In this document: piece by piece, positions 1 through 64,000 of the stretch | How the letters are laid out: the number at the start of each line of letters is the position of its first letter | Position numbering within the stretch: the stretch's first letter is position 1 | Origin: Clostridiaceae bacterium | Lineage (GTDB): Bacteria > Bacillota > Clostridia > Saccharofermentanales > DTU023 | Direction of reading: 5' to 3' | Assembly: GCA_012518795.1 (NCBI GenBank) | Contig: JAAYRL010000006.1 | Location: 128,346-192,345, forward strand | DNA: 64,000 nucleotides | Notes under the pieces: model-generated | Seen by the model: the letters and a program-made list of their open reading frames with translations, nothing else | Told to the model about the DNA's origin: nothing | Databases searched by the model: none | Made by a program: the position numbers and the translations under genes

Positions 1-992
1 TTGGATCCTTTAAAAGTAATACCGGCAGCTCTGGCATGACCTCCACCGCCATATTTTCCTGCTAATTCACTCACATCTATTGCCTGATTTGAACGTAGAT
101 TTACTCTGATTTCATCAGATGAAATTTCCCTGACCAAAATTGCCAAATCAATATTTTTCACATCACGCATTTGAGAACACAATCCCTCAAGATCATCTTG
201 TGTCGCATTATATTTGTCCAAAAAATCTGATTTAACCACAAACCAAATAATATTGCCATTTTGAGTGAGTTCGGCATTGGCTAAAACCTCACCGATTAAG
301 TTCAGTTGGTCCAACGTTTTTTCTCCGAAAAGCTTGTTACTGATCAAATTAATCGCAAGATTTTGCCTCATTAAAGAGGCGCATATTTCAAAAGTTCTGA
401 TACCGGAATTAGCATAACGCAAACCGCCTGTATCACCATAAATGCCGCCCATTAAAGATGTTGCGATTGAGCGAGTTAAAGAAAAACCACACTTCAAACT
501 GTCGTTGATAAACAGTTCAGAAATCATTTCAGAAACCGAAGAGCGCTCTGATTCTATCCAGATAGTTAATGTCTGAGCAGAATCAAAATTTTTGCGAAAT
601 TCACTTTCTGTTTTCGCTTGGATTAGATGATGATCAATGATTAAAATTGGAACATCTCTAAATTTTTCTACGATCTTTTTTCTTTGCTTAAGACGCTCTA
701 ATGCATGATGATCAAGCAGGATAATTAAACTCGGTTTTTGAATCGTTTCTAAAGTATTATTTCTATAAATCTTAATCGGATAGTCATCAATGATGAATTT
801 CAAATATGCGGGAATTTCTTCATCTACTATAATCTCTGATTTAATATCCAATTGCTCAATTCCCCGAGCTAAAGCGACAGCTGAACCCAAGGCATCTGCA
901 TCAGCTCTGACATGTGGCAATATAAGAATGTGCTGTAACGAAGGATCGGACAGCACATTAAAAACATTATTTATTGAACCTATTTTTTTCAT
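1..992 (-). CDS. nrnA: DHH-family phosphoesterase NrnA (nanoRNase / pAp phosphatase), 3' end outside the window
   Basis: Predicted to degrade 2-5 nt RNA fragments and to dephosphorylate 3'-phosphoadenosine 5'-phosphate. The N-terminal motif HVRADADALGS matches the metal-binding motif of the DHH family. IIDHH follows near residue 120, and the C-terminal DHHA1 motif GGGGHARAAG is reached just before the window edge, so only the last part is missing. The ATG at 990-992 is the only plausible start, because an in-frame TAA lies four codons upstream. It is last in the visible rimP-nusA-infB-rbfA run, 63 nt after rbfA, as in many Firmicutes. Its SD is weak, so it may be translated in coupling with rbfA. 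Confidence 0.93.
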   Translation of the reverse strand, partial: MKKIGSINNVFNVLSDPSLQHILILPHVRADADALGSAVALARGIEQLDIKSEIIVDEEIPAYLKFIIDDYPIKIYRNNTLETIQKPSLIILLDHHALERLKQRKKIVEKFRDVPILIIDHHLIQAKTESEFRKNFDSAQTLTIWIESERSSVSEMISELFINDSLKCGFSLTRSIATSLMGGIYGDTGGLRYANSGIRTFEICASLMRQNLAINLISNKLFGEKTLDQLNLIGEVLANAELTQNGNIIWFVVKSDFLDKYNATQDDLEGLCSQMRDVKNIDLAILVREISSDEIRVNLRSNQAIDVSELAGKYGGGGHARAAGITFKGS

Positions 993-1055
993 ATCACTAA
1001 GTTATTCTTTTAATTCGAGTTGTTAAATTGTTTGATTGTTTCTCAACTCTCCGGA

Positions 1056-1424
1056 TTATCTGTTCGATTCACGCTTAAGATTATCTTTGGCGATGACTTC
1101 ATCAATAATTTTTGACATCCTATTACCTTCGGCAATCGAATTGTCATATTTAAATCTGATTTCCGGTACATTACGCAAACGAATTTCTTGACCGATGCGA
1201 TATCGTATAAACTTTTTTGCACTTTCCATTACACTTAATGTTGCTTTAATTTGTTCACCATCGCCTAAAGCACTGACATAAATCGTTGCATATGAAAGAT
1301 CACGTGTTACTTCAACTGCCGTCACCGTTGTAAAATCGGGCAATCTGGGATCTTCAATTTCATTTTGAATCAGTTCGGCAACTACCTTTTTTATTTCTTC
1401 TCCTACACGATCTGAACGTTGCAT
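1056..1424 (-). CDS. rbfA: Ribosome-binding factor A
   Basis: RbfA binds the 30S subunit and assists late maturation of 16S rRNA, near the 5' helix. The 122-residue product has the usual length. It starts MQRSDRVGEEIKKVVAELIQ and contains the family's IEDPRL segment and a KH-like core ending in ...IRFKYDNSIAEGNRM. It lies 22 nt downstream of infB and upstream of nrnA, which is the standard Firmicutes order. A short AAAGG stands before the ATG. Confidence 0.95.
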   Translation of the reverse strand: MQRSDRVGEEIKKVVAELIQNEIEDPRLPDFTTVTAVEVTRDLSYATIYVSALGDGEQIKATLSVMESAKKFIRYRIGQEIRLRNVPEIRFKYDNSIAEGNRMSKIIDEVIAKDNLKRESNR

Positions 1425-1446
1425 AATATACCTTTTCTAAGTTTCT

Positions 1447-4400
1447 TTAATCTCTCGTGACTTCTTGCATTTCATATACTTCAATCTGGTCACCAATCTT
1501 GATATCGTTATATTTTTCAATACCAATACCACACTCATAACCATGACTTACTTCACGTACATCATCTTTGAAACGACGTAAAGACGAAATTTTTCCTTCA
1601 TGGATGACCACACCGTCACGTACTATTCTAACATCTGCAGCACGATTAACTGTTCCGTCTGTTACATAACAACCGCCAATTGTACCAAGCCCGGAAACGT
1701 TAAAGGTTTCACGCACTTCAGCATGACCTAAAATAACTTCTTTGAATTTCGGATCAAGCATTCCTTTCATTGCATCTTCAATATCATTAATTGCATCATA
1801 GATGACACGATACATTCTCAGATCAACATTCACTTGATTTGCCATGTCTTGAACACCTGCAGCAGGTCTTACGTTAAAACCTATAATTACAGCATTTGAA
1901 ACTTCGGCTAGACGGACGTCACTTTCTGTAATAGCACCGACAGCACCGTGAATAACCCGGATCTTAACTTCTTCATTCGACAATTTCTCTAAAGATTGTT
2001 GAACTGCTTCAACACTACCTTGGACGTCACCTTTAACAATTAAGTTAAAGTCTTTGACTTCTCCCTGTTCAATCTGAGCAAACAAGTTATCCAGAGACAT
2101 TCTTGATGTTTTTCGCAATGCAGCTTCTCGTTCTTCCTCCTGACGTCTGGCAGCCAAACTACGAGCAATTTTATCATCTTTAACAGCATAGAAAATATCA
2201 CCGCTTTCCGGAACATCAGGTAAACCTAATATTTCAACCGGAATGGAAGGTCCGGCTTCTTCAACCTGATGACCGCGATCATCTGTCATTGCTCTGATAT
2301 TGCCGATTGTTGATCCGACAACAACTGTATCTCCAACTTTGAGTGTTCCTCTTTGCACTAAAATTGTTGCAACAGGTCCTCGTCCTTTGTCTAATTTCGA
2401 CTCAATAACCGTACCTTTGGCTTGACGATTCGGATTGGCTTTCAGATCCATAACTTGTGCCGTCAAAACAATCATATCCAAAAGTTCATCCATGTTCTGA
2501 CCGGTTTTGGCGGAAACCTCTACCATTGTAGTTGAACCGCCCCAATCTTCAGTGATCAGTTCATGTTGGGCCAATTCCTGTTTAACCCTGTCCAGGTTGA
2601 TACCCGATTTATCTATTTTGTTGATAGCAACAATAATTTCTGTGTCAGCAGCTCGTGCATGGTTAATTGCTTCTACCGTTTGTGGCATAACACCATCATC
2701 TGCAGCTACAACCAAAACAGCTATATCCGTAACCTGAGCACCTCTCGCACGCATTGTGGTAAAAGCTTCATGTCCCGGTGTGTCTAGGAATGTAATCGGT
2801 TGTCCATTTACGTCTACCGTATAGGCACCAATATGCTGAGTAATCCCGCCTGCTTCACCTTCAGTAACTCTGGTATCTCTGATATAGTCTAAAATTGAAG
2901 TTTTTCCATGATCAACGTGACCCATAACAACGACAACAGGAGGTCTTGTTTCAAGATCTTCCTCGGCATCTTCCGAGTCATCGAAAAGAATATCTTCTTC
3001 TGTTACTTCAATTATTTTTTCTGCTTTAATACCGAAATCATTTGCAATTACTTCAGCTGTACCATAGTCAATTTCTTGATTTACAGTCGCCATTACACCG
3101 TAAGTCATTAATTTTGCAATAACATTAGCTGTTGTCTTCTTCAACAATTCTGCCAATTCACGAACTGTTAAAACTTCCGGTAATTTAACATTGGTAGTTT
3201 GAGCAACTTGCGGACGCTGTTTGTTTTCACGTCTTTGTCTGCGTTTTTCCTTCAATTTTTCTTGTTCAAAACTACGATCACGAGCTTCACGTCTACGTTC
3301 GTAATCAGCATGTTTACGTATTTTTGCACCAGTAGCACGCTTATCATGCTGTTTTCTGAAATCGACTTTAACATTTTCTGTAATCTCAGGATTCAATTGT
3401 GCATCATAGCGTGGATCTTGTCTTTTTTGGCGTGGTGACCGAGTTAAACGCGGTATATCTTCTCGATCTTTATCTTGAACAAAACCGGTTTTTCCACTAC
3501 TTCGGACATCTGCTTGACGTTTGAAATCAGATGAACCATGCGATCCTCTTGATTGGTAGCCATCTCTTTGCAGACGTTCCCCACGAGGTTTATATGCATT
3601 CCTGCCTCGACTCTCGGCTGATCTGGCTCTGCGCTGATCAGCGACAGGTGTTTCTTTATCTTTACCCACATAATTACCTTTTTGTGGCCTGAATCTGGGA
3701 CCTTCAAAACTGGACTCTGTAATGCCGCGATCAACAATAAGTTGAGGCTTTTGTGACTCTGATTTTTTTTCTACTGTTTTTTTAACCAAAGTCTTTTCAG
3801 CTTTCTGCCTTGTAATGTCCATATCTTTGGCTCTGGTTGAATCCGCAGTTGATTGAACCTCACTTGTCTTTTCCGGTTTTTTATCTGCAACAGCTGATTC
3901 TGCAGGTGCTGACACTTGTTTAGGTTTCGCTGATATTGATTTTGTTCCGGTTGCTTTTTCAGTTTCTATAATACTATGCTCTTTAATAATACGGTCTTTT
4001 GAGGTTTCTGATTTCACTTTGATTTCAGGAGTTGTCTGTGTTTGTTCAACCTTTGTCTCAGTAACAGATTCTGACGGCGCACTTTTTTGGCTCGCTGTTA
4101 TATCAACAGATTTTACTTGTTCAGTATCAGCAGACGCTCTGGATTTTTTTTCAACAGGAGCTTTTTCCGCTTTTATTTCAGCTTGAACTGTGGTCTTGGT
4201 CTCAGCTTGCTCTGAATCTGTAACAGTTTCTACCTGTTCCTTAGCCGGAGCAGCCGGTACTTTTTTGACAACCTTAACTACACCTGTAATTTCACGACCG
4301 GAAATCCCTTGCATACTTACTTTGGGACCTTCAGGTTTCTTAAACTCAGGAACCTTGATTTGAGATGGAGGCTTTACCTCTTTTTCTTGCTTTGACTTTT

Positions 4401-4560
4401 CATCTAATTCCGGATTATCTTTTTCAGTTTCAGCTTTATCCGCAGCTAAGCTCTTTAAAGCTTCCCGTTCTTTTTGTAATCTTGCTGCTTTTTGAACATC
4501 ATCCTCATGAATAAATCCGGCTCTTAAACCTGAATCTGACTCTCTTCTAATTTGCGCCAT
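1447..4560 (-). CDS. infB: Translation initiation factor IF-2
   Basis: GTPase that places initiator fMet-tRNA on the 30S subunit and promotes subunit joining. The G-domain motifs are all present: GHVDHGKT (G1), DTPGHEAF (G3), NKIDK (G4) and SAKTG (G5). An IF2-N domain ([22 protein letters not shown]) precedes them, and domains II-IV follow. About 440 N-terminal residues are low-complexity Lys/Glu/Thr/Ala-rich sequence ending in an Arg-rich stretch, as in many Gram-positives. I start at MAQIRRESD because AGGAGA lies 6-7 nt before this ATG. A TTG nine codons upstream has no SD. It follows nusA directly, with no ylxR or ylxQ between them. Confidence 0.97.
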
Positions 4561-4605
4561 ATGTTCTCCTAACTCAAAACAAATCAAATCTATATTGACA
4601 TACTA

Positions 4606-5916
4606 TTATAGCAACTCTGTTTCATCTTCTGCTGAATCAGTCGAATCAGCCAGATCTGTTTGATCGGCATTTTCAGCTTCTTCAAATTCTTCTGATACGT
4701 CCTCAAAAACTTCTTCTATGTTGTCAGAAGTATCATTACCATAGTCATCGGAAGTTTCATTTATGAAATCTTCCGTATATTCATTATATTCATCGTTTTC
4801 ATAATCTTGTTCCAATGCTTCATCAAAATCCTGATCTAAAACATCATCAAAATGCATTAGCAATTCATGTTCAACTTCTTCCCTTTGTTGACTTTCACTC
4901 TTAATATCAATTTTCCAACCGGTTAAACGTGCAGCCAATCTTGCATTTTGACCGGCTCTGCCAATTGCCAACGAAAGTTGATGATCGGGTACAACAACAC
5001 GAGCAGAGTCATCATCATATAAATCAACTCGTAAAACTTTTGCCGGACTTAATGCATTACTAATAAAAACAATCGGATCTTCATTCCATTCAACAACATC
5101 AATTTTTTCACCGTGTAATTCATCAATTACATTTTGAACCCTCATACCACGTTGTCCTACACAAGATCCTACTGCATCAACATTGGGATCGAATGAACGC
5201 ACGGAAATTTTAGTTCTCGAACCGGCTTCTCTCGCAACAGACACGATTTCAACTACATCTGTACCTATTTCAGGAACTTCCTGTTCAAATAAACGTCTGA
5301 CTAAATTCGGATGGCTGCGAGACACCAAAACCATAGGTCTGCCATGTCTCTCATCAACCCGCAAAATATAAAAACGCATTCTTTGATTGAATTCATAATT
5401 GTCGAGGCGTGATTGCTCATTACGAGTCAAAACCGCTTCAGCACGTCCGATGTCGACAACAACTTCTCTTCTATCCATACGTTGTACGACACCATATGCC
5501 AATTCTCCGATTCGATCACTGAATTCTTGATGGATTCTTTCCTTTTCAGCTTGGCTTAGTTTTTGATTGATCACACTCTTTGATTGTTGAGCAGCCAACC
5601 GACCGAAATCTTGTGGGCTGATTTGATATTCCAACATATCGCCAATTTCAAAATCCGGCGATAAGGCTTTTGCCTCTTCCAAAGAAACTTCAGAATTCGG
5701 ATCTGTTATTACTTCAACAACAGTGCGTGTAATAAACACCTTCATGTCACCTGTTTCACGATCGACTTCAGCCCTGACATTATCTGTGGACTTGGGATTA
5801 AATTCCCTTTTATATGCTGCAACTAAAGCCTCTTCCACATATTCAAAAAGCTCTTCTTCTTCAACACCACGTTCTTTCGATAACAATTTCAAAGAATCAA
5901 TCAATTCAGCATTCAT
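4606..5916 (-). CDS. nusA: Transcription termination/antitermination protein NusA
   Basis: Binds RNA polymerase and nascent RNA, and affects pausing and intrinsic termination. The N-terminal domain is followed by S1 (GVVQRMDRREVVVDIGRAEAVL) and two KH domains (VGSCVGQRGMRVQNVIDEL, IGRAGQNARLAARLTGW). After KH2 comes a tail of about 90 residues very rich in Asp/Glu, which the short Bacillus-type NusA lacks. The ATG at 5916 has AGGAGA 7 nt upstream. A TTG one codon earlier is less likely. The gene starts about 17 nt after rimP and is probably co-transcribed from the promoter at 6572-6600. Confidence 0.96.
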   Translation of the reverse strand: MNAELIDSLKLLSKERGVEEEELFEYVEEALVAAYKREFNPKSTDNVRAEVDRETGDMKVFITRTVVEVITDPNSEVSLEEAKALSPDFEIGDMLEYQISPQDFGRLAAQQSKSVINQKLSQAEKERIHQEFSDRIGELAYGVVQRMDRREVVVDIGRAEAVLTRNEQSRLDNYEFNQRMRFYILRVDERHGRPMVLVSRSHPNLVRRLFEQEVPEIGTDVVEIVSVAREAGSRTKISVRSFDPNVDAVGSCVGQRGMRVQNVIDELHGEKIDVVEWNEDPIVFISNALSPAKVLRVDLYDDDSARVVVPDHQLSLAIGRAGQNARLAARLTGWKIDIKSESQQREEVEHELLMHFDDVLDQDFDEALEQDYENDEYNEYTEDFINETSDDYGNDTSDNIEEVFEDVSEEFEEAENADQTDLADSTDSAEDETELL

Positions 5917-5933
5917 CAAATATTCTCCTTATT

Positions 5934-6407
5934 TCAATCAAAATTTATCGTTCTGGCTACTTTTGCTACATCTTTCAGTTCAAAATCTATTGTTTCACCA
6001 TTTGTTTCATCTATTATTGTTAAAGATTGATCAGTACCTGTTACTAATTCTCCGGTAAATATTTTTTTATTATCTCTTTTTTGATACAGTTTTACTTCAA
6101 CATTTTGTCCTGCATATAAATCAAATTCTTTAGCTGTGGTCAACGGTCTTTCTAAACCTGGTGAAGAAACTTCAAAATAATCGTGATTGCGTAATTGCAA
6201 TTCTTGTTCAATAATCGGATCTACCGTTTCACTGATCAACTCACATTCATCAATATTTATACCACCACGTTTGTCAACTAATAAACGTAAAAATAATTTA
6301 CCGTTTTCTCTCACATAAATTACATCGATCAATTCAAAACCTAAATTCTGAATAATCGGTTCTAAAACATCAAATATTTGTTGACAACGTGCATCTCTTC
6401 TTGCCAT
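5934..6407 (-). CDS. rimP: Ribosome maturation factor RimP
   Basis: RimP (YlxS, DUF150) is needed for 30S maturation. The 157 residues have typical length and motifs: an N-terminal alpha/beta domain with LGFELIDVIYVRENG and LRLLVDKRGGINIDECELIS, then DYFEVSSPGLERPL, followed by the C-terminal SH3-like domain. AGGAGAG lies 2 nt before the ATG. It is the first gene of the operon. Its leader of about 160 nt contains a hairpin with a U-rich tail at 6515-6546. Confidence 0.95.
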   Translation of the reverse strand: MARRDARCQQIFDVLEPIIQNLGFELIDVIYVRENGKLFLRLLVDKRGGINIDECELISETVDPIIEQELQLRNHDYFEVSSPGLERPLTTAKEFDLYAGQNVEVKLYQKRDNKKIFTGELVTGTDQSLTIIDETNGETIDFELKDVAKVARTINFD

Positions 6408-6514
6408 TTCTCTCCTACCTGTTCGATATCAACTACTTGTTAAATATCTTATTAAATATTTCTTTTTAAATATTTATCAATATATTTCTTTAAACAATCT
6501 TTCAATAAATCTTT

Positions 6515-6546
6515 TTAAAAACAAAGAGTGGGCAAGCCCACTCTTT
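6515..6546 (-). terminator. Hairpin with U-rich tail in the rimP-nusA leader (candidate attenuator)
   Basis: A perfect 10-bp stem (6523-6532 with 6537-6546) has a 4-nt loop. On the minus strand it is followed by an interrupted T tract, TTTGTTTTT. It lies about 20 nt after the expected transcription start and about 115 nt before rimP. No gene upstream on this strand needs terminating, since the neighbour at 6767 is divergent. The likely role is leader termination. Established in Bacillus subtilis: NusA autoregulates its operon by termination in the leader. Whether that happens here is inference. Confidence 0.65.
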
Positions 6547-6571
6547 TAGAAAAACTTCAAGATGTAGATTT

Positions 6572-6600
6572 AATATAACAATTAAAACGTTCGTTTGCAA
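6572..6600 (-). promoter_or_regulatory. Sigma-A-type promoter of the rimP operon
   Basis: On the minus strand TTGCAA (6595-6600) is separated by exactly 17 nt from TATATT (6572-6577). Transcription should start near 6565. This is the best -35/-10 pair in the gap between rimP and the divergent gene at 6767. Confidence 0.6.
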
Positions 6601-6766
6601 GTTTTTCAAACAATTTAAAATATTGTACAATTATATATAATCAAAAAAATCAAGAGATCGCTTAATCCATCAGAATATTGATTTACTATAAACAGTAAGC
6701 CATCAGTAACCTAGAAACATATAAACAAAATTTTAAAACCAGAAAATATAAAAGGAGAATTAATTT

Positions 6767-7180
6767 ATGATTGAAGCCATTGTTGGATCTAAAGGTACAG
6801 GAAAAACATCTATTATAGTGGACGAGATTACAAATGTTGCTAATACGCAAGATACAAATGTAGTTTGTATCGAATATGGTAAGCGGTTTAATCAAAATAT
6901 TCCTTATCAGGTACGTTTGATTGATATTACTGAATATCCGGTTAGAAATTATCGTGAATTGCTGACTTTTATCGCAGGTGTCAGTGCTAAAGACCACGAT
7001 ATCACACATTTTTACATTGATAGTCTATATAAAATAGCTCACTCTGAAGATATAATTGAGTTAGAAAAGTTTTTTAATGATTTAACTGATATGACCAATA
7101 ACATGGCAGCAAAATTTATTATTACTATTAGCGATGATCCTGATGCAATGCCCGACAATGTGAAAAAAGTAATGCGCTAA
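6767..7180 (+). CDS. Small P-loop NTPase-like protein of unknown function
   Basis: 137 residues that begin with a Walker A motif, VGSKGTGKT, right after the first strand. A hydrophobic strand ending in Asp (THFYIDSLYK) is a possible Walker B, and another strand, AKFIITISDDP, lies near the C terminus. Small proteins like this occur in Clostridia and are often loosely named PilT-like, but nothing here indicates motility. AAGGAG lies 8 nt before the ATG. It stands alone on the plus strand, divergent from rimP, and has its own terminator downstream. Confidence 0.75.
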   Translation: MIEAIVGSKGTGKTSIIVDEITNVANTQDTNVVCIEYGKRFNQNIPYQVRLIDITEYPVRNYRELLTFIAGVSAKDHDITHFYIDSLYKIAHSEDIIELEKFFNDLTDMTNNMAAKFIITISDDPDAMPDNVKKVMR

Positions 7181-7216
7181 TTAAGCTAATTAAGTAATGT
7201 GCTAATTAAATAGTAA
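7167..7216 (+). repeat. Short 25-bp tandem duplication over the 3' end of the P-loop gene
   Basis: Two imperfect copies of a 25-bp unit beginning AAGTAATG(C/T)GCTAATTAA start at 7167 and 7192. The stop codon at 7178-7180 is inside the first copy. A third, weaker echo (TAATACTCTAATTG) follows. This is probably replication slippage. Confidence 0.6.
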
Positions 7217-7270
7217 TACTCTAATTGATGCATTACATTAATAAACTGTTATATTTTTCTGCAAATTCTT

Positions 7271-7336
7271 AATACCGGATTTACATATTGTCTAACACTC
7301 AAATCAGCGATGAAATGTAGCCCGGTATTTTTTTGA
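7271..7336 (+). terminator. Rho-independent terminator after the P-loop gene
   Basis: AATACCGG (7271-7278) pairs with CCGGTATT (7322-7329), with an extra TACAT/ATGTA pairing inside, and is followed by a run of T. The loop is long. It lies about 90 nt past the plus-strand gene and just before the 3' end of malQ on the other strand. Confidence 0.6.
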
Positions 7337-7371
7337 AAAATTATAATGAAACGAGGAATCCACGTAAGATA

Positions 7372-8880
7372 TTAACTTTTACTATTTTTATTGCTCCTTC
7401 CGAACATTTCAGTGTACATTTTAATTTTTCCAGCCAGTTCAGATGATAATTGAGATTTTATCAAGCGCCATTCCCAGTTATTCTCCATACTTCCAGGAGT
7501 ATTCATCCTTGAATTTGCAGCTAAACCTAAAAAGTCTTGCATTTGACCTATAAACAGATCGGACACTGAAGCTAAGCCTCCTCGAATAAAACCCCAATTA
7601 AAACCTTCTTTTTTATTTAAACCAAAATATTTTATTGCCCGTAAAACATCTTCATGTCGAGCATTATTTTGCCATAACATTATCGGTGCATTGTCATGAG
7701 TACCTACATAACAAACACTGTTCCGCACATAATCATGTGGAAGAGGATTGTTTTTTGCATCACGATAATCAAAAGCCAATTGTAAAACATTCATTCCGGG
7801 AAAACCGGATGCAGCTAGAAGTTCTTTAACTGCTTCGGTCTGATATCCCAAATCTTCTGCAATGAAAATAAAATCGGGAAATGTAGATTTTAAGACCGAG
7901 ATTAAATCCATACCCGGCCCTTTAACCCAACGCCCATTTTTTGCTGTAATTTCACCATTTGGAATCGCCCAGTAACTCTCTAAACCTCTGAAATGATCAA
8001 TGCGTAGAGCATCATAGATTTGGTTGGAGAAATTAATACGCTTTATCCACCAAGAATAATTTTCTTCCTTTAATTTGGACCAATCATAGAGCGGATTAGA
8101 CCAAAGTTGACCGTCCGCAGTGAAATAATCCGGCGGAACACCCGAGACCTCAATCGGTATTCGATTTTTATTTAATTGAAAATATTGGACATTAGACCAG
8201 ACATCTGCTGAATCCAATGACACATACAAAGGAATATCACCTAATATTTTTATTTGATGTTCCGCAGCATATTCACGAACTTTTTGCCATTGTTTAAAGA
8301 ATAAAAATTGGATATAGCAAATAACAACCAGATCTTCTTGATATATCTCTTCGGCTTTATTTACACTTGTCGCAACATAATTTCTCAAATCTTGTTCAGG
8401 CCAATCTTGCCAACAAATCATATTAAATTTTTGTTTTAAAACCATAAAAAGAGCAAAGTCATTTAACCAATAAGCATTTTCACTTTTAAATTCTTGAAAA
8501 TCTGTTTGTTCTTGCTTCAAACCACGCTTAGCGGCTAAAACTAATAAAGAATTTCTTGCAGCATATATTTTTCCATAATCGACTCTGGTCGGATTTGAAC
8601 CGAAATCTATTGCTGAGACTTCCCGTTTGGTTAAAAGATGATCTTCTATCAAGATATCTAAATCAATAAAATATGGATTTCCGGCAAAAGCTGAAAAGCT
8701 TTGATAAGGTGAATTACCGTATCCGGTTGTACTCAACGGTAAAATCTGCCACCAACTTTGACCGGAATCCTGCAGAAAATCAATAAATTCAAAAGCTGCT
8801 TTACCTAATGTACCAATTCCGTATTTTGACGGTAAAGCAGATATCGGAAGTAGAATACCGCTTGATCTTTCTATACTCAT
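7372..8880 (-). CDS. malQ: 4-alpha-glucanotransferase (amylomaltase, GH77)
   Basis: Transfers alpha-1,4-glucan segments in maltodextrin or glycogen metabolism. The 502 residues match the family. RSSGILLPISALPSKYGIGTLG is the N-terminal signature, DALRIDHFRG holds the nucleophile Asp, FIAEDLG the acid/base Glu, and GTHDN the third acidic residue. I start at MSIERSSG (8880). Earlier in-frame starts overlap pgm and add non-homologous residues. The SD is weak. It follows pgm by 35 nt, so the pair links glucan disproportionation with hexose-phosphate interconversion. Confidence 0.93.
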   Translation of the reverse strand: MSIERSSGILLPISALPSKYGIGTLGKAAFEFIDFLQDSGQSWWQILPLSTTGYGNSPYQSFSAFAGNPYFIDLDILIEDHLLTKREVSAIDFGSNPTRVDYGKIYAARNSLLVLAAKRGLKQEQTDFQEFKSENAYWLNDFALFMVLKQKFNMICWQDWPEQDLRNYVATSVNKAEEIYQEDLVVICYIQFLFFKQWQKVREYAAEHQIKILGDIPLYVSLDSADVWSNVQYFQLNKNRIPIEVSGVPPDYFTADGQLWSNPLYDWSKLKEENYSWWIKRINFSNQIYDALRIDHFRGLESYWAIPNGEITAKNGRWVKGPGMDLISVLKSTFPDFIFIAEDLGYQTEAVKELLAASGFPGMNVLQLAFDYRDAKNNPLPHDYVRNSVCYVGTHDNAPIMLWQNNARHEDVLRAIKYFGLNKKEGFNWGFIRGGLASVSDLFIGQMQDFLGLAANSRMNTPGSMENNWEWRLIKSQLSSELAGKIKMYTEMFGRSNKNSKS

Positions 8881-8915
8881 AATTTTATACTTTAACAGAT
8901 CTCGACATAACAACT

Positions 8916-10460
8916 TTAATAACAAGTTAGTTCTTTTTCAAGCAAGGACAAATCAACACCTGACATATCTTTCAGTAAATTATAAATTTTTGCTGCTATT
9001 TCTTTCGCTCCGCCTTTCTTTCGTGATTCTATATTTAACGGCAAAATAGGATCATGCAAAGACATCCGAATTAAAAACCAACCATCACCGTTTTCTTGAT
9101 CGAATGAAACACGCACACCTTCATAATTATTGGGAACAATTTGCCAACCCGGTTGCGACATACTGGCTTGTTCAACAGCTTCAAGAATTCTTTTACCTGC
9201 AGCCTGAAAATCTGTTTCAGTAATATTTAAGCGATACTCTACTGCTTCAGCCGGATCTTTCAATGTAGCCAGCATACTGTCAATCGTTTTTCCCTCACGT
9301 TTCAAGTGAGCCGTTTTGATCAATATTTTAGCAATCATATATGCGCCATCATCTAAAAAATAATTTTCTTTCAAAGCACCGTGTCCGGATGTTTCGATAG
9401 CTAATTGACTATCTATGCCTTCATTATTGAGCCGAATTGATTCATTGATAACATTACGATATCCACGTTTAAAACGATGATGAACACCACCTAAACTTTC
9501 AATAAAGATTTTGAGCTCATCCGAAGTTATCGAATCGGTAACTATTGTAGTGCCGGGATGTTCTTCTAAGACGATAGCCGCCATCAGGGCAATAATACGA
9601 TTACGATTAATCTCCCTTCCTGTTGCATCAACTGCAGATGAACGATCAACATCCGTATCAAAGATAATTCCTAAATCCGCATTATTCTGAAGCACCGCTT
9701 GACGAACACTTTCCATTGCCTCTTTATTTTCCGGATTGGGTATATGATTTGGAAATGAGCCATCCGGTTCCAAAAACTGGCTTCCTGTAGTATCTGCGCC
9801 TAGCGGTTCCAATACTTTATCTACAAAAAAACCACCCGCACCGTTTCCCGCATCTACCAATATCCGCAAACCCAGTAAAGGCTTATCATAATTATCCGGA
9901 TCAGCTGCACCGCGACGTATAACATCCACCAAACCCTCTGCATAAATTGAAATGAAATCAAGTTTATCCGAAACAACATCTTCAATCTTATCCGGTACAT
10001 CAACTTTTGCAGCTAATTCCAAAATAGCCGTAATATCTTCTTTTTCCAAACCGCCGTCTACAGTAAAGAACTTAAAACCATTGCGATTGAATGGTAAATG
10101 GCTGGCAGTTATCATGATCGCACCATCAAACGGATTTTCTTCTTGTACAGTTGACATAAACATGGCAGGTGTTGAAGCAATACCGAAACAAGTCGTTTTA
10201 GCTCCACTACTTGCTATACCTGAAATTAATGCATTTTCTAAAGATTCTCCCGACAACCGTGAATCACGTCCGACAGAAACGCTTAAAGAAGATGCCTGAG
10301 TATCTGTTTTCTTTTCTAACCAACGTGCAAAAGCTTGTCCTATCGCAAAAGCAACCTCTGCCGTTAAATTAACATTTTCTCCGGCAATTCCCTCCAAAGC
10401 AACGCCTCTAATATCACTACCGTTTTGAAGTTGATTCCAATCTACTTTTTGCAATATCAT
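8916..10460 (-). CDS. Phosphoglucomutase/phosphomannomutase (alpha-D-phosphohexomutase family)
   Basis: Interconverts hexose 1- and 6-phosphates. The phosphoserine loop is TASHLPFNRNGFKFF, the metal-binding loop is DTDVDRS, and the sugar loop is ETSGHGA. The C-terminal phosphate-binding domain contains EGVRVSFD. The start MILQKVDWNQLQNGSDIRG has GGAGGGAG 5 nt upstream. The 514-residue length fits the longer clostridial mutases. Substrate preference (glucose, mannose or both) cannot be read from the sequence. Confidence 0.9.
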   Translation of the reverse strand: MILQKVDWNQLQNGSDIRGVALEGIAGENVNLTAEVAFAIGQAFARWLEKKTDTQASSLSVSVGRDSRLSGESLENALISGIASSGAKTTCFGIASTPAMFMSTVQEENPFDGAIMITASHLPFNRNGFKFFTVDGGLEKEDITAILELAAKVDVPDKIEDVVSDKLDFISIYAEGLVDVIRRGAADPDNYDKPLLGLRILVDAGNGAGGFFVDKVLEPLGADTTGSQFLEPDGSFPNHIPNPENKEAMESVRQAVLQNNADLGIIFDTDVDRSSAVDATGREINRNRIIALMAAIVLEEHPGTTIVTDSITSDELKIFIESLGGVHHRFKRGYRNVINESIRLNNEGIDSQLAIETSGHGALKENYFLDDGAYMIAKILIKTAHLKREGKTIDSMLATLKDPAEAVEYRLNITETDFQAAGKRILEAVEQASMSQPGWQIVPNNYEGVRVSFDQENGDGWFLIRMSLHDPILPLNIESRKKGGAKEIAAKIYNLLKDMSGVDLSLLEKELTCY

Positions 10461-10691
10461 GTGCTCCCTCCATATTTTAGTTTCAAAATAATTTCTTAAT
10501 CGAAAGTGGATAAAAATATTTGTGACACTTAGCACAAATTTTCAGGTAATATTTAACCCTCATTCTACCTTTTATTTGTATTTATTTGAAGTATCTTTAA
10601 GTTATATTTGTATTTATGCAATTTTAAAGTAACAGAACTAAATGTTTTTTATCAAGCGTTTTCGCAAGTTTTTCCATTAATTCCTTACAAG

Positions 10692-10719
10692 TTAGCAAAT
10701 CCGCAAATTCCTGTATAAT
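10692..10719 (+). promoter_or_regulatory. Probable promoter of the accessory repressor gene
   Basis: TTAGCA (10692-10697), a 16-nt spacer and a perfect TATAAT (10714-10719) lie 34 nt before the ATG at 10753. Two similar TATTTGTATTTAT segments further upstream could be repressor half-sites, but this is weak. I see nothing else in 10461-10690. Confidence 0.5.
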
Positions 10720-10752
10720 ACATATAGAAATCACATGAAATGAGGATGGCAT

Positions 10753-11139
10753 ATGAAAATAGAACATCTAATTAAAAATAGACGAAAAGAATTAGGACTC
10801 ACGTTAAAACAAGTAGCGGATGCTCTCGGCGTTGCCGAATCAACTGTTTCTCGTTACGAGTCTAGTGAAATTAGAAATATGGGTATTGATAAAATAGAGG
10901 CTCTCACTAAAGTTTTATTGGTTTCTCCCTCTTATCTTATGGGTTGGGATAGTGATGAAATAGATGAAGAGGGATATTACTTATCGGCGGAGACAAAAGA
11001 AATCGCCAATGCGATTGCTAAAGATAATGAACTCAAATTGTTATTTAGCGCGGCAAAAGATGCTCCCGCTGATGATTTAAAAACGGTGCACGAAATGTTA
11101 AAGGCGTTAAAAAGAAAAGAAAAGGGAGAACATGATTAA
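10753..11139 (+). CDS. XRE/Cro-CI family repressor of a mobile-element remnant
   Basis: The N-terminal HTH_3 domain (residues 4-60) contains LGLTLKQVADALGVAESTVSRYESSE and ends with the common tail VSPSYLMGWD. Residues 70-128 form a charged helical region. The next gene overlaps it by 8 nt and encodes a short HExxH protein. That repressor-ImmA-like order is typical of ICE and prophage control modules. It is the first plus-strand gene after a long minus-strand stretch and the first gene of the accessory island. Confidence 0.85.
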   Translation: MKIEHLIKNRRKELGLTLKQVADALGVAESTVSRYESSEIRNMGIDKIEALTKVLLVSPSYLMGWDSDEIDEEGYYLSAETKEIANAIAKDNELKLLFSAAKDAPADDLKTVHEMLKALKRKEKGEHD

Positions 11140-11350
11140 TACTGTATTATGCGATTTACCTTATTCCATTAAAGCCACTTATACTATAAACGATGATAAC
11201 AGCTACACTATCTTTATAAATAATAAATTGGGATTTGAAGAACAACAAATTGCTTATAAACACGAATTGGAACATATTAATAGAGGTGATTTATTTAGTA
11301 CAAAAGACGCTGATATAATTGAAAATATTTTAAATAAAAGTGGAGGATAG
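11132..11350 (+). CDS. Short ImmA/IrrE-like putative metalloprotease
   Basis: 72 residues with HELEH in the context YKHELEHINRGD, the zinc-binding HExxH motif of the ImmA/IrrE (peptidase M78) family. In ICEBs1-type elements ImmA cleaves the partner repressor ImmR. The protein is about half the usual length, but short clostridial versions with this arrangement (beta strands, HELEH, short C-terminal helix) exist. The ATG overlaps the repressor's 3' end, so translation is probably coupled. Repressor cleavage is inference. Confidence 0.7.
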   Translation: MINTVLCDLPYSIKATYTINDDNSYTIFINNKLGFEEQQIAYKHELEHINRGDLFSTKDADIIENILNKSGG

Positions 11351-11351
11351 A

Positions 11352-12023
11352 ATGAAAAAATTAGTAACGTTGGTTATGGTTGGAATATTATTACTATCAA
11401 CCGGTTGTAATAATAAAAAGGAAGTTGAAGAATTACAAGAAAAAATAGAAACACTCGAGAGTGAAAATCAACAGTTAATTGATGATAAACAAGAAATGGC
11501 GAACACGATTGTTGAATTAGAAACAGAAATTGATGATTTAAAGAACGATAATTCAGATATTAAAGAAAAACTTGAGGCGTTAGAACAAACATTAAAAGAC
11601 ATTCCAAAAACAATAACAGGAGAAGATACAGAATTTGAAATTGGTGATACATTAGTATTTTCAAAATGTATTGTTAAGGTTACAGATATATCCATAGTCA
11701 AAACGGAAAAGGGTGATCCATGTTTGAAAATGGTTTATGATGTAACAAATACAGACACTAAGGACGCCATACCAATGTTTATGTTTTTTAAGGATAGCTA
11801 TCAAGATGAAAGAAAAGTAGAATCAGATGCTATATTACTTTCTGATGATGTTGATTTTAATACAGAAACAGTACCTATTAAATTGGACGAAACACTAACC
11901 GATGTTGAAGTGGCGCTTCCCATTAAAGATATGAACAAGCCACTTACGATCAAATTGACCGGATTATTAGATTTTGGCGGTAATTTTGCTTATACGATAG
12001 ATGATCTTAACAATTTGAAATAG
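11352..12023 (+). CDS. Secreted lipoprotein with coiled coil and a DUF4352/DUF5067-like domain
   Basis: The signal peptide MKKLVTLVMVGILLLSTGC ends in the lipobox LSTGC. Residues about 23-85 are a Glu/Lys/Leu-rich coiled coil. Residues about 95-220 look like the immunoglobulin-like DUF4352/DUF5067 fold (LVFSKCIVKVTDI...CLKMVYDVTN...). GGAGG lies 5 nt before the chosen ATG at 11352, which overlaps the preceding gene's stop region. It is probably co-transcribed with the repressor and protease genes. Function unknown. Confidence 0.75.
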   Translation: MKKLVTLVMVGILLLSTGCNNKKEVEELQEKIETLESENQQLIDDKQEMANTIVELETEIDDLKNDNSDIKEKLEALEQTLKDIPKTITGEDTEFEIGDTLVFSKCIVKVTDISIVKTEKGDPCLKMVYDVTNTDTKDAIPMFMFFKDSYQDERKVESDAILLSDDVDFNTETVPIKLDETLTDVEVALPIKDMNKPLTIKLTGLLDFGGNFAYTIDDLNNLK

Positions 12024-12035
12024 TTGGAGAAAAAG

Positions 12036-12281
12036 ATGAATAGATTTTCAGAAACAGTTAGAACGGTAAATTTGGTATTGTTCATTTTGAATTTAATGGG
12101 GTCAGCAGGTTTTTATTAATTCCATCTGCTATTCTTAGATCCGGTACGTATAATTGGATATTAGTATTAGCACATATTACGTATTAGGTTATTCAATAGT
12201 TAAATTGGTAGATGTTTTTATCATCATTTCAAGAACTAAGAAATATTATTACAAATACACAGCGTAAAGTATACAGAATAA
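12036..12281 (+). pseudogene. Decayed copy (A') of the small membrane protein gene at 13116
   Basis: The region begins MNRFSETVRTVNLVLFILNLMGSAGFY and then hits TAA. It aligns base by base with 13116-13364, including the RBS context GGAGAAAAAG. A deletion of about 5 nt after the GSAG/GSVG codons shifts the frame and creates the early stop. Similarity continues in the other frame through the TYNWILVLA-like and YHHF-like segments to about 12281. Confidence 0.8.
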
Positions 12282-12310
12282 CAGCAAACAAAAAGCAAAG
12301 AAATAGTGAT

Positions 12311-12345
12311 AAAAAGCACTTAAGCTATGTAGTATCAGTGCTTTT
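12311..12345 (-). terminator. Hairpin beside the tRNA-Thr relic
   Basis: AAAAGCACT (12312-12320) pairs with AGTGCTTTT (12337-12345). On the minus strand it is followed by a T-rich tail. Its position relative to the tRNA relic mirrors that of the terminator behind the intact tRNA-Thr at 13758-13789. Confidence 0.55.
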
Positions 12346-12353
12346 GTTATTAA

Positions 12354-12419
12354 GCTTTCTGATGACAGACTTGAACCCCCGACTTGCTGATTTTCAAACT
12401 GTTATTCTATTGTGATACG
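12354..12419 (-). pseudogene. Degenerate tRNA-Thr copy
   Basis: About 60 nt resemble the intact tRNA-Thr at 13796-13871. Both share the T-arm block GAACCCCCGAC and GCTGATT from the anticodon arm, with many substitutions toward the 5' half. The anticodon loop and acceptor stem are ruined, so it cannot be functional. It sits between A' and the HTH gene, in the same position relative to a hairpin as the real tRNA. Confidence 0.75.
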
Positions 12420-12505
12420 TTATCGCTGCAAAATAGACACTATACGTGAACTTTGCATTTTTTCGTTTCACTAACTGTGATATTATTAATATTAGAAAGG
12501 AAGTT

Positions 12506-12892
12506 ATGATTATGAATATAGGAATAATTTTAAGACGTCTACGGGAAGAATTGGGAATTACTCAAGTGAAATTAGCAAACAGATTAGGGATATCAAGAAG
12601 CGCAGTCTCTATGTATGAGAATGATGAGAGACTACCCAGCCCTCATATGCTTAATTCATTTGCTAATTTCTTCGATGTGGACGTCGATTATCTAATGGGT
12701 AGAGTCAATACACGTAAATCAAGTAATAATAGTGTCATCAATAACCCTCTCATTGCTAAGACAATGGAGATTATGATCCTTATGACCGATGATGGGCAAG
12801 AGCAAGTAGCAAGTTATGCTGAGATATTATTGGAATCAGGTAGATATTCTTTACCAAAACCAATCAAGAAAGACGAGGATAAGCGTGAATAA
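12506..12892 (+). CDS. XRE-family HTH transcriptional regulator
   Basis: The start MIMNIGIILRRLREELGITQ leads into a classic HTH_3 domain (TQVKLANRLGISRSAVSMYENDERLPS, then FFDVDVDYLMGR). Residues 75-128 are helical and charged and end KPIKKDEDKRE. The ATG at 12506 follows AAAGGA by 4 nt; the in-frame ATG at 12512 is 10 nt from it and equally possible. The last 8 nt overlap the start region of the decayed gene B'. A copy of only its 3' tail is present at 13376-13402, showing that a second copy was once there. Confidence 0.82.
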   Translation: MIMNIGIILRRLREELGITQVKLANRLGISRSAVSMYENDERLPSPHMLNSFANFFDVDVDYLMGRVNTRKSSNNSVINNPLIAKTMEIMILMTDDGQEQVASYAEILLESGRYSLPKPIKKDEDKRE

Positions 12893-13123
12893 AATAAAAA
12901 GAGAATAATAAAAATTATAATACTGGTTTGGGTAGTCGTTATAATTGGAATAGTTCTTTATAGCAAGCATTTGAAACGTAAGCAGCGTTGGGAGGAGCTT
13001 GAAAGTAGATTTACTGAAAATTCAAAAGCGATAGATGAGTCTATATCTATTAAAAATTCGGAGGCGATATCTAAATCTATTTCACAAGAGTACGAACGCT
13101 TGAAAGGGGAAAAAGATGAATAG
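12885..13123 (+). pseudogene. Frameshifted copy (B') of the small membrane protein gene at 13404
   Basis: The sequence is nearly identical to 13404-13600 (IIKIIILVWVVVIIG..., KRKQRWEELES, IDESISIKNSE). One missing G after the first three codons puts a TAA in the reading frame. After the shift the frame stays open to a TAG at 13121-13123, which overlaps the ATG of the gene at 13116. Confidence 0.75.
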
Positions 13124-13364
13124 ATTTTCAAAGACGGTCGAAATCGTAAATTTAGTATTGTTTATTTTGAATTTAATTGGGTCAGTGGGTTTGGGGTTAT
13201 TAATCCCATCTAACGTTCTGAAGCCCGGTGCATATAATTGGATATTAGCATTAGCATTGATTTCATATTCGGTTATTCAATGGTTAGTCGGAAGATGTAT
13301 TTATCATCATTTTAAAAATCAAGAAACATTATTAGAAATAAACGGCGTACAATATAAAAATTAA
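13116..13364 (+). CDS. Small two-TM membrane protein (gene A), accessory island
   Basis: 82 residues with two hydrophobic helices (about 10-30 and 42-62), a short loop between them and a polar tail ending QYKN. GGGGAAAAAG lies before the ATG. It is the intact partner of the decayed copy at 12036. I recognise no family. The context suggests a mobile-element accessory protein. Confidence 0.65.
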   Translation: MNRFSKTVEIVNLVLFILNLIGSVGLGLLIPSNVLKPGAYNWILALALISYSVIQWLVGRCIYHHFKNQETLLEINGVQYKN

Positions 13365-13375
13365 GAGGTTTAACC

Positions 13376-13411
13376 GTGCCCATTAAGAAAGACGAGGATA
13401 AGCTTGGATAA
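13376..13411 (+). pseudogene. Relic of the 3' end of a second HTH gene copy
   Basis: A short in-frame relic reads PIKKDEDKLG then stop, matching the C terminus PIKKDEDKRE of the HTH protein ending at 12892. It shows that the duplicated block once included this gene and that its body was deleted. The relic also supplies GAGGA, the SD of gene B. Confidence 0.7.
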
Positions 13412-13679
13412 AAGTAAAAAGAGAATAATAAAAATTATAATACTTGTTTGGATAGTTGTTATAATCGGAATAGTTCTTTATGGTCGACATTTGAAACGTA
13501 AGCAACGTTGGGAGGAGCTTGAAAGCATATTTACTGAAAATTCAAAATCAATAGACGAGTCTATATCTATTAAAAATTCAGAAATAATGTCAGAATGGAT
13601 AAAAGAATCAATAGAGGAATCGGCGTCTCAAAATGTAGACAAAATTCTTGAAAGTATTCGTGAAAAAAACAAGGATTAA
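13404..13679 (+). CDS. Small single-TM protein (gene B), accessory island
   Basis: 91 residues: MDKSKKRIIK, one membrane helix (IIILVWIVVIIGIVLYG), then a charged, Ser/Glu/Ile-rich helical tail (SKSIDESISIKNSE...). The start is TTG with GAGGA 6 nt upstream. No ATG gives this frame its N terminus. B' at 12885 is a frameshifted copy. Family not recognised. Confidence 0.6.
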   Translation: MDKSKKRIIKIIILVWIVVIIGIVLYGRHLKRKQRWEELESIFTENSKSIDESISIKNSEIMSEWIKESIEESASQNVDKILESIREKNKD

Positions 13680-13696
13680 TCGAGAGAGGAGATACC

Positions 13697-13762
13697 GTGT
13701 CTATTAATCGTATTCACAAATTAAAAGACGGACGGTACACGTATGTTCGGAAATATAAAACC
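13697..13762 (+). pseudogene. Truncated reading frame abutting tRNA-Thr (possible integrase N-terminus remnant)
   Basis: A GTG start with a strong SD (GAGAGGAG, 5 nt spacing) opens a frame reading MSINRIHKLKDGRYTYVRKY. That resembles the start of the Arm-type DNA-binding domain of tyrosine recombinases. It then runs into the tRNA-Thr terminator and antisense tRNA sequence, which is not coding. I infer a gene cut off at the attachment site. The integrase identity rests on only about 20 residues. Confidence 0.3.
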
Positions 13763-13789
13763 CTTGAAATGCTGTCATATCAAGGGTTT
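13758..13789 (-). terminator. Terminator of tRNA-Thr
   Basis: AAACCCTTGA (13758-13767) pairs perfectly with TCAAGGGTTT (13780-13789). On the minus strand it is followed by TATATTT. It begins 7 nt after the encoded CCA of the tRNA. Confidence 0.7.
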
Positions 13790-13795
13790 CGCTAT

Positions 13796-13871
13796 TGGAG
13801 CTTGCTGACGGACTCGAACCCCCGACCTGCTGATTACAAATCAGCTGCTCTACCAACTGAGCTAAGCAAGC
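13796..13871 (-). tRNA. tRNA-Thr (anticodon UGU)
   Basis: Read on the minus strand, the acceptor stem is GCTTGCT (13865-13871) with AGCAAGC (13800-13806). The D-arm is GCTCAGTTGGTAGAGC, and the anticodon stem-loop is CTGATTTGTAATCAG with anticodon TGT. The T-arm holds GGTTCGAGTCC. The discriminator is T and the 3' CCA is encoded (13796-13798). A promoter lies upstream and a terminator downstream. It borders the accessory island, and a degraded copy exists at 12354. Confidence 0.95.
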
Positions 13872-13891
13872 ATTTTCGATTTAGCTTAGTT

Positions 13892-13919
13892 ATAATACCA
13901 TAAAATAAAATCTTGTCAA
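13892..13919 (-). promoter_or_regulatory. Promoter of tRNA-Thr
   Basis: On the minus strand a perfect TTGACA (13914-13919) is followed after 16 nt by TATTAT (13892-13897), about 20 nt before the mature tRNA 5' end. Confidence 0.75.
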
Positions 13920-13937
13920 ATCTGTTGTAGAAGCGAT

Positions 13938-14561
13938 TTACAAAATTAGCGTTTCACCTCTGATTACATCAATTGCTTCTTGTTCTATTTCGAATTGACC
14001 GGAATTATTGTCGTTAAAAACAGTAACCGAACAATTACTGATTGATCTGATTAATCCCTGTTGAGGTGGAACTAAATTGCGAACAACAGAAATTGCACAA
14101 TGAATAAATGCACCATGTGAAAAAGCAACAACTGTTTCATCTTGGTGTTGTACAATCATATTCTCGAGAAATTTTTTTGCTCGATTCGCTACTTGCTGAA
14201 CCGATTCTCCGCCTTTAAGCGGAACATAATTCGCACGATCGTAGAAATAGTCATACAAATCATGACTTTCATCAATATCCAAATCACCGTAATAAAAACC
14301 TTCATAAATGCCGAAAGCCATTTCCATGATTAACGGTTCAAGTATTATATCTGCATTATTTCCGAATACGATTTCCGCAGTTTCTTTACTTCGATTTAAC
14401 GGACTTGAATAGATGGCATCAAATTTTTTATTTTGCAATATCTCAGCTAATTTCCCAGCTTCTTTCTCACCGGTTTTGTTCAGCGGTATATTGACCTGCC
14501 CTTGCATCTTGTCCCACTTATTCCATTGCGTTTCGCCATGTCTAATCATGAACAATCTCAT
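13938..14561 (-). CDS. Histidine phosphatase family protein (phosphoglycerate mutase-like)
   Basis: Residues 6-12 are IRHGETQWN, the RHG motif with the catalytic His. The second catalytic His is in VVAFSHGAFIH. The 207-residue length fits cofactor-dependent phosphatases of the GpmB/CobC group. The substrate cannot be told from the sequence. Its SD (GAGG) overlaps the stop of ktrA and the genes are 3 nt apart, so it is probably coupled to the potassium operon. Confidence 0.88.
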   Translation of the reverse strand: MRLFMIRHGETQWNKWDKMQGQVNIPLNKTGEKEAGKLAEILQNKKFDAIYSSPLNRSKETAEIVFGNNADIILEPLIMEMAFGIYEGFYYGDLDIDESHDLYDYFYDRANYVPLKGGESVQQVANRAKKFLENMIVQHQDETVVAFSHGAFIHCAISVVRNLVPPQQGLIRSISNCSVTVFNDNNSGQFEIEQEAIDVIRGETLIL

Positions 14562-14564
14562 ATT

Positions 14565-15224
14565 CTACCTCGTATTTTCAAGTTTTTCAGCATCTTCGTA
14601 TTTGCCTATCAAAACCAGATGATCATCGCTTTGAATTTTTAATCTTGCTATATTGGAAAGAATGGTTTCACTATTTCTTCTAAAAGCTACTACCGTCAAA
14701 TTATATTTATTAGCAAAATCCAGTTCAGCCAAGTCTTTACCGATCCAAGAATTTGCAGCTTGAACCTCCATTATAGTATATTCATCACTAAAATGGAGAT
14801 ATTCCATAAAATTATTGCCGGATAAGCTACGTGCAAGACGCTCGCCCATATCGATTTCCGGGAAGATAACTTGAGTAGCCCCTAATTTCTCCAGAATTCT
14901 TGCTTGTGTATGTGTAGTGGCTTTAGCGATGATACGTGGTACATTGCGGTCTTTAGCAGCCAGAGTTGCAAGAATTGATGCTTCCAAATCACTACCGACA
15001 CCGACGATTGCAACATCAAAATTTCCTATGCCTAATTCATTGACAGCTTTCTCATCAAAAAAATTACATTGCACAGCAGCTGTTACTTCATTTGATATTT
15101 CACTTATCACGTCATAGTCATTGTCTACTACCATTACTTCAACACCGAGCTCAAATAATTTTTTGGCTAAAGATGAGCCAAACAGACCGGCACCAAGTAC
15201 AATTACTGAAATATTTGTATTCAT
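14565..15224 (-). CDS. ktrA: Potassium uptake regulatory subunit KtrA (RCK domain)
   Basis: A cytoplasmic gating ring protein for a Ktr-type K+ channel. The Rossmann motif VLGAGLFGSSLA, a conserved acidic residue after strand 2 (VMVVDNDYD) and SDLEASILATL form the RCK-N nucleotide-binding domain. Residues about 140-219 are RCK-C, the usual c-di-AMP-binding part in Firmicutes. The 219-residue length is typical. It lies 155 nt downstream of the membrane subunit. Confidence 0.9.
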   Translation of the reverse strand: MNTNISVIVLGAGLFGSSLAKKLFELGVEVMVVDNDYDVISEISNEVTAAVQCNFFDEKAVNELGIGNFDVAIVGVGSDLEASILATLAAKDRNVPRIIAKATTHTQARILEKLGATQVIFPEIDMGERLARSLSGNNFMEYLHFSDEYTIMEVQAANSWIGKDLAELDFANKYNLTVVAFRRNSETILSNIARLKIQSDDHLVLIGKYEDAEKLENTR

Positions 15225-15379
15225 AAAAAATTCCTCTCATCAAGAATCTATACAATATATGAAAGAGTTTTTGCTCATTTCAAAACATTTTAAGATTAAA
15301 AATATATTTTATTTTAGTCTTAACGTCTCTTTTAATATTAACTTGACCAAGTATCAAACTAATCTTTCAAGTACTCAAG

Positions 15380-16735
15380 TTACCCGATCGCAATATTTGC
15401 TTCCGGATAATGTAGTTTACTCGGATTGGTACGATTACTGATCGCAAATCCTAACGTCAATGGTCCGACTCTACCAGCATACATGGTTAATGTTATGATT
15501 ACTTTACCAAAATTTGTTAAATCGGGGGAAATTCCTTTGGATAAACCAACTGTTCCGTATGCTGAAACCGTTTCAAAAACCAAATCAATAAATGATGCTT
15601 TTTCGGTGACAGTTAATAAAAACGAAACTGAGATGACCAAAAGCAAACCAACTACAACTAATGCCAAAGCTTTACGGATGGTGTTTAAACCGATTTGTTT
15701 ATGAAATGCAACCGGTTCCTTTTCTCCTTTTATGGTTGAAATGGTTGAAAGAATCAACACACCAAAAGTAGTAGTTTTTAAGCCACCCGCGGTGGATCCG
15801 GGTGAACCGCCGATAAACATCAGAATAATTAATAGAAATGCCGATGAATCTCGCAAACTTCCCATTGGAACTGAATAAAATCCCGCTGTTCTGGCAATTA
15901 CCGATTGAAAGAACGATTGTCCTACCTGCACCGAAAGACTTTCATTGCCCAAAGTATCCGGATTAGAATATTCCAAAATGAAAAAGAATAGAGCGCCAAA
16001 AAATATTAACAGTCCGGTGATAGTTAAAACTAATTTTCCATGGACGGAAAGAATCTTAAAATTACGTTTTTGTAAGATTTCCTTTGTTACCAAAAAACCT
16101 AAACCGCCAATTACTACCAATGCCATAATCGTTATATTGACTACAGGATCTTCACGCCAAGGATAAATTGAGTCACCCAGATTATCAAAACCGGCATTGC
16201 AAAAAGCGGAAATTGCCTGAAATACTGAATACCAAAGGCCTCTAGGCCAACCGAATCGCGGAACAAATCTCGTTGCTAAAAGCAAAGCACCGATTCCCTC
16301 AACCGAGAAAGTAAAAGTAATAACATACTTCAATAAGCGGATAATCCCGCTGAACGTATCCAAATTTAATTGTTCTTTAAGTATCTGTCTGCTTTGCAAA
16401 CCGATTCTTTTGCGCAAAACAAGCGGAAACATCGTCGCTAAAGTCATGATACCCAGACCACCGATTTGAATTAATAATATAATAATAATTTGTCCTGCTA
16501 AATTCCAATGGTAAGCAGTATTTACAACAACCAAGCCTGTAACACATGAAGCCGATCCTGCGGTGAATAAAGCATTAATAAAGCCAATTGATTCACCGGA
16601 TCTGGTTACAACACTGAGATTTAGCAGACAGGCTCCGCTTAAGATCAGTAAAGCAAATCCGATTAATAATACCAAAGGTGGATTCAAGCTTATATTACTG
16701 ATTTTCTCAGATACATTTTTGAAAATGTTTTTCAT
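15380..16735 (-). CDS. ktrB: Potassium transporter KtrB/TrkH family membrane subunit
   Basis: 451 residues with four repeated M1-P-M2 units. The four selectivity loops are visible: GSASCVTGL, FCNAGFDNLG, ARTAGF and SAYGTVGLS, each with the central Gly that lines the K+ filter. Conserved KxxTLA and PGSTAGGLKTTTF segments are present. It pairs with ktrA downstream. mscL lies directly upstream, so K+ uptake and pressure release genes stand together. Confidence 0.92.
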   Translation of the reverse strand: MKNIFKNVSEKISNISLNPPLVLLIGFALLILSGACLLNLSVVTRSGESIGFINALFTAGSASCVTGLVVVNTAYHWNLAGQIIIILLIQIGGLGIMTLATMFPLVLRKRIGLQSRQILKEQLNLDTFSGIIRLLKYVITFTFSVEGIGALLLATRFVPRFGWPRGLWYSVFQAISAFCNAGFDNLGDSIYPWREDPVVNITIMALVVIGGLGFLVTKEILQKRNFKILSVHGKLVLTITGLLIFFGALFFFILEYSNPDTLGNESLSVQVGQSFFQSVIARTAGFYSVPMGSLRDSSAFLLIILMFIGGSPGSTAGGLKTTTFGVLILSTISTIKGEKEPVAFHKQIGLNTIRKALALVVVGLLLVISVSFLLTVTEKASFIDLVFETVSAYGTVGLSKGISPDLTNFGKVIITLTMYAGRVGPLTLGFAISNRTNPSKLHYPEANIAIG

Positions 16736-16791
16736 ATCTTGTTAATTACCAAAACAATCTAGTGCTTTTAACTAAGAGTCAATAAAGTGAA

Positions 16792-17226
16792 TTATACTTT
16801 TGATTCATCTTTTTTAGCTAAAAGATCACGAATTTCTTCCAATAAAAGAACTTCGTCAGATTTTACTTCTTCAGACTCTTTATCAACTTCTTCTTTAGTA
16901 AATATTGCGCGCAGCTTGTTAATTGCTTTAATAACTACGAATACACATAAAGCAATAATTAGAAAATTGACGATCATTTGGAGCAAATTGCCATAATTTA
17001 GTGCTAATTCAGGTTTTACTATTTCACCTGATTCAACAATCGCCGGTCTAAATACATATTTCATATCAGAAAGAGAAATATTACCGAGCAATAAACCTAC
17101 TATAGGCATAATAATATCTGCTACAAAACTGTCCACAATAGATTTGAATGCTGTACCCAGGACAATACCTACTGCCATATCGATTACATTGCCTTTAGCA
17201 ATAAACTCTTTAAATTCTTTCCACAT
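16792..17226 (-). CDS. mscL: Large-conductance mechanosensitive channel MscL
   Basis: Forms a pentameric pore that opens on hypo-osmotic membrane stretch. The start MWKEFKEFIAKGNVIDMAVGIVLGTAF is the family signature (N-helix and TM1). TM2 is MIVNFLIIALCVFVVIKAIN, and the C-terminal helical bundle is EEIRDLLAKK. GGGAG lies before the ATG at 17226. The 144-residue length fits. It lies 56 nt upstream of ktrB, possibly in one transcript. Confidence 0.96.
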   Translation of the reverse strand: MWKEFKEFIAKGNVIDMAVGIVLGTAFKSIVDSFVADIIMPIVGLLLGNISLSDMKYVFRPAIVESGEIVKPELALNYGNLLQMIVNFLIIALCVFVVIKAINKLRAIFTKEEVDKESEEVKSDEVLLLEEIRDLLAKKDESKV

Positions 17227-17335
17227 AATTACTCCCGTTTTACAATAATGCCTCATTACCCCAAAAAATTATCCGCTATACTAATATAGGTAAATGAATT
17301 GTCAGCTAATAACTTACTGACATTTAACAATAGCT

Positions 17336-19009
17336 CTAATTTTGCCAGCCCAACTTTTCATAGGCATCTGCTGCATAATCCGGTAATTTGCCAGGCAATA
17401 CACCTCTAATACCTAAATCAGCAACAGCTATATCTGCCAAAAGACCATGAAAAAATACAGCAAGGGCAACTGCTTCTGTTTGATTTGTCATTTGGGCAGT
17501 GAAGCCACTCAGCAAACCGGTCAATACATCACCTGAACCTGCTTTTGCCAAACTTTGATTACCGCTTGAATTAATATATATTTCACCTGATGGCAATGCA
17601 AGTACCGTTGCGTGACCTTTTAACACTATGATTGTTGAACTGCGTTTTGCAAGTTCAACTGCGGCAGCTTGACGATCCAGATTCAATAGCTCCGCTAAAT
17701 CAGGTGCCAAACGTTTAAACTCTCCGGGATGCGGAGTCAAAATAGCCGGTTCCATCTCTTTCAGAACTCTATTTTGGAAAACATCCTGCCAATTTTCAAT
17801 TTCAGCTAAATAATTTAACCCATCTGCATCAATTATTAATCTTTTTGTCGCTGAACTTATATAGTCTAAATTATCTGCCAACCACTCAGCTTGGCCTGCT
17901 CCGGGTCCTATTGCTACACTATCGACTTCAGCAATTAACTTCTTCCAGTTATCAATAGCAGCTATAGATGCAGTCTCATTTTTAATGTCTAAAGCAGCTA
18001 AAGATGCAGTATTATCTTTATTGTCTGAAAAATCAATCGGTATTGCGTCGATCAAGCTTTCAGGTGAAACTGCAAGCAAATCGGCAACTAATATTCGGGG
18101 TACCCTGACATAAGAATAACCAACACCAGTTGCATGAGCAGCTTGAAGGGCCAGAATTATCGCTCCGCTCATTCCGGCTGAACCGCCGATCAATAATGTT
18201 TTGCCATAATTCCCTTTATGGGATAATTCTGAACGTTCTATTTCAAAATGACTAATCGTATCCAGAGTTAAAACTCGCGGTAAAAATGAGTCTAAATTAG
18301 ATTTCTTAGAAAAATCGATCAATTTTGTTTCAAGCCAAGACCTTTGCATACTGAGCAGCGCCACAATGATTTCACCGGTATAAGCACAACCGGGTTCCGC
18401 CGCCAAACCTGTTTTGAGTGCACTGAATGTCACTGTATAATCAGCCAAAAAAACTACTTGATCACAAGCACCGGTTGCACTATCAATACCTGTCGGAATA
18501 TCGATTGCAATACGGCAAGTTCCTTCACAAGCATTGACAAGCTCTAACAAAAATATAATATCTTGTGTTAAAGGTCTTGCTAAATTGAAGCCGGTACCCA
18601 TTATTCCATCGACTATAAAATCATATGGTTCCGAACTTAATTGAAATTTTTGCAGTTGGAATATTCTACCGTTTGTATAATCAAGAGATTTAATAAAAGC
18701 ATTCTTATTTTGAGCAGCATCAGATGGCAATGATTTTTCCGGAAATATATCTAAAACACTAACCTCAAAACCATAGGCTGTAAGCTGCCTTGCACTTGTC
18801 CAAGCATCGCCGCCATTATTGCCGGCTCCTGCCAAAAACAAGACTTTTTGTCCGCTATTGCCTAATCGAAGAATCAATTCGGTCACAGCAGATGCCGCTT
18901 GTTCCATCAAGACTATACTCGGCAAACCAAATTCATCAACAAAAGCTTGATCTAAATACTTTTGACTAGCAGAATTAATTGTAGGTAAAGAATCATTTAA
19001 AATTTCCAT
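17336..19009 (-). CDS. nnr: Bifunctional NAD(P)H-hydrate repair enzyme Nnr (epimerase + dehydratase)
   Basis: Repairs hydrated NAD(P)H. Residues about 1-220 are the NnrE (YjeF_N) epimerase with GAGNNGGDAW and DGIMGTGF. Residues about 240-557 are the NnrD (YjeF_C) ADP/ATP-dependent dehydratase with GGSAGMSGAI, AIGPGAG, the HPGE motif and AGSGDVLTGLLSGF. Both halves look complete. The SD before the ATG is weak. A hairpin at 19026-19083 separates it from trxA, so it may have its own promoter. Confidence 0.93.
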   Translation of the reverse strand: MEILNDSLPTINSASQKYLDQAFVDEFGLPSIVLMEQAASAVTELILRLGNSGQKVLFLAGAGNNGGDAWTSARQLTAYGFEVSVLDIFPEKSLPSDAAQNKNAFIKSLDYTNGRIFQLQKFQLSSEPYDFIVDGIMGTGFNLARPLTQDIIFLLELVNACEGTCRIAIDIPTGIDSATGACDQVVFLADYTVTFSALKTGLAAEPGCAYTGEIIVALLSMQRSWLETKLIDFSKKSNLDSFLPRVLTLDTISHFEIERSELSHKGNYGKTLLIGGSAGMSGAIILALQAAHATGVGYSYVRVPRILVADLLAVSPESLIDAIPIDFSDNKDNTASLAALDIKNETASIAAIDNWKKLIAEVDSVAIGPGAGQAEWLADNLDYISSATKRLIIDADGLNYLAEIENWQDVFQNRVLKEMEPAILTPHPGEFKRLAPDLAELLNLDRQAAAVELAKRSSTIIVLKGHATVLALPSGEIYINSSGNQSLAKAGSGDVLTGLLSGFTAQMTNQTEAVALAVFFHGLLADIAVADLGIRGVLPGKLPDYAADAYEKLGWQN

Positions 19010-19025
19010 TATTTACACATAATAA

Positions 19026-19083
19026 AGAGGTTATCTCTCAATTAGAGCAACAAACTCTTTCAGAAATCCTTAAGATAACCTCT
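19026..19083 (-). terminator. Terminator between trxA and nnr
   Basis: AGAGGTTATC (19026-19035) pairs perfectly with GATAACCTCT (19074-19083) around a long loop. On the minus strand it is followed by TTTATT. It begins 15 nt after the trxA stop codon. Confidence 0.65.
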
Positions 19084-19098
19084 AATCTCAAAATTTGA

Positions 19099-19419
19099 TT
19101 AAACTAAATGCTTATCTAATGCTGCGATCAATTCTTCATAAGGTCTTGCTCCAACCATTTTTTCTACGATTTCTCCGTTTTTGAAAATATATATTGTAGG
19201 AATTGACAACACGCGAAAACGCTCAGCCAATGCACCTTGTTCATCAACATTGATCTTGCATACTTTAGCTTTGCCTTGATATGTTTCTCCGATTTTTTCA
19301 ACAACCGGACCAACCATGCGGCAAGGACCACACCATGCAGCCCAAAAATCTACCAATACCGGTAAATCACTTTCAAGTACTTCACTTTCAAAATTATCTA
19401 CTGTTACATCTAAAACCAT
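19099..19419 (-). CDS. trxA: Thioredoxin
   Basis: General protein disulfide reductase. The 106 residues have the standard length, with FWAAWCGPCRMVGPV carrying the redox CxxC, the cis-proline loop SIPTIYIFKNGE, and a C-terminal helix. CCTCC complementarity (GGAGGTG) lies before the ATG. It is probably monocistronic, with a TATAAT-like box near 19473-19478 upstream and a terminator downstream. Confidence 0.96.
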   Translation of the reverse strand: MVLDVTVDNFESEVLESDLPVLVDFWAAWCGPCRMVGPVVEKIGETYQGKAKVCKINVDEQGALAERFRVLSIPTIYIFKNGEIVEKMVGARPYEELIAALDKHLV

Positions 19420-19530
19420 AACACACCTCCAAAATGTATTTTTTGTATTTGTTGTATTTTTGTTCTTTAATTATATGCCATAAGTATATACTGATTTGGT
19501 AACGGATGACACCTATTCTCACCAAGCCAA

Positions 19531-20523
19531 TTATATGAACTCTTGCAGAATTGAATCAGGAGGCACTAAAATCGGGTCAACTCGTGGGATTTTATTGCAT
19601 GCTCTAATTAAGCGTTTTGCCTGTTTGATTGCCAGATTTAAGTCAGCATAAAAATATCCTGCTTTAACATTATTGGAAGGTGGTAATTCGCCTTCCATGT
19701 ATTGATTTATCGATATTTTTAATTGTTCTCTGGCTTTCGGCACAATTACGGAATATTCATATTCCAAAGCTGAATTAACATAAAAGTCTGCAGATTCCAA
19801 ATAAACCGGAATAAATTCTTTTTCTGCTTTTGCAATCATCGGCCAGAAATCAATAGTCGATAATGCGGTCGCACCACGATGAAAAACATCTCTGCTCAAG
19901 CGTCTTAAAATTCTCATATCCACATGATCAAGAATTCTGTTATCCGCTAACAAACTGGCATAGGGCATAATAAAGATTCCAACCGAACGTTCTTTATCTA
20001 AATCTTTTCTCAATTCATCAGACAAACCATGCAAACCTTCAATCATATAGGTATCGCCCGGTTGTGGATTAATTATTTTATGTTCTTCAACAATTCGTGT
20101 CCTTGTCTTGAAATCAAAAGTCGGAATATTGACTGCTTGCATATTTTCCAACGCTTTCAAATGATCATGCAATAATTCCAAATCCAGTGCATCAACACTC
20201 TCAAAATCCGGACGACCTAGTTCATCATATGTCGGACTTTTTTTACTGTAATAATCATCCATTGAAATCAAATGTGTTCGCTTGCCATTTTCTGTTAGAT
20301 TCTGAGAAAACAAAGTAGAAAAGGTTGTTTTGCCGGACGAAGTGGGACCGGATAAAAACACAAAAGAAATATCTTGATGAGCTAATACGTAATCTGCTAT
20401 CTGTCTAATTTGTGCTTTAAAATCTTGTTCACATTCTTCAATAAACCGGGGAAATTTTGTAGTACCCAATTTTCTTTCCAAATCTCCAATTGTAATCAGT
20501 TTAATTTTTCCTAATTCTGCCAT
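19531..20523 (-). CDS. Uridine kinase-like nucleoside kinase (phosphoribulokinase/uridine kinase family)
   Basis: The Walker A motif is SGPTSSGKTTFS (residues about 58-69). It is followed by SMDDYYSKKSPTYDELGRPDFESVDALD, the substrate-binding region of uridine kinases. IEGLHGLSD, LRRLSRDVFHRGA (LID-type arginines) and a C-terminal helical part complete it. The 330-residue length exceeds plain Udk because of about 50 extra N-terminal residues. The TGS domain that some clostridial members carry is absent. AAGGACA lies before the ATG. Confidence 0.85.
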   Translation of the reverse strand: MAELGKIKLITIGDLERKLGTTKFPRFIEECEQDFKAQIRQIADYVLAHQDISFVFLSGPTSSGKTTFSTLFSQNLTENGKRTHLISMDDYYSKKSPTYDELGRPDFESVDALDLELLHDHLKALENMQAVNIPTFDFKTRTRIVEEHKIINPQPGDTYMIEGLHGLSDELRKDLDKERSVGIFIMPYASLLADNRILDHVDMRILRRLSRDVFHRGATALSTIDFWPMIAKAEKEFIPVYLESADFYVNSALEYEYSVIVPKAREQLKISINQYMEGELPPSNNVKAGYFYADLNLAIKQAKRLIRACNKIPRVDPILVPPDSILQEFI

Positions 20524-20711
20524 CGTTTGTCCTTTAATAAATCTATAATCTTATATACAATTTAATATAATTAATCTCTTATATTTAGCATCAGCATTAA
20601 TATCTGTTTATAAAAATGCAACTTGTTTTTAAATATAATCTATTATTCATTACTAATGTTAAGGTTATATTAAGGTTGCTACTATTTCCACTATAGTAAC
20701 CCGGCAATATT

Positions 20712-21521
20712 TTAGTCATAAACAAAAGTATCACCGGAATTTTCTGCATAGGATAAGATTATACTATGATTAGAATATTTCTGCTTGTCGAAAGATGTAA
20801 AAGTTGTAATATTAACCTGAGCTTCAGTCAATCTTTGTTGCATTTCCTCAGCAAATGATTGGTAGAAATGCTCATAACCAAAACCGTGCATCGGTACAAT
20901 AATTTTCGGTTGTAACAGGTCAATCAGCTCTTTTGATCCATTTAATAATGGTTCTTCTTGATAACCGTCACTTGTACAGCAAGGTAAAAATGCGATTTTT
21001 ACAGGTGCAAAATTCTTAACTTGATTTTTTAACCATGCAAATTCTTTAGCAAAACCTTCATAAAATTCCGGAAAATCATCCCAGACTGCCAAATCTCCCC
21101 CATAATAGATTGAAAAATCTTCATTACAATCTTGCAATAAAACTGCGCCGCCTTGATCGGTCGAACCGGTGTTTGCAATATTCAGACCATTTACGTTTAC
21201 AGTTGTTTGTGGATAAATTCGACAAAAGTTTTTGTTTCGCATATATTCTGCAAATTCCAGTTCATATTCATCTGAAAGAATATACAATAAATCATTATCT
21301 AAAAACTGATGTACAATATCCTTATCATAGTGGTCTGCATGACGATGTGAAGAATATCCGAACAATCTATTATATTTTGATTTTTGTTTTGCAAGTTCAA
21401 AAATACCGTCTGTTATTTCGCCCTGTCTTGCTCTTTTCGGTAACTCACCATAATCAAACAGAATCGCTTTGTTGCTGTATTCAACAAAAAATGAACTATG
21501 ATTCAAATAAGTAACTTGCAT
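20712..21521 (-). CDS. Metallo-beta-lactamase fold hydrolase (UlaG-like subgroup)
   Basis: The start MQVTYLNHSSFFVEYSNKAILFDYG and the metal motif SSHRHADHYD (HxHxDH) place it in the small UlaG/RomA-type MBL hydrolases. GGDLAVWDD and VPMHGFGYEH supply later ligands. Substrate unknown. It begins 11 nt after a HAD phosphatase gene and is probably in its transcript. A weak hairpin (20674-20701) follows it. Confidence 0.82.
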   Translation of the reverse strand: MQVTYLNHSSFFVEYSNKAILFDYGELPKRARQGEITDGIFELAKQKSKYNRLFGYSSHRHADHYDKDIVHQFLDNDLLYILSDEYELEFAEYMRNKNFCRIYPQTTVNVNGLNIANTGSTDQGGAVLLQDCNEDFSIYYGGDLAVWDDFPEFYEGFAKEFAWLKNQVKNFAPVKIAFLPCCTSDGYQEEPLLNGSKELIDLLQPKIIVPMHGFGYEHFYQSFAEEMQQRLTEAQVNITTFTSFDKQKYSNHSIILSYAENSGDTFVYD

Positions 21522-21532
21522 GATCTTCTCCT

Positions 21533-22378
21533 TTAATCTATTAAATACTCTTCTATAAAATGAGCAATCCCATCATGATTGTTATCCGGACAAACATAAT
21601 CCGCATGGGCTTTTAAACATTCCGTTCCATTTACCATCGCCACTTTTAGGCCTGCCTCATTAAACATGCTGATATCATTATCATAGTCTCCAATCACACA
21701 AACTTCATCTTTTTCGATTTTTAATAGATTGCGTAATTTGACAACTGCTGCACCTTTTGAAACATGTCGATCAAAAATACCGGTAATCCCGTAACCGGTC
21801 GCTTCAGCCTTCACTTGTTGATATTCTGTCAAAAATTCTCTGAATTGAGCTATCCGTCCCGGCTCCTCTTCATAAGCAACAAATTTTAGAATGTCGACAT
21901 TAGGCTTACTTTCAATTTCACCATAACTTAATTCAGTAAAAGTCGGTGATATATTAACCTGTTCCGACGCTGCTAAATTAATATATTCAGATAACTTATT
22001 TCTGACTATACTTTTGGTTTGATCATAAAAATACATCATTTCCTGACTATATGCTGTATAAGCACTGAGATTATCAGCCAAATATTGCCAAATCTCTTTG
22101 GTGACAGCTTGTTCTATCGTTACTTGATACATTACTTCATTGGTGAATAAATCTTCTGCCATGCCACCATTAAATGATAAATGATAATCACAAACAACAT
22201 AAGGTTCTTGAAATAAACTCATCATAAAATTAGTTCGACCTGAAGCAAAAACAATTTTCACCCCTTGTTTTTTCAATTTAGCCAAAGCTTGCTTATTACG
22301 TTCGGTGATTACTTTATTGTCATTCAGTAATGTACCATCTAAATCCAACACAATCATTTTGATAGGTATTTTATTCAT
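21533..22378 (-). CDS. HAD-superfamily Cof-type phosphatase
   Basis: DLDGTLLNDN is HAD motif I. FASGRTN (motif II), the Lys in RHVSKGAAVVKL (motif III) and VIGDYDNDISMFNEAG (motif IV) follow, with a C2-type cap between. The 281 residues match the Cof/YidA group of sugar-phosphate phosphatases. It sits just beyond the ula operon terminator and 11 nt before the MBL gene, so it is not obviously part of ascorbate use. Confidence 0.9.
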   Translation of the reverse strand: MNKIPIKMIVLDLDGTLLNDNKVITERNKQALAKLKKQGVKIVFASGRTNFMMSLFQEPYVVCDYHLSFNGGMAEDLFTNEVMYQVTIEQAVTKEIWQYLADNLSAYTAYSQEMMYFYDQTKSIVRNKLSEYINLAASEQVNISPTFTELSYGEIESKPNVDILKFVAYEEEPGRIAQFREFLTEYQQVKAEATGYGITGIFDRHVSKGAAVVKLRNLLKIEKDEVCVIGDYDNDISMFNEAGLKVAMVNGTECLKAHADYVCPDNNHDGIAHFIEEYLID

Positions 22379-22464
22379 ATATGCTTGCCTAATATTTGCT
22401 TATCATTACTGTATATTTATCTTTATATTTACTAAGTATACTAACTAATTTATCTGAATAATAA

Positions 22465-22515
22465 AAATCCGGATTTTGCGAAAATTCTTAATGAATTTAG
22501 GCAATACCCGGATTT
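22465..22515 (-). terminator. Terminator of the ula operon
   Basis: AAATCCGG pairs with CCGGATTT around a loop, with an inner TTGC/GCAA pairing. On the minus strand it is followed by TTTATTATT. It begins 21 nt after the ulaB stop codon. Confidence 0.7.
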
Positions 22516-22535
22516 AATTCTCAAATGAATACCTG

Positions 22536-22838
22536 TTATTTATACAATTTATCGTATCCGGCTTCTTTAACTTTCTCGATGATTTCTTTATCACTCATTA
22601 TATTGCGTAAACCGATTACTTTTGCACCTTGTTGGATTGCACTATCATACATATTCAAGAAATTTTGGGCTACAAAGACTAGGTCAAATTGATTTGCTGA
22701 ACTGACGCCTTCTGCCAATGCACAGTGATGAATTTCTTGTACAGGAATATCCATTTCTTTAAAAGCTCTTTCTGCTGCCATCTTCATCATCAAACTAGAT
22801 CCAGCTCCATTTGCACATGCAACTAAAATTTTTACCAT
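22536..22838 (-). CDS. ulaB: Ascorbate PTS component EIIB
   Basis: Carries the phosphoryl group on Cys8 in the loop VACANGAGSSLMMK, typical of the SgaB/UlaB family, and passes it to L-ascorbate during uptake. The 100-residue length is normal. GGGAG lies upstream. It is the last gene of the operon and is separated from ulaA by 88 nt containing a 6-bp hairpin, which may tune the amount of EIIB relative to EIIC. Confidence 0.93.
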   Translation of the reverse strand: MVKILVACANGAGSSLMMKMAAERAFKEMDIPVQEIHHCALAEGVSSANQFDLVFVAQNFLNMYDSAIQQGAKVIGLRNIMSDKEIIEKVKEAGYDKLYK

Positions 22839-22863
22839 TCTCTAATCTCCCTTCTTAATTATT

Positions 22864-22880
22864 TCAGGCTGACCGCCTGA
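22864..22880 (-). other. Intercistronic hairpin between ulaA and ulaB
   Basis: TCAGGC and GCCTGA flank a 5-nt loop, 26 nt before the ulaB start. There is no strong T tract, so RNA stabilisation or partial termination is more likely than full termination. Confidence 0.45.
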
Positions 22881-22926
22881 TAAAATTATACTATGTTTTC
22901 AATTAATTATTAAATAACCCTCAGGA

Positions 22927-24414
22927 TTAATTTCCTGCTTCTTTTTCTGCGCGAATACGTTTGCATTCTTCCCAATCTTCAGTTTCTAAGAAGTAAGTAT
23001 CTTTCTTCAATCTGTATTGGATTTGCGGAATTACTATTAAGGCAATAACAACCAGGGCTACACCGATATAGCTTAAATATTTCATTACAACTGTGAATAT
23101 AGGCCATACAACTGCCCAGTCCCACATACCGAGGTAACCGCCGTATTGAGCTAAGCCAACGAATGAAGCGATGAAGGCTGAGCCAAACACTTGTGCTATA
23201 CCGGATAAGAACGGGAAGATCATTGCTGCTTTTGCACCACCTTTATTGTCAGCATAAACTGCGATAATTGCATTGTCGAAGAATACCGGTACGAATCCGG
23301 CAACAACCAAAGTCGGGCTCTTCAGTAAGACTAATGCTATAATTGCCAGGAATTGACCTAAAGCACCGAAGATAAATCCGATTGTAACAGCATTTTGTGA
23401 TCCGAAACCGAATGCAACTGCACAGTCAACACCGGGAACAGCACCCGGAAGCAATTTTCTGGAAATACCTTGGAATGAATTAGTTAATTCTGTAACGAAT
23501 GTCCGAACACCTAATTGCAGAATTGCCAGATAAACACCGAAGTGGAATGACGTTGTCATAATATAGAATACAAAGTTTTGGGTTTCTTTCATGAATTCCT
23601 TTTCAACTAAATACGGTTTACCCAAGATTAATAAAATTATTCCAAAGAATAGTGTCATTAGAATAGCTGTAGCTACCATGTTTTCATTGAAAATTCTCAA
23701 CCAGCCCGGAAGTTTAATGTCGTCCAAACGTTTGGTTTCTTTTTTGCTCTTTTTAGCCATTTTCTCAGCTAACCAGGTTGATAGTCCGATACCGAACATT
23801 TGTTGATGAGCAATGGTGAATCCGGCACCATCGGTTAAGCTTTGCGATTGACCGACAATCAAGTTGGAACCGACTGCCCAGTAAAGACCTAAAAGCAAGC
23901 CCATGACAACCAGAATTCCGACATTGCTGTTTTTCAAAGACGGAATAGCAAAAAGGATTAACCAAAAGGCTGTTGCCGCTTGCTGCATCTGAACATGACC
24001 GGTTGTAAAAAGAGCTCTCAATTTGGTAAATCTTTTCAAGGCAACCAATACAATGTTAAAAATAAAAGCAATCAGGAGCAGGATCATAACATCCGAGAAT
24101 GTTCTGCCTAATTCTTTTTCCATCCCTGCTTGAACCGCATTTTGTCCGAAATACGGATCAATAACCATAGCATCTAAATTGAATTTGTCTTTTAAGCCGA
24201 CCAGAATCGGACGGAAATTGCTGGTCAATCCTCCCGAACCGACTTGTAAGATAAAGAAACCGATTGTGGCTTTAATAAATCCTGCAAGTACATCATACCA
24301 GGGTTTTTTCAATAGGGCATATCCCACAACAACCAATAAACCTATAAAATATGCCGGTACTGTCAGGAAGTTATTTACGAAAAATTCCCAAATAGTTTGT
24401 AATACATCTAACAT
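22927..24414 (-). CDS. ulaA: Ascorbate PTS permease EIIC
   Basis: A membrane permease of the UlaA/SgaT family, 495 residues with about 11 hydrophobic segments. Family features include VGSGGLTSNFRPIL near residue 60, GLYWAVGSNLIVGQSQ and PGVDCAVAFGFGSQNAVTIGF. AGAGGAG lies before the ATG. Order in the transcript is ulaC-ulaA-ulaB. Confidence 0.94.
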   Translation of the reverse strand: MLDVLQTIWEFFVNNFLTVPAYFIGLLVVVGYALLKKPWYDVLAGFIKATIGFFILQVGSGGLTSNFRPILVGLKDKFNLDAMVIDPYFGQNAVQAGMEKELGRTFSDVMILLLIAFIFNIVLVALKRFTKLRALFTTGHVQMQQAATAFWLILFAIPSLKNSNVGILVVMGLLLGLYWAVGSNLIVGQSQSLTDGAGFTIAHQQMFGIGLSTWLAEKMAKKSKKETKRLDDIKLPGWLRIFNENMVATAILMTLFFGIILLILGKPYLVEKEFMKETQNFVFYIMTTSFHFGVYLAILQLGVRTFVTELTNSFQGISRKLLPGAVPGVDCAVAFGFGSQNAVTIGFIFGALGQFLAIIALVLLKSPTLVVAGFVPVFFDNAIIAVYADNKGGAKAAMIFPFLSGIAQVFGSAFIASFVGLAQYGGYLGMWDWAVVWPIFTVVMKYLSYIGVALVVIALIVIPQIQYRLKKDTYFLETEDWEECKRIRAEKEAGN

Positions 24415-24436
24415 AATAATCTCCTCTTATTAATTT

Positions 24437-24892
24437 TTATTCAAGCATTGCATCAATTCTTAATAAATCTTCAGCTGATGTTGCTTTTTTCAATTCCTCT
24501 AAAACAGCTTCATTAGTTAAAACTGTATATAAGCGCTGCATGTTCTCCATATGCTCATCTGCATTAGTTGAAACTAATGTAAAGAACAATGAAGCATCTT
24601 TTTCAGGGTTGCCCTCTTCAAAAGACACCGGTTTTTCCAATCTCATGAAACCGATAGTTGTATCAAAAGCACCTTCGGCATTTTCCGTAGAATGTGGCAT
24701 AGCTACACCCGGCAATATTACAATATACGGTCCATGCTTTTCAACACAATCAATCATTGCTTGAGCATATCTTGCATCTGTAGTTCCGTCCGCTTCCATT
24801 GGCTGGCAACTCATGCGAATCGCTTCACGCCAATCTGCAGCAGATTCATGAAATGAAAAGTGTCCTTTGTCATGAATATCCTTTAGTAACAT
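24437..24892 (-). CDS. ulaC: Ascorbate PTS component EIIA
   Basis: The phospho-accepting His lies in ILPGVAMPHST, the active site of mannitol/fructose-type EIIA. LEKPVSFEEGNPEKDASLFFTL is typical of UlaC. 151 residues. AAGGAGG lies before the ATG. It accepts phosphate from HPr, encoded in the same locus, and passes it to UlaB Cys8. Confidence 0.92.
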   Translation of the reverse strand: MLLKDIHDKGHFSFHESAADWREAIRMSCQPMEADGTTDARYAQAMIDCVEKHGPYIVILPGVAMPHSTENAEGAFDTTIGFMRLEKPVSFEEGNPEKDASLFFTLVSTNADEHMENMQRLYTVLTNEAVLEELKKATSAEDLLRIDAMLE

Positions 24893-24924
24893 TTTTCCTC
24901 CTTTTTCTTTATATTTTTATATTT

Positions 24925-25623
24925 TTATTGACCATAATAAGCATCTTTTCCGTGTTTACGGAGATAATGCTTATCCAATAAACCCTGTTCGATTCTTGAA
25001 ATTTCAGGATTAATCACTTCTGTTCTAAATGCCATTTTGCAGCATTCTTCCAGTACTTTCGAGTTCTCCACAGCTTTAAGGGATTCAGGTCCCCATGTAA
25101 AAGGACCATGCCCGGCAACTAAAACTCCGGGTACAGCATCCGGATCAATTTGATTTTTTTCAAATGTTTCCGCTATCACTAATCCTGTGTTTTTCTCATA
25201 AGCCTCATTGATTTCCTGATCAGTCAATTTTCTGGTGCAAGGTACATTACCATAAAAAGTATCAGCATGGGTTGTACCATATGCCGGTAACTCTCTGGTC
25301 GCTTGTGCCCAACTTACCGCCCAAGGCGAATGTGTATGAACTACACCACCTATATTAGAAAATTTTTGATAAAGTACAAGATGAGTTGCCGTATCACTAG
25401 AAGGTTTCATTTTACCTGCGACAGTTTCTCCGGTTTCAAGAGATACAACTACAATGTCTTCCGGTTTCAAATTATCATATTCGACACCACTTGGCTTAAT
25501 TGCGAATACACCTGCTTCGCGATCTACTTCGCTTACATTTCCCCAGGTAAAGACTACCAAATTTAATTTGGGTAAAAGCATATTAGTTTCATAAACTTTT
25601 TGTCTTAATTCTTTATATTTCAT
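24925..25623 (-). CDS. ulaF: L-ribulose-5-phosphate 4-epimerase
   Basis: Converts L-ribulose-5-P to D-xylulose-5-P, the last ula step. This is a class II aldolase-like fold with TWGNVSEVDRE, IKPSGVEYDNLKPEDIVVV, KPSSDTATHLVLY and zinc ligands in VVHTHSPWAV. DTFYGNVPCTR and HGPFTWG follow. 232 residues. Two ATGs are adjacent. The second (25623) has the better spacing of 5 nt from AAGGAG. The last gap residue KDAYYGQ matches AraD/UlaF C termini. Confidence 0.93.
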   Translation of the reverse strand: MKYKELRQKVYETNMLLPKLNLVVFTWGNVSEVDREAGVFAIKPSGVEYDNLKPEDIVVVSLETGETVAGKMKPSSDTATHLVLYQKFSNIGGVVHTHSPWAVSWAQATRELPAYGTTHADTFYGNVPCTRKLTDQEINEAYEKNTGLVIAETFEKNQIDPDAVPGVLVAGHGPFTWGPESLKAVENSKVLEECCKMAFRTEVINPEISRIEQGLLDKHYLRKHGKDAYYGQ

Positions 25624-25706
25624 CATTTCTCCTTCGATTCATAATTCAAGTTATTTCAGTTGCTCATCACATTGTGCTGAGCAACTGAGAATCAAATAAA
25701 TAATAA

Positions 25707-26771
25707 TTAGAGAATTGACTTGAACGGTACGTTTGGTTCGTCTTCGAAACAGTCTTCGAAACCGCGACGATAATGGAATTCTCTTAAATCTTTGTCTTGT
25801 GGCCATACATATTTTCCACCGACATCCCAGATGAAGGGATGGAATTTATATTGTAGAGCATCTTTTTTATAATTATACAAATAAGTAATCTCTTTCGGAT
25901 CTGCCTTAAAGTTAGACCATACGTCGTAATGAAGCGGAATTACTACTTTACAGTTTGTAGCTTCTGCCATACGTAACATGTCTACTGAGGACATTTTATC
26001 TTGGCATCCCGGAGGATTTTCGCCATAAGAACCGAATGCGATATCAATATCATATTTTTTGCCGATTTCTCTATAGCGAATACTATAATGTGAATCACCG
26101 GAATGATATACAGTACCTGCAGGGAATTTAAATAAATAGTTTACAGCTTTTTCATCCATATTTGTCGGGCAAACACCGTCAAGATCTTCACCAACTTCTG
26201 TCGTTACTAAACAAGTACGATCATATGAATCCAGAACAATAACTTCTGTGTCTTTAATTTTTACAACATCACCCGGTTTTACTTCTTGCAAACGATCTTC
26301 AGGTACACCCCAGCCGCGCCATTTTTTGATACATTCTTTCGGTCCGATGAAAGGAACATCAGGTCCACAGTTATCCAAAACAGCTTTGGCAAAAAACGGA
26401 TCAATATGGTCATTATGATAATGGGTTGAGAATACTGCGTCACATTTAGTTACTGCGAACGGATCATATACGATAGGATATGCACGTAAATTCGGTTGTA
26501 ATTTTTTTACACCCATCATATTGCGCATTTGATGATACGGTTTCATATCAGCAACTTTTTGCGTGCGTTTTCCGTTTCCAAACCATAAATCAATTGCAAT
26601 ATTGGTATCATTTTCTGTTTTGAACCAACAGCCGACCACTCCGAGCCACCACATTGCAAATGTACCTTTTTCAACAACTGTGTTGTCGATTTCTTCATTG
26701 AGCCATGTTCCCCATTCCGGGAAAGCTCCCAAGATCCAGCTTTCTCTTGTAATTTCATCAATCTTTGTCAT
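25707..26771 (-). CDS. ulaG: L-ascorbate-6-phosphate lactonase
   Basis: Opens the lactone ring of imported ascorbate-6-P to 3-keto-L-gulonate-6-P. This is an MBL fold with [11 protein letters not shown] as metal site, later ligands in YHSGDSHYS and the C-terminal HYDVWSNF. The 354 residues match UlaG exactly in length. AGGAGG lies 5 nt before the ATG. The protein is cytoplasmic. Confidence 0.95.
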
Positions 26772-26901
26772 AAGTCCTCCTAGATTGCTTCCAAATTAAT
26801 GGATTTTAATTATTACTATAAAAGTATTTTCTTGCTCTATTGTTCTCTAAACACTCTTTCAAAAACGTTCTTACAGAGTGCTGAAAGCAAAATTACAAAT
26901 T

Positions 26902-27993
26902 CTACGGATTCACCTTGTATAAGGCCACTTCGTTGATTTCACGATTGGTTGCAATAATGTAATCATTGTCACCATATTGATATACATCAACATTAGTCGG
27001 TCCACAATCATGATCAAGCTGATTCAAGACAAATTTTTCTTCCGTTTGATCCCAAGTCATTGCATAGAGATCTCTATCACCTTGTCGATGACCAACTAAG
27101 AAAGTCGGAATTCCACCAAGCTCGCCTGCCCATAATGAATGTAAAAACGGCAATTCAGTATCATGATGATAAATTTCTTGCCAACCATCACTCTCTTCCC
27201 TAAACACATATAAATCTTTTCCATGGAACGGTGCGAAAACCATATATTCAAGCTTGCCGTCACCATCTATGTCATATGCTCTGACATCACTACTCGCCAT
27301 GTCAATCAATTGTTCTACTTGCCACTCATCAGAATCATCTGCCGGTGGAGTGCAACGATAAATTCCTTGTTCAGCTGCAACTAAACCGGTTTCCACTCCA
27401 TTGTATACTTGTCTGCAATAACCGTGATTTTTGGTTAAACCTTCTTTGATGACTTTGAATTCCAAAGGTTTACCTTGATTTATATCGTATTGAGTTAAAT
27501 CAGCAGGCAACTCGCAAACACTAATCTTACCCGGATGATTCCAATCATCTCTAAATTCATGATCAGACTTCAGTGCACAAGCAATAATATAACTTTTGCC
27601 GTTTCTGGTTAAGATATCAAAACGATGTAAAAACGGTATTTCTGCCAATTCAGTAATTTTCCATGTATGTTCTTCGGTTAAATCTTTAACTCGATTTCCA
27701 TCTGTATCAACCGGTGTGGCTAAAATAAGACGGGCTTCTGCAGAATCATTCGGCGAAAAGAATTTATGGGTTGAGAGAAATTCTCCATTGCTGTCAGGAA
27801 CTTGAAGCAGGGTCATAACTCCGCCCGGCTCTGTCCAAATTGTTTCAAGAAAATTACCGTCAAGATCAAATCTTTGACATTCACCTAATTTTTCAGTAGC
27901 TACTACGAAAGATCTATCTTCACCCGAATTAATCTGACCTATTGCATAACATAAATTTAGCTCGGCAATTGATTTCTTTTGTACTTTAATCAT
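26902..27993 (-). CDS. VCBS/FG-GAP-like beta-propeller protein of unknown function in the ula operon
   Basis: 363 residues from MIKVQKKSIAEL (AGGA 8 nt upstream), without signal peptide or membrane helix. Repeated beta-strand units end in acidic loops. The clearest is VRAYDIDGDGKLEYMVFAPF, an FG-GAP/EF-hand-like calcium loop. Others are DVYQYGDNDYIIATN and LHSLWAGELGGIPTFLVGH. It lies between ulaG and ulaE on the same strand, so a role in ascorbate or a related sugar acid is likely. It does not look like the missing decarboxylase UlaD, which is a TIM barrel. Confidence 0.6.
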   Translation of the reverse strand: MIKVQKKSIAELNLCYAIGQINSGEDRSFVVATEKLGECQRFDLDGNFLETIWTEPGGVMTLLQVPDSNGEFLSTHKFFSPNDSAEARLILATPVDTDGNRVKDLTEEHTWKITELAEIPFLHRFDILTRNGKSYIIACALKSDHEFRDDWNHPGKISVCELPADLTQYDINQGKPLEFKVIKEGLTKNHGYCRQVYNGVETGLVAAEQGIYRCTPPADDSDEWQVEQLIDMASSDVRAYDIDGDGKLEYMVFAPFHGKDLYVFREESDGWQEIYHHDTELPFLHSLWAGELGGIPTFLVGHRQGDRDLYAMTWDQTEEKFVLNQLDHDCGPTNVDVYQYGDNDYIIATNREINEVALYKVNP

Positions 27994-28081
27994 TATTAAG
28001 TCCTCGTTTTTTCTAAACTTGATCAAAGGTTTGAGTCATATTCAAAATTTAAATTCAACTATAACCTTCAATATTTCCATC

Positions 28082-28924
28082 CTAAAAAACTTGATCTAGT
28101 TTTTCTCTTAAAAATTTCGCAGCAAATTCAACATCTTCTTGCCAATTTTCTTGACCTACATACCAGAATTCACCAACGAAAGAACGAACACCTAACTCCT
28201 TTAAGCATTCAATATTCGAGACAAAATCAGTATGTCCTGTACCGAACGGAATCTCGCGGTAATGTCCGGGTATAGTTTCTTTCAGATGTGCTGCAAAAAT
28301 ATGACCTGTACCTTTTTGTAAATCCTCATTGACTGTATTTCCATAAATTAAAGATGCATTGGTTAAGTTGCCAATATCCGGATAAACACCGAGCCAAGGA
28401 CTGTATATTTGTTCTACGTAATACATGGATTTTTCAACGGTATCCATAAAAGGCGTTTCCATAGTTTCAAAGCCAAGAGCAACTTCATGAGATGCTGCAT
28501 AATGGGTAACAGCCTTTAGGTTTTCAGCAAAAAATTCTTCTGTTTCGGCATCGCCTTCTTCATAATAGACATCGTACCCGGCTAATTGAATCAAGCGGAT
28601 TCCCATGTCTCCTGCTAAATCAATTGCTTTATATGCAATATCTAAACCTTTTTCTCGAGTTTTGGCATCTTTGCTACCTAGAGGATATTTACGATGTCCG
28701 GATAAACAAATCGAACGTAACGGAACGTCAGCTTCTTGTGTTAACCGAACCATTTCTTGTCTTTCAGCCAAAGACCAATCTAGACGAGATAATCTGGCAT
28801 CGGTTTCATCAATACTGAATTCTATGTAATCAAAACCGGCTTCTTTTGCTATGGCAAATCTTTCTTCCCAAGTTAATTCATTCGGAAGAGCTTTCTCATA
28901 TAAACCTAATTGATATTTTTTCAT
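28082..28924 (-). CDS. ulaE: L-xylulose/L-ribulose-5-phosphate 3-epimerase
   Basis: Interconverts L-xylulose-5-P and L-ribulose-5-P. An AP-endonuclease-type TIM barrel (xylose isomerase-like) with FDYIEFSIDETDARLSRLDWS, SICLSGHRKYPLGSKD, GFETMETPFMD, YPDIGNL and the final GEFWYVGQ. The substrate-specific N terminus KYQLGLYEKALP is typical of UlaE/SgaU. 280 residues. The SD (GTGAGG) lies inside a 20-codon relic of another gene immediately upstream. Confidence 0.92.
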   Translation of the reverse strand: MKKYQLGLYEKALPNELTWEERFAIAKEAGFDYIEFSIDETDARLSRLDWSLAERQEMVRLTQEADVPLRSICLSGHRKYPLGSKDAKTREKGLDIAYKAIDLAGDMGIRLIQLAGYDVYYEEGDAETEEFFAENLKAVTHYAASHEVALGFETMETPFMDTVEKSMYYVEQIYSPWLGVYPDIGNLTNASLIYGNTVNEDLQKGTGHIFAAHLKETIPGHYREIPFGTGHTDFVSNIECLKELGVRSFVGEFWYVGQENWQEDVEFAAKFLREKLDQVF

Positions 28925-28930
28925 TTTGCC

Positions 28931-28990
28931 TCACTTTACTTTGTCTAAGTATTCACTGAAGATCTTTTCAGCGTAATCTTCTTGATTCGG
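28931..28990 (-). pseudogene. Twenty-codon C-terminal gene relic upstream of ulaE
   Basis: Directly after an in-frame TAA, the minus strand reads PNQEDYAEKIFSEYLDKVK and stop, 6 nt before the ulaE ATG. It has protein-like composition and serves the ulaE SD. It could be the tail of a deleted operon gene. The missing ulaD is a candidate, but 19 residues cannot prove this. Confidence 0.3.
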
Positions 28991-29014
28991 TTAAATTATC
29001 ATTAAAAAAGTCAG

Positions 29015-29311
29015 CTACTCTTTCACAATATCTTCTAATGGAATCATCTCTTCACCGAAACCACCTTCAATTGCATCAATGATTTCTTGCAAATGTTCAG
29101 CTTCATTAGGACCTTCAACTTGAATTTCAAGCTTTGAACCTTGTTTAATTCCTGCTCCCATTAACATTAAAACACTCTTTGGATTAATTACTTTTTCTCC
29201 AAAGATTATCTTAATGTCAGAATCCATTTTGGAGCATAATTGCGATAACTCTGTTGCAGGTCTTAAGTGCAAACCTGTTTTGTTTCTTACATAAATTGTT
29301 GTTTCAACCAT
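29015..29311 (-). CDS. ptsH: PTS phosphocarrier protein HPr
   Basis: His15 in NKTGLHLRPATEL is the phosphorylation site by enzyme I. Ser46 in NPKSVLMLMGAGI is at the position used by HPr kinase in Firmicutes, so catabolite control through P-Ser-HPr is possible. At 98 residues it is about 10 longer than usual because of an acidic C-terminal tail (EEMIPLEDIVKE). AGGAGA lies before the ATG. Lying inside the ula locus, it may serve chiefly this system. Confidence 0.93.
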   Translation of the reverse strand: MVETTIYVRNKTGLHLRPATELSQLCSKMDSDIKIIFGEKVINPKSVLMLMGAGIKQGSKLEIQVEGPNEAEHLQEIIDAIEGGFGEEMIPLEDIVKE

Positions 29312-29462
29312 GATGTTCTTTCTCCTATTTCTTTATCTTGTTTTATTAAACCAAACTTTTTCAATTAATTATTATTAGTTTGTTTTTAATTGATTGATTT
29401 TTATTAGTTTGATTATTTCTATTGTTTATTACAAAACCTTATGACGATTTTTAAACTGTTTA

Positions 29463-31151
29463 TTATTCAATTCCCAACAATTGATATACTTCTTCGGTTG
29501 TGGAACAAGTCAATACTTTCTCTGCTAATTCTTGAGCTTTTGCATAATTTAGATTTCGGATTTTTTCTTTGATGATCGGAGTTTCGCTGGCTGCCATACT
29601 GTATTCATCCATACCGAACCCGAGCAACACTTCTGTGATATTTGCATCAGAGGCGAATTCACCACACATACCTACTTCAATTCCTGCATTATTAGCAGCT
29701 TTGATTACTTGGTTAATTGCTCGTAAAACAGCCGGATTATAGGAATCATAGAGATGTTCAATCCGTTCATTGCCGCGATCGACCGCCAAGACATATTGAG
29801 TCAGATCATTGGTGCCGATACTAAAGAAGTCAACAACTTCAGCCAAAGCATCCGCCATCATTACTGCTGCGGGTGTTTCAATCATAATCCCTACCGGAAC
29901 ATCATCTGCATATTCGACACCTGCGGCTTTTAGCTCAGATTTGCATTCCGAGATTAATTCTTTTACTTGATTTACTTCATTAACCGAGATTATCATCGGA
30001 ATCATGATTTTGATCGGTCCGTATACGGCTGCTCTTAATAATGCTTTTAGTTGTGTTTTGAATATATCGGCTTTTTCCAAGCACATTCTGACTGCACGCC
30101 AACCCAAGAACGGATTCTCTTCAACGTCGAATTCATAGTAGGGCAATGCTTTATCACCGCCGATATCAAGGGTACGAATAATCAATTCTCCCTTAAGTGC
30201 TTCCACTGCATCTTTATAGGCATTATACTGTTCATCTTCGGAAGGGAAATCCGTATTATCCATAAAAAGAAATTCAGTACGGAACAGACCGACACCATCG
30301 ATTTTATACTTCATTGCTTGCTTAATTTCTTCAGCACTGCCGACATTGGCATATACCTTTAAAGTCTTGCCGTCCTCAGTTGTCGCCGGTAAATCCATTT
30401 TGGCTTCAATTTGTGCCTTTAATTCAGCATCTGCTTTCGATTTTTCAAGCAAATCATCCCTAGTTTGTTGATCGGGATTAATATAAATATCGCCGCTTTC
30501 AGCGTCGAATAAAACTTGATCGCCGGTTTTTACATTCTCCAGAATTGTGCTGGCACCGACTAATGCAGGTAAACCTAAACTTCTGGCTATGATCGAAACG
30601 TGAGAAGTTACACCGCCCCTTTCAGTTATAAAGCCTTTGACATAATCGAAATTCATACTGGACGTATCAGACGGTGTGAGATCATCAGCAATGATAATTA
30701 CCTCTTTTTGAATATGATCCAAACCGGCAAATTCTTTGCCTTGCAGAGCAGCCATGAAACGGGCACCAACATCCAGAATATCGACAGCTCTTTCCTGCAT
30801 ATATGCATCATCAATTCCTGCCATCATCGCACTTAATTCTGCAATTGCATTCTCAACAGCCAACTCAACATTCTGTTTTTCATCTTTGATTTTACTTAAA
30901 ACCATTTCTTTCAAAGCGATATCATTTGCAATACTCAAATGACCTGCAAAAATTGCAGAATCTTCCGCTAATACACTTAAGTCCTTTGAAACTGCATCGA
31001 CTGCTTTCTCAAAAAGCTCAATATTTTCAGAAATTTCCGCTTCGCCATTGATCAGATATTTTGCTGCTGTTAATTCTTCTTTTTCATAAACATATGCTTC
31101 TGCTTCCGCTATACCTCGGGTAAAAGTTCTTGCAACCTTTATGTGTTTCAT
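29463..31151 (-). CDS. ptsI: PTS enzyme I (phosphoenolpyruvate-protein phosphotransferase)
   Basis: Takes phosphate from PEP onto His184 in TERGGVTSHVSIIARSLGLPA and passes it to HPr. The PEP-binding barrel has GVGLFRTEFLFMD, GDKALPYYEFDVEENPFLGWRA, FFSIGTNDLTQYVLAVDR and the catalytic Cys region GMCGEFASD. The 562 residues are complete. It is the first gene of the minus-strand ula transcript and is followed by HPr after a 151-nt gap. Confidence 0.95.
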   Translation of the reverse strand: MKHIKVARTFTRGIAEAEAYVYEKEELTAAKYLINGEAEISENIELFEKAVDAVSKDLSVLAEDSAIFAGHLSIANDIALKEMVLSKIKDEKQNVELAVENAIAELSAMMAGIDDAYMQERAVDILDVGARFMAALQGKEFAGLDHIQKEVIIIADDLTPSDTSSMNFDYVKGFITERGGVTSHVSIIARSLGLPALVGASTILENVKTGDQVLFDAESGDIYINPDQQTRDDLLEKSKADAELKAQIEAKMDLPATTEDGKTLKVYANVGSAEEIKQAMKYKIDGVGLFRTEFLFMDNTDFPSEDEQYNAYKDAVEALKGELIIRTLDIGGDKALPYYEFDVEENPFLGWRAVRMCLEKADIFKTQLKALLRAAVYGPIKIMIPMIISVNEVNQVKELISECKSELKAAGVEYADDVPVGIMIETPAAVMMADALAEVVDFFSIGTNDLTQYVLAVDRGNERIEHLYDSYNPAVLRAINQVIKAANNAGIEVGMCGEFASDANITEVLLGFGMDEYSMAASETPIIKEKIRNLNYAKAQELAEKVLTCSTTEEVYQLLGIE

Positions 31152-31237
31152 GTGCCGTCTCCTCTTCCATTATTATGTTGTATTTTTATAAAAATAATTT
31201 AGATGCTCTATGCTCTAATTGCACACTAAAAATACTT

Positions 31238-31260
31238 TTGTACGCGAGTACTCGCTACAA
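31238..31260. promoter_or_regulatory. Inverted repeat upstream of ptsI, candidate UlaR operator
   Basis: GCGAGTACTCGC is a perfect 12-bp palindrome, and with TTGTA and TACAA on the flanks it makes a near-symmetric 23-bp site 87 nt upstream of the ptsI ATG. The GC-rich core stands out in an AT-rich spacer. Binding by the divergent DeoR protein is inference. Confidence 0.5.
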
Positions 31261-31618
31261 TAATTACACTTTCTAAAGTACATTTGATTTTGAATATAAG
31301 TTAATATCAACATCGAGAATTTGTTTCACTTCATACTTAACTTCTTCATGACATTTTAAACGCATTTGCATAAAACAACATGTACAAATATTTATTTGAT
31401 GATTTAATCATAACCCATCCATGTTTTTATAACAATTTACAATTTATCGATTTTTCTTATTAAACAATGTACAATAAACCTTTATTTTTCATATAAATTG
31501 ATTTTTATGAAAAATGTCATATAATTAGAATTAATTGAAACAGATATGGAACTTTTTTATCATTTAAACTATATTTCAGATAATTAAATGATATTTTTTT
31601 CAAATAACATTTCAAGAA

Positions 31619-31638
31619 TTAGATCAAATCTGATCTAA
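31619..31638. promoter_or_regulatory. Inverted repeat upstream of the DeoR gene, candidate operator
   Basis: TTAGATCA and TGATCTAA form a perfect 8-bp inverted repeat with a 4-nt spacer. It lies 33 nt upstream of the -35 box of the regulator's promoter. Confidence 0.45.
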
Positions 31639-31671
31639 AGTAACAGGCAAAGAATACTCAATTTTTTATTA

Positions 31672-31700
31672 TTGCATGTAAAAATTCAAGCAATTATTAT
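31672..31700 (+). promoter_or_regulatory. Promoter of the DeoR-family regulator gene
   Basis: TTGCAT (31672-31677), a 17-nt spacer and TATTAT (31695-31700), 34 nt before the ATG. Confidence 0.6.
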
Positions 31701-31733
31701 ATTAACATTAATAATTTAAGAGAGGAGAGGAGT

Positions 31734-32537
31734 ATGAGGAATTCAGATATAAATATAAAAGAGCGCAGAGCAAACTTGGTAAAAATCTTGCAAGATGAAC
31801 CTAATACTTCAATCAGTAGTCTATCTGAACAACTAACCGTTTCAGAATCCACAATTCGGCGTGATTTAAAATTTTTAGATAGTAAAAAAAAGATATACAC
31901 ATCTTATAAATTAACTGATACCGGAATTCAAAAAGATATTCTTCCCGAATTTGATAGTGATATTTTTTATAATACTAATATTGAAGAAAAAGAGGCCATC
32001 GCCAAACAAGCTGCAAAAATGATCAAAACCGGTGATGTAGTTTTCATCAATTCCAGTTCTACCGCTCTGCGGGTAATCAAGTATGTTGATCAAGATTTTG
32101 TCACAATTATCACAAATAATGCCCGTTGTTTGTTAGAACCGGTCAATTCAAAAGTAAAACTGATTTTGATCGGTGGCGAAATTGTACATAATTCTGTTTA
32201 TAAAAACTCTAAAATGTGTACTACCGGCGATTATGCCGTTTCTCTGATCCATAATATTTTGGCAAATAAGTGCATTATCGGCATTAGTGGCATTACCGAA
32301 GAAAAAGGGCTTTCAACCGCAGTAATCAGCGAGCTCACTGTAAACCGCGAGATGATAAACAGTTGTTTGGGTCATGTCATAGTAGTTGCAGATAATAGAA
32401 AAATCGGCATCAATCACAATTATATTTTTTCACCAATCGAAAATGTCAGTTGTTTAATTACTGATAAAAATTCTGATCCGGAATATTTAAATCAGATTAG
32501 CAATAAAGGAATCGAAATTATTATTGCTGATACCTAA
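31734..32537 (+). CDS. DeoR-family transcriptional regulator (probable UlaR)
   Basis: The N-terminal HTH is INIKERRANLVKILQDE...SISSLSEQLTVSESTIRRDLKFLD, the DeoR signature. The C-terminal DeoRC sensor domain binds a sugar phosphate (DVVFINSSSTALRVIKYV, IGGEIVHNSVY, GISGITEEKGLSTAVISE). 267 residues. GAGGAGAGGAG lies just before the ATG. Divergent from the ula genes, so by position it should be their local regulator, probably responding to ascorbate-6-P as UlaR does. Confidence 0.87.
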   Translation: MRNSDINIKERRANLVKILQDEPNTSISSLSEQLTVSESTIRRDLKFLDSKKKIYTSYKLTDTGIQKDILPEFDSDIFYNTNIEEKEAIAKQAAKMIKTGDVVFINSSSTALRVIKYVDQDFVTIITNNARCLLEPVNSKVKLILIGGEIVHNSVYKNSKMCTTGDYAVSLIHNILANKCIIGISGITEEKGLSTAVISELTVNREMINSCLGHVIVVADNRKIGINHNYIFSPIENVSCLITDKNSDPEYLNQISNKGIEIIIADT

Positions 32538-32654
32538 GTAATAACCAAAAATTGAGGAAAATAAAAGAGGATTTATTAAAGGCTATTATTTTTAAAATAG
32601 TTCTACCATCCATTAATTACCGAAAAGTACTCTTGATAATTTGAGAATCAAAAA

Positions 32655-32742
32655 AACTTCCAGAGCTTTCTTGCCAAAATCTCAAAGCTTTAGATTTTAC
32701 CACTAAAACAATATGGACCAATGGCAATTTCATCTGGAAGTT
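32655..32742 (-). terminator. Nested hairpin terminator of the lipoprotein gene
   Basis: Three nested inverted repeats: AACTTCCAGA/TCTGGAAGTT (32655-32664, 32733-32742), TTGCCA/TGGCAA, and AAATCT/AGATTT. On the minus strand the outer stem runs into seven T's. It lies 95 nt after the lipoprotein stop and also faces the convergent DeoR gene. The rest of 32538-32837 shows no gene. Confidence 0.55.
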
Positions 32743-32837
32743 CTTAATTTTACAGACAGGTTTCAGAAGCTATAGCTTTGTCAGCAACCTCACACCTGCC
32801 ATACTATAAATAAAATTAACAACCATTATGTTATTCA

Positions 32838-33326
32838 TCACTTATTTGGAATAGTGACTGTTACAGGATCAAATTCTTTAATGGTTTTATAATCATCTGC
32901 CAAAAGCGAAAATGTAATTTCCATTGTTTTTACTTTGTCATATTCGTCTTCTTCCAGAGCTAAACCCATTGAATAATAATTTTCTTCATAACCCTTCGGC
33001 TCAAGTTCAGTTGTAAATAAAGGGAAAGTATCTTCTTTACCATTATCAAATTTTACCTTATCCATATGAACTCTAAGTTTTTTATCTGTAGTGTTCTCAA
33101 CTTTTAAATGATACTCCGGACCAAATAATCCTTCTTTTTCATATTTGAGAAATGTAATTATTATTCCTTCCTGATCAATCAACACACTATCATCTTTTTT
33201 CTCTTCACCGGCAGGTTCATCTTTTTTAGCATCTTTTTTACTACAACCAACTATAGAAACAGCCAATAAAACTACTAAAAGCAAGCTTAATGCTTTGATC
33301 ATATTTTGTTTTAATTTTTTCTTCAT
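32838..33326 (-). CDS. Secreted lipoprotein, FxLYD-like domain
   Basis: Basic N terminus, hydrophobic stretch (LSLLLVVLLAVSIVGC) and lipobox SIVGC at about residue 28. After a Lys/Asp/Glu-rich spacer, residues about 50-160 form a single beta-rich domain with GPEYHLKVENTTDKKLRV, as in FxLYD or DUF4352-type domains. 162 residues. It is the last of three tandem lipoprotein genes. Function unknown. Confidence 0.75.
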   Translation of the reverse strand: MKKKLKQNMIKALSLLLVVLLAVSIVGCSKKDAKKDEPAGEEKKDDSVLIDQEGIIITFLKYEKEGLFGPEYHLKVENTTDKKLRVHMDKVKFDNGKEDTFPLFTTELEPKGYEENYYSMGLALEEDEYDKVKTMEITFSLLADDYKTIKEFDPVTVTIPNK

Positions 33327-33424
33327 AATATTCTCCTGATTGTTTTTAATGTTCTGTTAACTTAAAAATTAAAAAGAAATCTGACCTCTTTTTCTTCATC
33401 TTTAGCTAACAGAGCCGTTATTAA

Positions 33425-34195
33425 TTATTTCCCTTGGAAACTTTCAATAATTTGGATTACATCTGCATCTTCAAGCGAAATCGTTCCTCCCGGTTTTTCT
33501 GTCCAAAGAAAAATTTGATATTGCTTATCACCGTCTTCAGCATATAAACAGGTCATAGGAAGATCAGAACTCTTCGCGGTAAATCCGCTGAACGATTTTC
33601 CGCCAATTTCAATCGGATCAATGTCTTCTGCACCATCATAAAATTTCTTATCCATTTTGGTCAGAGGAATACCTGAATCACCATATTCTAAATTTATTAC
33701 CGGTGCTTTCAATAAGGCCATAGGATCTTCCATTCCTCCCTTAAACAAGCTAACCTTATTTGTAGACTCCTCACCTTCCATTGCTGGTGGTGTAACCCAG
33801 CCTTCCGGCACAGATACCGAGAATTCTTCCGTTTCAAAAATTTCACCATCAGCCACTTGATCAGTATCGGCATCTTCAGTTTCTTCACTTTCTACCACAT
33901 CGGTTTCTTCAGACGTTTCACTCTCTGTTGCCTCGGTTTCTTTTGCTGTCTCGCTCTCCTTTACCTCAGTTTCTTTTGCATCTTCAGTCTTTTCCACCTC
34001 AGTTTTTTTAGTCTTCTCGCTTTTTTCTGTTTTACTTTCTTCAGTTGTTTCTTTCTCCGTTACATCCTTTGTTCTACCATCTTCCTTACCGTTTCTCTCT
34101 ACCGGATCTGAATCATCAGCTTTTTTGCTACATGCTATTAATGAAAAAGCCATGATTAATGCCAAAAAAACTACTAGCAATTTTTGTTTTGTCAT
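33425..34195 (-). CDS. Secreted lipoprotein with long Glu/Thr/Lys spacer
   Basis: The signal peptide MTKQKLLVVFLALIMAFSLIAC ends at the lipobox SLIAC. Residues about 35-120 are a low-complexity spacer of repeated Glu-Thr-Lys-Ser units (KETE, SETxE). Residues about 120-256 form a small domain starting FETEEFSVSVPEGW, as in PsbP-like or lipid-binding folds. The spacer probably carries the domain through the cell wall. Function unknown. Confidence 0.75.
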   Translation of the reverse strand: MTKQKLLVVFLALIMAFSLIACSKKADDSDPVERNGKEDGRTKDVTEKETTEESKTEKSEKTKKTEVEKTEDAKETEVKESETAKETEATESETSEETDVVESEETEDADTDQVADGEIFETEEFSVSVPEGWVTPPAMEGEESTNKVSLFKGGMEDPMALLKAPVINLEYGDSGIPLTKMDKKFYDGAEDIDPIEIGGKSFSGFTAKSSDLPMTCLYAEDGDKQYQIFLWTEKPGGTISLEDADVIQIIESFQGK

Positions 34196-34270
34196 CTACT
34201 TTCCTCCATATTTAACAAAATTTTATTAAGTTATTAAGATGTGTTAAGGTGTAATTAGGCTATCAGTGGC

Positions 34271-35560
34271 TTAAGGCAACGAGCTCGGCATCGGCTGTTC
34301 TACCTCTTGGCGTTCAATTCCACCAATAACGAAACCGAAGGGATCATTCTCTCTATATTCCTGTCTTTGCAATGCAGTAATCAAATAGCTGATTTTCAGA
34401 CCAATATCCTCTTCTTCCACCAAAATTTCAACTTCCCATTTGCCCGGTGAAACTTCCTCAATTGAAGTAATATCCAGCAAATAATAGGAATGTTCCAGAT
34501 CAGATAACCTGGCAATTTCATATTTTGCATGTCGATCAGGTGTATAGTTAACTAAATAACCGTCATACTCCGGTATTTCTTGATTTAAATGTCCATAGAG
34601 ACTCAAGACATATTCATCAAACAACCATTGCTCCAGCGGTAAAGTCGGTGTATCCGGATTTAACTCATAGGAAAACGGCAGCTGCAGATTCACTAATAGA
34701 GATAAGCAGTACCAATAGTAATCATCAGTTTCATAAAAGTACCCGAACTTGGTATCTGCACCGAATATTAAGTACGCTTCATCATATTCAAATTGAGTAT
34801 AAGCATACATTTTACAAAAATCCATAAAAGAAGAATCTAAAGTCAATTCTGCAGGTTGCCATTCTTCTTTCACAATTACAATTTCAACTTCTTCCTCTCT
34901 GCCGTTATAGACCAAAAGCCATTCAGAACGATAATCACCTTGGGTACAAACTAAGCGAAAATTTGGAATACTTTCTGTCAAAAATCCATAAAATTCATAG
35001 AGATCACCTTGATTACCGGTTATCTGAAATACTTCCATTATCGGATGAAAATGCCATAATCCCAGAATGAAATCTCCATATTCCAAAGTCACAGTAACAT
35101 CATCGGACTCAATCCTGAACCGAATCGGTCTTGCAAGATCGGGCCCCATCGTATTATCTAAAAATGTAATGTCTTGAGCAGCGGAATCCAAAGCTTTAAA
35201 TTCTGCTGATTGTTCACTCGGGAATAAAGTTATTAATGCTGTACTTTCATTATTATCCTCGGATTGAACTTCAATTGTGGTTGTTTCGGTTGTTTCTTTT
35301 GTGGTTTTTTCCGTTTTTTCCGAAGTTGTTTCTTCAATTACTTCCGTAGCAGTGATTTCCGAATTTCGGGATTCATTTTCTTTGACAGTTCCACTCGACT
35401 CCGTTGCTCCTGTTGTAATTTCCTGACTTTCTGAAACGGAATCGGATTTTTTTACTAAAGTATCATCTAATTTTTTTTGTTTAGATGAACAAGAATTCAA
35501 AGGAAATATCATCATCATGAGCATAACTAAAACGATTATTATATTTAACACTTTCTTCAT
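34271..35560 (-). CDS. Secreted lipoprotein, unknown domain with Thr/Glu spacer
   Basis: From MKKVLNIIIVLVMLMMMIFPLNSC the lipobox is PLNSC. GAGGAAG lies 8 nt before this ATG, so I reject an in-frame TTG five codons earlier. Residues about 28-110 are a Ser/Thr/Glu spacer, then about 320 residues of acidic, aromatic-rich sequence (GDFILGLWHFHPIMEVFQITGNQGDLYEFYG...). I recognise no family. First of the three tandem lipoprotein genes. Confidence 0.72.
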   Translation of the reverse strand: MKKVLNIIIVLVMLMMMIFPLNSCSSKQKKLDDTLVKKSDSVSESQEITTGATESSGTVKENESRNSEITATEVIEETTSEKTEKTTKETTETTTIEVQSEDNNESTALITLFPSEQSAEFKALDSAAQDITFLDNTMGPDLARPIRFRIESDDVTVTLEYGDFILGLWHFHPIMEVFQITGNQGDLYEFYGFLTESIPNFRLVCTQGDYRSEWLLVYNGREEEVEIVIVKEEWQPAELTLDSSFMDFCKMYAYTQFEYDEAYLIFGADTKFGYFYETDDYYWYCLSLLVNLQLPFSYELNPDTPTLPLEQWLFDEYVLSLYGHLNQEIPEYDGYLVNYTPDRHAKYEIARLSDLEHSYYLLDITSIEEVSPGKWEVEILVEEEDIGLKISYLITALQRQEYRENDPFGFVIGGIERQEVEQPMPSSLP

Positions 35561-35786
35561 ATCGATCTTCCTCAATACTTATTGTTTCTGTATATGTTTT
35601 TTCTATATTATGATTTTACTATATATTAGAGAATATTAAAATTATCTAGCAGTAAATTGTAGGCTAAATAAAACATATTATAATAAATTGTTAAATTTCC
35701 ATTTACACTAAAAGACAACTACAAACAATTCATCATCATGCTATAATTTGAAATGAGACATAATTTAATACTGTTTACGTAACGAG

Positions 35787-35820
35787 AAAAAAGAGGCTTT
35801 TAAATCTCTTTTTAATTTTT
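35787..35820 (+). terminator. Hairpin with U tract in the leader of the lipid kinase gene
   Basis: AAAAAGAG (ending 35795) pairs with CTCTTTTT (35806-35813) and is followed by AATTTTT. A TATAAT at 35742-35747 lies about 40 nt upstream. It is almost symmetric and could work on either strand, but both flanking genes point away from it. So it sits in a leader rather than after a gene. Confidence 0.5.
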
Positions 35821-35857
35821 AAGTTAACAGAACAATTAATTTTAATCAGAGGTTAAA

Positions 35858-36760
35858 ATGAAAGACATAATGGTCATCATTAATCCAAAAGCGGGGAATG
35901 AAAGTTCAAGGACAATCAAAAAACAATTAGTTTCTCACTTGAAAAATTATTTCGATAATATTCAGCTTAAAATCACCAAAAAAGCCGGCGATGCTGAATT
36001 GTTTGCAATACAAGCAGCACAAAATGAATATGAAGCCATTTGTTCGGTTGGCGGAGACGGCACAGTTAATGAAATATTTCATGGTATAGTCGGACAATCT
36101 CATCGTCCAAAAGTTATGATTATACCTAGTGGAACCGGTAATTTGATGGCTAGGGTTCTCAAAATTTCCGCAATCAGAACATGGGCAATTAAATCCTTTG
36201 AATTCAATAAAACCAAACTAATTGATATCGGTCTGTGCAATGATCGAGTTTTTAATCTATTCGCCAGTATCGGTCCAATTCCTGATGCTATGCATGAAGT
36301 TACCAGTGAAGAAAAAAAGTGGTTTGGTCTTTTAGCTTATTTGAAAAACTCAATGGCTAATCTGGCTACCAGCGAAGAATATGATTTGGATATTCAAACC
36401 AATAACGGGAACTATCAAGGCAAAGTCGACCACCTTGTCATAAGTATTACAAACAAATTAGGATCTCTGGTATTTACAAAAGAAAATCAAAGTTTATCCA
36501 ACGGGAAAGCTAATTTGTTTATTCTCAAAGATAGTAATTTTATCCCTCGGCTAGCCACTCTTTCCAGTGCTTTATCCGGTAGAGTTGAACAAAGCGGACA
36601 AATTGAACATTGTATCGCTTCCAATATTTCAATAGCCTCTCTCGATCAACAAGAAATCTTCGTTGACTTGGACGGTGAAAAAGGCCCTGCTTTACCTGTT
36701 AAAATCCAAATTCTCAAACAACAAATTGAAGTATATCTACCGAAAACTTATAAGGATTGA
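35858..36760 (+). CDS. Diacylglycerol/lipid kinase family protein (DagK/YegS-like)
   Basis: Phosphorylates a lipid substrate with ATP. IINPKAGNESS opens the fold, VGGDGTVNEIFHG is the nucleotide motif, and IPSGTGNLMARVL follows. The C-terminal beta domain ends VDLDGEKGPALPVKIQIL. 300 residues. AGAGG lies before the ATG. A flavin reductase gene follows 44 nt later with its own SD. Confidence 0.9.
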   Translation: MKDIMVIINPKAGNESSRTIKKQLVSHLKNYFDNIQLKITKKAGDAELFAIQAAQNEYEAICSVGGDGTVNEIFHGIVGQSHRPKVMIIPSGTGNLMARVLKISAIRTWAIKSFEFNKTKLIDIGLCNDRVFNLFASIGPIPDAMHEVTSEEKKWFGLLAYLKNSMANLATSEEYDLDIQTNNGNYQGKVDHLVISITNKLGSLVFTKENQSLSNGKANLFILKDSNFIPRLATLSSALSGRVEQSGQIEHCIASNISIASLDQQEIFVDLDGEKGPALPVKIQILKQQIEVYLPKTYKD

Positions 36761-36804
36761 TTTTTAACTGAATAAAACATTTACATCTTAAGGAAGGTAA
36801 AACA

Positions 36805-37353
36805 ATGAAAAAAATATTAATGGTCGTCGGTTCAATGCGTAATGGATCTTTCAATCAACAAGTAGCAAAGCACATTGCCAAGCTACTAAAAAACAAAGCC
36901 GAAGTTGCTTTTTTAGACTACAAAGATCTGCCTTTTATGAATCAAGATATTGAATACCCGACACCGGAAGCCGTAAAGCACGTACGTTCAGAGGTTGATT
37001 CCGCTGATGGATTATGGATTGTTTCTCCGGAATACAATCATAGTATCCCCGCTGTACTGAAAAACTTTCTTGATTGGATTAGTCGTCCGAACGAAGCAAA
37101 TAATCCTAAAGCCGGAAAAGCTTCCGCAGATAAAAAAGTAACCTTCAGCGGAATTGGCGGTTCAAACGAAACAGCCGGCTGCAGGAACGACTTATTTAAT
37201 CTATGTAAATTCATCGGCATGAACATTGTCGGTGATCGAGGGACAGGTTTGCAGTTTAATCGCGAAACTTTTGCTACAGGCAAAGTAACATTTTCCGAAG
37301 AAGATAATGCAAAATTACTTGCTCAAGTTGATGCTTTTTTAGCTTATCTCTAA
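36805..37353 (+). CDS. NAD(P)H-dependent FMN reductase (flavodoxin-like fold)
   Basis: VVGSMRNGSFNQQVAKHI is the FMN phosphate loop. WIVSPEYNHSIPAVLKNFLDWISRP is the family signature for flavin binding and dimer contacts. VTFSGIGGSNETAGCR provides the later loop. The 182 residues fit azoreductase/quinone-reductase enzymes. AAGGAAGG lies before the ATG. Confidence 0.92.
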   Translation: MKKILMVVGSMRNGSFNQQVAKHIAKLLKNKAEVAFLDYKDLPFMNQDIEYPTPEAVKHVRSEVDSADGLWIVSPEYNHSIPAVLKNFLDWISRPNEANNPKAGKASADKKVTFSGIGGSNETAGCRNDLFNLCKFIGMNIVGDRGTGLQFNRETFATGKVTFSEEDNAKLLAQVDAFLAYL

Positions 37354-37430
37354 ATCTTATTTTGAAATAGTTTTTGATTTAGTTTGAATGCTATTATTTT
37401 AAAACGAAGAACTGAACAACTTGGGGAATC

Positions 37431-37650
37431 CGGTTTTAATAAAGGGCATGCACACTATTTAAGTCCATACCGTGGAATCACTGCAAAAGTTTAAAAAGTG
37501 TGCACAGTCATCAGAGAAAAGTCGGTTTTATCAGGGAACATGCACACTATTTAAGGTTGAACCGTAAAATCCCAGTCTAAACTTAAAAAGTGTGCAAGTT
37601 AACTCAGAAAAGTCGGTTTTATCAAAGGACCTGTATACTTTATAAAGATA
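37431..37650. repeat. Tandem 92-bp repeats, each with an inverted repeat
   Basis: Two near-full units plus a degraded third start at 37432, 37524 and 37615 (GGTTTTA). Each full unit holds TGCACACTATTTAAG and, 40 nt on, TTAAAAAGTGTGCA. These pair as a long-looped hairpin (37449-37504 and 37541-37596). No reading frame runs through. The remaining part of 37354-37829 holds only a weak GGGATG/CATCCC hairpin at 37652-37677. Confidence 0.8.
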
Positions 37651-37829
37651 AAGGGATGCCTTTTACCAGACATCCCTACTTGATAATTGTTTCTCAGCTA
37701 TGTGTTTTCAATAAAAACACTAAATGAATTCTAATTACTAGAAGTCCCGGATTTAGCTCTCTCTAATAGAACTCTAATAACATCGGTATAACGAGTATTG
37801 TAGAGAAGTAACAAAGTTAGCCCCTTAAA

Positions 37830-39020
37830 TTAGATTCTGGCGACTCCGGTTTTGCGTGCTGCTTCCGCAACAGCTTTTGAAACTGCAGGCACAACTCTTT
37901 CATCAAATGCATGTGGCATAATGTTATCTTCATTTAGTTCTGCATCAGAGACAATGCCGGCAATGGCATGCGCTGCAGCAACATTCATCTCTTGATTAAT
38001 ATCTGAAGCACGAACATCGAAAGTTCCACGGAAAATACCCGGGAAGGCCAATACATTGTTAATTTGGTTGGGGAAGTCTGAACGACCGGTTGCTACAACT
38101 CTGGCACCACCTGCTTTGGCTTCATCAGGATAGATTTCAGGTATCGGATTAGCACATGCAAATACAATTGCATCATCAGCCATTGTTGCCACCATGTCGG
38201 TAGTCACTGTACCCGGAGCTGAAACTCCGACAAAAACATCTGCACCGACTAAAGCATCTGCTAAAGTTCCCGATTTATGTTCTAAATTGATAATTTCGCA
38301 TAATTCATCTTTATATTTATTCATTCCTTCAGTACGTCCGGCATAAATAATACCGCGGCTATCACACATTAAAACATTTTCACCTTTTGCTCCGGCAGAA
38401 ATCAACAGTTTGGTGATCGCTATGGAAGCAGCACCTGCTCCATTCATAACAATCCTTACATCAGAGATATTTTTATTTACAACTTTTAATGCATTGATCA
38501 AGCCGGCTAATGTTACAACCGCTGTACCATGTTGATCATCATGGAAAATCGGAATATCACATTTTTCTTTGAGTTTTGTTTCAATTTCAAAACAGCGAGG
38601 TGCTGCAATATCTTCTAAATTAACACCGCCAAAGCTGCCGGAAATATTGTAGATAGTGTCAACGATTACATCAACATCTTGCGATTTAATACAAAGAGGA
38701 AATGCATCTACATCACCAAAAGCTTTAAACAAAGCACATTTGCCTTCCATAACCGGCATTCCGGCTTCAGGCCCTATATCACCCAAACCTAAAACAGCCG
38801 AACCGTCTGTTACAACAAGACAAAGATTATGGCGTCTTGTATAGATATATGATTTTTCTATATCTTCAGAAATTTCTAAACAAGGTTCTGCAACACCCGG
38901 TGTATAAGCAATCGCTAATTCCTCGCTTGTTCCGACCGGTGCTTTGCCGATCACTTCAATTTTGCCACCCCATTCAAGATGCTTTTCAATAGCTATTTTT
39001 TTCATATCTTTTGCTTCCAT
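37830..39020 (-). CDS. NAD(P)-dependent malic enzyme
   Basis: Oxidative decarboxylation of malate to pyruvate. IAYTPGVAEPCLEI, the lysine/metal region VMEGKCALFKAFG, FHDDQHGTAVVTLAGL and the Rossmann motif NGAGAASIAITKLL are all present. The 396 residues are the short bacterial type, without the phosphotransacetylase extension. GGAGG lies 8 nt before the ATG. Confidence 0.94.
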   Translation of the reverse strand: MEAKDMKKIAIEKHLEWGGKIEVIGKAPVGTSEELAIAYTPGVAEPCLEISEDIEKSYIYTRRHNLCLVVTDGSAVLGLGDIGPEAGMPVMEGKCALFKAFGDVDAFPLCIKSQDVDVIVDTIYNISGSFGGVNLEDIAAPRCFEIETKLKEKCDIPIFHDDQHGTAVVTLAGLINALKVVNKNISDVRIVMNGAGAASIAITKLLISAGAKGENVLMCDSRGIIYAGRTEGMNKYKDELCEIINLEHKSGTLADALVGADVFVGVSAPGTVTTDMVATMADDAIVFACANPIPEIYPDEAKAGGARVVATGRSDFPNQINNVLAFPGIFRGTFDVRASDINQEMNVAAAHAIAGIVSDAELNEDNIMPHAFDERVVPAVSKAVAEAARKTGVARI

Positions 39021-39141
39021 TACATATACCTCCGCTAATTCGCAATTTGTATAAAAAATACTATATCAAATGTTTTAAATCATCATTATATTAATTCATT
39101 GGACTCTTCTTAACAAGTAAAACTCTAATTTTTAGCATAGT

Positions 39142-39165
39142 AACCATGGTTCACGTAAACGTTTA
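39142..39165. promoter_or_regulatory. Two adjacent palindromes upstream of the malic enzyme gene
   Basis: AACCATGGTT (39142-39151) and TAAACGTTTA (39156-39165) are perfect 10-bp palindromes 4 nt apart, about 125 nt before the malic enzyme start. The second has the AANCG core of catabolite-responsive elements but matches the full consensus poorly. A TACTAT box (39135-39140, minus) lies next to them. Confidence 0.4.
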
Positions 39166-39224
39166 ATGTTTCATGACAATTCAGACTAAAAACCACAATT
39201 ACCGGGAACTGATAAGTTTACATT

Positions 39225-40064
39225 TTAGAATTTTCCACCGGAACCGCCATGGGTTGAGCCGGAAGATGAGGTGCGAGTTCTTGAACCACCGCTACCGCCA
39301 CCGGAAGAACTTTGTTTCGGTTTAACTCTTCGGGAAACATGACTGTAGAGATAGAGATCACGTTGATCTGTCAACACAAAACTGTTCGCTTCCACATAAT
39401 CATCTGCGCCGACCCGTCTGCGCACGGATTTAAGCTTAGCTTTCATACTGCCGACAACGACAAATGCAACAATTAAACCGACTCCGATAGCAGCAGGTAT
39501 CCAATACCAAGCTAATGGTTTTTTCGGCAAATTACCATAATCATAGGGTTCACCTTTAGCAGCTTGTTTTAAATACTGATCACATAGATCAGCAAATTTA
39601 TTGAAACCTTTAGCATATTTAGCATCACTTATGTATGAGAGAAATTGTTCTGTCATATGTGCTCTACCGGCATCGGTAAAAGCCTGAATCCCGGAACCGT
39701 GGGTAGTAATAAACCAATCCCTAAATTCCATACTGATCAAAAACAATATTCCATCACGATTCGGTCCAATACCATAACCGTTGTAATCGAAAAAATCATC
39801 GGCAAATTCTGCAGGGCTTTTCCCTTCCAGAGAATAAACCGTCACTATTGCCACATCAGTTTGATATCGCTCACTAATTGAGTTCAGCTTTTCAAGTAAT
39901 TCTTGTTCTTCGGAATTATTTAACAAGTCTGCATTATCTACTAATCTTGGCAATAATCGATGATCCGGGATTGTCTGAGCCGATATTTTCGTTGGAATTA
40001 ATAAAACTGCAAAAACCACGCTGATAAACAGAATTATTATATTAAGATATTTCTTTCGCTTCAT
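39225..40064 (-). CDS. TPM-domain membrane protein (YdjH/YgcG-like)
   Basis: Signal peptide or first TM (LNIIILFISVVFAVLLIPTKISAQ), then a TPM domain (residues about 36-155; LVDNADLLNNSEEQELLEKLNSISERYQTDVAIVTV... GNRDGILFLI-like core). A second TM (WIPAAIGVGLIVAFVVVG) and a cytoplasmic Gly/Ser-rich end GGSGGKF, typical of this family, follow. GGAGA supports the ATG at 40064. It is the third gene of a zinc-ribbon/SPFH/TPM set like Bacillus YdjGHI. Confidence 0.82.
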   Translation of the reverse strand: MKRKKYLNIIILFISVVFAVLLIPTKISAQTIPDHRLLPRLVDNADLLNNSEEQELLEKLNSISERYQTDVAIVTVYSLEGKSPAEFADDFFDYNGYGIGPNRDGILFLISMEFRDWFITTHGSGIQAFTDAGRAHMTEQFLSYISDAKYAKGFNKFADLCDQYLKQAAKGEPYDYGNLPKKPLAWYWIPAAIGVGLIVAFVVVGSMKAKLKSVRRRVGADDYVEANSFVLTDQRDLYLYSHVSRRVKPKQSSSGGGSGGSRTRTSSSGSTHGGSGGKF

Positions 40065-40091
40065 GATTGTCTCCATTTCTCAACGTATTTC

Positions 40092-41177
40092 TCAACGCAA
40101 AAACAACCAAGCTGCTGCATAGGCAAGTGCTGCAACAATTAAGGCTATCAGACCGAACCATTTCCAGTAAGCTTTTTTATCCAGAGGAAGATCACCAATA
40201 AAACGACCGGTTTGACCGTTCATGGCAAAGGTAAATTGCTCACCTCCCCAAGAAGTATTTAAAACCCAGACCGGATACAAAACATAATTTGCTTTACCAT
40301 CGGATAATTGAATATTACCATTTTCCTGAACAACTGTTGCATAGCCCCTCACGGTTGATCTGAATTGATTTTCCGTACTTTGGCGCACACGATGATTGGC
40401 CCGTTCAATACATTGATCTGCCGGAACATCATAACGATCAGCTAAATAACCTGCCAAAAAACCGGCATGAAAGTTAGTTAATTCAGCCACATTATAAGGT
40501 TCAATCGATTCCATTAAATCGTCCGCCATTTGTGAAGATGCATCAACCGGAACACTGCTAAAGTCTATATTCCCGCTACGCAAAATCGAATAATAGCTGG
40601 TTTTTGTATAAATATAATTGCTATCACTCCAAGTGCTGGTTTGCGTCGCTCTATATCTAAATTTAGCATCAGCTTTGGTATCGAAAAGCCAAAACGGTAC
40701 ATACATACCACGAATTTTATCAATATGATTTTCATCTTTAAATTGTTTTGGCAATAACCGTTTGCCTTTTATATGATTGCGCAAACCCTGTTTTGCCTGT
40801 TCTTTGGTCAGTTTAAAAGGAATAATATAGTCAGGCCGCAGGTCGCCGGATATATTACCGGCAATCACCACAGGGTTATCACAATAAGGACAACTGGTTG
40901 CAGCAGTTGTAAAGTCACCTACAATCTGGCCGCCACAGGACTGACAAACATAGGCCGCAAAATTATTAAGTTCGTCTTCCTGCCAATTGCTATCTGCTTG
41001 CACATCCCAAGTAAAATCATCTTTTACCGATTCACTTCGTAAAGCTTCTTCATGTTGCATAACAGCATCCATTTCAAACTCCGTATCACAATAAGGACAC
41101 TTCATTCTTTGGGCTTGGCTGTCAAAATTTATTGCTCCACCGCAAGAAGGACACTTAAATTCTAATAATTGAGCCAT
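40092..41177 (-). CDS. Zinc-ribbon membrane protein (YdjG-like)
   Basis: Two zinc ribbons: residues 8-30 (FKCPSCGGAINFD...MKCPYCDTEFE) and about 74-100 (VCQSCGGQIV...SCPYCDNPVV). A central domain of about 200 residues begins DYIIPFKLTKEQAKQGLRNHIKGK. A C-terminal TM (FGLIALIVAALAYAAAWLFL) follows. 361 residues. Placed between the SPFH and TPM genes, as ydjG is with ydjI and ydjH in Bacillus. Confidence 0.8.
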   Translation of the reverse strand: MAQLLEFKCPSCGGAINFDSQAQRMKCPYCDTEFEMDAVMQHEEALRSESVKDDFTWDVQADSNWQEDELNNFAAYVCQSCGGQIVGDFTTAATSCPYCDNPVVIAGNISGDLRPDYIIPFKLTKEQAKQGLRNHIKGKRLLPKQFKDENHIDKIRGMYVPFWLFDTKADAKFRYRATQTSTWSDSNYIYTKTSYYSILRSGNIDFSSVPVDASSQMADDLMESIEPYNVAELTNFHAGFLAGYLADRYDVPADQCIERANHRVRQSTENQFRSTVRGYATVVQENGNIQLSDGKANYVLYPVWVLNTSWGGEQFTFAMNGQTGRFIGDLPLDKKAYWKWFGLIALIVAALAYAAAWLFLR

Positions 41178-41209
41178 AGTCTACCTCTTATCATCTTATC
41201 GTCAATTTC

Positions 41210-42538
41210 TTATTGGATATCTTTTTCATCAAAAGGATCGCCGCATTCAGGACAAAACTTGGGTGGATTATGCGGATCTTTCGGTTCAAAGCCGCATTTA
41301 TCACATTTGTAAAGAGGTGCCCCCTCAGGTTTGGGTTTTCCGCAATTGTGACAGAATTTACCTTGATTGACTGTTCCACATGTACATTGCCATCCTTGTG
41401 CCGGCTTCGGTTGACCACATTCCGTACAGAATTTACCGGTTGCTATATTGCCACATTTCGGGCAAGTCCATGAATCAACTGAAGGTTGACCGCCGGTCGC
41501 TTGTTGAGCAGCTTGAGCATTTTGTTGGTTTTGCTGCCCCATTGCGAACAGATCTTTTGCTTGAACACCGCCTGCTTGTTGAGCCATACCGAATCCCATA
41601 AAACCGGTCATTGCCCCGGCTTCATTAGCTGCAGCAGCTCTCATTGCATCTGCTTGCGCGCCGACTAAAGTTGCGCCGGCCATTGAAGGATCGCGCATCA
41701 TACCGGCTCTTTGTGCTTGTTTAATCAACTCTGCATCTTCTTCCGGCAATGTGATCGGATTAAGGGCAATTGAAACAATTTTCAAGCCGCGCAATTCTGA
41801 CCATTTTTTAGTCAATTCTTCATTCATTAAATCTGCAAGTTTTCCTGCATGGCCGGGCAATTCATTAGGTCTTACCTGCATCGTTGAAATTTCCGCAAAA
41901 GCTGGTTGCAACGCACTGACAAATTCCGTTTTCAATTGACTGTCAATTTGATCTCTGGTGTACTCTAACTGAACATTACCTGTAACATTGGTATAGAATA
42001 GAATTGGATCGGAAATTTCATAGGAGTAAATTCCGGAACATCTAACTGCAACATCAATATCTAGACCGATATTGCGATCTACAACACGAAACGGAATCGG
42101 ATTCGGAGTACCGAATTTATTGTCCAAGATCTCTTTCGTATTGAAATAATAAACTCTTTGATCTTTACCGGTGTCACCGCCGAAAGTAAAACGCCTGCCT
42201 ATTGTTTTAAAAGTATCAAGCAGGCTCTGACCAAATTTTCCGGAAAAAACACTGGGTTCAGAAGAAGTATCATATGTGTATTCACCCGGTTCTGCACAAA
42301 TATCGACTACTTCACCTTGATCAACAATAATCATGCATTGACCATCGGCAACCACTATACCTGAACCATTCGTAATTATATTATCACTGCCTTTGGTATT
42401 GGATGAACGACCACCAATTACTTTTTCACCTTTTCTAACTAAAACATCATTTGCTAAAGATTCACAATAAAAAAACTCTTTCCATTGATCAGCTAAGGTA
42501 CCCCCAATGGCACCTGCAATTGCTTTTATTAAACCCAT
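41210..42538 (-). CDS. SPFH-domain protein with C-terminal zinc ribbons (YdjI-like)
   Basis: The N terminus MGLIKAIAGAIGGTLADQWKEFFYC and residues about 30-290 form the virion-core/SPFH type domain of YdjI. An Ala/Gln-rich linker (QQNQQNAQAAQQA) follows, then three CxxC zinc knuckles: WTCPKCGNIATGKFCTECG, WQCTCGTVNQGKFCHNCG and YKCDKCGF...KFCPECG. In Bacillus the homologue works with PspA at stressed membranes. No pspA is visible here. First gene of the three-gene set. Confidence 0.82.
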   Translation of the reverse strand: MGLIKAIAGAIGGTLADQWKEFFYCESLANDVLVRKGEKVIGGRSSNTKGSDNIITNGSGIVVADGQCMIIVDQGEVVDICAEPGEYTYDTSSEPSVFSGKFGQSLLDTFKTIGRRFTFGGDTGKDQRVYYFNTKEILDNKFGTPNPIPFRVVDRNIGLDIDVAVRCSGIYSYEISDPILFYTNVTGNVQLEYTRDQIDSQLKTEFVSALQPAFAEISTMQVRPNELPGHAGKLADLMNEELTKKWSELRGLKIVSIALNPITLPEEDAELIKQAQRAGMMRDPSMAGATLVGAQADAMRAAAANEAGAMTGFMGFGMAQQAGGVQAKDLFAMGQQNQQNAQAAQQATGGQPSVDSWTCPKCGNIATGKFCTECGQPKPAQGWQCTCGTVNQGKFCHNCGKPKPEGAPLYKCDKCGFEPKDPHNPPKFCPECGDPFDEKDIQ

Positions 42539-42631
42539 ATGTCTCTCCTATTCGTGTGTATTAAAAATATTATAAATAAAAATATTAAGTCAGTTGAATA
42601 AAACTGAAAAATATAAGATTAAGCAACTTTT

Positions 42632-42664
42632 ATACATATTTATGATATTATCATAAATATGTAT
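42632..42664. promoter_or_regulatory. Perfect 33-bp palindrome between the ydjI-like and MBOAT genes
   Basis: Two perfect 16-bp arms (first arm ATACATATTTATGATA) surround a single central T. It lies about 95 nt from the ydjI-like start and 70 nt from the MBOAT start, in a divergent spacer. It has no T-tract. A shared operator is the likely role. Confidence 0.55.
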
Positions 42665-42733
42665 TGAACACTGTAAAAGTTATTAATTTTATTTTTTTTT
42701 GGACATTTTTTACACCTATTGAGGCACGAATTT

Positions 42734-44155
42734 ATGGTTTTTTCCAGTTTGTTTTTTTTGTATGCGTTTTTACCGTTATGTTTAATGGTTTATCAAATAC
42801 CAAGAACCTTAAAATTTAAAAATCTTGTCTTATTAGCTTTCTCTCTTTTCTTTTATGCCTGGGGTGAACCGTTCTGGATTATTCAGATGTTGATATCCGG
42901 AATTTGGGTTTTCCTATCAGGCTTATTTTTAGACCGTTATAAGCATGATCCCGCAATGCACAAAACTATTTTAGTCATTGGTACAGTCGGAGCTTTATTG
43001 CCTCTATTCATCTTCAAGTATGCCGGGTTTTTCATTGAAATAATTAATGTGCTTCCTTTGATCAATATTCCTCTCCCCGGTTGGACAATGCCGATCGGAA
43101 TATCCTTTTATACCTTCCAAATTTTAAGTTATCTGATTGATCTTTACCGAGGTCAATGTCAAGTCCAAAAATTTTTGCCGGACTTTTTACTTTATCAGAC
43201 TTTATTCCCCCAATTGATCGCCGGCCCGATTGTTCGTTACAGTGATATAGAGGAACAATTGAGAGAGCGCAGAATTACAATCAGAGGTTTGGCAGATGGC
43301 ACCAAAAGATTTGTTATAGGTCTGGCGAAAAAAACTCTGATTGCCAACTATGCCGGAACTTTAGTTGCCCAAACTATAGGCAGTGGAAATCTGAATATAC
43401 TTTCCGGTCTTGAATGTTTAATCGGAATAATTGCAGTCACTATTCAAATTTATTTTGATTTTTCCGGATATTCAGATATGGCAATCGGTTTGGGTCATAT
43501 GTTCGGCTTTAAATTCAAAGAAAATTTCGAGTATCCCTATTATTCAAAATCAGTTACTGAATTCTGGCGGAGATGGCACATTTCTCTCGGTACTTTCTTC
43601 CGTGACTATGTTTATATTCCTTTAGGCGGCAATAGACATCATAGATTACGTAATGCCTTTATTGTCTGGTTTTTAACCGGCTTTTGGCATGGTGCAGGTT
43701 GGAATTATATTTTTTGGGGTTTGTATTATTTTGCAGTTCTTCAAATTGAAAAATATTTAACCTTGAAGTATACGGAAAAAATTCCGCGTGTCATCATGTG
43801 GATACCGATGAGCATCGTATCAATGCTGGGTTTTGCGATTTTTTACTTTAACGCAATTCCCGATCTCGGAATATTTCTCAGTAGATTATTTACTTTCGCC
43901 GGCAATGATTTCGTCAATCTGAAAGGCAAATTATTATTTAATCAAAATTTGATATTCTTTATTTTCTCTTGGATTTTATCAATGCCAATTATACCGGAAA
44001 TCAGAAAACGCTTACCCGGTTTGCGAAGTTATAGATTCAGAGCAACGAAATTTTATGTTATCGGATCAACCGTTTCAATTTTATTATTGTTATTAATCAG
44101 CACCGCATCTTTGGTTGGTGACAGTTTTAATCCCTTCCTTTATTTCAGGTTTTAG
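42734..44155 (+). CDS. MBOAT-family membrane O-acyltransferase (AlgI/DltB-like)
   Basis: A polytopic protein that moves acyl groups across the membrane to an extracellular polymer. The family signature FWRRWHISLGTFFRDYVYIPLGGNRH and the catalytic His region GFWHGAGWNYIFWG are intact. About 11 hydrophobic segments. The ATG at 42734 follows GAGG by 9 nt; a TTG five codons upstream contains the SD itself. The next gene is a DHHW protein, the usual partner for O-acetylation of a surface polysaccharide. Confidence 0.92.
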   Translation: MVFSSLFFLYAFLPLCLMVYQIPRTLKFKNLVLLAFSLFFYAWGEPFWIIQMLISGIWVFLSGLFLDRYKHDPAMHKTILVIGTVGALLPLFIFKYAGFFIEIINVLPLINIPLPGWTMPIGISFYTFQILSYLIDLYRGQCQVQKFLPDFLLYQTLFPQLIAGPIVRYSDIEEQLRERRITIRGLADGTKRFVIGLAKKTLIANYAGTLVAQTIGSGNLNILSGLECLIGIIAVTIQIYFDFSGYSDMAIGLGHMFGFKFKENFEYPYYSKSVTEFWRRWHISLGTFFRDYVYIPLGGNRHHRLRNAFIVWFLTGFWHGAGWNYIFWGLYYFAVLQIEKYLTLKYTEKIPRVIMWIPMSIVSMLGFAIFYFNAIPDLGIFLSRLFTFAGNDFVNLKGKLLFNQNLIFFIFSWILSMPIIPEIRKRLPGLRSYRFRATKFYVIGSTVSILLLLLISTASLVGDSFNPFLYFRF

Positions 44156-44280
44156 CTGCATATTCAAGTAATAAAGTTTTAACTGTAATTAATGTGAAAG
44201 TGACCACCTCTATTTCAAGTTTTAAGAGGTAGATTCAAATGACATAACGAGTTAAACTAAACAAGATAAAAAGGTGAATA

Positions 44281-45846
44281 ATGGAAATAAATAATATAAA
44301 TTTAAGTCATAAGCATTCCCAAGTCTTGGACAGAGAGAAAGAAATTCAAAAGGCGAAAACAGAAGCCGATAAATATAGTTTAAATCGTAAGAATTCCGGA
44401 ATTTCTCTAAATGAAGAAAATCCACGGAGAAACAAACCTAATCCATATAAGCCTCAAGCTATTAAACATGACGCGATTGTTTTTATTAGTTTTTTCATTT
44501 TCCTCGTTGTTTTCGGACTGCTTTTTCTGGTCTGGAAAAAACAGGACATTTCTGAAATGGAAAAAAGGACTTTACAACAAAAACCTAAATTAACCTCAGA
44601 AAGATTATTCAGCGGAGAATACGGCAAAGAATTTGAAGCATATTATGCAGACCAATTTCCCATGCGGAATCAATTTATGGAACTCTATAAATCACTGGTT
44701 AACTTGATGAATTCTTTCCCCGGCGGAAAGCAAAGAATTCATTTGGTTACAGGTTCAAAAAATCAACTAAATGATACATTTGAAGTAAATGATCCTCAAG
44801 TCAAAAACCGGAATGCACAAAATCAGACTGATTCAGATCCTAAATCTATTACAGAGCCCGAAATTGCACAAAAAGAAAACCATAATGAAGACGGCCATAA
44901 TCTTGAAAAGATTGTTGAAGAAAAAAATCAAGAAAAAGCGCAAAACCGAGAACTACAATATAATGATGCAAGCAATATAATCGTTGACGGCAAAGCAATG
45001 GAAATATTCGGATATTTTCCGGAAAATGCTGTTGCTTATGCAAATAGGATAAATTACTTGCGCGAAGTTTTACCCGATCAAATCAGATTGATTCATCTGG
45101 TTGCACCGCCGGCAATTGCGTTTAACGGTTTGGAAGAATTGGAAGCAGAAAGCGAGATTGTCTATCAGGCAATTGATCAAATATATCAAGCAGAAAACGA
45201 TTCTATTATTAAAGTTGATGCTATCTCAAATATTGCGAAACATGCTGACGAATATATTTATTTCAATACAGATCATCACTGGACGGGTCGTGGTGCATAT
45301 TATGCATATCAGGCTTTTTGTTTTTATACCGGACAAACTGCAACCGCCTTGGAAGATATGGAACTGACTAAGCCCGACTATAATTTTCTCGGGTCTTTAT
45401 ATAGTTTCACCGGCAATAGTCCTCTACTCGAAAATTCTAAAGATCAAGCTGAAATCTTTCTGCCCAAATATTCAGGTACCAATACAGTATATAGGGATAC
45501 AAGTATGTCTGACGGAGTTCCGACAATGCTCTTGGATTCGGAAAGTAAAATTGATTCACATTATATTCTTTATTCCGGTGACGATGTCGCTTTGGGTTTA
45601 ATCAAAAGCGACATCAATAACGGAAAATCTATTCTGGTCATCAAGGATTCTTTTGCGAATGCATTTTTGCCTTTTTTAATGGATAATTACGAAAATATAT
45701 ATTCAATAGATCCAAGATATATGACTGATCCAATTCTGCCTTTTATCAATGAAAAGAAAATCAATGATGTATTGGTTCTCAATTCAGCTTTCATTACCGG
45801 AAATGCGGACTGGCTTGGCGGCTTTGATAATATCATCGGTTACTAG
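44281..45846 (+). CDS. DHHW-family (AlgX/AlgJ-like SGNH) protein, partner of the MBOAT enzyme
   Basis: A cytoplasmic N terminus of about 60 residues, one TM (AIVFISFFIFLVVFGLLFLVW), then an extracellular domain. FNTDHHWTGRGAYYAY is the DHHW catalytic signature, and VIKDSFANAFLPFL carries the family Ser. A Gln/Asn/Lys-rich insertion of about 70 residues (residues about 165-235) is unusual. AAGGTG lies before the ATG. With the MBOAT it probably forms an O-acetylation pair. Confidence 0.87.
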   Translation: MEINNINLSHKHSQVLDREKEIQKAKTEADKYSLNRKNSGISLNEENPRRNKPNPYKPQAIKHDAIVFISFFIFLVVFGLLFLVWKKQDISEMEKRTLQQKPKLTSERLFSGEYGKEFEAYYADQFPMRNQFMELYKSLVNLMNSFPGGKQRIHLVTGSKNQLNDTFEVNDPQVKNRNAQNQTDSDPKSITEPEIAQKENHNEDGHNLEKIVEEKNQEKAQNRELQYNDASNIIVDGKAMEIFGYFPENAVAYANRINYLREVLPDQIRLIHLVAPPAIAFNGLEELEAESEIVYQAIDQIYQAENDSIIKVDAISNIAKHADEYIYFNTDHHWTGRGAYYAYQAFCFYTGQTATALEDMELTKPDYNFLGSLYSFTGNSPLLENSKDQAEIFLPKYSGTNTVYRDTSMSDGVPTMLLDSESKIDSHYILYSGDDVALGLIKSDINNGKSILVIKDSFANAFLPFLMDNYENIYSIDPRYMTDPILPFINEKKINDVLVLNSAFITGNADWLGGFDNIIGY

Positions 45847-45983
45847 ATATCGTTAGTTGCCGACAATCTGCTAATACCGACTACAACTATCAATAGAGCA
45901 AATATAATTTTACAGCAAAAATACCTTTGCATAAGCATGCAAGTGCGCTATGCCGTCTCTACCCTAAATAGAACAAAAATTAA

Positions 45984-46835
45984 TCAAACTAAAGCCGTAC
46001 CGCATCCCGGGCAAAAACGCGATGTTTCAGGCATCGCCGAAAGATCCGTGCCGCAATTATGGCAAAATTTCGGACGACCGGCCGGTGTTGCCGCAGGTGA
46101 TCCTACCGGTACTTCACTATTAGCTCCTACAGGTGTCCCGACTACTACCCCGGCTGCGGGAGAGGTTTGCACTGTCGGACTATCAACAGGCGATGAAGAA
46201 TGACCTTGTCGGACATTTGATTGATCAAATAAATATCCTCTGGTGGTCATATATTCTCTAATCTCTTCACCTTGTCTCTCATATTCTTTATAGGACCTGT
46301 CATAGCGTTTTTCCGGACGAATGGTAGATAATTCAAAGCGAATTTTATCAAACCAAGGTGATTGAATGCCAATCTCAATCCAAAAAGCATATTTATATTC
46401 ATAACGACGAGGTTCATAACTCACTCGTTTGCCTTCATTATTTTCACGATAAATTTCTTTTTTATCTTCATCAATTTTCAGATTGCAATAGGTAACTTGA
46501 TCTAAACTGATTATATCCGGATTGTATTCTTGCCACTTTTTCCTGCTAGTTACAATAAAATTACGACTCGTTTCGTCAACCATAATTTGAGTATTATTAC
46601 CAAATATTCTGGTAGGTGTAAAATTATTTAATTGCTGCTCATTCTCTTCTCGATACTGTAATTGTTCTTTTATTTCAGCCAGAGTAGATTTTCTTCGTTC
46701 ACTAAAAAAAGGAGACAGTTTCTTTGCACATTTACTGCAAATGTTGCCATCTTCTAATTTTCGATTACCTAACAACTTGATTTTTTCACCGCAGATATCA
46801 CAATTTTTGCTTTTAAATAAACTTTTCAGACCCAT
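45984..46835 (-). CDS. DUF4428 zinc-binding protein with C-terminal zinc ribbon
   Basis: 283 residues. The N-terminal DUF4428 has two CxxC pairs (NCDICGEKIKLLGNRKLEDG, ICSKCAKKL). A central domain of about 130 residues (DETSRNFIVTSRKKW ... WIEIGIQSPWFDKIRFEL) and a Pro/Val/Gly linker follow. The final zinc ribbon is FCHNCGTDLSAMPETSRFCPGCG. AAGGGG lies 6 nt before the ATG at 46835. Last gene of the kinase cluster, separated by a 269-nt gap, so co-regulation is not certain. Confidence 0.75.
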   Translation of the reverse strand: MGLKSLFKSKNCDICGEKIKLLGNRKLEDGNICSKCAKKLSPFFSERRKSTLAEIKEQLQYREENEQQLNNFTPTRIFGNNTQIMVDETSRNFIVTSRKKWQEYNPDIISLDQVTYCNLKIDEDKKEIYRENNEGKRVSYEPRRYEYKYAFWIEIGIQSPWFDKIRFELSTIRPEKRYDRSYKEYERQGEEIREYMTTRGYLFDQSNVRQGHSSSPVDSPTVQTSPAAGVVVGTPVGANSEVPVGSPAATPAGRPKFCHNCGTDLSAMPETSRFCPGCGTALV

Positions 46836-46928
46836 AACAATCCCCTTATCATAGTGTTTGATACAAAAACATTCTTTATAAGATTTCTGTTGATGCAACA
46901 TTGCACGCTTTTCAGCGCGAGAATAGTA

Positions 46929-46962
46929 TTAAACAATTTACTTTTATAATTAAATTGTTTAA
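46929..46962. repeat. AT-rich inverted repeat after the repeat-protein gene
   Basis: TTAAACAATTT and AAATTGTTTAA form perfect 11-bp arms around 12 nt. It lies downstream of the gene ending at 47105 and upstream of the DUF4428 gene. A hairpin or operator is possible. Confidence 0.45.
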
Positions 46963-47009
46963 ATACATTTTAGCCTATATAAGTTTAAAAAAGAACTTTA
47001 TTTTCGAAA

Positions 47010-47102
47010 TCTAATCTTGGCTTGCTGCTTATTACAATAAAAGATGTTCCACCGGGTGCAACCGCGGTCGGAGTTCACGTCAGAATAATTGAACATAAAT
47101 AA
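47010..47102 (+). pseudogene. C-terminal relic of a hexapeptide acetyltransferase (CysE-like)
   Basis: On the plus strand a frame ends ITIKDVPPGATAVGVHVRII, then EHK and stop. This closely matches the conserved end of serine acetyltransferase and other left-handed-helix acetyltransferases (KDVPPGATVVGVPARII). No upstream body of the gene remains. It lies antisense to the cluster and ends 2 nt before the stop codon of the repeat-protein gene. Confidence 0.65.
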
Positions 47103-47104
47103 AA

Positions 47105-48532
47105 CTAAAAATTATCTCTGCTTTCTGTTTTTAAATCTACGGGCTCACCGTAAACATCTTCGGCAGACCGTAAATATAGAGTATATATACCGTATGTCTC
47201 TAAGTAAAATAGATCCTCATCACTGTCACCGTTAAGTAAAATTAAGTAGGTTCCTTCATCACCGAACATATCAGCTTCTCCGAACCAATCACCGGTTCCA
47301 TAAGCATTTCTGATTCGATAACTGCCCTGTGGTAAGTACACTTCGGAAGTTGCTCCCTGATCAATCGCAATAGTACTAACCAATACGTCATCAGGCGTGT
47401 AAATTTTTATGTAATTTCGACTTTGATCGGTATCCGGGGGTACAATCAGTAATGAGAGATCATTCCAGGCATAATCCGGATTACGATACTGTTCTCCGGT
47501 GTAGGGAAAAGTCTGTATGCATTCTATCATGCGTTGTTCTGCATCTTCAAAAGAACCCAATGCCTCAAACGCCAGATATGCATCGTAATAAGATCCTTCT
47601 GTGTAAAGTGTTTCTGCAGCCTCATATTTTTCTTTCTTATTGCATGTTGAATATTTTTCTGCTGCTTCGGGGAAAGAAATTTCCGGTAATTTTTCATAGA
47701 GAGCTTTTGCTGCTATATAATCACCGGCTTCAAATAACTCTTCGGCCTGTAAATAATCCAACCAATTTTCACAATACTCTGCCTTTCCGATTGAATCACG
47801 AAAATTTCCCAGTTGTTCAAATGCTTCAGCCGCTTCATTATATTTTTCCTGAGTCAGTAATTCTTCAGCTTCCTCATAAGCAATTATATTTTCACAATTT
47901 TTTGCTTGAACAACAGCATCTTCAAAATCTCCAAGTGCTGTGAATTGCTCCTTAGCTTGAGCATAATCACCATGATCCAATAGCGCAACCGCATTGTCAT
48001 ACTTCACCTTGTTTTGGCAATATTCTGCCTTTGACTGAGCTTCTTCAAAATCTCCAAGTTCTATGAATTGTTCCTCGGCTTGAGCATACTCTCCGGCATC
48101 TAATAATGCTATTGCACTCTCATATTTTTCTTTATTTTGGCAGTATTCCGCTTTTGCCTGAGCTTCTTCAAAATCTCCGAGTTCTGCAAACTGTTCCTTA
48201 GCTTTAGCATAGTCTCCGTTATTTAATAATTCCATTGCATTGTCATATTTTTCTTTATTTTGGCAATATTCTACTTTCTCCTTAGAATCTTCAAAATTTC
48301 CAAGTTCAGTGAATTCTACTTTGGCCTGAGCATAATTACCTGCATTTAATAATGCAACTGCATTGTCATATTTTGATCGCTTGGTTTTATTAGTAATCAA
48401 AGGAACAATCAGAAATACTACAATTAAAATCAGAGCTAAAGCAGTGCCTGCGAGAATAATAAAAAGTTTTTTATTCTTATGTTTTTTCTTCGGAGCTTCC
48501 GGCACTTGTGTCCCACAATTATTGTAAATCAT
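47105..48532 (-). CDS. Membrane-anchored TPR-like repeat protein
   Basis: 475 residues. A short N terminus contains a degenerate zinc-ribbon start (NNCGTQVPEAPKKK, one Cys left), then one TM (LFIILAGTALALILIVVFLIVPLI). Seven repeats of about 41 residues follow, with consensus KYDNAxxLLxxGDYAxAxExF, then LGDFEDAxxKAEYCQN. After these comes a beta-rich C-terminal domain of about 130 residues (LLIVPPDTDQSRNYIKIYTPDD...). The repeats should face outside. The first four are very similar in DNA, so they arose by recent amplification. Confidence 0.78.
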   Translation of the reverse strand: MIYNNCGTQVPEAPKKKHKNKKLFIILAGTALALILIVVFLIVPLITNKTKRSKYDNAVALLNAGNYAQAKVEFTELGNFEDSKEKVEYCQNKEKYDNAMELLNNGDYAKAKEQFAELGDFEEAQAKAEYCQNKEKYESAIALLDAGEYAQAEEQFIELGDFEEAQSKAEYCQNKVKYDNAVALLDHGDYAQAKEQFTALGDFEDAVVQAKNCENIIAYEEAEELLTQEKYNEAAEAFEQLGNFRDSIGKAEYCENWLDYLQAEELFEAGDYIAAKALYEKLPEISFPEAAEKYSTCNKKEKYEAAETLYTEGSYYDAYLAFEALGSFEDAEQRMIECIQTFPYTGEQYRNPDYAWNDLSLLIVPPDTDQSRNYIKIYTPDDVLVSTIAIDQGATSEVYLPQGSYRIRNAYGTGDWFGEADMFGDEGTYLILLNGDSDEDLFYLETYGIYTLYLRSAEDVYGEPVDLKTESRDNF

Positions 48533-48597
48533 ATCAAATTCTCCCTATTAATATTTATGTTCTGTGAACTTATCAGATGTTTTTATCCTCTATATAA

Positions 48598-51183
48598 TTA
48601 GATAACTTTGTTATCATTTTCGATATTATTACTAAGAATTGCTTCTCTTTTGATAATGAAATAATTTTTTCCCTGCCGCGCCCATGTCCGATTGTTCTTA
48701 AAGCTTTTTGCTTCATCATATTTGGGAGGCACTATCAGATTTCCGTATTGGTCAGCATAACCCCATTTTTGGGTAGACAGATCTTTGACTGCAATTAAGC
48801 CACAGGAGAATCCGCTCAATGACTCCAATTGGCTGAAAACAAGAGACTTTTTGCCGTCTTTTGCTTCGATCTCCCACAAATCATCGATGAGACGTCTGCA
48901 GCTTTTGTGTGGAAAAGATCCGCCTTCAGTCGTAAAACGATTACCTAATCTTTCAAGAGCTTCCCTTGCTTTAATTTCGTCGGTACTATTTGAAATTTCA
49001 GCCATTTTTTGTGTTTCCTCAAGAGGTGGAATCGGGGGGCCGGTTATATCTTTTCCGGTTTTATCTATCCAACGTCCATCTTTCAAAAGTCGTCCGTCAC
49101 GTGATAGTCTCGTCCAAGCTTTGTCATTTAAAAAAGGAGAAAATAAATCGTTTATATCATATGTAAACAAATATGTCTTAGCTTCTCCAACACCATATTT
49201 GAATGCATCTCTGGCCGGAATTTTTTCTGCGTTCGAAACAACAAAGATACTTTTCCAATTTTTATCCATATATCCGAATTCAACATGATTATCCGAATAG
49301 TACCTTGCGTATGCTCGAAGTCCCTCACTTTCCGTGCCGATAAGAGCAATCCCTTGTGGAATGATTTCATTACCTTGCAGGTCGATGATTCCAAAGGACA
49401 ACAGAGATTTAACATAACGCTTGTTATCCCTCGTATACTGATAAAAAATCATAGTTCCGTGCTTCAATAAATTTGCATCTATTTGCTCCAAATTATGATA
49501 TTTACAAGGCATAATAATACGATCACCAACTCCTACTAAACCGAAATGATCTAAATTCATTTTAGGATACGGAGTTTCAGAAAATACAAAAGCATCAAAA
49601 GCACTATCCCTGAGCCAGCTCCACTTTGCTTCCAGTGCGACACTCCCCTTGGTGTCAATCGCTCCCCATTTTTTTCCCTGTTTGAACACAGCATACCCAT
49701 TAGAAAATCCGCGGATCTCATCAATATTTGTAAGCGTGAAGGCAATAGTACCATCTGCTGAATAGCCAAACACCTCATCTCCTTTTTTAGCAATGGCAAT
49801 CCCATCTGAAAAGGGGTGAACAATGTCAAATTCTTCATTACTTATCACACTGCCATCAATTTTTACGATTGCATACTTCTTCTTATTAGAAACTGCCAAC
49901 ATATCTGAGCCAAGATTAACCAGTTTCTTACAACTTAGAATCAGATTACCGGTCATGCTGTAGAGGGTAAATCCGTTGCTTTCAAGCAAAATAGCTTTTT
50001 CATTCAATATTTCATATTTTATAAATCCGAACATTGCTTGAGAGTGTTTTTGCGTAACAGGTAAAACTATCATGCCATTAGTATCAATTACACCATATCT
50101 CGTTCCAATTATTTTGCCGTTTGTTACCACAAAATAATTAGCATCAAGAAACTGAAAGGGCATCGTTCCTTCAGGGAAAGGTATTTCCTGAATATTTCCA
50201 TACTCCACAGTCAACATGTTGGAAATATCATTTTTTTGATTATCAGAATCTATGATTGGATCTGTTACCTTACCGGATTTCTTAAGTCCTTCCCATACGC
50301 TTTTTGACCAGGAAAATCTATCGTCTTGAATTTGAATACCGGAGGCGGTAAAGATTCCGTCCAAAACAAGCGGTTCATGTCCCAAACCCTCCACAACTGA
50401 AAATGGCATGGCATCAGAAACAGCCATATATGCAGCTGAAGCAGAGAGTTCCTGACAGATCATATCTAATTGACCATTATCAAGCATTGTTATTCCTATA
50501 ACATTTACATTTTCTCTACCGGCGAGCGTTTCGGCGGAATCTCCCATCCGCAAAATTGCACCTACCAATAATTTAGAAGAGACGGAAGTAAATAATATGC
50601 GATAACTGTCGGCTCCGTAACTGCCGGATAATTTTTCAATATCAAATCTTATAAATAATGTTCTCTGTATACCTTGCGAACTTGTATTTATAGTATCGTG
50701 TTCACGGCCAGAAATAAAATCTTCCATACCTTGTTGCACCAATCCTTTTAAAAGTGTAAATCCGATAAGCAAGCCGTTTTGCGGAAAAAATTCAAAAGAT
50801 GCTCTCGCCATTCCTTCTGCCAAAGCAGCTTGATTGTACTGGGGATAAGCTTGCATTACAGCTTTTTGCCAGCTTTCTTTTGCTGCATGACAAATATTAA
50901 AATATTTTGCTTGATCAACTATTTCACCGGTATTTCTATCACGAAATTCTAAATGTTGTGTATTCTGAATACCGAAATTCCGAATGACTGTAAAACGAGT
51001 ATCATAATTCCAATGATTGTTTTTATCGTCAATTGCTCCGGGATAATGCTTTTTGAAGATTTCCAAAATAAACGGTGCCAGGAAACGGTTTACATCTTCA
51101 GGGTTTTGTGAGATCGGACCCGGATACCTGCTATCTTCAAATAGAGTTATTCCCATTGATATAGTAAAAATTTCTTTGTTCAT
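48598..51183 (-). CDS. Large WG-repeat protein
   Basis: 861 residues, with no signal peptide or TM seen. Residues 1 to about 330 are of unknown type. Then seven or more WG (KWG) repeats: RYGVIDTNGMIVLP, KYAIVKIDGSVIS, VFGYSADGTIAFTL, KWGAIDTKGSVALE, FGLVGVGDRIIMPCKY, FGIIDLQGNEIIPQG and KWGYADQYGNLIVPPKY. WG repeats form beta-propeller-like surfaces for protein contacts. I choose ATG 51183 over an in-frame GTG that overlaps the SD AAGGAGG. A palindrome lies 80-100 nt upstream. Confidence 0.8.
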   Translation of the reverse strand: MNKEIFTISMGITLFEDSRYPGPISQNPEDVNRFLAPFILEIFKKHYPGAIDDKNNHWNYDTRFTVIRNFGIQNTQHLEFRDRNTGEIVDQAKYFNICHAAKESWQKAVMQAYPQYNQAALAEGMARASFEFFPQNGLLIGFTLLKGLVQQGMEDFISGREHDTINTSSQGIQRTLFIRFDIEKLSGSYGADSYRILFTSVSSKLLVGAILRMGDSAETLAGRENVNVIGITMLDNGQLDMICQELSASAAYMAVSDAMPFSVVEGLGHEPLVLDGIFTASGIQIQDDRFSWSKSVWEGLKKSGKVTDPIIDSDNQKNDISNMLTVEYGNIQEIPFPEGTMPFQFLDANYFVVTNGKIIGTRYGVIDTNGMIVLPVTQKHSQAMFGFIKYEILNEKAILLESNGFTLYSMTGNLILSCKKLVNLGSDMLAVSNKKKYAIVKIDGSVISNEEFDIVHPFSDGIAIAKKGDEVFGYSADGTIAFTLTNIDEIRGFSNGYAVFKQGKKWGAIDTKGSVALEAKWSWLRDSAFDAFVFSETPYPKMNLDHFGLVGVGDRIIMPCKYHNLEQIDANLLKHGTMIFYQYTRDNKRYVKSLLSFGIIDLQGNEIIPQGIALIGTESEGLRAYARYYSDNHVEFGYMDKNWKSIFVVSNAEKIPARDAFKYGVGEAKTYLFTYDINDLFSPFLNDKAWTRLSRDGRLLKDGRWIDKTGKDITGPPIPPLEETQKMAEISNSTDEIKAREALERLGNRFTTEGGSFPHKSCRRLIDDLWEIEAKDGKKSLVFSQLESLSGFSCGLIAVKDLSTQKWGYADQYGNLIVPPKYDEAKSFKNNRTWARQGKNYFIIKREAILSNNIENDNKVI

Positions 51184-51263
51184 AATTGAGATGCCTCCTT
51201 GATCCACTTATTTTTACATTGCGGATATTCTATATTTTTAGAATACCCTCATCCGGAACATCA

Positions 51264-51286
51264 ATTGTATGCTGAAAGCATACAAT
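51264..51286. promoter_or_regulatory. Palindrome upstream of the WG-repeat gene (cluster motif, copy 1)
   Basis: ATTGTATGC and GCATACAAT surround 5 nt. The same TTGTATGC-N5-GCATACAA occurs at 54942-54964. Both lie in leaders within the kinase cluster. Confidence 0.55.
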
Positions 51287-51352
51287 AAGAATTTATTTAT
51301 GAAAGGGTAATTTTTATTTCTCAATGCAGAAAAACCGATGTCATATTATTGT

Positions 51353-53086
51353 TTATTCTTCAACCAACACAATGCCCGGATTATCTCGCACCGCATCCAC
51401 AACACTTTGGGGTAAGCCTGCACAACGCACCGTGATGGGATTAAACGGTCTAATGAGTGGAGAAAGGTCTGTAATCAGCGTATTGCTTACATCAACTTCC
51501 CGTAAATTAGGGAGCCTTGCCAATACGCCAATATCTTCTATGTCACAATATTCCAATTTCAGTGTCTGCAACTTGGTAAGCTCGGCAAGCGGTGTCAAGT
51601 CAGTCACCTGAGTTTGGCTGATATCAAGTGTTTCCAGAGAGAACAAACGAGAAATCGGAGTAAGGTCACTCAAAGGATTTTGGCATACATCCAACTCAAG
51701 CAGTGTTACCATATCTTTTAGCGGCAATAAATTTCCCACAAAATTATCACTTAAATTTACATTCTCCAGTTTCATTCCTGAAAGAGGGGAAAGATCGGAT
51801 ATCGACTGTGATGTTAAGGTCAAGTTGCGCAAATAATACATGTTGGGAATATCAGAAAGAGAACTGATGTCACCTCGCATATCAATCCAAAATCCTGTAT
51901 CGGTGGTATAATTCACAGTTCCTTTGTCCACATGCGTTTTGAGCAGTTCATCTTCCAAGTCCGGATGAAGGATATACGTTCCGTATATTCGAAGTTCATC
52001 TATTCGACTGTTTACTTCGGTACGATATATCACGTCACCTTGTTGTTTATTCAGAATATTTCGCACTGCTAAATCCAGATATTCGCTGTCGAAGGTAATC
52101 GGCTCTAAGAGTTCCTCTTCTGTAAACGGACTGTTTTTTTCGGCAGGAATATCCATGATGAAATCTACACCATTTTGAAAACCTTGCTTTTTCCCAATAA
52201 ATAGTCCGAATAAAAAAGCTGCAGTAACCAGGGCACACATTCCGGCAATAATCAGTATCTTTTTGGTAAGTCGACGGCGAACCCAAAGAATTCTGCTTCT
52301 TAACTGTGTCACCGTCTTAAAACGTTGATCACGGTCTTTTTTAATACACTTTTCAATGATTGATACCAATTCTTTGTAGGGATAAATGGCTTTCAGATTT
52401 TGTTTCCTGGTTTTCCCTGTAGCCAGAAAAATCATGACCATGCCCAAAGAATAGATGTCAGCACGGTGATCAGTCTGTTCACTACCGAATTGTTCCGGTG
52501 CCATATATGCTCTTGTTCCTGCAATATACGTATCCTGATCACTATCAGTTTCCGTTTTGAAATCGCGGGCAATACCGAAATCGATGAGTTTTACCTCACT
52601 TTTGTCTGTCACAATAATGTTTTCCGGCTTTATATCACGATGAATAACTGCAGGATTCTGGCCGTGTATATATATTAAAATTTCACACAATTGCAGAATT
52701 ATCTCAAACAGTGTTTCTCGGTTTAATGTACCGTATTTGCGGATGAAGGCGCTCAGATCATCACCTTCAAAATATTCTCGCACCATAAAACTACGTCCAT
52801 TATGCTCCCATGCACCGAGCGTTTTCGGTATGGCAGGATGATCAAGCTTTGCCAATATCATGCTCTCAGCAGCAGCATCTTCACTGCTCTCCGTGCTTGT
52901 GATACGGAGTACGGCACGTAAACCGTCCGATTTACGGGTGATAAAATAAACTTCTTTCTCATCATTCTGTTTGATTAAGCTGTCAAAGAAGAACCCCTCT
53001 GTTAATTCCAAGGGCATATCTGCATCAGCTATTTCTTGTTGAAGCTTTTCGCTATATGACTGCAAAAATTCTGATACATCGGACAA
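51353..53086 (-). CDS. Membrane Ser/Thr kinase with extracellular leucine-rich repeats
   Basis: 577 residues. Kinase domain about 28-270 with Glu74 (helix C), HRDIKPEN at 149-156, DFG at 169-171 and APE at 196-198. The lysine of the VAIK motif appears as Arg61 (AVLRIT), and there is no clear Gly-rich loop. TM 276-298. The outside part has a linker and leucine-rich repeats at about 400-565 (LRNLTLTSQSISDLSPLSGM, LETLDISQTQVTDLTPLAEL), internalin-like. The start is TTG with GGAGG 9 nt upstream. It should sense an outside ligand and signal inward. Confidence 0.85.
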   Translation of the reverse strand: MSDVSEFLQSYSEKLQQEIADADMPLELTEGFFFDSLIKQNDEKEVYFITRKSDGLRAVLRITSTESSEDAAAESMILAKLDHPAIPKTLGAWEHNGRSFMVREYFEGDDLSAFIRKYGTLNRETLFEIILQLCEILIYIHGQNPAVIHRDIKPENIIVTDKSEVKLIDFGIARDFKTETDSDQDTYIAGTRAYMAPEQFGSEQTDHRADIYSLGMVMIFLATGKTRKQNLKAIYPYKELVSIIEKCIKKDRDQRFKTVTQLRSRILWVRRRLTKKILIIAGMCALVTAAFLFGLFIGKKQGFQNGVDFIMDIPAEKNSPFTEEELLEPITFDSEYLDLAVRNILNKQQGDVIYRTEVNSRIDELRIYGTYILHPDLEDELLKTHVDKGTVNYTTDTGFWIDMRGDISSLSDIPNMYYLRNLTLTSQSISDLSPLSGMKLENVNLSDNFVGNLLPLKDMVTLLELDVCQNPLSDLTPISRLFSLETLDISQTQVTDLTPLAELTKLQTLKLEYCDIEDIGVLARLPNLREVDVSNTLITDLSPLIRPFNPITVRCAGLPQSVVDAVRDNPGIVLVEE

Positions 53087-53211
53087 GCGAATTCACCTCC
53101 TATTAAAGAAAATGGATTGAAAATATTATCTTGTTAAGACAAAAATATTGTCAAGCTGTTTATGATCATTATACTTTTGTATTTAAACAATAAACGGTAT
53201 TGAGTAATAGA

Positions 53212-54798
53212 TTAAGACTTCGGGAATTCTGCACGCCAGGCTCCCCGGATGGAGAGCCATGTGATCAACGGGTTCAAGCCACCTGAAATCGCACCTATTA
53301 ACAGTGGTGTATATTGAGTTGTACCCTGCATAACAGCATTAAAAGATTCGTTAAACTGTCCTACCAGTGCTATATATGAACCAAACAAGATAACATACCA
53401 ACCCAAGCGATTTTTCGTGAGCAGCATGATAAAACCTGTAAACGAGACAATACTCATTAAAAATTGTGAAGAAAACATATATAGGGGGAATGGAACAATA
53501 TTTACAATGGTTGCTATACATATTGCAATTGAAAAGAACATTCCTGCCACACACAGCCAACACCAGACAAGTCCCCAACCTGAGAGTTGTATATGTTTAG
53601 TTTTTATAGTGGAAAGTCCCTGCATAGCAGGAGGGGTTAAAAACAGCGTTGTTGCTGTAAGCAGGCAGCTGAACAATAATGTCACCAGCAAAATCGGACG
53701 TTCGAAGTATATCCGAGACGTAGATATTGTATAAACTAATTGGACAAGCATACTCACCAATGCCGTATACAATGACGTCCGACAAACCTTTTTCTTTTCA
53801 ACTTGGTCTTTCGCATCCCAAGCATTTGAGGTGCCGCTGTTAAAATCTGATTCTCGCTGCTTTTCGGGTCTCAAAAGCCGGGTAAACAGCAGTGTGCCGC
53901 TTACAGCAACAAGTACTCGCAGAAAAATATTAATGATTCTCGCAAGAGAAATCGAACTTAAAAACAAATCCTGCAGATTGACACTCAGTGTGCCTAATAC
54001 AATCACATCCAGCAGGAAGTAATTGAAAAGGAAAATGATAACTGCCATAAACATAGTACCGGCAGCATAGACCTTATATTTGACATCCTTTTGCATAAGC
54101 AGATACATGCCTGTACCGAGAAGGACAGTCACAATATTATACGAAACTGAACCACAATAAATTAGATTGCTATCCGGGAAAAGATGAGGAATATAGGTCA
54201 TCAGCCAAATACCGATAAGCCAAACTGCCGCCCATAAAGCACGGATCGGTTTTACTGTAAAGGGAACTGAATCATCGCTATTATTCTGTAACTGTACAGC
54301 ATCTTTTATTTCTATAGATGTACAAGCGTTGGCAGGTTGAACCGGCATATAACGCTGTTGTCCGCAGTCTTCACAGAATAATGCACCTTCCAGCAGCGGA
54401 GCACCACATTTGTGGCAAAACGAAGTCGATAGATCTTGTTCATTCATCGGAGACGGTACAGCCTTATGCTGCACTTCCGGTGTTCCGGAAACAGCGGATG
54501 GCTCAACCTTCGCGGTTTCGTTTTGCATCATCATTTGTGACGGAGGTACATAAGTACCGGGTTTACAGTTTTTCACCACAAGATATGAGATGATCGCACC
54601 AATCACCGCCATAAGGATGGCGAGGGCATACGATCCAAAACCAAGGTTCGCTACCCCGCCTATGAAACCTCCTAAAAATTCCAATCCCAACCATAGACAG
54701 ATAGTAAGTGCTATGAAACCACCCGGCTTTCGCCCGCGAGCCAGAGCATTTTTTTTGTTTACATTAACTAATGCTATAAGTGCTAAGATTTCTAACAT
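53212..54798 (-). CDS. Polytopic membrane protein with a zinc ribbon
   Basis: 528 residues. Two N-terminal TMs (about 24-74), then a cytoplasmic linker with a zinc ribbon near residues 127-149 (FCHKCGAPLLEGALFCEDCG). About nine further TMs (from ALWAAVWLIGIWLMTYIPHL to VILFGSYIALVGQF) fill the rest. AGGAGG lies before the ATG. No transporter family is evident. It may be the membrane hub of the cluster. Confidence 0.72.
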   Translation of the reverse strand: MLEILALIALVNVNKKNALARGRKPGGFIALTICLWLGLEFLGGFIGGVANLGFGSYALAILMAVIGAIISYLVVKNCKPGTYVPPSQMMMQNETAKVEPSAVSGTPEVQHKAVPSPMNEQDLSTSFCHKCGAPLLEGALFCEDCGQQRYMPVQPANACTSIEIKDAVQLQNNSDDSVPFTVKPIRALWAAVWLIGIWLMTYIPHLFPDSNLIYCGSVSYNIVTVLLGTGMYLLMQKDVKYKVYAAGTMFMAVIIFLFNYFLLDVIVLGTLSVNLQDLFLSSISLARIINIFLRVLVAVSGTLLFTRLLRPEKQRESDFNSGTSNAWDAKDQVEKKKVCRTSLYTALVSMLVQLVYTISTSRIYFERPILLVTLLFSCLLTATTLFLTPPAMQGLSTIKTKHIQLSGWGLVWCWLCVAGMFFSIAICIATIVNIVPFPLYMFSSQFLMSIVSFTGFIMLLTKNRLGWYVILFGSYIALVGQFNESFNAVMQGTTQYTPLLIGAISGGLNPLITWLSIRGAWRAEFPKS

Positions 54799-54941
54799 TG
54801 TATGCCTCCTCTTAATTAATCAAACACCTTATAAATAAGCGTTTGTTCCGAAAGGAACCCTCGTCTGCCGGGAACCGGCTCCAATTCCCATATCGTGATA
54901 AATAATTGTTTACATACAATATATGATGAAATTCCAAACAA

Positions 54942-54964
54942 TTTGTATGCATTAAGCATACAAA
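54942..54964. promoter_or_regulatory. Palindrome upstream of the zinc-ribbon membrane gene (cluster motif, copy 2)
   Basis: TTTGTATGC and GCATACAAA surround ATTAA. The core is identical to copy 1 at 51264-51286. A half-site-like ACATACAAT lies nearby at 54912-54920. A GTTCC/GGAAC hairpin lies nearer the gene. Confidence 0.55.
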
Positions 54965-55010
54965 GAGACATCGATGATTTTTAAAAAATCGGAAATGATC
55001 AAGAATTTTT

Positions 55011-56570
55011 TCAAGGTGTTAATCTGGTATTTTCTGAACCGTTAATTTGGACTCGCCACAGATTGTCACCGTCTTCTTCATTTATATAGAATATCCATCG
55101 TCCTGCAATATTAAACGGACCGGTGCGTGATGACACAATGGTATAGTGAGTTCTGCCGTCTAAAGATATCCAATCGAGAGTTTTATTATTACCTGCAACA
55201 TAAAAAATACCTTCGTCCGTAACATTAGGATAATGTGCAGAAATATTTGTCAAATTATCAAGATTTCCACCATCTAAATCCATACTGACGAGGGAACTTA
55301 TACTATGATTATTTGAATCATTCCTTACATTATATGTAGAGGCAATTATTTTATCATTATTAATACAAAAACTCTCACAGTAATTACCGTTGATCAGATT
55401 TAAATTTCCGCCATCTAAATCACTGCTGTAGATGTGATTGCCTTTATTTGAATCAATATAAAATAACTTTTGATCAATAATATTCAGGCAAAGATATTCC
55501 ATCGAACCGCTCAATTGTGTAAGTGTTTTCGTCTCAGGATCTATTTCATACAAATATCCGGTTTCAAAATTATCATAAAGATAAAAAAGTTCATTTATAA
55601 TATAAAGTGTCCCGGAATGAGAATCGCAAAACTCTTCCTTTTTTAAGTTATCGGGATTGATTCTGAAAATCTTTTCATCTGTACAGTAATAAAGCCACCC
55701 GGCAAAATAATTGAGATTATGTGCTCCGACATTTGATTGCATCAACACAATTTCTGCTGTATAGGGATTCATCCGATAGATATTGTCCTCAAAAATATAA
55801 AACACTTCGTCTTCGCTATTAGTTGCAATTGCGCCTAATTCTGATGTGTAATTTCCGGAAAGATTCCCGCTTTTCGAATCAAAGACCGGATTTTTTATTC
55901 CGATTCCGGGTGCATCAGAAAAACCCTTTTCATAACCGATTGCATAGCCTGTTGCGTATCCGGAATTCTCACCGATTGAACTGCCTCGTAATTTTCCCTG
56001 TTGATAAAAATAAAAAACCGTGCCTGCTATCAAGCAAACACAAACTAATATCAAAACAGCAAATAATAATTTTTTTGGGGATAGCTTTGTGCTTTTTATC
56101 GCATTCATCAGTTCTTTTATGTCACGAAAACGTGACTGCGGATCGAAAGCAATACATTGTTCAATCAGATTGCGAAGTACACGATTCTCAATAAATGATT
56201 CCAGATTTGTTTTATTTTCATGACCTGTTGCCATAAAAATCATCAGTACACCTAAGCTATAAATAATTGCTTCAGAAGTATACTTATCTGTTTGACTTTG
56301 CTCCGGTGGAATGTAAGCTTCCCGCTCAATAATTGGTCGAATTGCCTCAGAAATTTGAACCCGATCCGTTTTGGATATAATAATATTTTTCGGATGAATA
56401 TATCCGGCAAATTTCGATATATCCTCATGATATTGCCTATCTAACAGAATGCAGATTTGCTGAACAACATACAAAATCTCATTTGATTGCATAATTCCGT
56501 CTTCGGAAACGATTTCAAAAACAGAGCGTTCTTCTTGATTTTCCCATTTGAATTTTGGTTTAAACAACAT
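55011..56570 (-). CDS. Pseudokinase with TM and extracytoplasmic DUF5050 domain
   Basis: 519 residues from MLFKPKFKWENQEE. Residues 1-160 are a kinase remnant: no N-lobe lysine or Gly loop, AGYIHPKN where HRDIKPxN is expected (residues 55-62), SEAI where DFG is expected, and PPE for APE. The C-lobe helix LRNLIEQCIAFDPQSR is nearly that of the upstream fusion kinase. TM about 168-188, a GY-rich linker, then DUF5050 beta-propeller units (FYIFEDNIYRMN, LYYCTDEKIFRINP). GGAGG overlaps the upstream stop, so translation is coupled. Confidence 0.82.
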   Translation of the reverse strand: MLFKPKFKWENQEERSVFEIVSEDGIMQSNEILYVVQQICILLDRQYHEDISKFAGYIHPKNIIISKTDRVQISEAIRPIIEREAYIPPEQSQTDKYTSEAIIYSLGVLMIFMATGHENKTNLESFIENRVLRNLIEQCIAFDPQSRFRDIKELMNAIKSTKLSPKKLLFAVLILVCVCLIAGTVFYFYQQGKLRGSSIGENSGYATGYAIGYEKGFSDAPGIGIKNPVFDSKSGNLSGNYTSELGAIATNSEDEVFYIFEDNIYRMNPYTAEIVLMQSNVGAHNLNYFAGWLYYCTDEKIFRINPDNLKKEEFCDSHSGTLYIINELFYLYDNFETGYLYEIDPETKTLTQLSGSMEYLCLNIIDQKLFYIDSNKGNHIYSSDLDGGNLNLINGNYCESFCINNDKIIASTYNVRNDSNNHSISSLVSMDLDGGNLDNLTNISAHYPNVTDEGIFYVAGNNKTLDWISLDGRTHYTIVSSRTGPFNIAGRWIFYINEEDGDNLWRVQINGSENTRLTP

Positions 56571-56574
56571 GAAA

Positions 56575-59500
56575 CTATCCTCCGAATTGCACAGGATGAT
56601 CATTAGCCCCATTAAGCCTGACACACCACAATCTGTTTCCGTCTGTAGCATTATGATAGAAAATCCAATCTCCGACAATATTAAAATCAGTAGCATAATT
56701 CTTGGAGATTCTAATTCTTATTCGGCCATCAAAAGAACACAAGTTAATTGTTCCGTCATATGCATTGATATAGTATATTCCATTTGTGGTTGCGTTAATC
56801 ATATCAGCATTTATCTCGGAAAGATTTTCAGCTTCCTCAAAATCGCTACGGATCAACAGCAATTCTTCTGTTCCTTCATCATCACTATCATTAACTGCAC
56901 AAAACAGAGTATCTTCAAATAGACAAATACTGCTGCAATTGCGGTCCAAAACTTTCACTGAATGATTATTATTGAGATTGGAACTATATAGGCAACGATC
57001 TTTTTCATCGATATAAAATAAACTGTCATCAACAATATTCAAAGATTGAGAGGAAGGTAATTGGTTCAAAGAAGAAATATTACCGGTTGCTATGTTCAGT
57101 AAATATAGTCCGTCATCAGTCTTGACATAATAACGATCATTTAATATATGTATTTCTCCGGCCAAGTCTGCACAAAGCACATCGGTTTCAAGAGTATAGA
57201 TATTGGTTTGCAGAATATTACCACCGGATGAATAATATAACCAATCATTGTAACAACTTAAAGCTGTAGCATCTTTTCCTGCCACTAAAAGCTCAGTTTC
57301 AGCTTCATTTTCCGACATTTTATAAATATTTCCATTTGAAATAAAGAAAATATAATCTTCGCTCTGTGCAGTATAAGCTCCACCGGTAATGGCAGAGTTA
57401 CCGAGGCTGTTGCCACGTTTGAGATCAGGTTGTATTGCACTTGTCAGAAGAATAGGTACAGCATCATATCCATCTGTATAGCCAACACCATAACCTCGAT
57501 CATAACCAATATCAGCAGCATGACTTTTTGCTCTGAAAAATCCCACTCCGTAAGACAAAGTCGAAAATAAAGTCGTACAAATCAAAAACAAAGATGCAAC
57601 TATGAGAGAACGTTTTCTTTTTGACTTTCGGATATTATTATCTCGCATAATGTAATCCCTAATCTCCTCTACACTCTGGATTCGAGATTTCGGATTAAAA
57701 GCAATACATTGTTCAATCAAATTGCGAAGCCGATTATTAACAATTTGTGATTCCAGCCCTGTTCTGGCTGTTCGGCCTGTAGCCATAAAAAGCATTACTA
57801 CACCCAGGGAATATATGTCTGATAAGGGTGTTGTCTGCTCAAAACCATATTGCTCAGGTGAAGCATAATCGAGTGTCAGAATGACAGAAGTATCTTGAAC
57901 TCGCTCATGCTTATGGAATCTTGCAATTCCGAAGTCAATCAGATGGATGTTTCCATCCTTACCCACGATTATATTCTGAGGCTTGATATCACGATGAATA
58001 ACAGGGGGTACTCTGGAATGTAAATAACTCAAAATATCCACCAGTTTCAAAACAATATCAAAAATATCTTTTGCTCCCAGATTACCACCTTTTTTTATAA
58101 TCTCGTAAAGTGAACGTCCTTCAAAATATTCTCGCAATATGTATTTTTTCCCGGAATACTCAAAAGAATCAAACACTTTCGGAATCCCCGGATGATCCAA
58201 TTTTTCTAACAATTTCGCTTCTTCAAGTGCATCTTCTTCAGGGTAGTCCTGTGTAATTTTAAGTAAAACTCCGGTCTTGTCCGCCCGGCGAAGCAGATAG
58301 ATTTCTTTCTTGCCTTCGGGATCTTTGCGCAGGCAACTTTCATAAGAATAATTGGCTAACAGCTCTTCCGGCATACTTGCCTCAGGCAATGAATCGTGAA
58401 GTGTTTTTTTATACGAGTTGAGAAAAATTTCTATATCATTGTTTGGGATCTCGTTCTCCCCTGTTTCATCGACAATTTTTGGAGATAATATCTGCATATC
58501 CATATTCCAGGCTGTTTGAGTTTTTTCTTGATTTTGAAAAGTCTCAGGTATATCATTACTAAATTCATCCATATCAGCAACCGCCTTTCTTTTGTTAACA
58601 GCCTGCTTAAACTTTGAACCCGCAAAAAATTGTGGTGTCAATAAAAAAGGAATAAATACAGCACAAAACAGAATGTAACAATAGGTAAATACTGCCGCTG
58701 TTGCAATTCCTTTTCGCGTGAGTATGAAAATACCACGATCAATACAGAGAATTGATACTATCAGAAACCATTTATTATTACGAATATATTCAAACATTAT
58801 TTTCATTCCGGCAGTAAAACTATACTCGAGTTTATTTACATTCGTGGAAGGAAACGGTGCATTATTAGCTTTGATTTTGTTTGCGATATAGCGGCATGTT
58901 CCCGCCAGAATTGAATAAGAATGTCCCACAAACGAGAGTGAAATTATCACGGTATGTGTAGTTCGCTCTGCATATTCCTTAGGTAGCCGCCGTCGCATAA
59001 CAAAACTCCTTATACGCGGGAGAATAATAAAACAGACACTGCAAAAGACAAAGCCTGCCCATAAAAGATATATATTCCCTAAATAACATTCATAGAGAAC
59101 TGTAGGCAGAAGCATCACTTGATTGAGGAGCGAGAAGAAATATATATACATGTAAAGCCGGTCACAGTTGCGCGTTGTTCCCGGGACGATAGTTCCGTCA
59201 AAAATCATTTCCAAAAGACCATAGGCATACCGACGTTGTTTGCATGTTTCTTCAGTGAACGTTCTGCTTACATATTCCGTAAACTCAAGTCCTTGTAATT
59301 GGGCATATTTTCCATGGTACCCCATACTGTAAAAGCAGATAGCTTTATCGAAATCTTCCGATACTTTATCCTCGGACCAAAGGCCACTCTTTTCCAATAT
59401 ACTTTTGCGCAAAAAAACATTATGTCCGATCAGCGGGACAAAATAGCCTTGCAGTGCTTTACACGGCCAAACATTATGAAACAGATTATTGATCTGATGG

Positions 59501-60462
59501 CCTGTAGCGTATGTAAAATAGTTTTCATACAAATTTTCCGCCTTAGTGGCACATTGTACATAAGCCAGTTTTTCGTCTGCTGCAAATTCCGGAATAATTG
59601 CCTCAATAATTTTTTCTTTTACTCCGGAATCCTTGTCTAGCAGCAAAATTATCTCATTTATCTTAATATCTCCTTCTGCGTAGCCTTCTGCAAAAGGTTG
59701 TCCTTTCTGTGTCAGGCTTTCCGGAGAATTACCGGCGATTACGGCGTTACCAAAACGCAAGGTATAATTAAGATTAGAAGATTTTTTGAACAAACCGTGC
59801 CTTCCCTCTTGTGGACGTACAACGAAAGGAATCCGGTTCTTACGATAAAACTGAATACGTTCTGCAGCTTGTATTTCTTGCTCAGTTAACGAGAAGGAAT
59901 CAAATAAAAAAGTCTTGATCAGCAGTTCTATTTTCTCTTTTGTACAATAACCGCCAAGCATCGGTGCAAGTCCGTCGTCTGAAACTACAATATTACTTTC
60001 TTGACCGCTATATTCATGATAGCGTTTTACTGCAACCATGCTCTGCCGCAAAGTTTGAAAGATTACTGCATTATCTTCCAAATAAACAGGTATACTGATC
60101 GTAACCGGTAAAAGCGCCTCGCGGGAAACTTCTTTACGAACCGTATTCATATAATGTTTTCTGTTAATTTGCAGGTTCCCTGCAAGAATTTCACAAATTG
60201 ACGGTCGCAGAGACCATAAAGTATCTGTAATATATTGCAAGGGATAAATAAAGAAAACAAAAGAAAGAAAAAGTCGAATTAAGCTTCCCAAGGTTCTGCC
60301 GTAAAGCAAGAATAATGTAATGTGTGCTCCTGCATTAATCATAAGCACAATAAAATAAGGCCAAACACCACATATACTATTTCCGATATTTTCCGGAATT
60401 TTTCTTGATTTTTTTTGTTTTTCCGGTTTTTTTCTTTTGCTCCGAATTAATTTTTTACGCAT
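56575..60462 (-). CDS. Glycosyltransferase family 2 - Ser/Thr kinase - DUF5050 fusion protein
   Basis: 1295 residues. Two TMs (about 34-80). GT2 domain about 118-415 with VVSDDGLA (160-166), LLDKDSG (274-280), VSEDFD (367-372) and QRRYAYG (409-415), the D, DxD, ED and QxxRW-type motifs of processive synthases. Four or five TMs (434-610). Linker. Kinase domain about 700-940 with Lys735, HRDIKPQN (823-830), DFG (843-845) and SPE (868-870). TM 951-972, GYxxGY linker, DUF5050 about 1010-1290. All catalytic residues look intact. It starts 1 nt after the upstream lipoprotein gene. Confidence 0.88.
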   Translation of the reverse strand: MRKKLIRSKRKKPEKQKKSRKIPENIGNSICGVWPYFIVLMINAGAHITLFLLYGRTLGSLIRLFLSFVFFIYPLQYITDTLWSLRPSICEILAGNLQINRKHYMNTVRKEVSREALLPVTISIPVYLEDNAVIFQTLRQSMVAVKRYHEYSGQESNIVVSDDGLAPMLGGYCTKEKIELLIKTFLFDSFSLTEQEIQAAERIQFYRKNRIPFVVRPQEGRHGLFKKSSNLNYTLRFGNAVIAGNSPESLTQKGQPFAEGYAEGDIKINEIILLLDKDSGVKEKIIEAIIPEFAADEKLAYVQCATKAENLYENYFTYATGHQINNLFHNVWPCKALQGYFVPLIGHNVFLRKSILEKSGLWSEDKVSEDFDKAICFYSMGYHGKYAQLQGLEFTEYVSRTFTEETCKQRRYAYGLLEMIFDGTIVPGTTRNCDRLYMYIYFFSLLNQVMLLPTVLYECYLGNIYLLWAGFVFCSVCFIILPRIRSFVMRRRLPKEYAERTTHTVIISLSFVGHSYSILAGTCRYIANKIKANNAPFPSTNVNKLEYSFTAGMKIMFEYIRNNKWFLIVSILCIDRGIFILTRKGIATAAVFTYCYILFCAVFIPFLLTPQFFAGSKFKQAVNKRKAVADMDEFSNDIPETFQNQEKTQTAWNMDMQILSPKIVDETGENEIPNNDIEIFLNSYKKTLHDSLPEASMPEELLANYSYESCLRKDPEGKKEIYLLRRADKTGVLLKITQDYPEEDALEEAKLLEKLDHPGIPKVFDSFEYSGKKYILREYFEGRSLYEIIKKGGNLGAKDIFDIVLKLVDILSYLHSRVPPVIHRDIKPQNIIVGKDGNIHLIDFGIARFHKHERVQDTSVILTLDYASPEQYGFEQTTPLSDIYSLGVVMLFMATGRTARTGLESQIVNNRLRNLIEQCIAFNPKSRIQSVEEIRDYIMRDNNIRKSKRKRSLIVASLFLICTTLFSTLSYGVGFFRAKSHAADIGYDRGYGVGYTDGYDAVPILLTSAIQPDLKRGNSLGNSAITGGAYTAQSEDYIFFISNGNIYKMSENEAETELLVAGKDATALSCYNDWLYYSSGGNILQTNIYTLETDVLCADLAGEIHILNDRYYVKTDDGLYLLNIATGNISSLNQLPSSQSLNIVDDSLFYIDEKDRCLYSSNLNNNHSVKVLDRNCSSICLFEDTLFCAVNDSDDEGTEELLLIRSDFEEAENLSEINADMINATTNGIYYINAYDGTINLCSFDGRIRIRISKNYATDFNIVGDWIFYHNATDGNRLWCVRLNGANDHPVQFGG

Positions 60463-60463
60463 C

Positions 60464-61750
60464 TTATTCCGATTCAGAATTTTGCTCCAAAGGATTTCGC
60501 TTCATCTGAGCAAAAGCAAGCCAGCTCGTGGCAGCCACACTTTGTGAATTGTTGAATTCCCATAAAGTTTCTGATCCGGCAATAACAAAACCGGTAGAAA
60601 CACCATCTCTGTCAGCAGCAGGAATACTTCCATCTTTTTCGGTCTGAGTTTCTAAATATTTCATTATTGAATCATATTTTTCCGAATGTCCGAGTTTGTT
60701 GTAACAGACCGCCATTTGTGCCGTTCCTTCATTCCAAACGCCGTCCAAATCCCCTGCACTAAAATCAAAGCCTTCCCCTACAGCTATTCTGTTCTCAATA
60801 AATGAAATAATTTGATGAGCATCTCCCAGCTCTTCATCTAACGCAAGAATCGCCAGAGTATTCGTATCCAACGGAATAACTCCTTTACTTATAGTCTTGC
60901 CATCATCCAGCGTACCGGTATAAAAACAATGTAACTCATCATCATACATAGATAGTACAAACGTTTTAGCATAATCTGATGCTTTCCGATACTCTGCAGA
61001 TTTATCCGGATCTTTTTCCGCGATTGCATCAGCTATTACAGAGAATGCACTGATCAGACCGATATTGTGTTCCGTTGATTTATAAGTAACTATCTTTTGT
61101 GTATCATCCCATCCTTCATATCCTGCCGTAAAACCACCACTATCGGATTTTAGCGTTAGAACAAAGTCGGCTGCCCGAATCGCAGCTTCAAGATATTCCT
61201 CTCTATGCTCAGCATCAGCATTTTCTGCTACTGTACACAGTGCCAAAACAGTCCAAGCAATATTTCCGGTTGAAGTTGAAACAGTATATGAATCCTCTTG
61301 CCAACTTCCATCCTGCCAAAATCCGGGAAGTCTGATTGTAACTTTTCCGGCTGTAATCGATCTGCCGGAATCACTTTTGGGGTCACCACTAATATAAGCA
61401 TTTCTTAGTCTTCCATCTTGAAATGTTCGATCATGCTCCTGAGCAAATAGAATTGCATCTGCAATTTTTTGAGCATGCCAGTCGGCTCCGGCATATGATA
61501 ATACAATAATTGCTAATGCATTATCATACAGGTAAGCATCGTCAGAATTCTTTGATTTTTTAGGAATACTTGCAATGAAACCATTACTTTCTTCAACTTT
61601 ATCAGCTAAAAAACCTGCTGCAGCAGAAATTTTAGCTATCTCCTTTGCATCAGGCTTAATATTACGCTCAGAATTACAACCGGTCAGAATCAAAACAAAT
61701 GCGGTAAGTATACACAGTATAGCTTTTGCAAGTTTCAGCAATTTGCCCAT
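60464..61750 (-). CDS. Secreted lipoprotein, alpha/alpha-barrel (six-hairpin glycosidase-like)
   Basis: Signal peptide to the lipobox LILTGC. GGAGG lies 5 nt before the ATG at 61750. About 400 residues of alternating helices follow, with repeated Trp/Asp-rich turns (YLYDNALAIIVLSYAG, STGNIAWTVLALC, EHNIGLISAFSVI, LDTNTLAILAL, DGVWNEGTAQMAVCY, VAATSWLAFAQM). This pattern fits an (alpha/alpha)6 barrel. Catalytic acids are not certain. It is directly before the GT2 fusion gene, like the hydrolases that trim polymers in synthase operons. Confidence 0.72.
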   Translation of the reverse strand: MGKLLKLAKAILCILTAFVLILTGCNSERNIKPDAKEIAKISAAAGFLADKVEESNGFIASIPKKSKNSDDAYLYDNALAIIVLSYAGADWHAQKIADAILFAQEHDRTFQDGRLRNAYISGDPKSDSGRSITAGKVTIRLPGFWQDGSWQEDSYTVSTSTGNIAWTVLALCTVAENADAEHREEYLEAAIRAADFVLTLKSDSGGFTAGYEGWDDTQKIVTYKSTEHNIGLISAFSVIADAIAEKDPDKSAEYRKASDYAKTFVLSMYDDELHCFYTGTLDDGKTISKGVIPLDTNTLAILALDEELGDAHQIISFIENRIAVGEGFDFSAGDLDGVWNEGTAQMAVCYNKLGHSEKYDSIMKYLETQTEKDGSIPAADRDGVSTGFVIAGSETLWEFNNSQSVAATSWLAFAQMKRNPLEQNSESE

Positions 61751-61902
61751 TTTAACCTCCACGTCTCTGAATTATCAGTTTTAGCGATAATCTCCCCAAA
61801 AAAACTTGACATAGCATCAAAATTATTAGCTTAACTCTGACACATGTTTTTTTAACATCTTAAATTATTTCAAATATCTACTTAATGCATGCAAAGATAT
61901 TT

Positions 61903-62358
61903 TTATTCATTTTCCGTGCCATCATCCAAAGGAGCAAGTCCTAAAGAACACATAAAATCATAAGTTTGCATAATGTCATATTCATGATTAATTGCAAATA
62001 TAATAGCAGCATCACGTTTAATAAGCGGATGCAGCGCACCGTATTGTGCGACTGCCAACATTCTCTGTGTTGTCTTCAGATCAAGAGACATTGCAAGAGC
62101 AATCAAAAGATAGTAATCACGTTTGCCTCGTCTTCTCCCTTCCATAATCTGGTAGCCATAAACTCGGGAAAGATTTGCTTTTCTGATCACATCACTTTTC
62201 TTTTGTCCGGTAATAATAAATAACTGATCAAAAAAATCACGGATATCATCATCCAGAAACTCATCCCAATTTTGAGGAAAAGAATCTCCTTTCAGCTTCT
62301 CATGCATGAGTGACGTATCGAGAGGATTCTTTTTCGTTTTGTCATTTGTTTCTGTCAT
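61903..62358 (-). CDS. HTH-domain protein, probable regulator of the kinase cluster
   Basis: 151 residues from MTETNDKTKKN (AGGAG 8 nt upstream). An XRE-like helix-turn-helix spans about 50-100 (TGQKKSDVIRKANLSRVYGYQIMEGRRRGKRDYYLLIALAMSLD). The C-terminal half is helical (TTQRMLAVAQYGALHPLIKRDAAIIFAINHEYDIM). It is the first gene of the minus-strand cluster, 150 nt before the lipoprotein gene. Binding to the repeated palindromes of the cluster is a testable guess. Confidence 0.68.
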   Translation of the reverse strand: MTETNDKTKKNPLDTSLMHEKLKGDSFPQNWDEFLDDDIRDFFDQLFIITGQKKSDVIRKANLSRVYGYQIMEGRRRGKRDYYLLIALAMSLDLKTTQRMLAVAQYGALHPLIKRDAAIIFAINHEYDIMQTYDFMCSLGLAPLDDGTENE

Positions 62359-62668
62359 GATTTTCACTCCTGTTGTTATATCGTTTATTGAAACTAATTC
62401 ATGTTGCTAATGTAAATTGCTTATATTTATAATTAACATTTAATCTTCTTAAGAAAAATCTAAGAAACAAAATTGCATATTGTTGCTATATTTATCTTAA
62501 TGAAAATGTATTGTCATATTTATATTATAGTATAATATTTATTTTATATTTTTTATAAAAATAAATGAATTAAATCTATAGTTATGATTTAGTTAAATAA
62601 TGAGCAACAATTGATGTTCAGTGATTGAGATTGATATTGATATTGAAAAACGTTCAACAGGGGAAAAA
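62359..62668. other. AT-rich divergent spacer
   Basis: 310 nt without a gene, between the HTH gene (minus) and a plus-strand membrane protein. TATAAT lies at 62531-62536 on plus, with TTGTCA 14 nt upstream, which is short spacing. Otherwise I see only A/T runs. Confidence 0.5.
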
Positions 62669-63298
62669 ATGAAACCAAAAAAGAAAATTAATATAGGATT
62701 TATAATAACTATATCTCTACTCCTAGTCATATTTATTATATACATAATACTGAATAGCCAAGTTACTCTGGTAAAATCTAATCTGCAAGAACAAGTTGAA
62801 GCCTATCAGACAACAGTGACTAAAGCTTTGATTGCCAAACCGGATGAGATTTCTCAAATCAATTCTGCATTATCCTCCGAGCAGGATATTGAACAATTGG
62901 CTAAAGAATTTGCCGAAAATCACTGGGCAGAGATTCAAGCTCAAATTGAAGATTGTTATTATGATCAAAACACCCTGGATTTACACAAAAGATTGTTTTG
63001 TGAATTATTAGAAAAATCTTTTCTCAATGGGGCATATCTGAATAATATTACAAACATGAGTATTAGTAACCAAACAGTTCAATGGAATCTAAAAAATCAA
63101 ATATTAATATATACTGAATGGGAAATTGAGAGCGATCTGGAACTTAGAAGCAATAACCAAGTCATGTCCGATTATAATTTTTACTATCCAAGTGAAATTG
63201 TATGGCAACAAATTAACAATCAATGGAAAATCATCAAAGCTGATCCGATTTTTCCTCCGGAATTTACATATTACGAATATTCATTCGAATTGTATTAA
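62669..63298 (+). CDS. Membrane-anchored protein of unknown function
   Basis: 209 residues from MKPKKKINIGFIITISLL (AGGGG 5 nt upstream). One N-terminal TM (FIITISLLLVIFIIYIIL) leads to an extracytoplasmic domain of about 175 residues, helical at first (SNLQEQVEAYQTTVTKALI) and beta-rich at the end with Trp-containing strands (WQQINNQWKIIKADPIFPP). An earlier GTG in the same frame lacks an SD. An ABC ATPase starts 20 nt later, so it may belong to a transport complex. Confidence 0.68.
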   Translation: MKPKKKINIGFIITISLLLVIFIIYIILNSQVTLVKSNLQEQVEAYQTTVTKALIAKPDEISQINSALSSEQDIEQLAKEFAENHWAEIQAQIEDCYYDQNTLDLHKRLFCELLEKSFLNGAYLNNITNMSISNQTVQWNLKNQILIYTEWEIESDLELRSNNQVMSDYNFYYPSEIVWQQINNQWKIIKADPIFPPEFTYYEYSFELY

Positions 63299-63318
63299 AG
63301 TAAGCAAGGAAGTATCAC

Positions 63319-64000
63319 ATGGAAAAAGAAGTATCTTTATCGGTCAGGAATTTATATAAATCCTTCGGTAGACATCAAGTTATTGAAGATTTGTCATTTG
63401 ATTTGCACGCGGGAGAAATTTTGGGCTTTCTCGGTCCGAACGGTGCCGGAAAAAGCACAACAATTAAGCTGATCATGGGATTTCTTACTTTAGACTACGG
63501 TGAAATAACGATTTGTGGGAAAAATCATCGCACAGAATATGAAGCAGCTATGCAAAATATTGGCGGCATTGTTGAAAATCCGGAAATGTATCATTATTTA
63601 TCAGGCAGATTAAATTTGGAAATGTATCGTCGTCTCCATCCGGGAGTAGAAAAAGCTCGGATTGATGAAGTGATTGAACTATTATATATGCAGAAAAGAG
63701 CTGATCAGAAAGTTAAGAGTTATTCTCTAGGTATGAAGCAACGTATGTGCATTGCACAAGCCTTACTCCATAAACCGCAAGTTTTAATTCTCGATGAACC
63801 GACAAACGGATTGGATCCGAGCGGAATTCGTGAGTTAAGAGATTTATTGGTTAAATTGGCACATGAAAATGGTGTCGCAATCCTCGTTTCCAGCCATCAA
63901 TTAGCTGAAATTCAAAAAATGTGTGATCGGGTTATTATTATTAATCAAGGTAAATTAATTGATAATCAACCGATAAATCAAATGTTAAAACAGACAGAAC
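63319..64000 (+). CDS. ABC transporter ATP-binding protein, 3' end outside the window
   Basis: Walker A GPNGAGKSTT, Q-loop region VENPEMYHYL, signature YSLGMKQRM and Walker B VLILDEPTNGLDP, with switch His in SSHQLAEIQ. The type is that of BcrA/lantibiotic-immunity or Na+-efflux exporters (about 300 residues). The ATG at 63319 follows AAGGAAG. It should be followed by a permease gene beyond the window. Confidence 0.93.
   Translation, partial: MEKEVSLSVRNLYKSFGRHQVIEDLSFDLHAGEILGFLGPNGAGKSTTIKLIMGFLTLDYGEITICGKNHRTEYEAAMQNIGGIVENPEMYHYLSGRLNLEMYRRLHPGVEKARIDEVIELLYMQKRADQKVKSYSLGMKQRMCIAQALLHKPQVLILDEPTNGLDPSGIRELRDLLVKLAHENGVAILVSSHQLAEIQKMCDRVIIINQGKLIDNQPINQMLKQTE

Follow-up and report, generated by a model that had tools for sequence, protein, structure and literature searches.

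A conserved 33-bp palindrome as a possible shared operator-promoter of divergent SPFH and MBOAT genes in a clostridial genus

Divergent promoters and the gene sets at the locus

Bidirectional promoters, described by Warman, Grainger and co-workers, are defined by opposite-strand starts lying 7-25 bp apart in passages of one report (PMC10268837), and are termed pseudo-symmetrical in passages of two (PMC12825309, PMC10268837; E. coli, Salmonella). According to parts of one of these studies, divergent starts in E. coli are mostly 18 bp apart, distances of 10 and 23 bp also being common, and the acrR/acrAB divergent promoter is both bidirectional and under the control of the repressor AcrR (PMC12825309). 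The locus reported here lies in a window of 64,000 nucleotides (the whole stretch of DNA analysed; 36.4% GC) from a Clostridiaceae genome. It shares with bidirectional promoters a pair of divergent genes, facing -10 hexamers, and starts predicted to be 10 bp apart, one of the distances named as common. In contrast to the commonest class, in which starts are separated by 18 bp, symmetry at this locus is perfect over 33 bp. The acrR/acrAB region is similar in combining a bidirectional promoter with a repressor, putative in our case. However, the repressor gene is part of the pair in acrR/acrAB, whereas here neither gene is regulator-like and no regulator gene is adjacent.

The envelope-stress genes pspA-ydjGHI of B. 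subtilis are transcribed from a SigW-type promoter, in an order in which the SPFH gene is not the first; YdjG has a zinc-ribbon and YdjH a TPM make-up. SPFH, zinc-ribbon and TPM genes are likewise grouped on the minus strand of the window (Table 1), where the labels YdjG-like and YdjH-like follow what we take to be the layout of the B. subtilis YdjI, YdjG and YdjH genes. Unlike in B. subtilis, the SPFH gene leads the operon, and no PspA match was found among the 28 window proteins scanned, although the YdjI/YdjG/YdjH-like genes (39225-42538) stand together. In B. subtilis, PspA is reported to be brought to the membrane by YdjI and YdjG/H (PMC8581546). Proteins were scanned against Pfam for 28 of the 55 window ORFs of at least 110 residues; at the chosen threshold, 8 of these gave no match. 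The MBOAT gene was taken to begin with the ATG at 42734, since MVFSS is common to homologues at this point; the ORF list gives an alternative start, TTG at 42719.

Table 1 Features of the palindrome region and of the flanking genes (window positions)
Feature	Position	Strand	Basis
Perfect palindrome, 16-bp arms and 1-nt centre	42632..42664	.	Sequence and chance tests
21-bp core ATTTATGATATTATCATAAAT	42638..42658	.	Identical in 4 of 5 congeners with the divergent gene pair
Candidate -10 TATGAT for MBOAT; predicted start A 42653	42641..42646	+	Approximate matrix; rank 1 in source genome
Candidate -10 TATGAT for SPFH operon; predicted start A 42643	42650..42655	-	Consensus scan and approximate matrix
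Overlapping alternative SPFH -10 GATAAT	42647-42652	-	Approximate matrix
Candidate -35 TTTACA for SPFH operon, 16-bp spacer	42672..42677	-	Consensus scan and approximate matrix
Weak candidate -35 TTAAGC for MBOAT, 16-bp spacer	42619..42624	+	Approximate matrix
Left outer inverted-repeat arm AACTTTTA	42625..42632	+	RNA fold
Right outer inverted-repeat arm TAAAAGTT, overlaps SPFH -35	42674..42681	+	RNA fold
SPFH/Band 7 protein (YdjI-like), 442 aa	41210..42538	-	PF13421, E 8.6e-22
Zinc-ribbon-like pairs protein, YdjG-like by position only	40092..41177	-	Weak zinc-ribbon matches, all below curated cut-offs
TPM-domain protein, YdjH-like by position only	39225..40076	-	PF04536, E 3.9e-28
MBOAT O-acyltransferase, 473 aa from ATG 42734	42734..44155	+	PF03062, E 2.9e-24
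DHHW/AlgX-like protein, probable MBOAT partner	44281..45846	+	PF14286, E 4.5e-43; PF16822 below cut-off

The palindrome and its conservation in the genus

The palindrome sits in the 195-bp spacer (20.5% GC) from which the SPFH/Band 7 gene (minus strand) and the MBOAT gene (plus strand) diverge, and reads ATACATATTTATGATA-T-TATCATAAATATGTAT at 42632-42664. The first-pass annotation had reported a perfect 33-bp palindrome with two 16-bp arms and a 1-nt centre in a divergent promoter region between a ydjI-like gene and an MBOAT gene; the sequence is correct to the base, with no mismatch, and the location and gene orientations are as described, the promoters being predicted. When loops of up to 10 are allowed, no other perfect palindrome in the window is as long, the runner-up having arms of 12 bp. 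It also ranks longest among the 9 perfect palindromes (arms of at least 11, loops 0-8) present in 451,634 bases sampled from the genome, i.e., the 64-kb window and 387,634 further bases, or approximately 24% of 1,871,149.

Arms of at least 16 (loop 0-10) were obtained in 0/300 first-order and 0/300 third-order Markov windows of 64 kb, and arms of at least 14 in 3/300 and 1/300, respectively. Among 20,000 simulated 195-bp stretches with the composition of the spacer, arms reached at least 16 in none and at least 14 in 3, in a test that is conservative because the model itself includes the palindrome. The palindrome is real, non-random and beyond chance, and its description as exceptional even in AT-rich DNA holds. 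The genomes are drafts and the spacer is AT-rich, features that would suit chance or an assembly artefact. However, arms of this length are missing from all 600 simulated windows and all 20,000 simulated spacers, and the core is identical in four separately held genomes, so that such an origin can hardly be credited. An intrinsic terminator is disfavoured, as the element has 4 G/C in 33, lies between two gene starts and is absent from the terminator scan.

Other inverted repeats were noted in the same genome. The second longest palindrome of the sample (L192:4506-4535; 30 bp, 14-bp perfect arms) lies between two plus-strand genes, and a perfect, operator-like 22-bp palindrome, GTGATATTATATATAATATCAC, lies between two minus-strand genes (L180:10983-11004). 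Within the window, an inverted repeat with perfect 12-bp arms and a 10-nt loop (46929-46962) holds TATAAT just upstream of a DUF4428 gene (45984-46901, minus strand). A second one, ATTGTATGCT-GAA-AGCATACAAT (51264-51286; arms of 10 bp), is found 56 bases upstream of a WG-repeat gene (48598-51207, minus strand). A third, GC-richer repeat with 11-bp arms (6523-6546) is located in the divergent spacer between 5934-6407 (minus strand) and 6767-7180 (plus strand).

The search within the genus covered seven genomes, from the source genome (G000) to G006. The divergent MBOAT/SPFH pair is found in five of them (G000, G001, G003, G004 and G005; in G001 a contig end falls inside the SPFH gene), and all five carry the palindrome element, whole or half. 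The element is absent in the two genomes that lack an MBOAT match: in G002 and G006 (92% and 87% complete), neither an MBOAT match nor the palindrome was found, and another gene lies upstream. Across G000, G001, G004 and G005, the core is invariant at all of its 21 columns and the flanks at 84 of 162; elsewhere in the alignment no invariant stretch exceeds 10 columns, a length reached at the SPFH ribosome-binding site. The palindrome is thus conserved, as judged by sequence comparison, in relatives that retain the gene pair, a point that the first-pass annotation had proposed to check. In G004 (L142), upstream of the MBOAT gene, ten extra alignment bases push the left flank of the palindrome outward by about one helical turn.

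Arms are symmetric at 16, 15, 14 and 14 of 16 positions in the four palindrome-bearing genomes, and their outer letters differ. The outer six arm positions, which changed between species, are symmetric in 19 of 24 cells, a value attained by 2 of 720 re-pairings of the arm columns, the true pairing counted; at arm positions 5 and 6, changes are seen on both sides. Symmetry is therefore kept despite letter change, although the test is modest because only four sequences are involved and two of them are close (G001 and G005 are alike at 143 of 162 flank columns).

In G003, the gene pair is present and the palindrome is not intact: the SPFH-side half is kept (ATTTATGATAATAT, minus strand) and the other half is altered, so that conservation of a symmetric site above its flanks is a feature of four genomes and not of this one. 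The G003 region may be aligned ungapped, which sets the MBOAT-side TATGAT opposite TATAAT, or with an 8-bp central insertion, which leaves a palindrome paired at 12 of 13 positions around a shifted centre. The latter, a different near-palindrome, is what might be expected if short-range template switching during replication renewed perfect arms with little selection on symmetry, and double-sided arm changes are obtainable by template switching according to part of a study on RNA genes (PMC8794818). Such homogenisation would make the arms alike, yet it does not alone hold 21 bases fixed while half of the flank columns vary, and the element tracks the gene pair. We consider it improbable.

Further sites, regulator genes and wider searches

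A genome-wide search for further sites, which the first-pass annotation had proposed, revealed no second close copy. Allowing up to 3 mismatches, the 33-bp pattern matched nothing in the source genome beyond the palindrome itself; across 59 genomes (source included), its matches were confined to the orthologous site and came from 3 genomes. At 0-1 mismatch, the core is present as a single copy in each of four genomes and in none of the other 184 of the 188 genomes of the order that were searched, 38 of which belong to the family. When as many as 3 mismatches were allowed, the 19-bp core gave 82 forward matches in the 7 genus genomes versus 50 for the reversed control, a modest excess, not zero, accounted for in part, among the matches listed, by the orthologous sites and by a ParA-like coding site common to four genomes. 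Absence of other sites and absence of conservation had been named together as counting against the palindrome being a regulatory site; the former holds as regards close sites, and the latter does not, conservation being clear.

Eleven loose core matches were read in context (10 chosen stretches), covering five of the ten other loose matches of the source genome. Nine of the eleven lie inside ORFs and two are intergenic, one in the source genome (contig C50) and one in G005 (contig C13). The loose match shared by four genomes falls within a ParA/Soj-like gene (named by eye), so its conservation is that of coding sequence. In the source genome, the sequence at L178:12866-12887 inside this gene is AATTGTTTCACGTGAAACAATT, which contains a parS-like site. 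Further genomic sites of the kind that a regulon or autoregulation would provide were not found in these searches, and no regulon was seen; a loose one, or a regulator with a single site, may be compatible with the data. No regulator gene adjoining the palindrome was found among the 28 window proteins scanned against Pfam, and the sole helix-turn-helix match among them is a DeoR-type gene (31734-32537) approximately 10 kb away.

Upstream regions were obtained for 108 of 110 SPFH loci, and a palindrome score of at least 12 was reached in 11 of them, versus 2 of 324 Markov-simulated regions. The element described here accounts for four of these 11 loci (L003 and L034 are identical upstream); the remaining seven are unlike it, and several are GC-rich and terminator-like. 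MBOAT loci were read in 17 of 30 cases. At the 12 loci from other genera, palindrome scores within 260 bp peaked at only 4-7; less upstream DNA was covered for L145, L146, L156 and L157 because the called start lies inside the gene. Four 13-15-letter core strings do not occur in the literature text searched. With shorter core strings, two 17-letter strings were absent among the matches listed, and no title there concerned these genes; the Helicobacter pylori repressor HspR is the subject of one paper among them. Nothing fitting on the gene pair, or on palindromic operators in divergent promoters, was found among the matches listed, and the word 'promoter' is absent from the text of one genomic study of bacterial inverted repeats.

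Promoter elements and the reading of the symmetry

Promoters were scored with an approximate SigA weight matrix. In the SPFH direction, the core outscores every other promoter candidate of the spacer in each of the four palindrome-bearing genomes; the best hexamer is TATGAT in the source genome, while the other three have GATAAT, shifted by three bases. In the MBOAT direction, the core ranks 1, 2, 2 and 3 against a general background and 1, 2, 2 and 2 against a local one. TATGAT occurs on both strands, 3 bp apart, in four of the five genomes with the gene pair, and the predicted starts, both A, are seven bases past TATGAT and 10 bp apart. The hexamers of the two strands in G003 are TATAAT and TATGAT, and among the promoter candidates of this genome the core drops to 9th and 12th place. 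A consensus scan of the minus strand gave TTTACA-16-TATGAT, a match that alone proves little because the scan returned 11 promoter-like sites in 2.5 kb versus 8.9 expected. The -35 boxes are weak and therefore leave room for a regulator or other factors. The outer inverted repeat flanks the palindrome unequally. By consensus scoring, the palindrome probably covers the promoters predicted for the two genes.

Each strand of 42610-42690 outdoes 200 of 200 shuffles in folding (z -4.9 and -4.8), which would suit an RNA hairpin that controls stability or translation from the leader of one transcript or of both. However, such folding is expected of any palindrome. A hairpin of this kind is very unlikely because the predicted transcripts hold one arm only and shuffled versions of their leaders fold at least as well (z 0.8 and 0.0). 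Rfam offers no fitting family: the two matches at E <= 1 are both to mir-287, at 17-18 bits versus a cut-off of 80.

We tentatively favour, at close to an even chance, an operator-promoter shared by the two divergent operons and bound by a putative dimeric repressor, found only in this genus as far as searched. One strand of the palindrome would bear the -10 element of the SPFH operon, and the opposite strand that of the MBOAT-DHHW genes; as the hexamers lie on opposite strands, the two predicted promoters are mirror images. RNA polymerase could then occupy the palindrome in just one direction at once. A putative dimeric DNA-binding protein would place one subunit on each half-site, the half-sites repeating at 10 bp, about one helical turn, and a dimer on the same symmetric sequence would shut off both directions together. 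We infer a repressor because the core is invariant and symmetry extends beyond the hexamers. Promoter use is predicted from consensus scoring; polymerase competition, the repressor and the signal to which it would respond are putative. Against this reading stand the lack of a second close site and of an adjacent regulator gene, the loss of the intact palindrome in G003, and the weakness of the -35 elements.

In the nearest alternative, the locus would be a symmetric bidirectional promoter that has no dedicated regulator: RNA polymerase alone reads both ways, and selection on the facing -10 elements explains the symmetry. We consider this possible but somewhat less likely. The core scores as a promoter, the TATGAT hexamers on both strands predict paired starts, and two facing hexamers three bases apart could account for much of the symmetry. 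The missing second site and adjacent regulator fit this view, as does the ungapped G003 alignment, in which symmetry is lost and the -10 element is retained. However, 21 invariant bases and symmetric outer arms exceed the needs of two -10 hexamers. TATGAT to TATAAT-type exchanges are usually tolerated in -10 elements, yet none is seen in the four genomes, and in G003 the core is no longer top-ranked.

The palindrome is a real, conserved and ordinary cis-element, of a kind already known, and within the genomes searched it is limited to a few species. A dimeric regulator acting on it, as the first-pass annotation proposed, is plausible from the sequence, while the idea that envelope stress and polymer acetylation are controlled together is guesswork based on the names of the genes. 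That the shared operator-promoter answers to a single-site dimeric regulator encoded elsewhere, forming a two-way switch that couples the YdjI-type membrane-surveillance operon to MBOAT/DHHW surface-polymer O-acylation, is rather unlikely. The strict symmetry makes this compact two-way promoter apt for separating the share of symmetry due to RNA polymerase from that due to a regulator. Without regulator binding, the element would represent ordinary gene regulation; if a regulator binds, it would point towards shared regulation of the membrane-surveillance and surface-acylation genes of this lineage.

Follow-up and report, generated by a model that had tools for sequence, protein, structure and literature searches.

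A single gene in the window, the 64,000-nucleotide stretch of clostridial DNA analysed here, joins a membrane-embedded GT2 glycosyltransferase to a Hanks-type kinase domain, a further transmembrane helix (TM) and a DUF5050 domain. The fusion is real and recurs, conserved, in ten or more related genomes, one of them frameshifted, and the same synthase-lipoprotein pair is linked, across the relatives of its GT2, with three kinds of signalling module that are unrelated to one another. Architecture, conservation, operon linkage and the exchange of modules in relatives are established directly. On the reading that we favour, with slightly better than even confidence, the protein would be a membrane synthase whose own receptor kinase or kinase-like domain gates it in cis.

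The control of synthase-dependent surface polysaccharides in Gram-positive bacteria is poorly known, and c-di-GMP acting through PilZ is the standard model. In the present case one of the modules coupled to the synthase and its putative hydrolase is a transmembrane kinase in cis. Direct kinase gating of a GT2 is testable here in one protein, and the natural Lys/Arg variation of the kinase allows catalytic control to be separated from allosteric control.

Architecture, topology and conservation of the fused protein

The gene is located at 56575..60462 on the minus strand, a detail missing from the earlier note, and is read from 60462 to 56575 through 1295 codons without internal stops, from ATG to TAG, giving a protein of 1295 residues. 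Judged against the curated Pfam cut-offs, three matches lie above threshold: Glyco_trans_2_3 (PF13632) at residues 271-474 (E 2e-20, 73.9 bits, cut-off 27), Pkinase (PF00069) at residues 742-919 (E 4e-35, 121.9 bits, cut-off 31.7) and DUF5050 (PF16472) at residues 1018-1281 (E 3e-17, 63.1 bits, cut-off 27). The GT2 motifs are found at positions 161 (SDDG), 276 (DKDS), 368 (SEDFD) and 409 (QRRY), and those of the kinase at K735, 823-825 (HRD), 843 (DFG) and 868 (SPE). The unbroken frame and the three Pfam matches bear out the one-chain plan of GT2, TMs, kinase, TM and DUF5050 that had been read earlier from the letters.

According to hydropathy, an N-terminal TM pair occupies residues ~33-79, two TMs follow the GT2 domain (438-456 and 464-482), a weak hydrophobic segment is seen at 505-523, a second post-GT2 pair is located at 564-582 and 590-608, and the last TM (residues 952-970; 57553..57609, minus strand) comes just after a K/R-rich stretch. 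By analogy with BcsA the 505-523 segment may be an interface helix. With this segment at the interface and the K/R-rich N-terminus inside, the GT2 and the kinase would be cytosolic and the DUF5050 domain (56620..57411, minus strand) extracytoplasmic; the earlier proposal of catalytic domains inside and a putative propeller outside fits hydropathy, the positive charges and an even number of TMs. No relative of the DUF5050 domain was found in the PDB by sequence search; elsewhere in the order, proteins with DUF5050 look like lipoproteins or carry an N-terminal TM.

The fusion is intact in nine loci, each contig counted once (the window, L012-L017, L024 and L025), which derive from separate MAGs and are 54-92% identical across the whole chain. 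In a tenth locus (L023, genome G108) a frameshift follows the kinase, and the DUF5050 part is on the shorter next ORF. Six genomes of the window's own family and 8 of the 188 genomes of the order have the fusion, with GT2 reading into the kinase in each of the latter, and six further fused loci occur in named records of MAGs labelled Clostridiaceae, Oscillospiraceae and Erysipelotrichaceae; four of these, judged by length, are the same as contigs G037, G036, G034 and G029 and were counted once. The GT2 family of the window is rare: at E<=1e-20 it was found in 3 of the 391 genomes sampled from the class and in 1 of the 399 sampled from the phylum.

The whole fused gene has a dN/dS of 0.11-0.13. 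Within the genus, constraint is strongest on the kinase (0.03-0.05), followed by the GT2 (0.06-0.10), and the linker that connects the two (residues 616-672; 58447..58617, minus strand) reaches 0.25-0.37. This linker evolves fast, at 60-74% identity among members of the genus and 10-17% beyond it, yet is in frame in every intact orthologue. The merging of two genes by an assembly error or an annotation artefact, in favor of which the 54 contigs of the window's assembly and the frameshift in G108 could be cited, is rejected as having negligible probability, since the same in-frame fusion stands in nine separate loci; a stop or frameshift in the linker, which the earlier note had named as its refuter, is excluded on the same ground. 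A single origin of the fusion is compatible with the tree, at weak support (SH-aLRT 58, long branches of G108 and G1020). Descent from a free-standing kinase-DUF5050 protein was considered and set aside, as those DUF5050 proteins that were looked at in other parts of the order have no evident kinase.

The synthase and kinase domains

The catalytic domain of the GT2 occupies residues 111-435 (59158..60132, minus strand) and is followed by the C-terminal membrane part of the synthase at residues 436-615 (58618..59157, minus strand). The motifs SDDG, DKDSG, VSED and RYxYGL are preserved in 15 of 15 aligned GT2 homologues, and so is an FP[SA]T loop (537-540), which precedes the final TM pair of the synthase and appears to take the place of the BcsA gating loop. 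Of the D,D,D,QxxRW signature, the Asp motifs do not vary and the last motif reads QRRY, QFRY or EYRY, with Tyr for Trp and, in the homologues fused to GGDEF-EAL, Glu for Gln. A BcsA-type cellulose synthase was rejected: BcsA is the best match among solved synthases at an E of 0.06 (noise level), and PilZ is absent from the Pfam matches of the fused protein. An AF2 model of the GT2 built from seven sequences (pLDDT 45.6) was unusable for fold search.

The kinase domain (residues 706-945; 57628..58347, minus strand) was aligned in ten orthologues together with four neighbouring kinase-LRR proteins and nine tandem pseudokinases. It is Hanks-type by homology, with intact catalytic residues in the C-lobe and an atypical N-lobe. 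HRD, N830, DFG and [SP]PE are invariant in the ten orthologues and the activation-segment Thr is kept in all of them; a Gly-rich loop (GxGxxG) is absent from the fused kinase, and the beta3 Lys (K735 in the window) is Arg in five orthologues (L015, L016, L023, L024 and L025) and in all four kinase-LRR proteins. The earlier description of a complete kinase is therefore too strong; K735 is present in the window but makes a poor mutational probe, because half of the orthologues have Arg there. Given these N-lobe features phosphotransfer may be weak or absent; the invariant HRD and DFG and the strong constraint argue for ATP-dependent chemistry, the Lys/Arg variation and the missing loop argue for caution, and catalysis is plausible.

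The best PDB matches of the kinase include StkP and PknB. Orthology to the PASTA kinases (PknB, StkP, PrkC) was discarded, as the score against the PASTA-kinase equivalog is far under the cut-off (134 vs 450 bits), the match is confined to the kinase part and DUF5050 stands in place of PASTA. A role as an anti-phage defence kinase was likewise dismissed: the PADLOC matches (PD-T4-6, MAD6 and Stk2 defence kinases) are limited to the generic kinase region, and the neighbours scanned with PADLOC include no defence partner. A PP2C phosphatase is present in all 12 genomes tested.

Operon context and exchange of signalling modules

A core of four genes, for the 61903-62367 protein, the lipoprotein, the fusion and a pseudokinase-DUF5050 protein, has the same order in all ten loci. 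The first (61903..62367, minus strand) encodes a protein of 154 residues that is 70-96% identical among these loci; it has no family match in Pfam, NCBIfam or PADLOC and no credible PDB match. By eye it looks HTH-like. The second (60464..61762, minus strand) encodes a lipoprotein with the lipobox LTGC at residues 26-29, and only 1 nt separates its stop codon from the ATG of the fused gene. The AF2 model of this protein (pLDDT 68, pTM 0.76) resembles the (alpha/alpha)6 barrels of glycosidases and epimerases in Foldseek (E ~1e-7 to 1e-5), and the lipoprotein is taken as a glycan-active exported partner; no GH family is claimed, because many (alpha/alpha)6 families match at 10-15% identity. Sequence-profile matches of the lipoprotein to nitric oxide synthase were set aside as chance.

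The fourth gene (55011..56570, minus strand; 519 aa) has its ATG at 56570, 4 nt past the stop of the fused gene and preceded by GGAGG, and its product consists of a C-lobe-like remnant without HRD or DFG, then a TM and then DUF5050. Genes for zinc-ribbon membrane and TPR proteins come next in most fused loci, and the kinase-LRR and WG-repeat neighbours are restricted to the genus. An MBOAT/DHHW pair (42719-45846), considered as O-acetylation partners, was dropped, being absent near the fusion in relatives. Neither an Rfam element nor a clear shared promoter supporting the operon was found.

The strongest functional evidence comes from the swapping of modules among GT2 relatives. In four genomes of one genus, in another family of the class (G523, G1216, G1218 and G1229), GT2 and GGDEF-EAL are in one chain, as identified by a Pfam domain scan in G523, whose GT2 is 41% identical to that of the window, and by ORF layout and motifs in the other three. 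In the product of the gene that follows, a lipoprotein relative (32% identity in G523) is fused to a GDPD domain, and an upstream gene of LtaS-like sulfatase fold overlaps. As GGDEF is degenerate to GGNF and the EAL loop DDFG to DGFG (three of four genomes read), a receptor role for this module is more likely than enzymatic activity. The GT2 of genome G1020 is free-standing (629 aa, 53% identical to that of the window) and is preceded by the lipoprotein gene (52% identical); its stop overlaps (ATGA) the start of a gene for a seven-TM-type histidine kinase, in which an N-terminal TM precedes an outward region of ~150 aa and several further predicted TMs. Genes for an OmpR-type regulator and for another histidine kinase come after it. 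These other signalling modules, located after the GT2 and beside the same lipoprotein, support the view that the C-terminal part of the fused protein is a regulatory input to the synthase, and so strengthen the gating idea of the earlier note. The genome of the window has eight GGDEF domains. In four of eight fusion-bearing genomes tested, which are incomplete MAGs (G028, G029, G037 and G047), no GGDEF domain was detected at E<=1e-6; an input other than c-di-GMP makes sense there, consistent with the kinase standing in for c-di-GMP where GGDEF is lacking.

Proposed mechanism and comparison with known systems

From these observations we infer a mechanism in its topology, polymer synthesis, direction of control, ligand and phosphorylation. 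The GT2 would take a cytosolic nucleotide sugar and probably extrude a surface glycan through its own membrane helices, while the C-terminus of the synthase would form a receptor made of the outward DUF5050 domain, one TM helix and the cytosolic Hanks-type kinase domain. DUF5050 would change state in response to an envelope cue, which might be the glycan itself, fragments released by the putative lipoprotein hydrolase, or cell-wall material; this could involve pairing with the pseudokinase-DUF5050 protein of the next gene. The kinase domain would then switch the synthase on or off by phosphorylation of the synthase, the linker or this partner, or by an allosteric change. A more specific version, offered tentatively, is that of a single-chain receptor-synthase in which DUF5050 would sense the polymer, or what hydrolysis releases from it, and would tune the fused synthase via the kinase by setting its rate. 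Such a closed feedback loop would replace control by c-di-GMP, in a GT2 family whose regulatory slot is exchanged between kinase, c-di-GMP and two-component modules.

Bacterial Hanks-type kinases frequently act on several substrates, and conserved members of the cluster include the 61903-62367 and TPR proteins; the fusion might then merely co-localise two activities, the kinase acting on these neighbours and the zinc-ribbon protein with no gating of the GT2. This is quite unlikely, as in relatives the position behind the GT2 is occupied by signalling modules of other kinds, either in cis or in overlapping genes, which makes the GT2 the likely common target. Somewhat less doubtful is that the kinase domain serves as an ATP-binding pseudokinase or allosteric relay that exerts conformational control over the synthase, like PilZ in BcsA. 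The missing Gly-rich loop and the Arg at the beta3 position in orthologues and kinase-LRR neighbours fit such a role, and the tandem partner, which lacks the N-lobe as well as HRD and DFG, is itself plainly a pseudokinase; the retention of the HRD Asp, Asn830, the DFG Asp and the activation-segment Thr in every orthologue and the low dN/dS of this domain speak against it.

The chemistry of the GT2 admits another explanation, namely that single sugars are added to a lipid or wall acceptor and that the module controls a wall-modifying transferase instead of a polymerase. The replacement of QxxRW by QxxRY or ExxRY and the lack of a recognised BcsB/PgaD-like partner could be read in this way, and in the GGDEF-EAL relatives the adjoining LtaS-like sulfatase-fold and GH-GDPD genes could mean teichoic-acid chemistry. 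The TM layout, the D,D,D motifs and FPxT at the gating-loop position resemble processive synthases, however, and synthase operons typically include an exported, glycosidase-like partner (PMC7710045), so that the addition of single sugars appears unlikely.

BcsA with PilZ is the classic polysaccharide synthase with a regulatory module in cis. C-terminal PilZ domains are found in the BcsA-type synthases BcsA, clostridial CcsA (PMC7710045) and RiGT2 of Romboutsia (PMC10374906). As in these enzymes, the GT2 of the fused protein lies between membrane helices, has the signature D,D,D,Qxx(R)(W/Y) and carries a regulatory domain on a C-terminal cytosolic tail; the CcsA operon also includes a glycosyl hydrolase (PMC7710045, PMC10374906), comparable to the lipoprotein of the fused locus. 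Unlike in BcsA, CcsA and RiGT2, the tail consists of kinase, TM and DUF5050 in place of PilZ, recrosses the membrane and can face outside, and the GT2 sequence is remote from that of BcsA (E 0.06), with QxxRY instead of QxxRW. The YdaK system, a putative synthase operon with a dedicated c-di-GMP receptor (PMC7064775), resembles the GGDEF-EAL relatives in combining synthase and receptor, but its components are separate proteins and include neither a kinase nor DUF5050. PknB, StkP and other PASTA kinases follow the same plan of cytosolic kinase, single TM and extracytoplasmic domain; the fused protein differs in its DUF5050 domain, its atypical N-lobe and the GT2 with its helices in front. Bacterial Ser/Thr kinases tethered to enzymes likewise unite a kinase and an enzymatic domain in one chain, and among the passages that a text search gave from a survey of them there was no glycosyltransferase-kinase fusion (PMC1262709). 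Three papers mention DUF5050, and their abstracts deal with other subjects. Neither a fusion of GT2 and Ser/Thr kinase nor a kinase-TM-DUF5050 tail on a GT2 was found in the open-access literature, and within that scope this tail would be a further, novel form of the known in-cis regulatory modules of polysaccharide synthases.

Variants of the fused gene and the repeat after its last membrane segment

Immediately C-terminal to the last transmembrane (TM) segment of the GT2-kinase-DUF5050 fusion lies a GYxxGYxxGY-like repeated motif (window 57430-57540, residues ~975-1011), which is also found directly past the TM segment of the pseudokinase partner encoded by the next gene (window 55011-56570) and is perhaps a stalk on the outer side of the membrane. 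At a relative's locus, L014 (8001-13469), the pseudokinase-DUF5050 gene continues the frame of the fused gene beyond a single TAG, read-through of which would yield ~1830 codons; this arrangement is probably due to chance, since the window's pair is out of frame. In genome G108 (L023:1398-4968) a frameshift downstream of the kinase interrupts the fusion and the TM and DUF5050 part is retained in a 269-aa ORF, which may reflect a sequencing error or a genuine split.

GGDEF domains and the GT2-GGDEF-EAL relatives

GGDEF domains were not detected in four fusion-bearing genomes (G028, G029, G037, G047); G034, G036 and the window's genome encode 8-16. Single-chain GT2-GGDEF-EAL proteins (L027:9574-12909, L039:6239-9823, L040:5411-8731 and L041:5466-8801) are candidate c-di-GMP-receptor synthases. 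The GGDEF signature is replaced by GGNF and DDFG by DGFG in the three sequences that were read, and all four genes are flanked upstream by an LtaS-like sulfatase-fold gene and downstream by a GH-GDPD gene.

Other genes in the window

The first gene of every fused operon encodes a strongly conserved 154-aa protein (window 61903-62367), without matches in Pfam, NCBIfam or PADLOC or a credible one in PDB, that by eye resembles a small HTH protein. Besides the fused kinase there is a second one of Hanks type (window 51353-53086), with a TM segment and leucine-rich repeats; it is confined to the genus, and all four orthologues have Arg where the VAIK Lys would be. On the strand opposite to the fusion, an MBOAT and DHHW-type gene pair (window 42719-45846), not syntenic with it among relatives, resembles polysaccharide O-acetylation genes and is, by eye, CcsH/CcsI-like.
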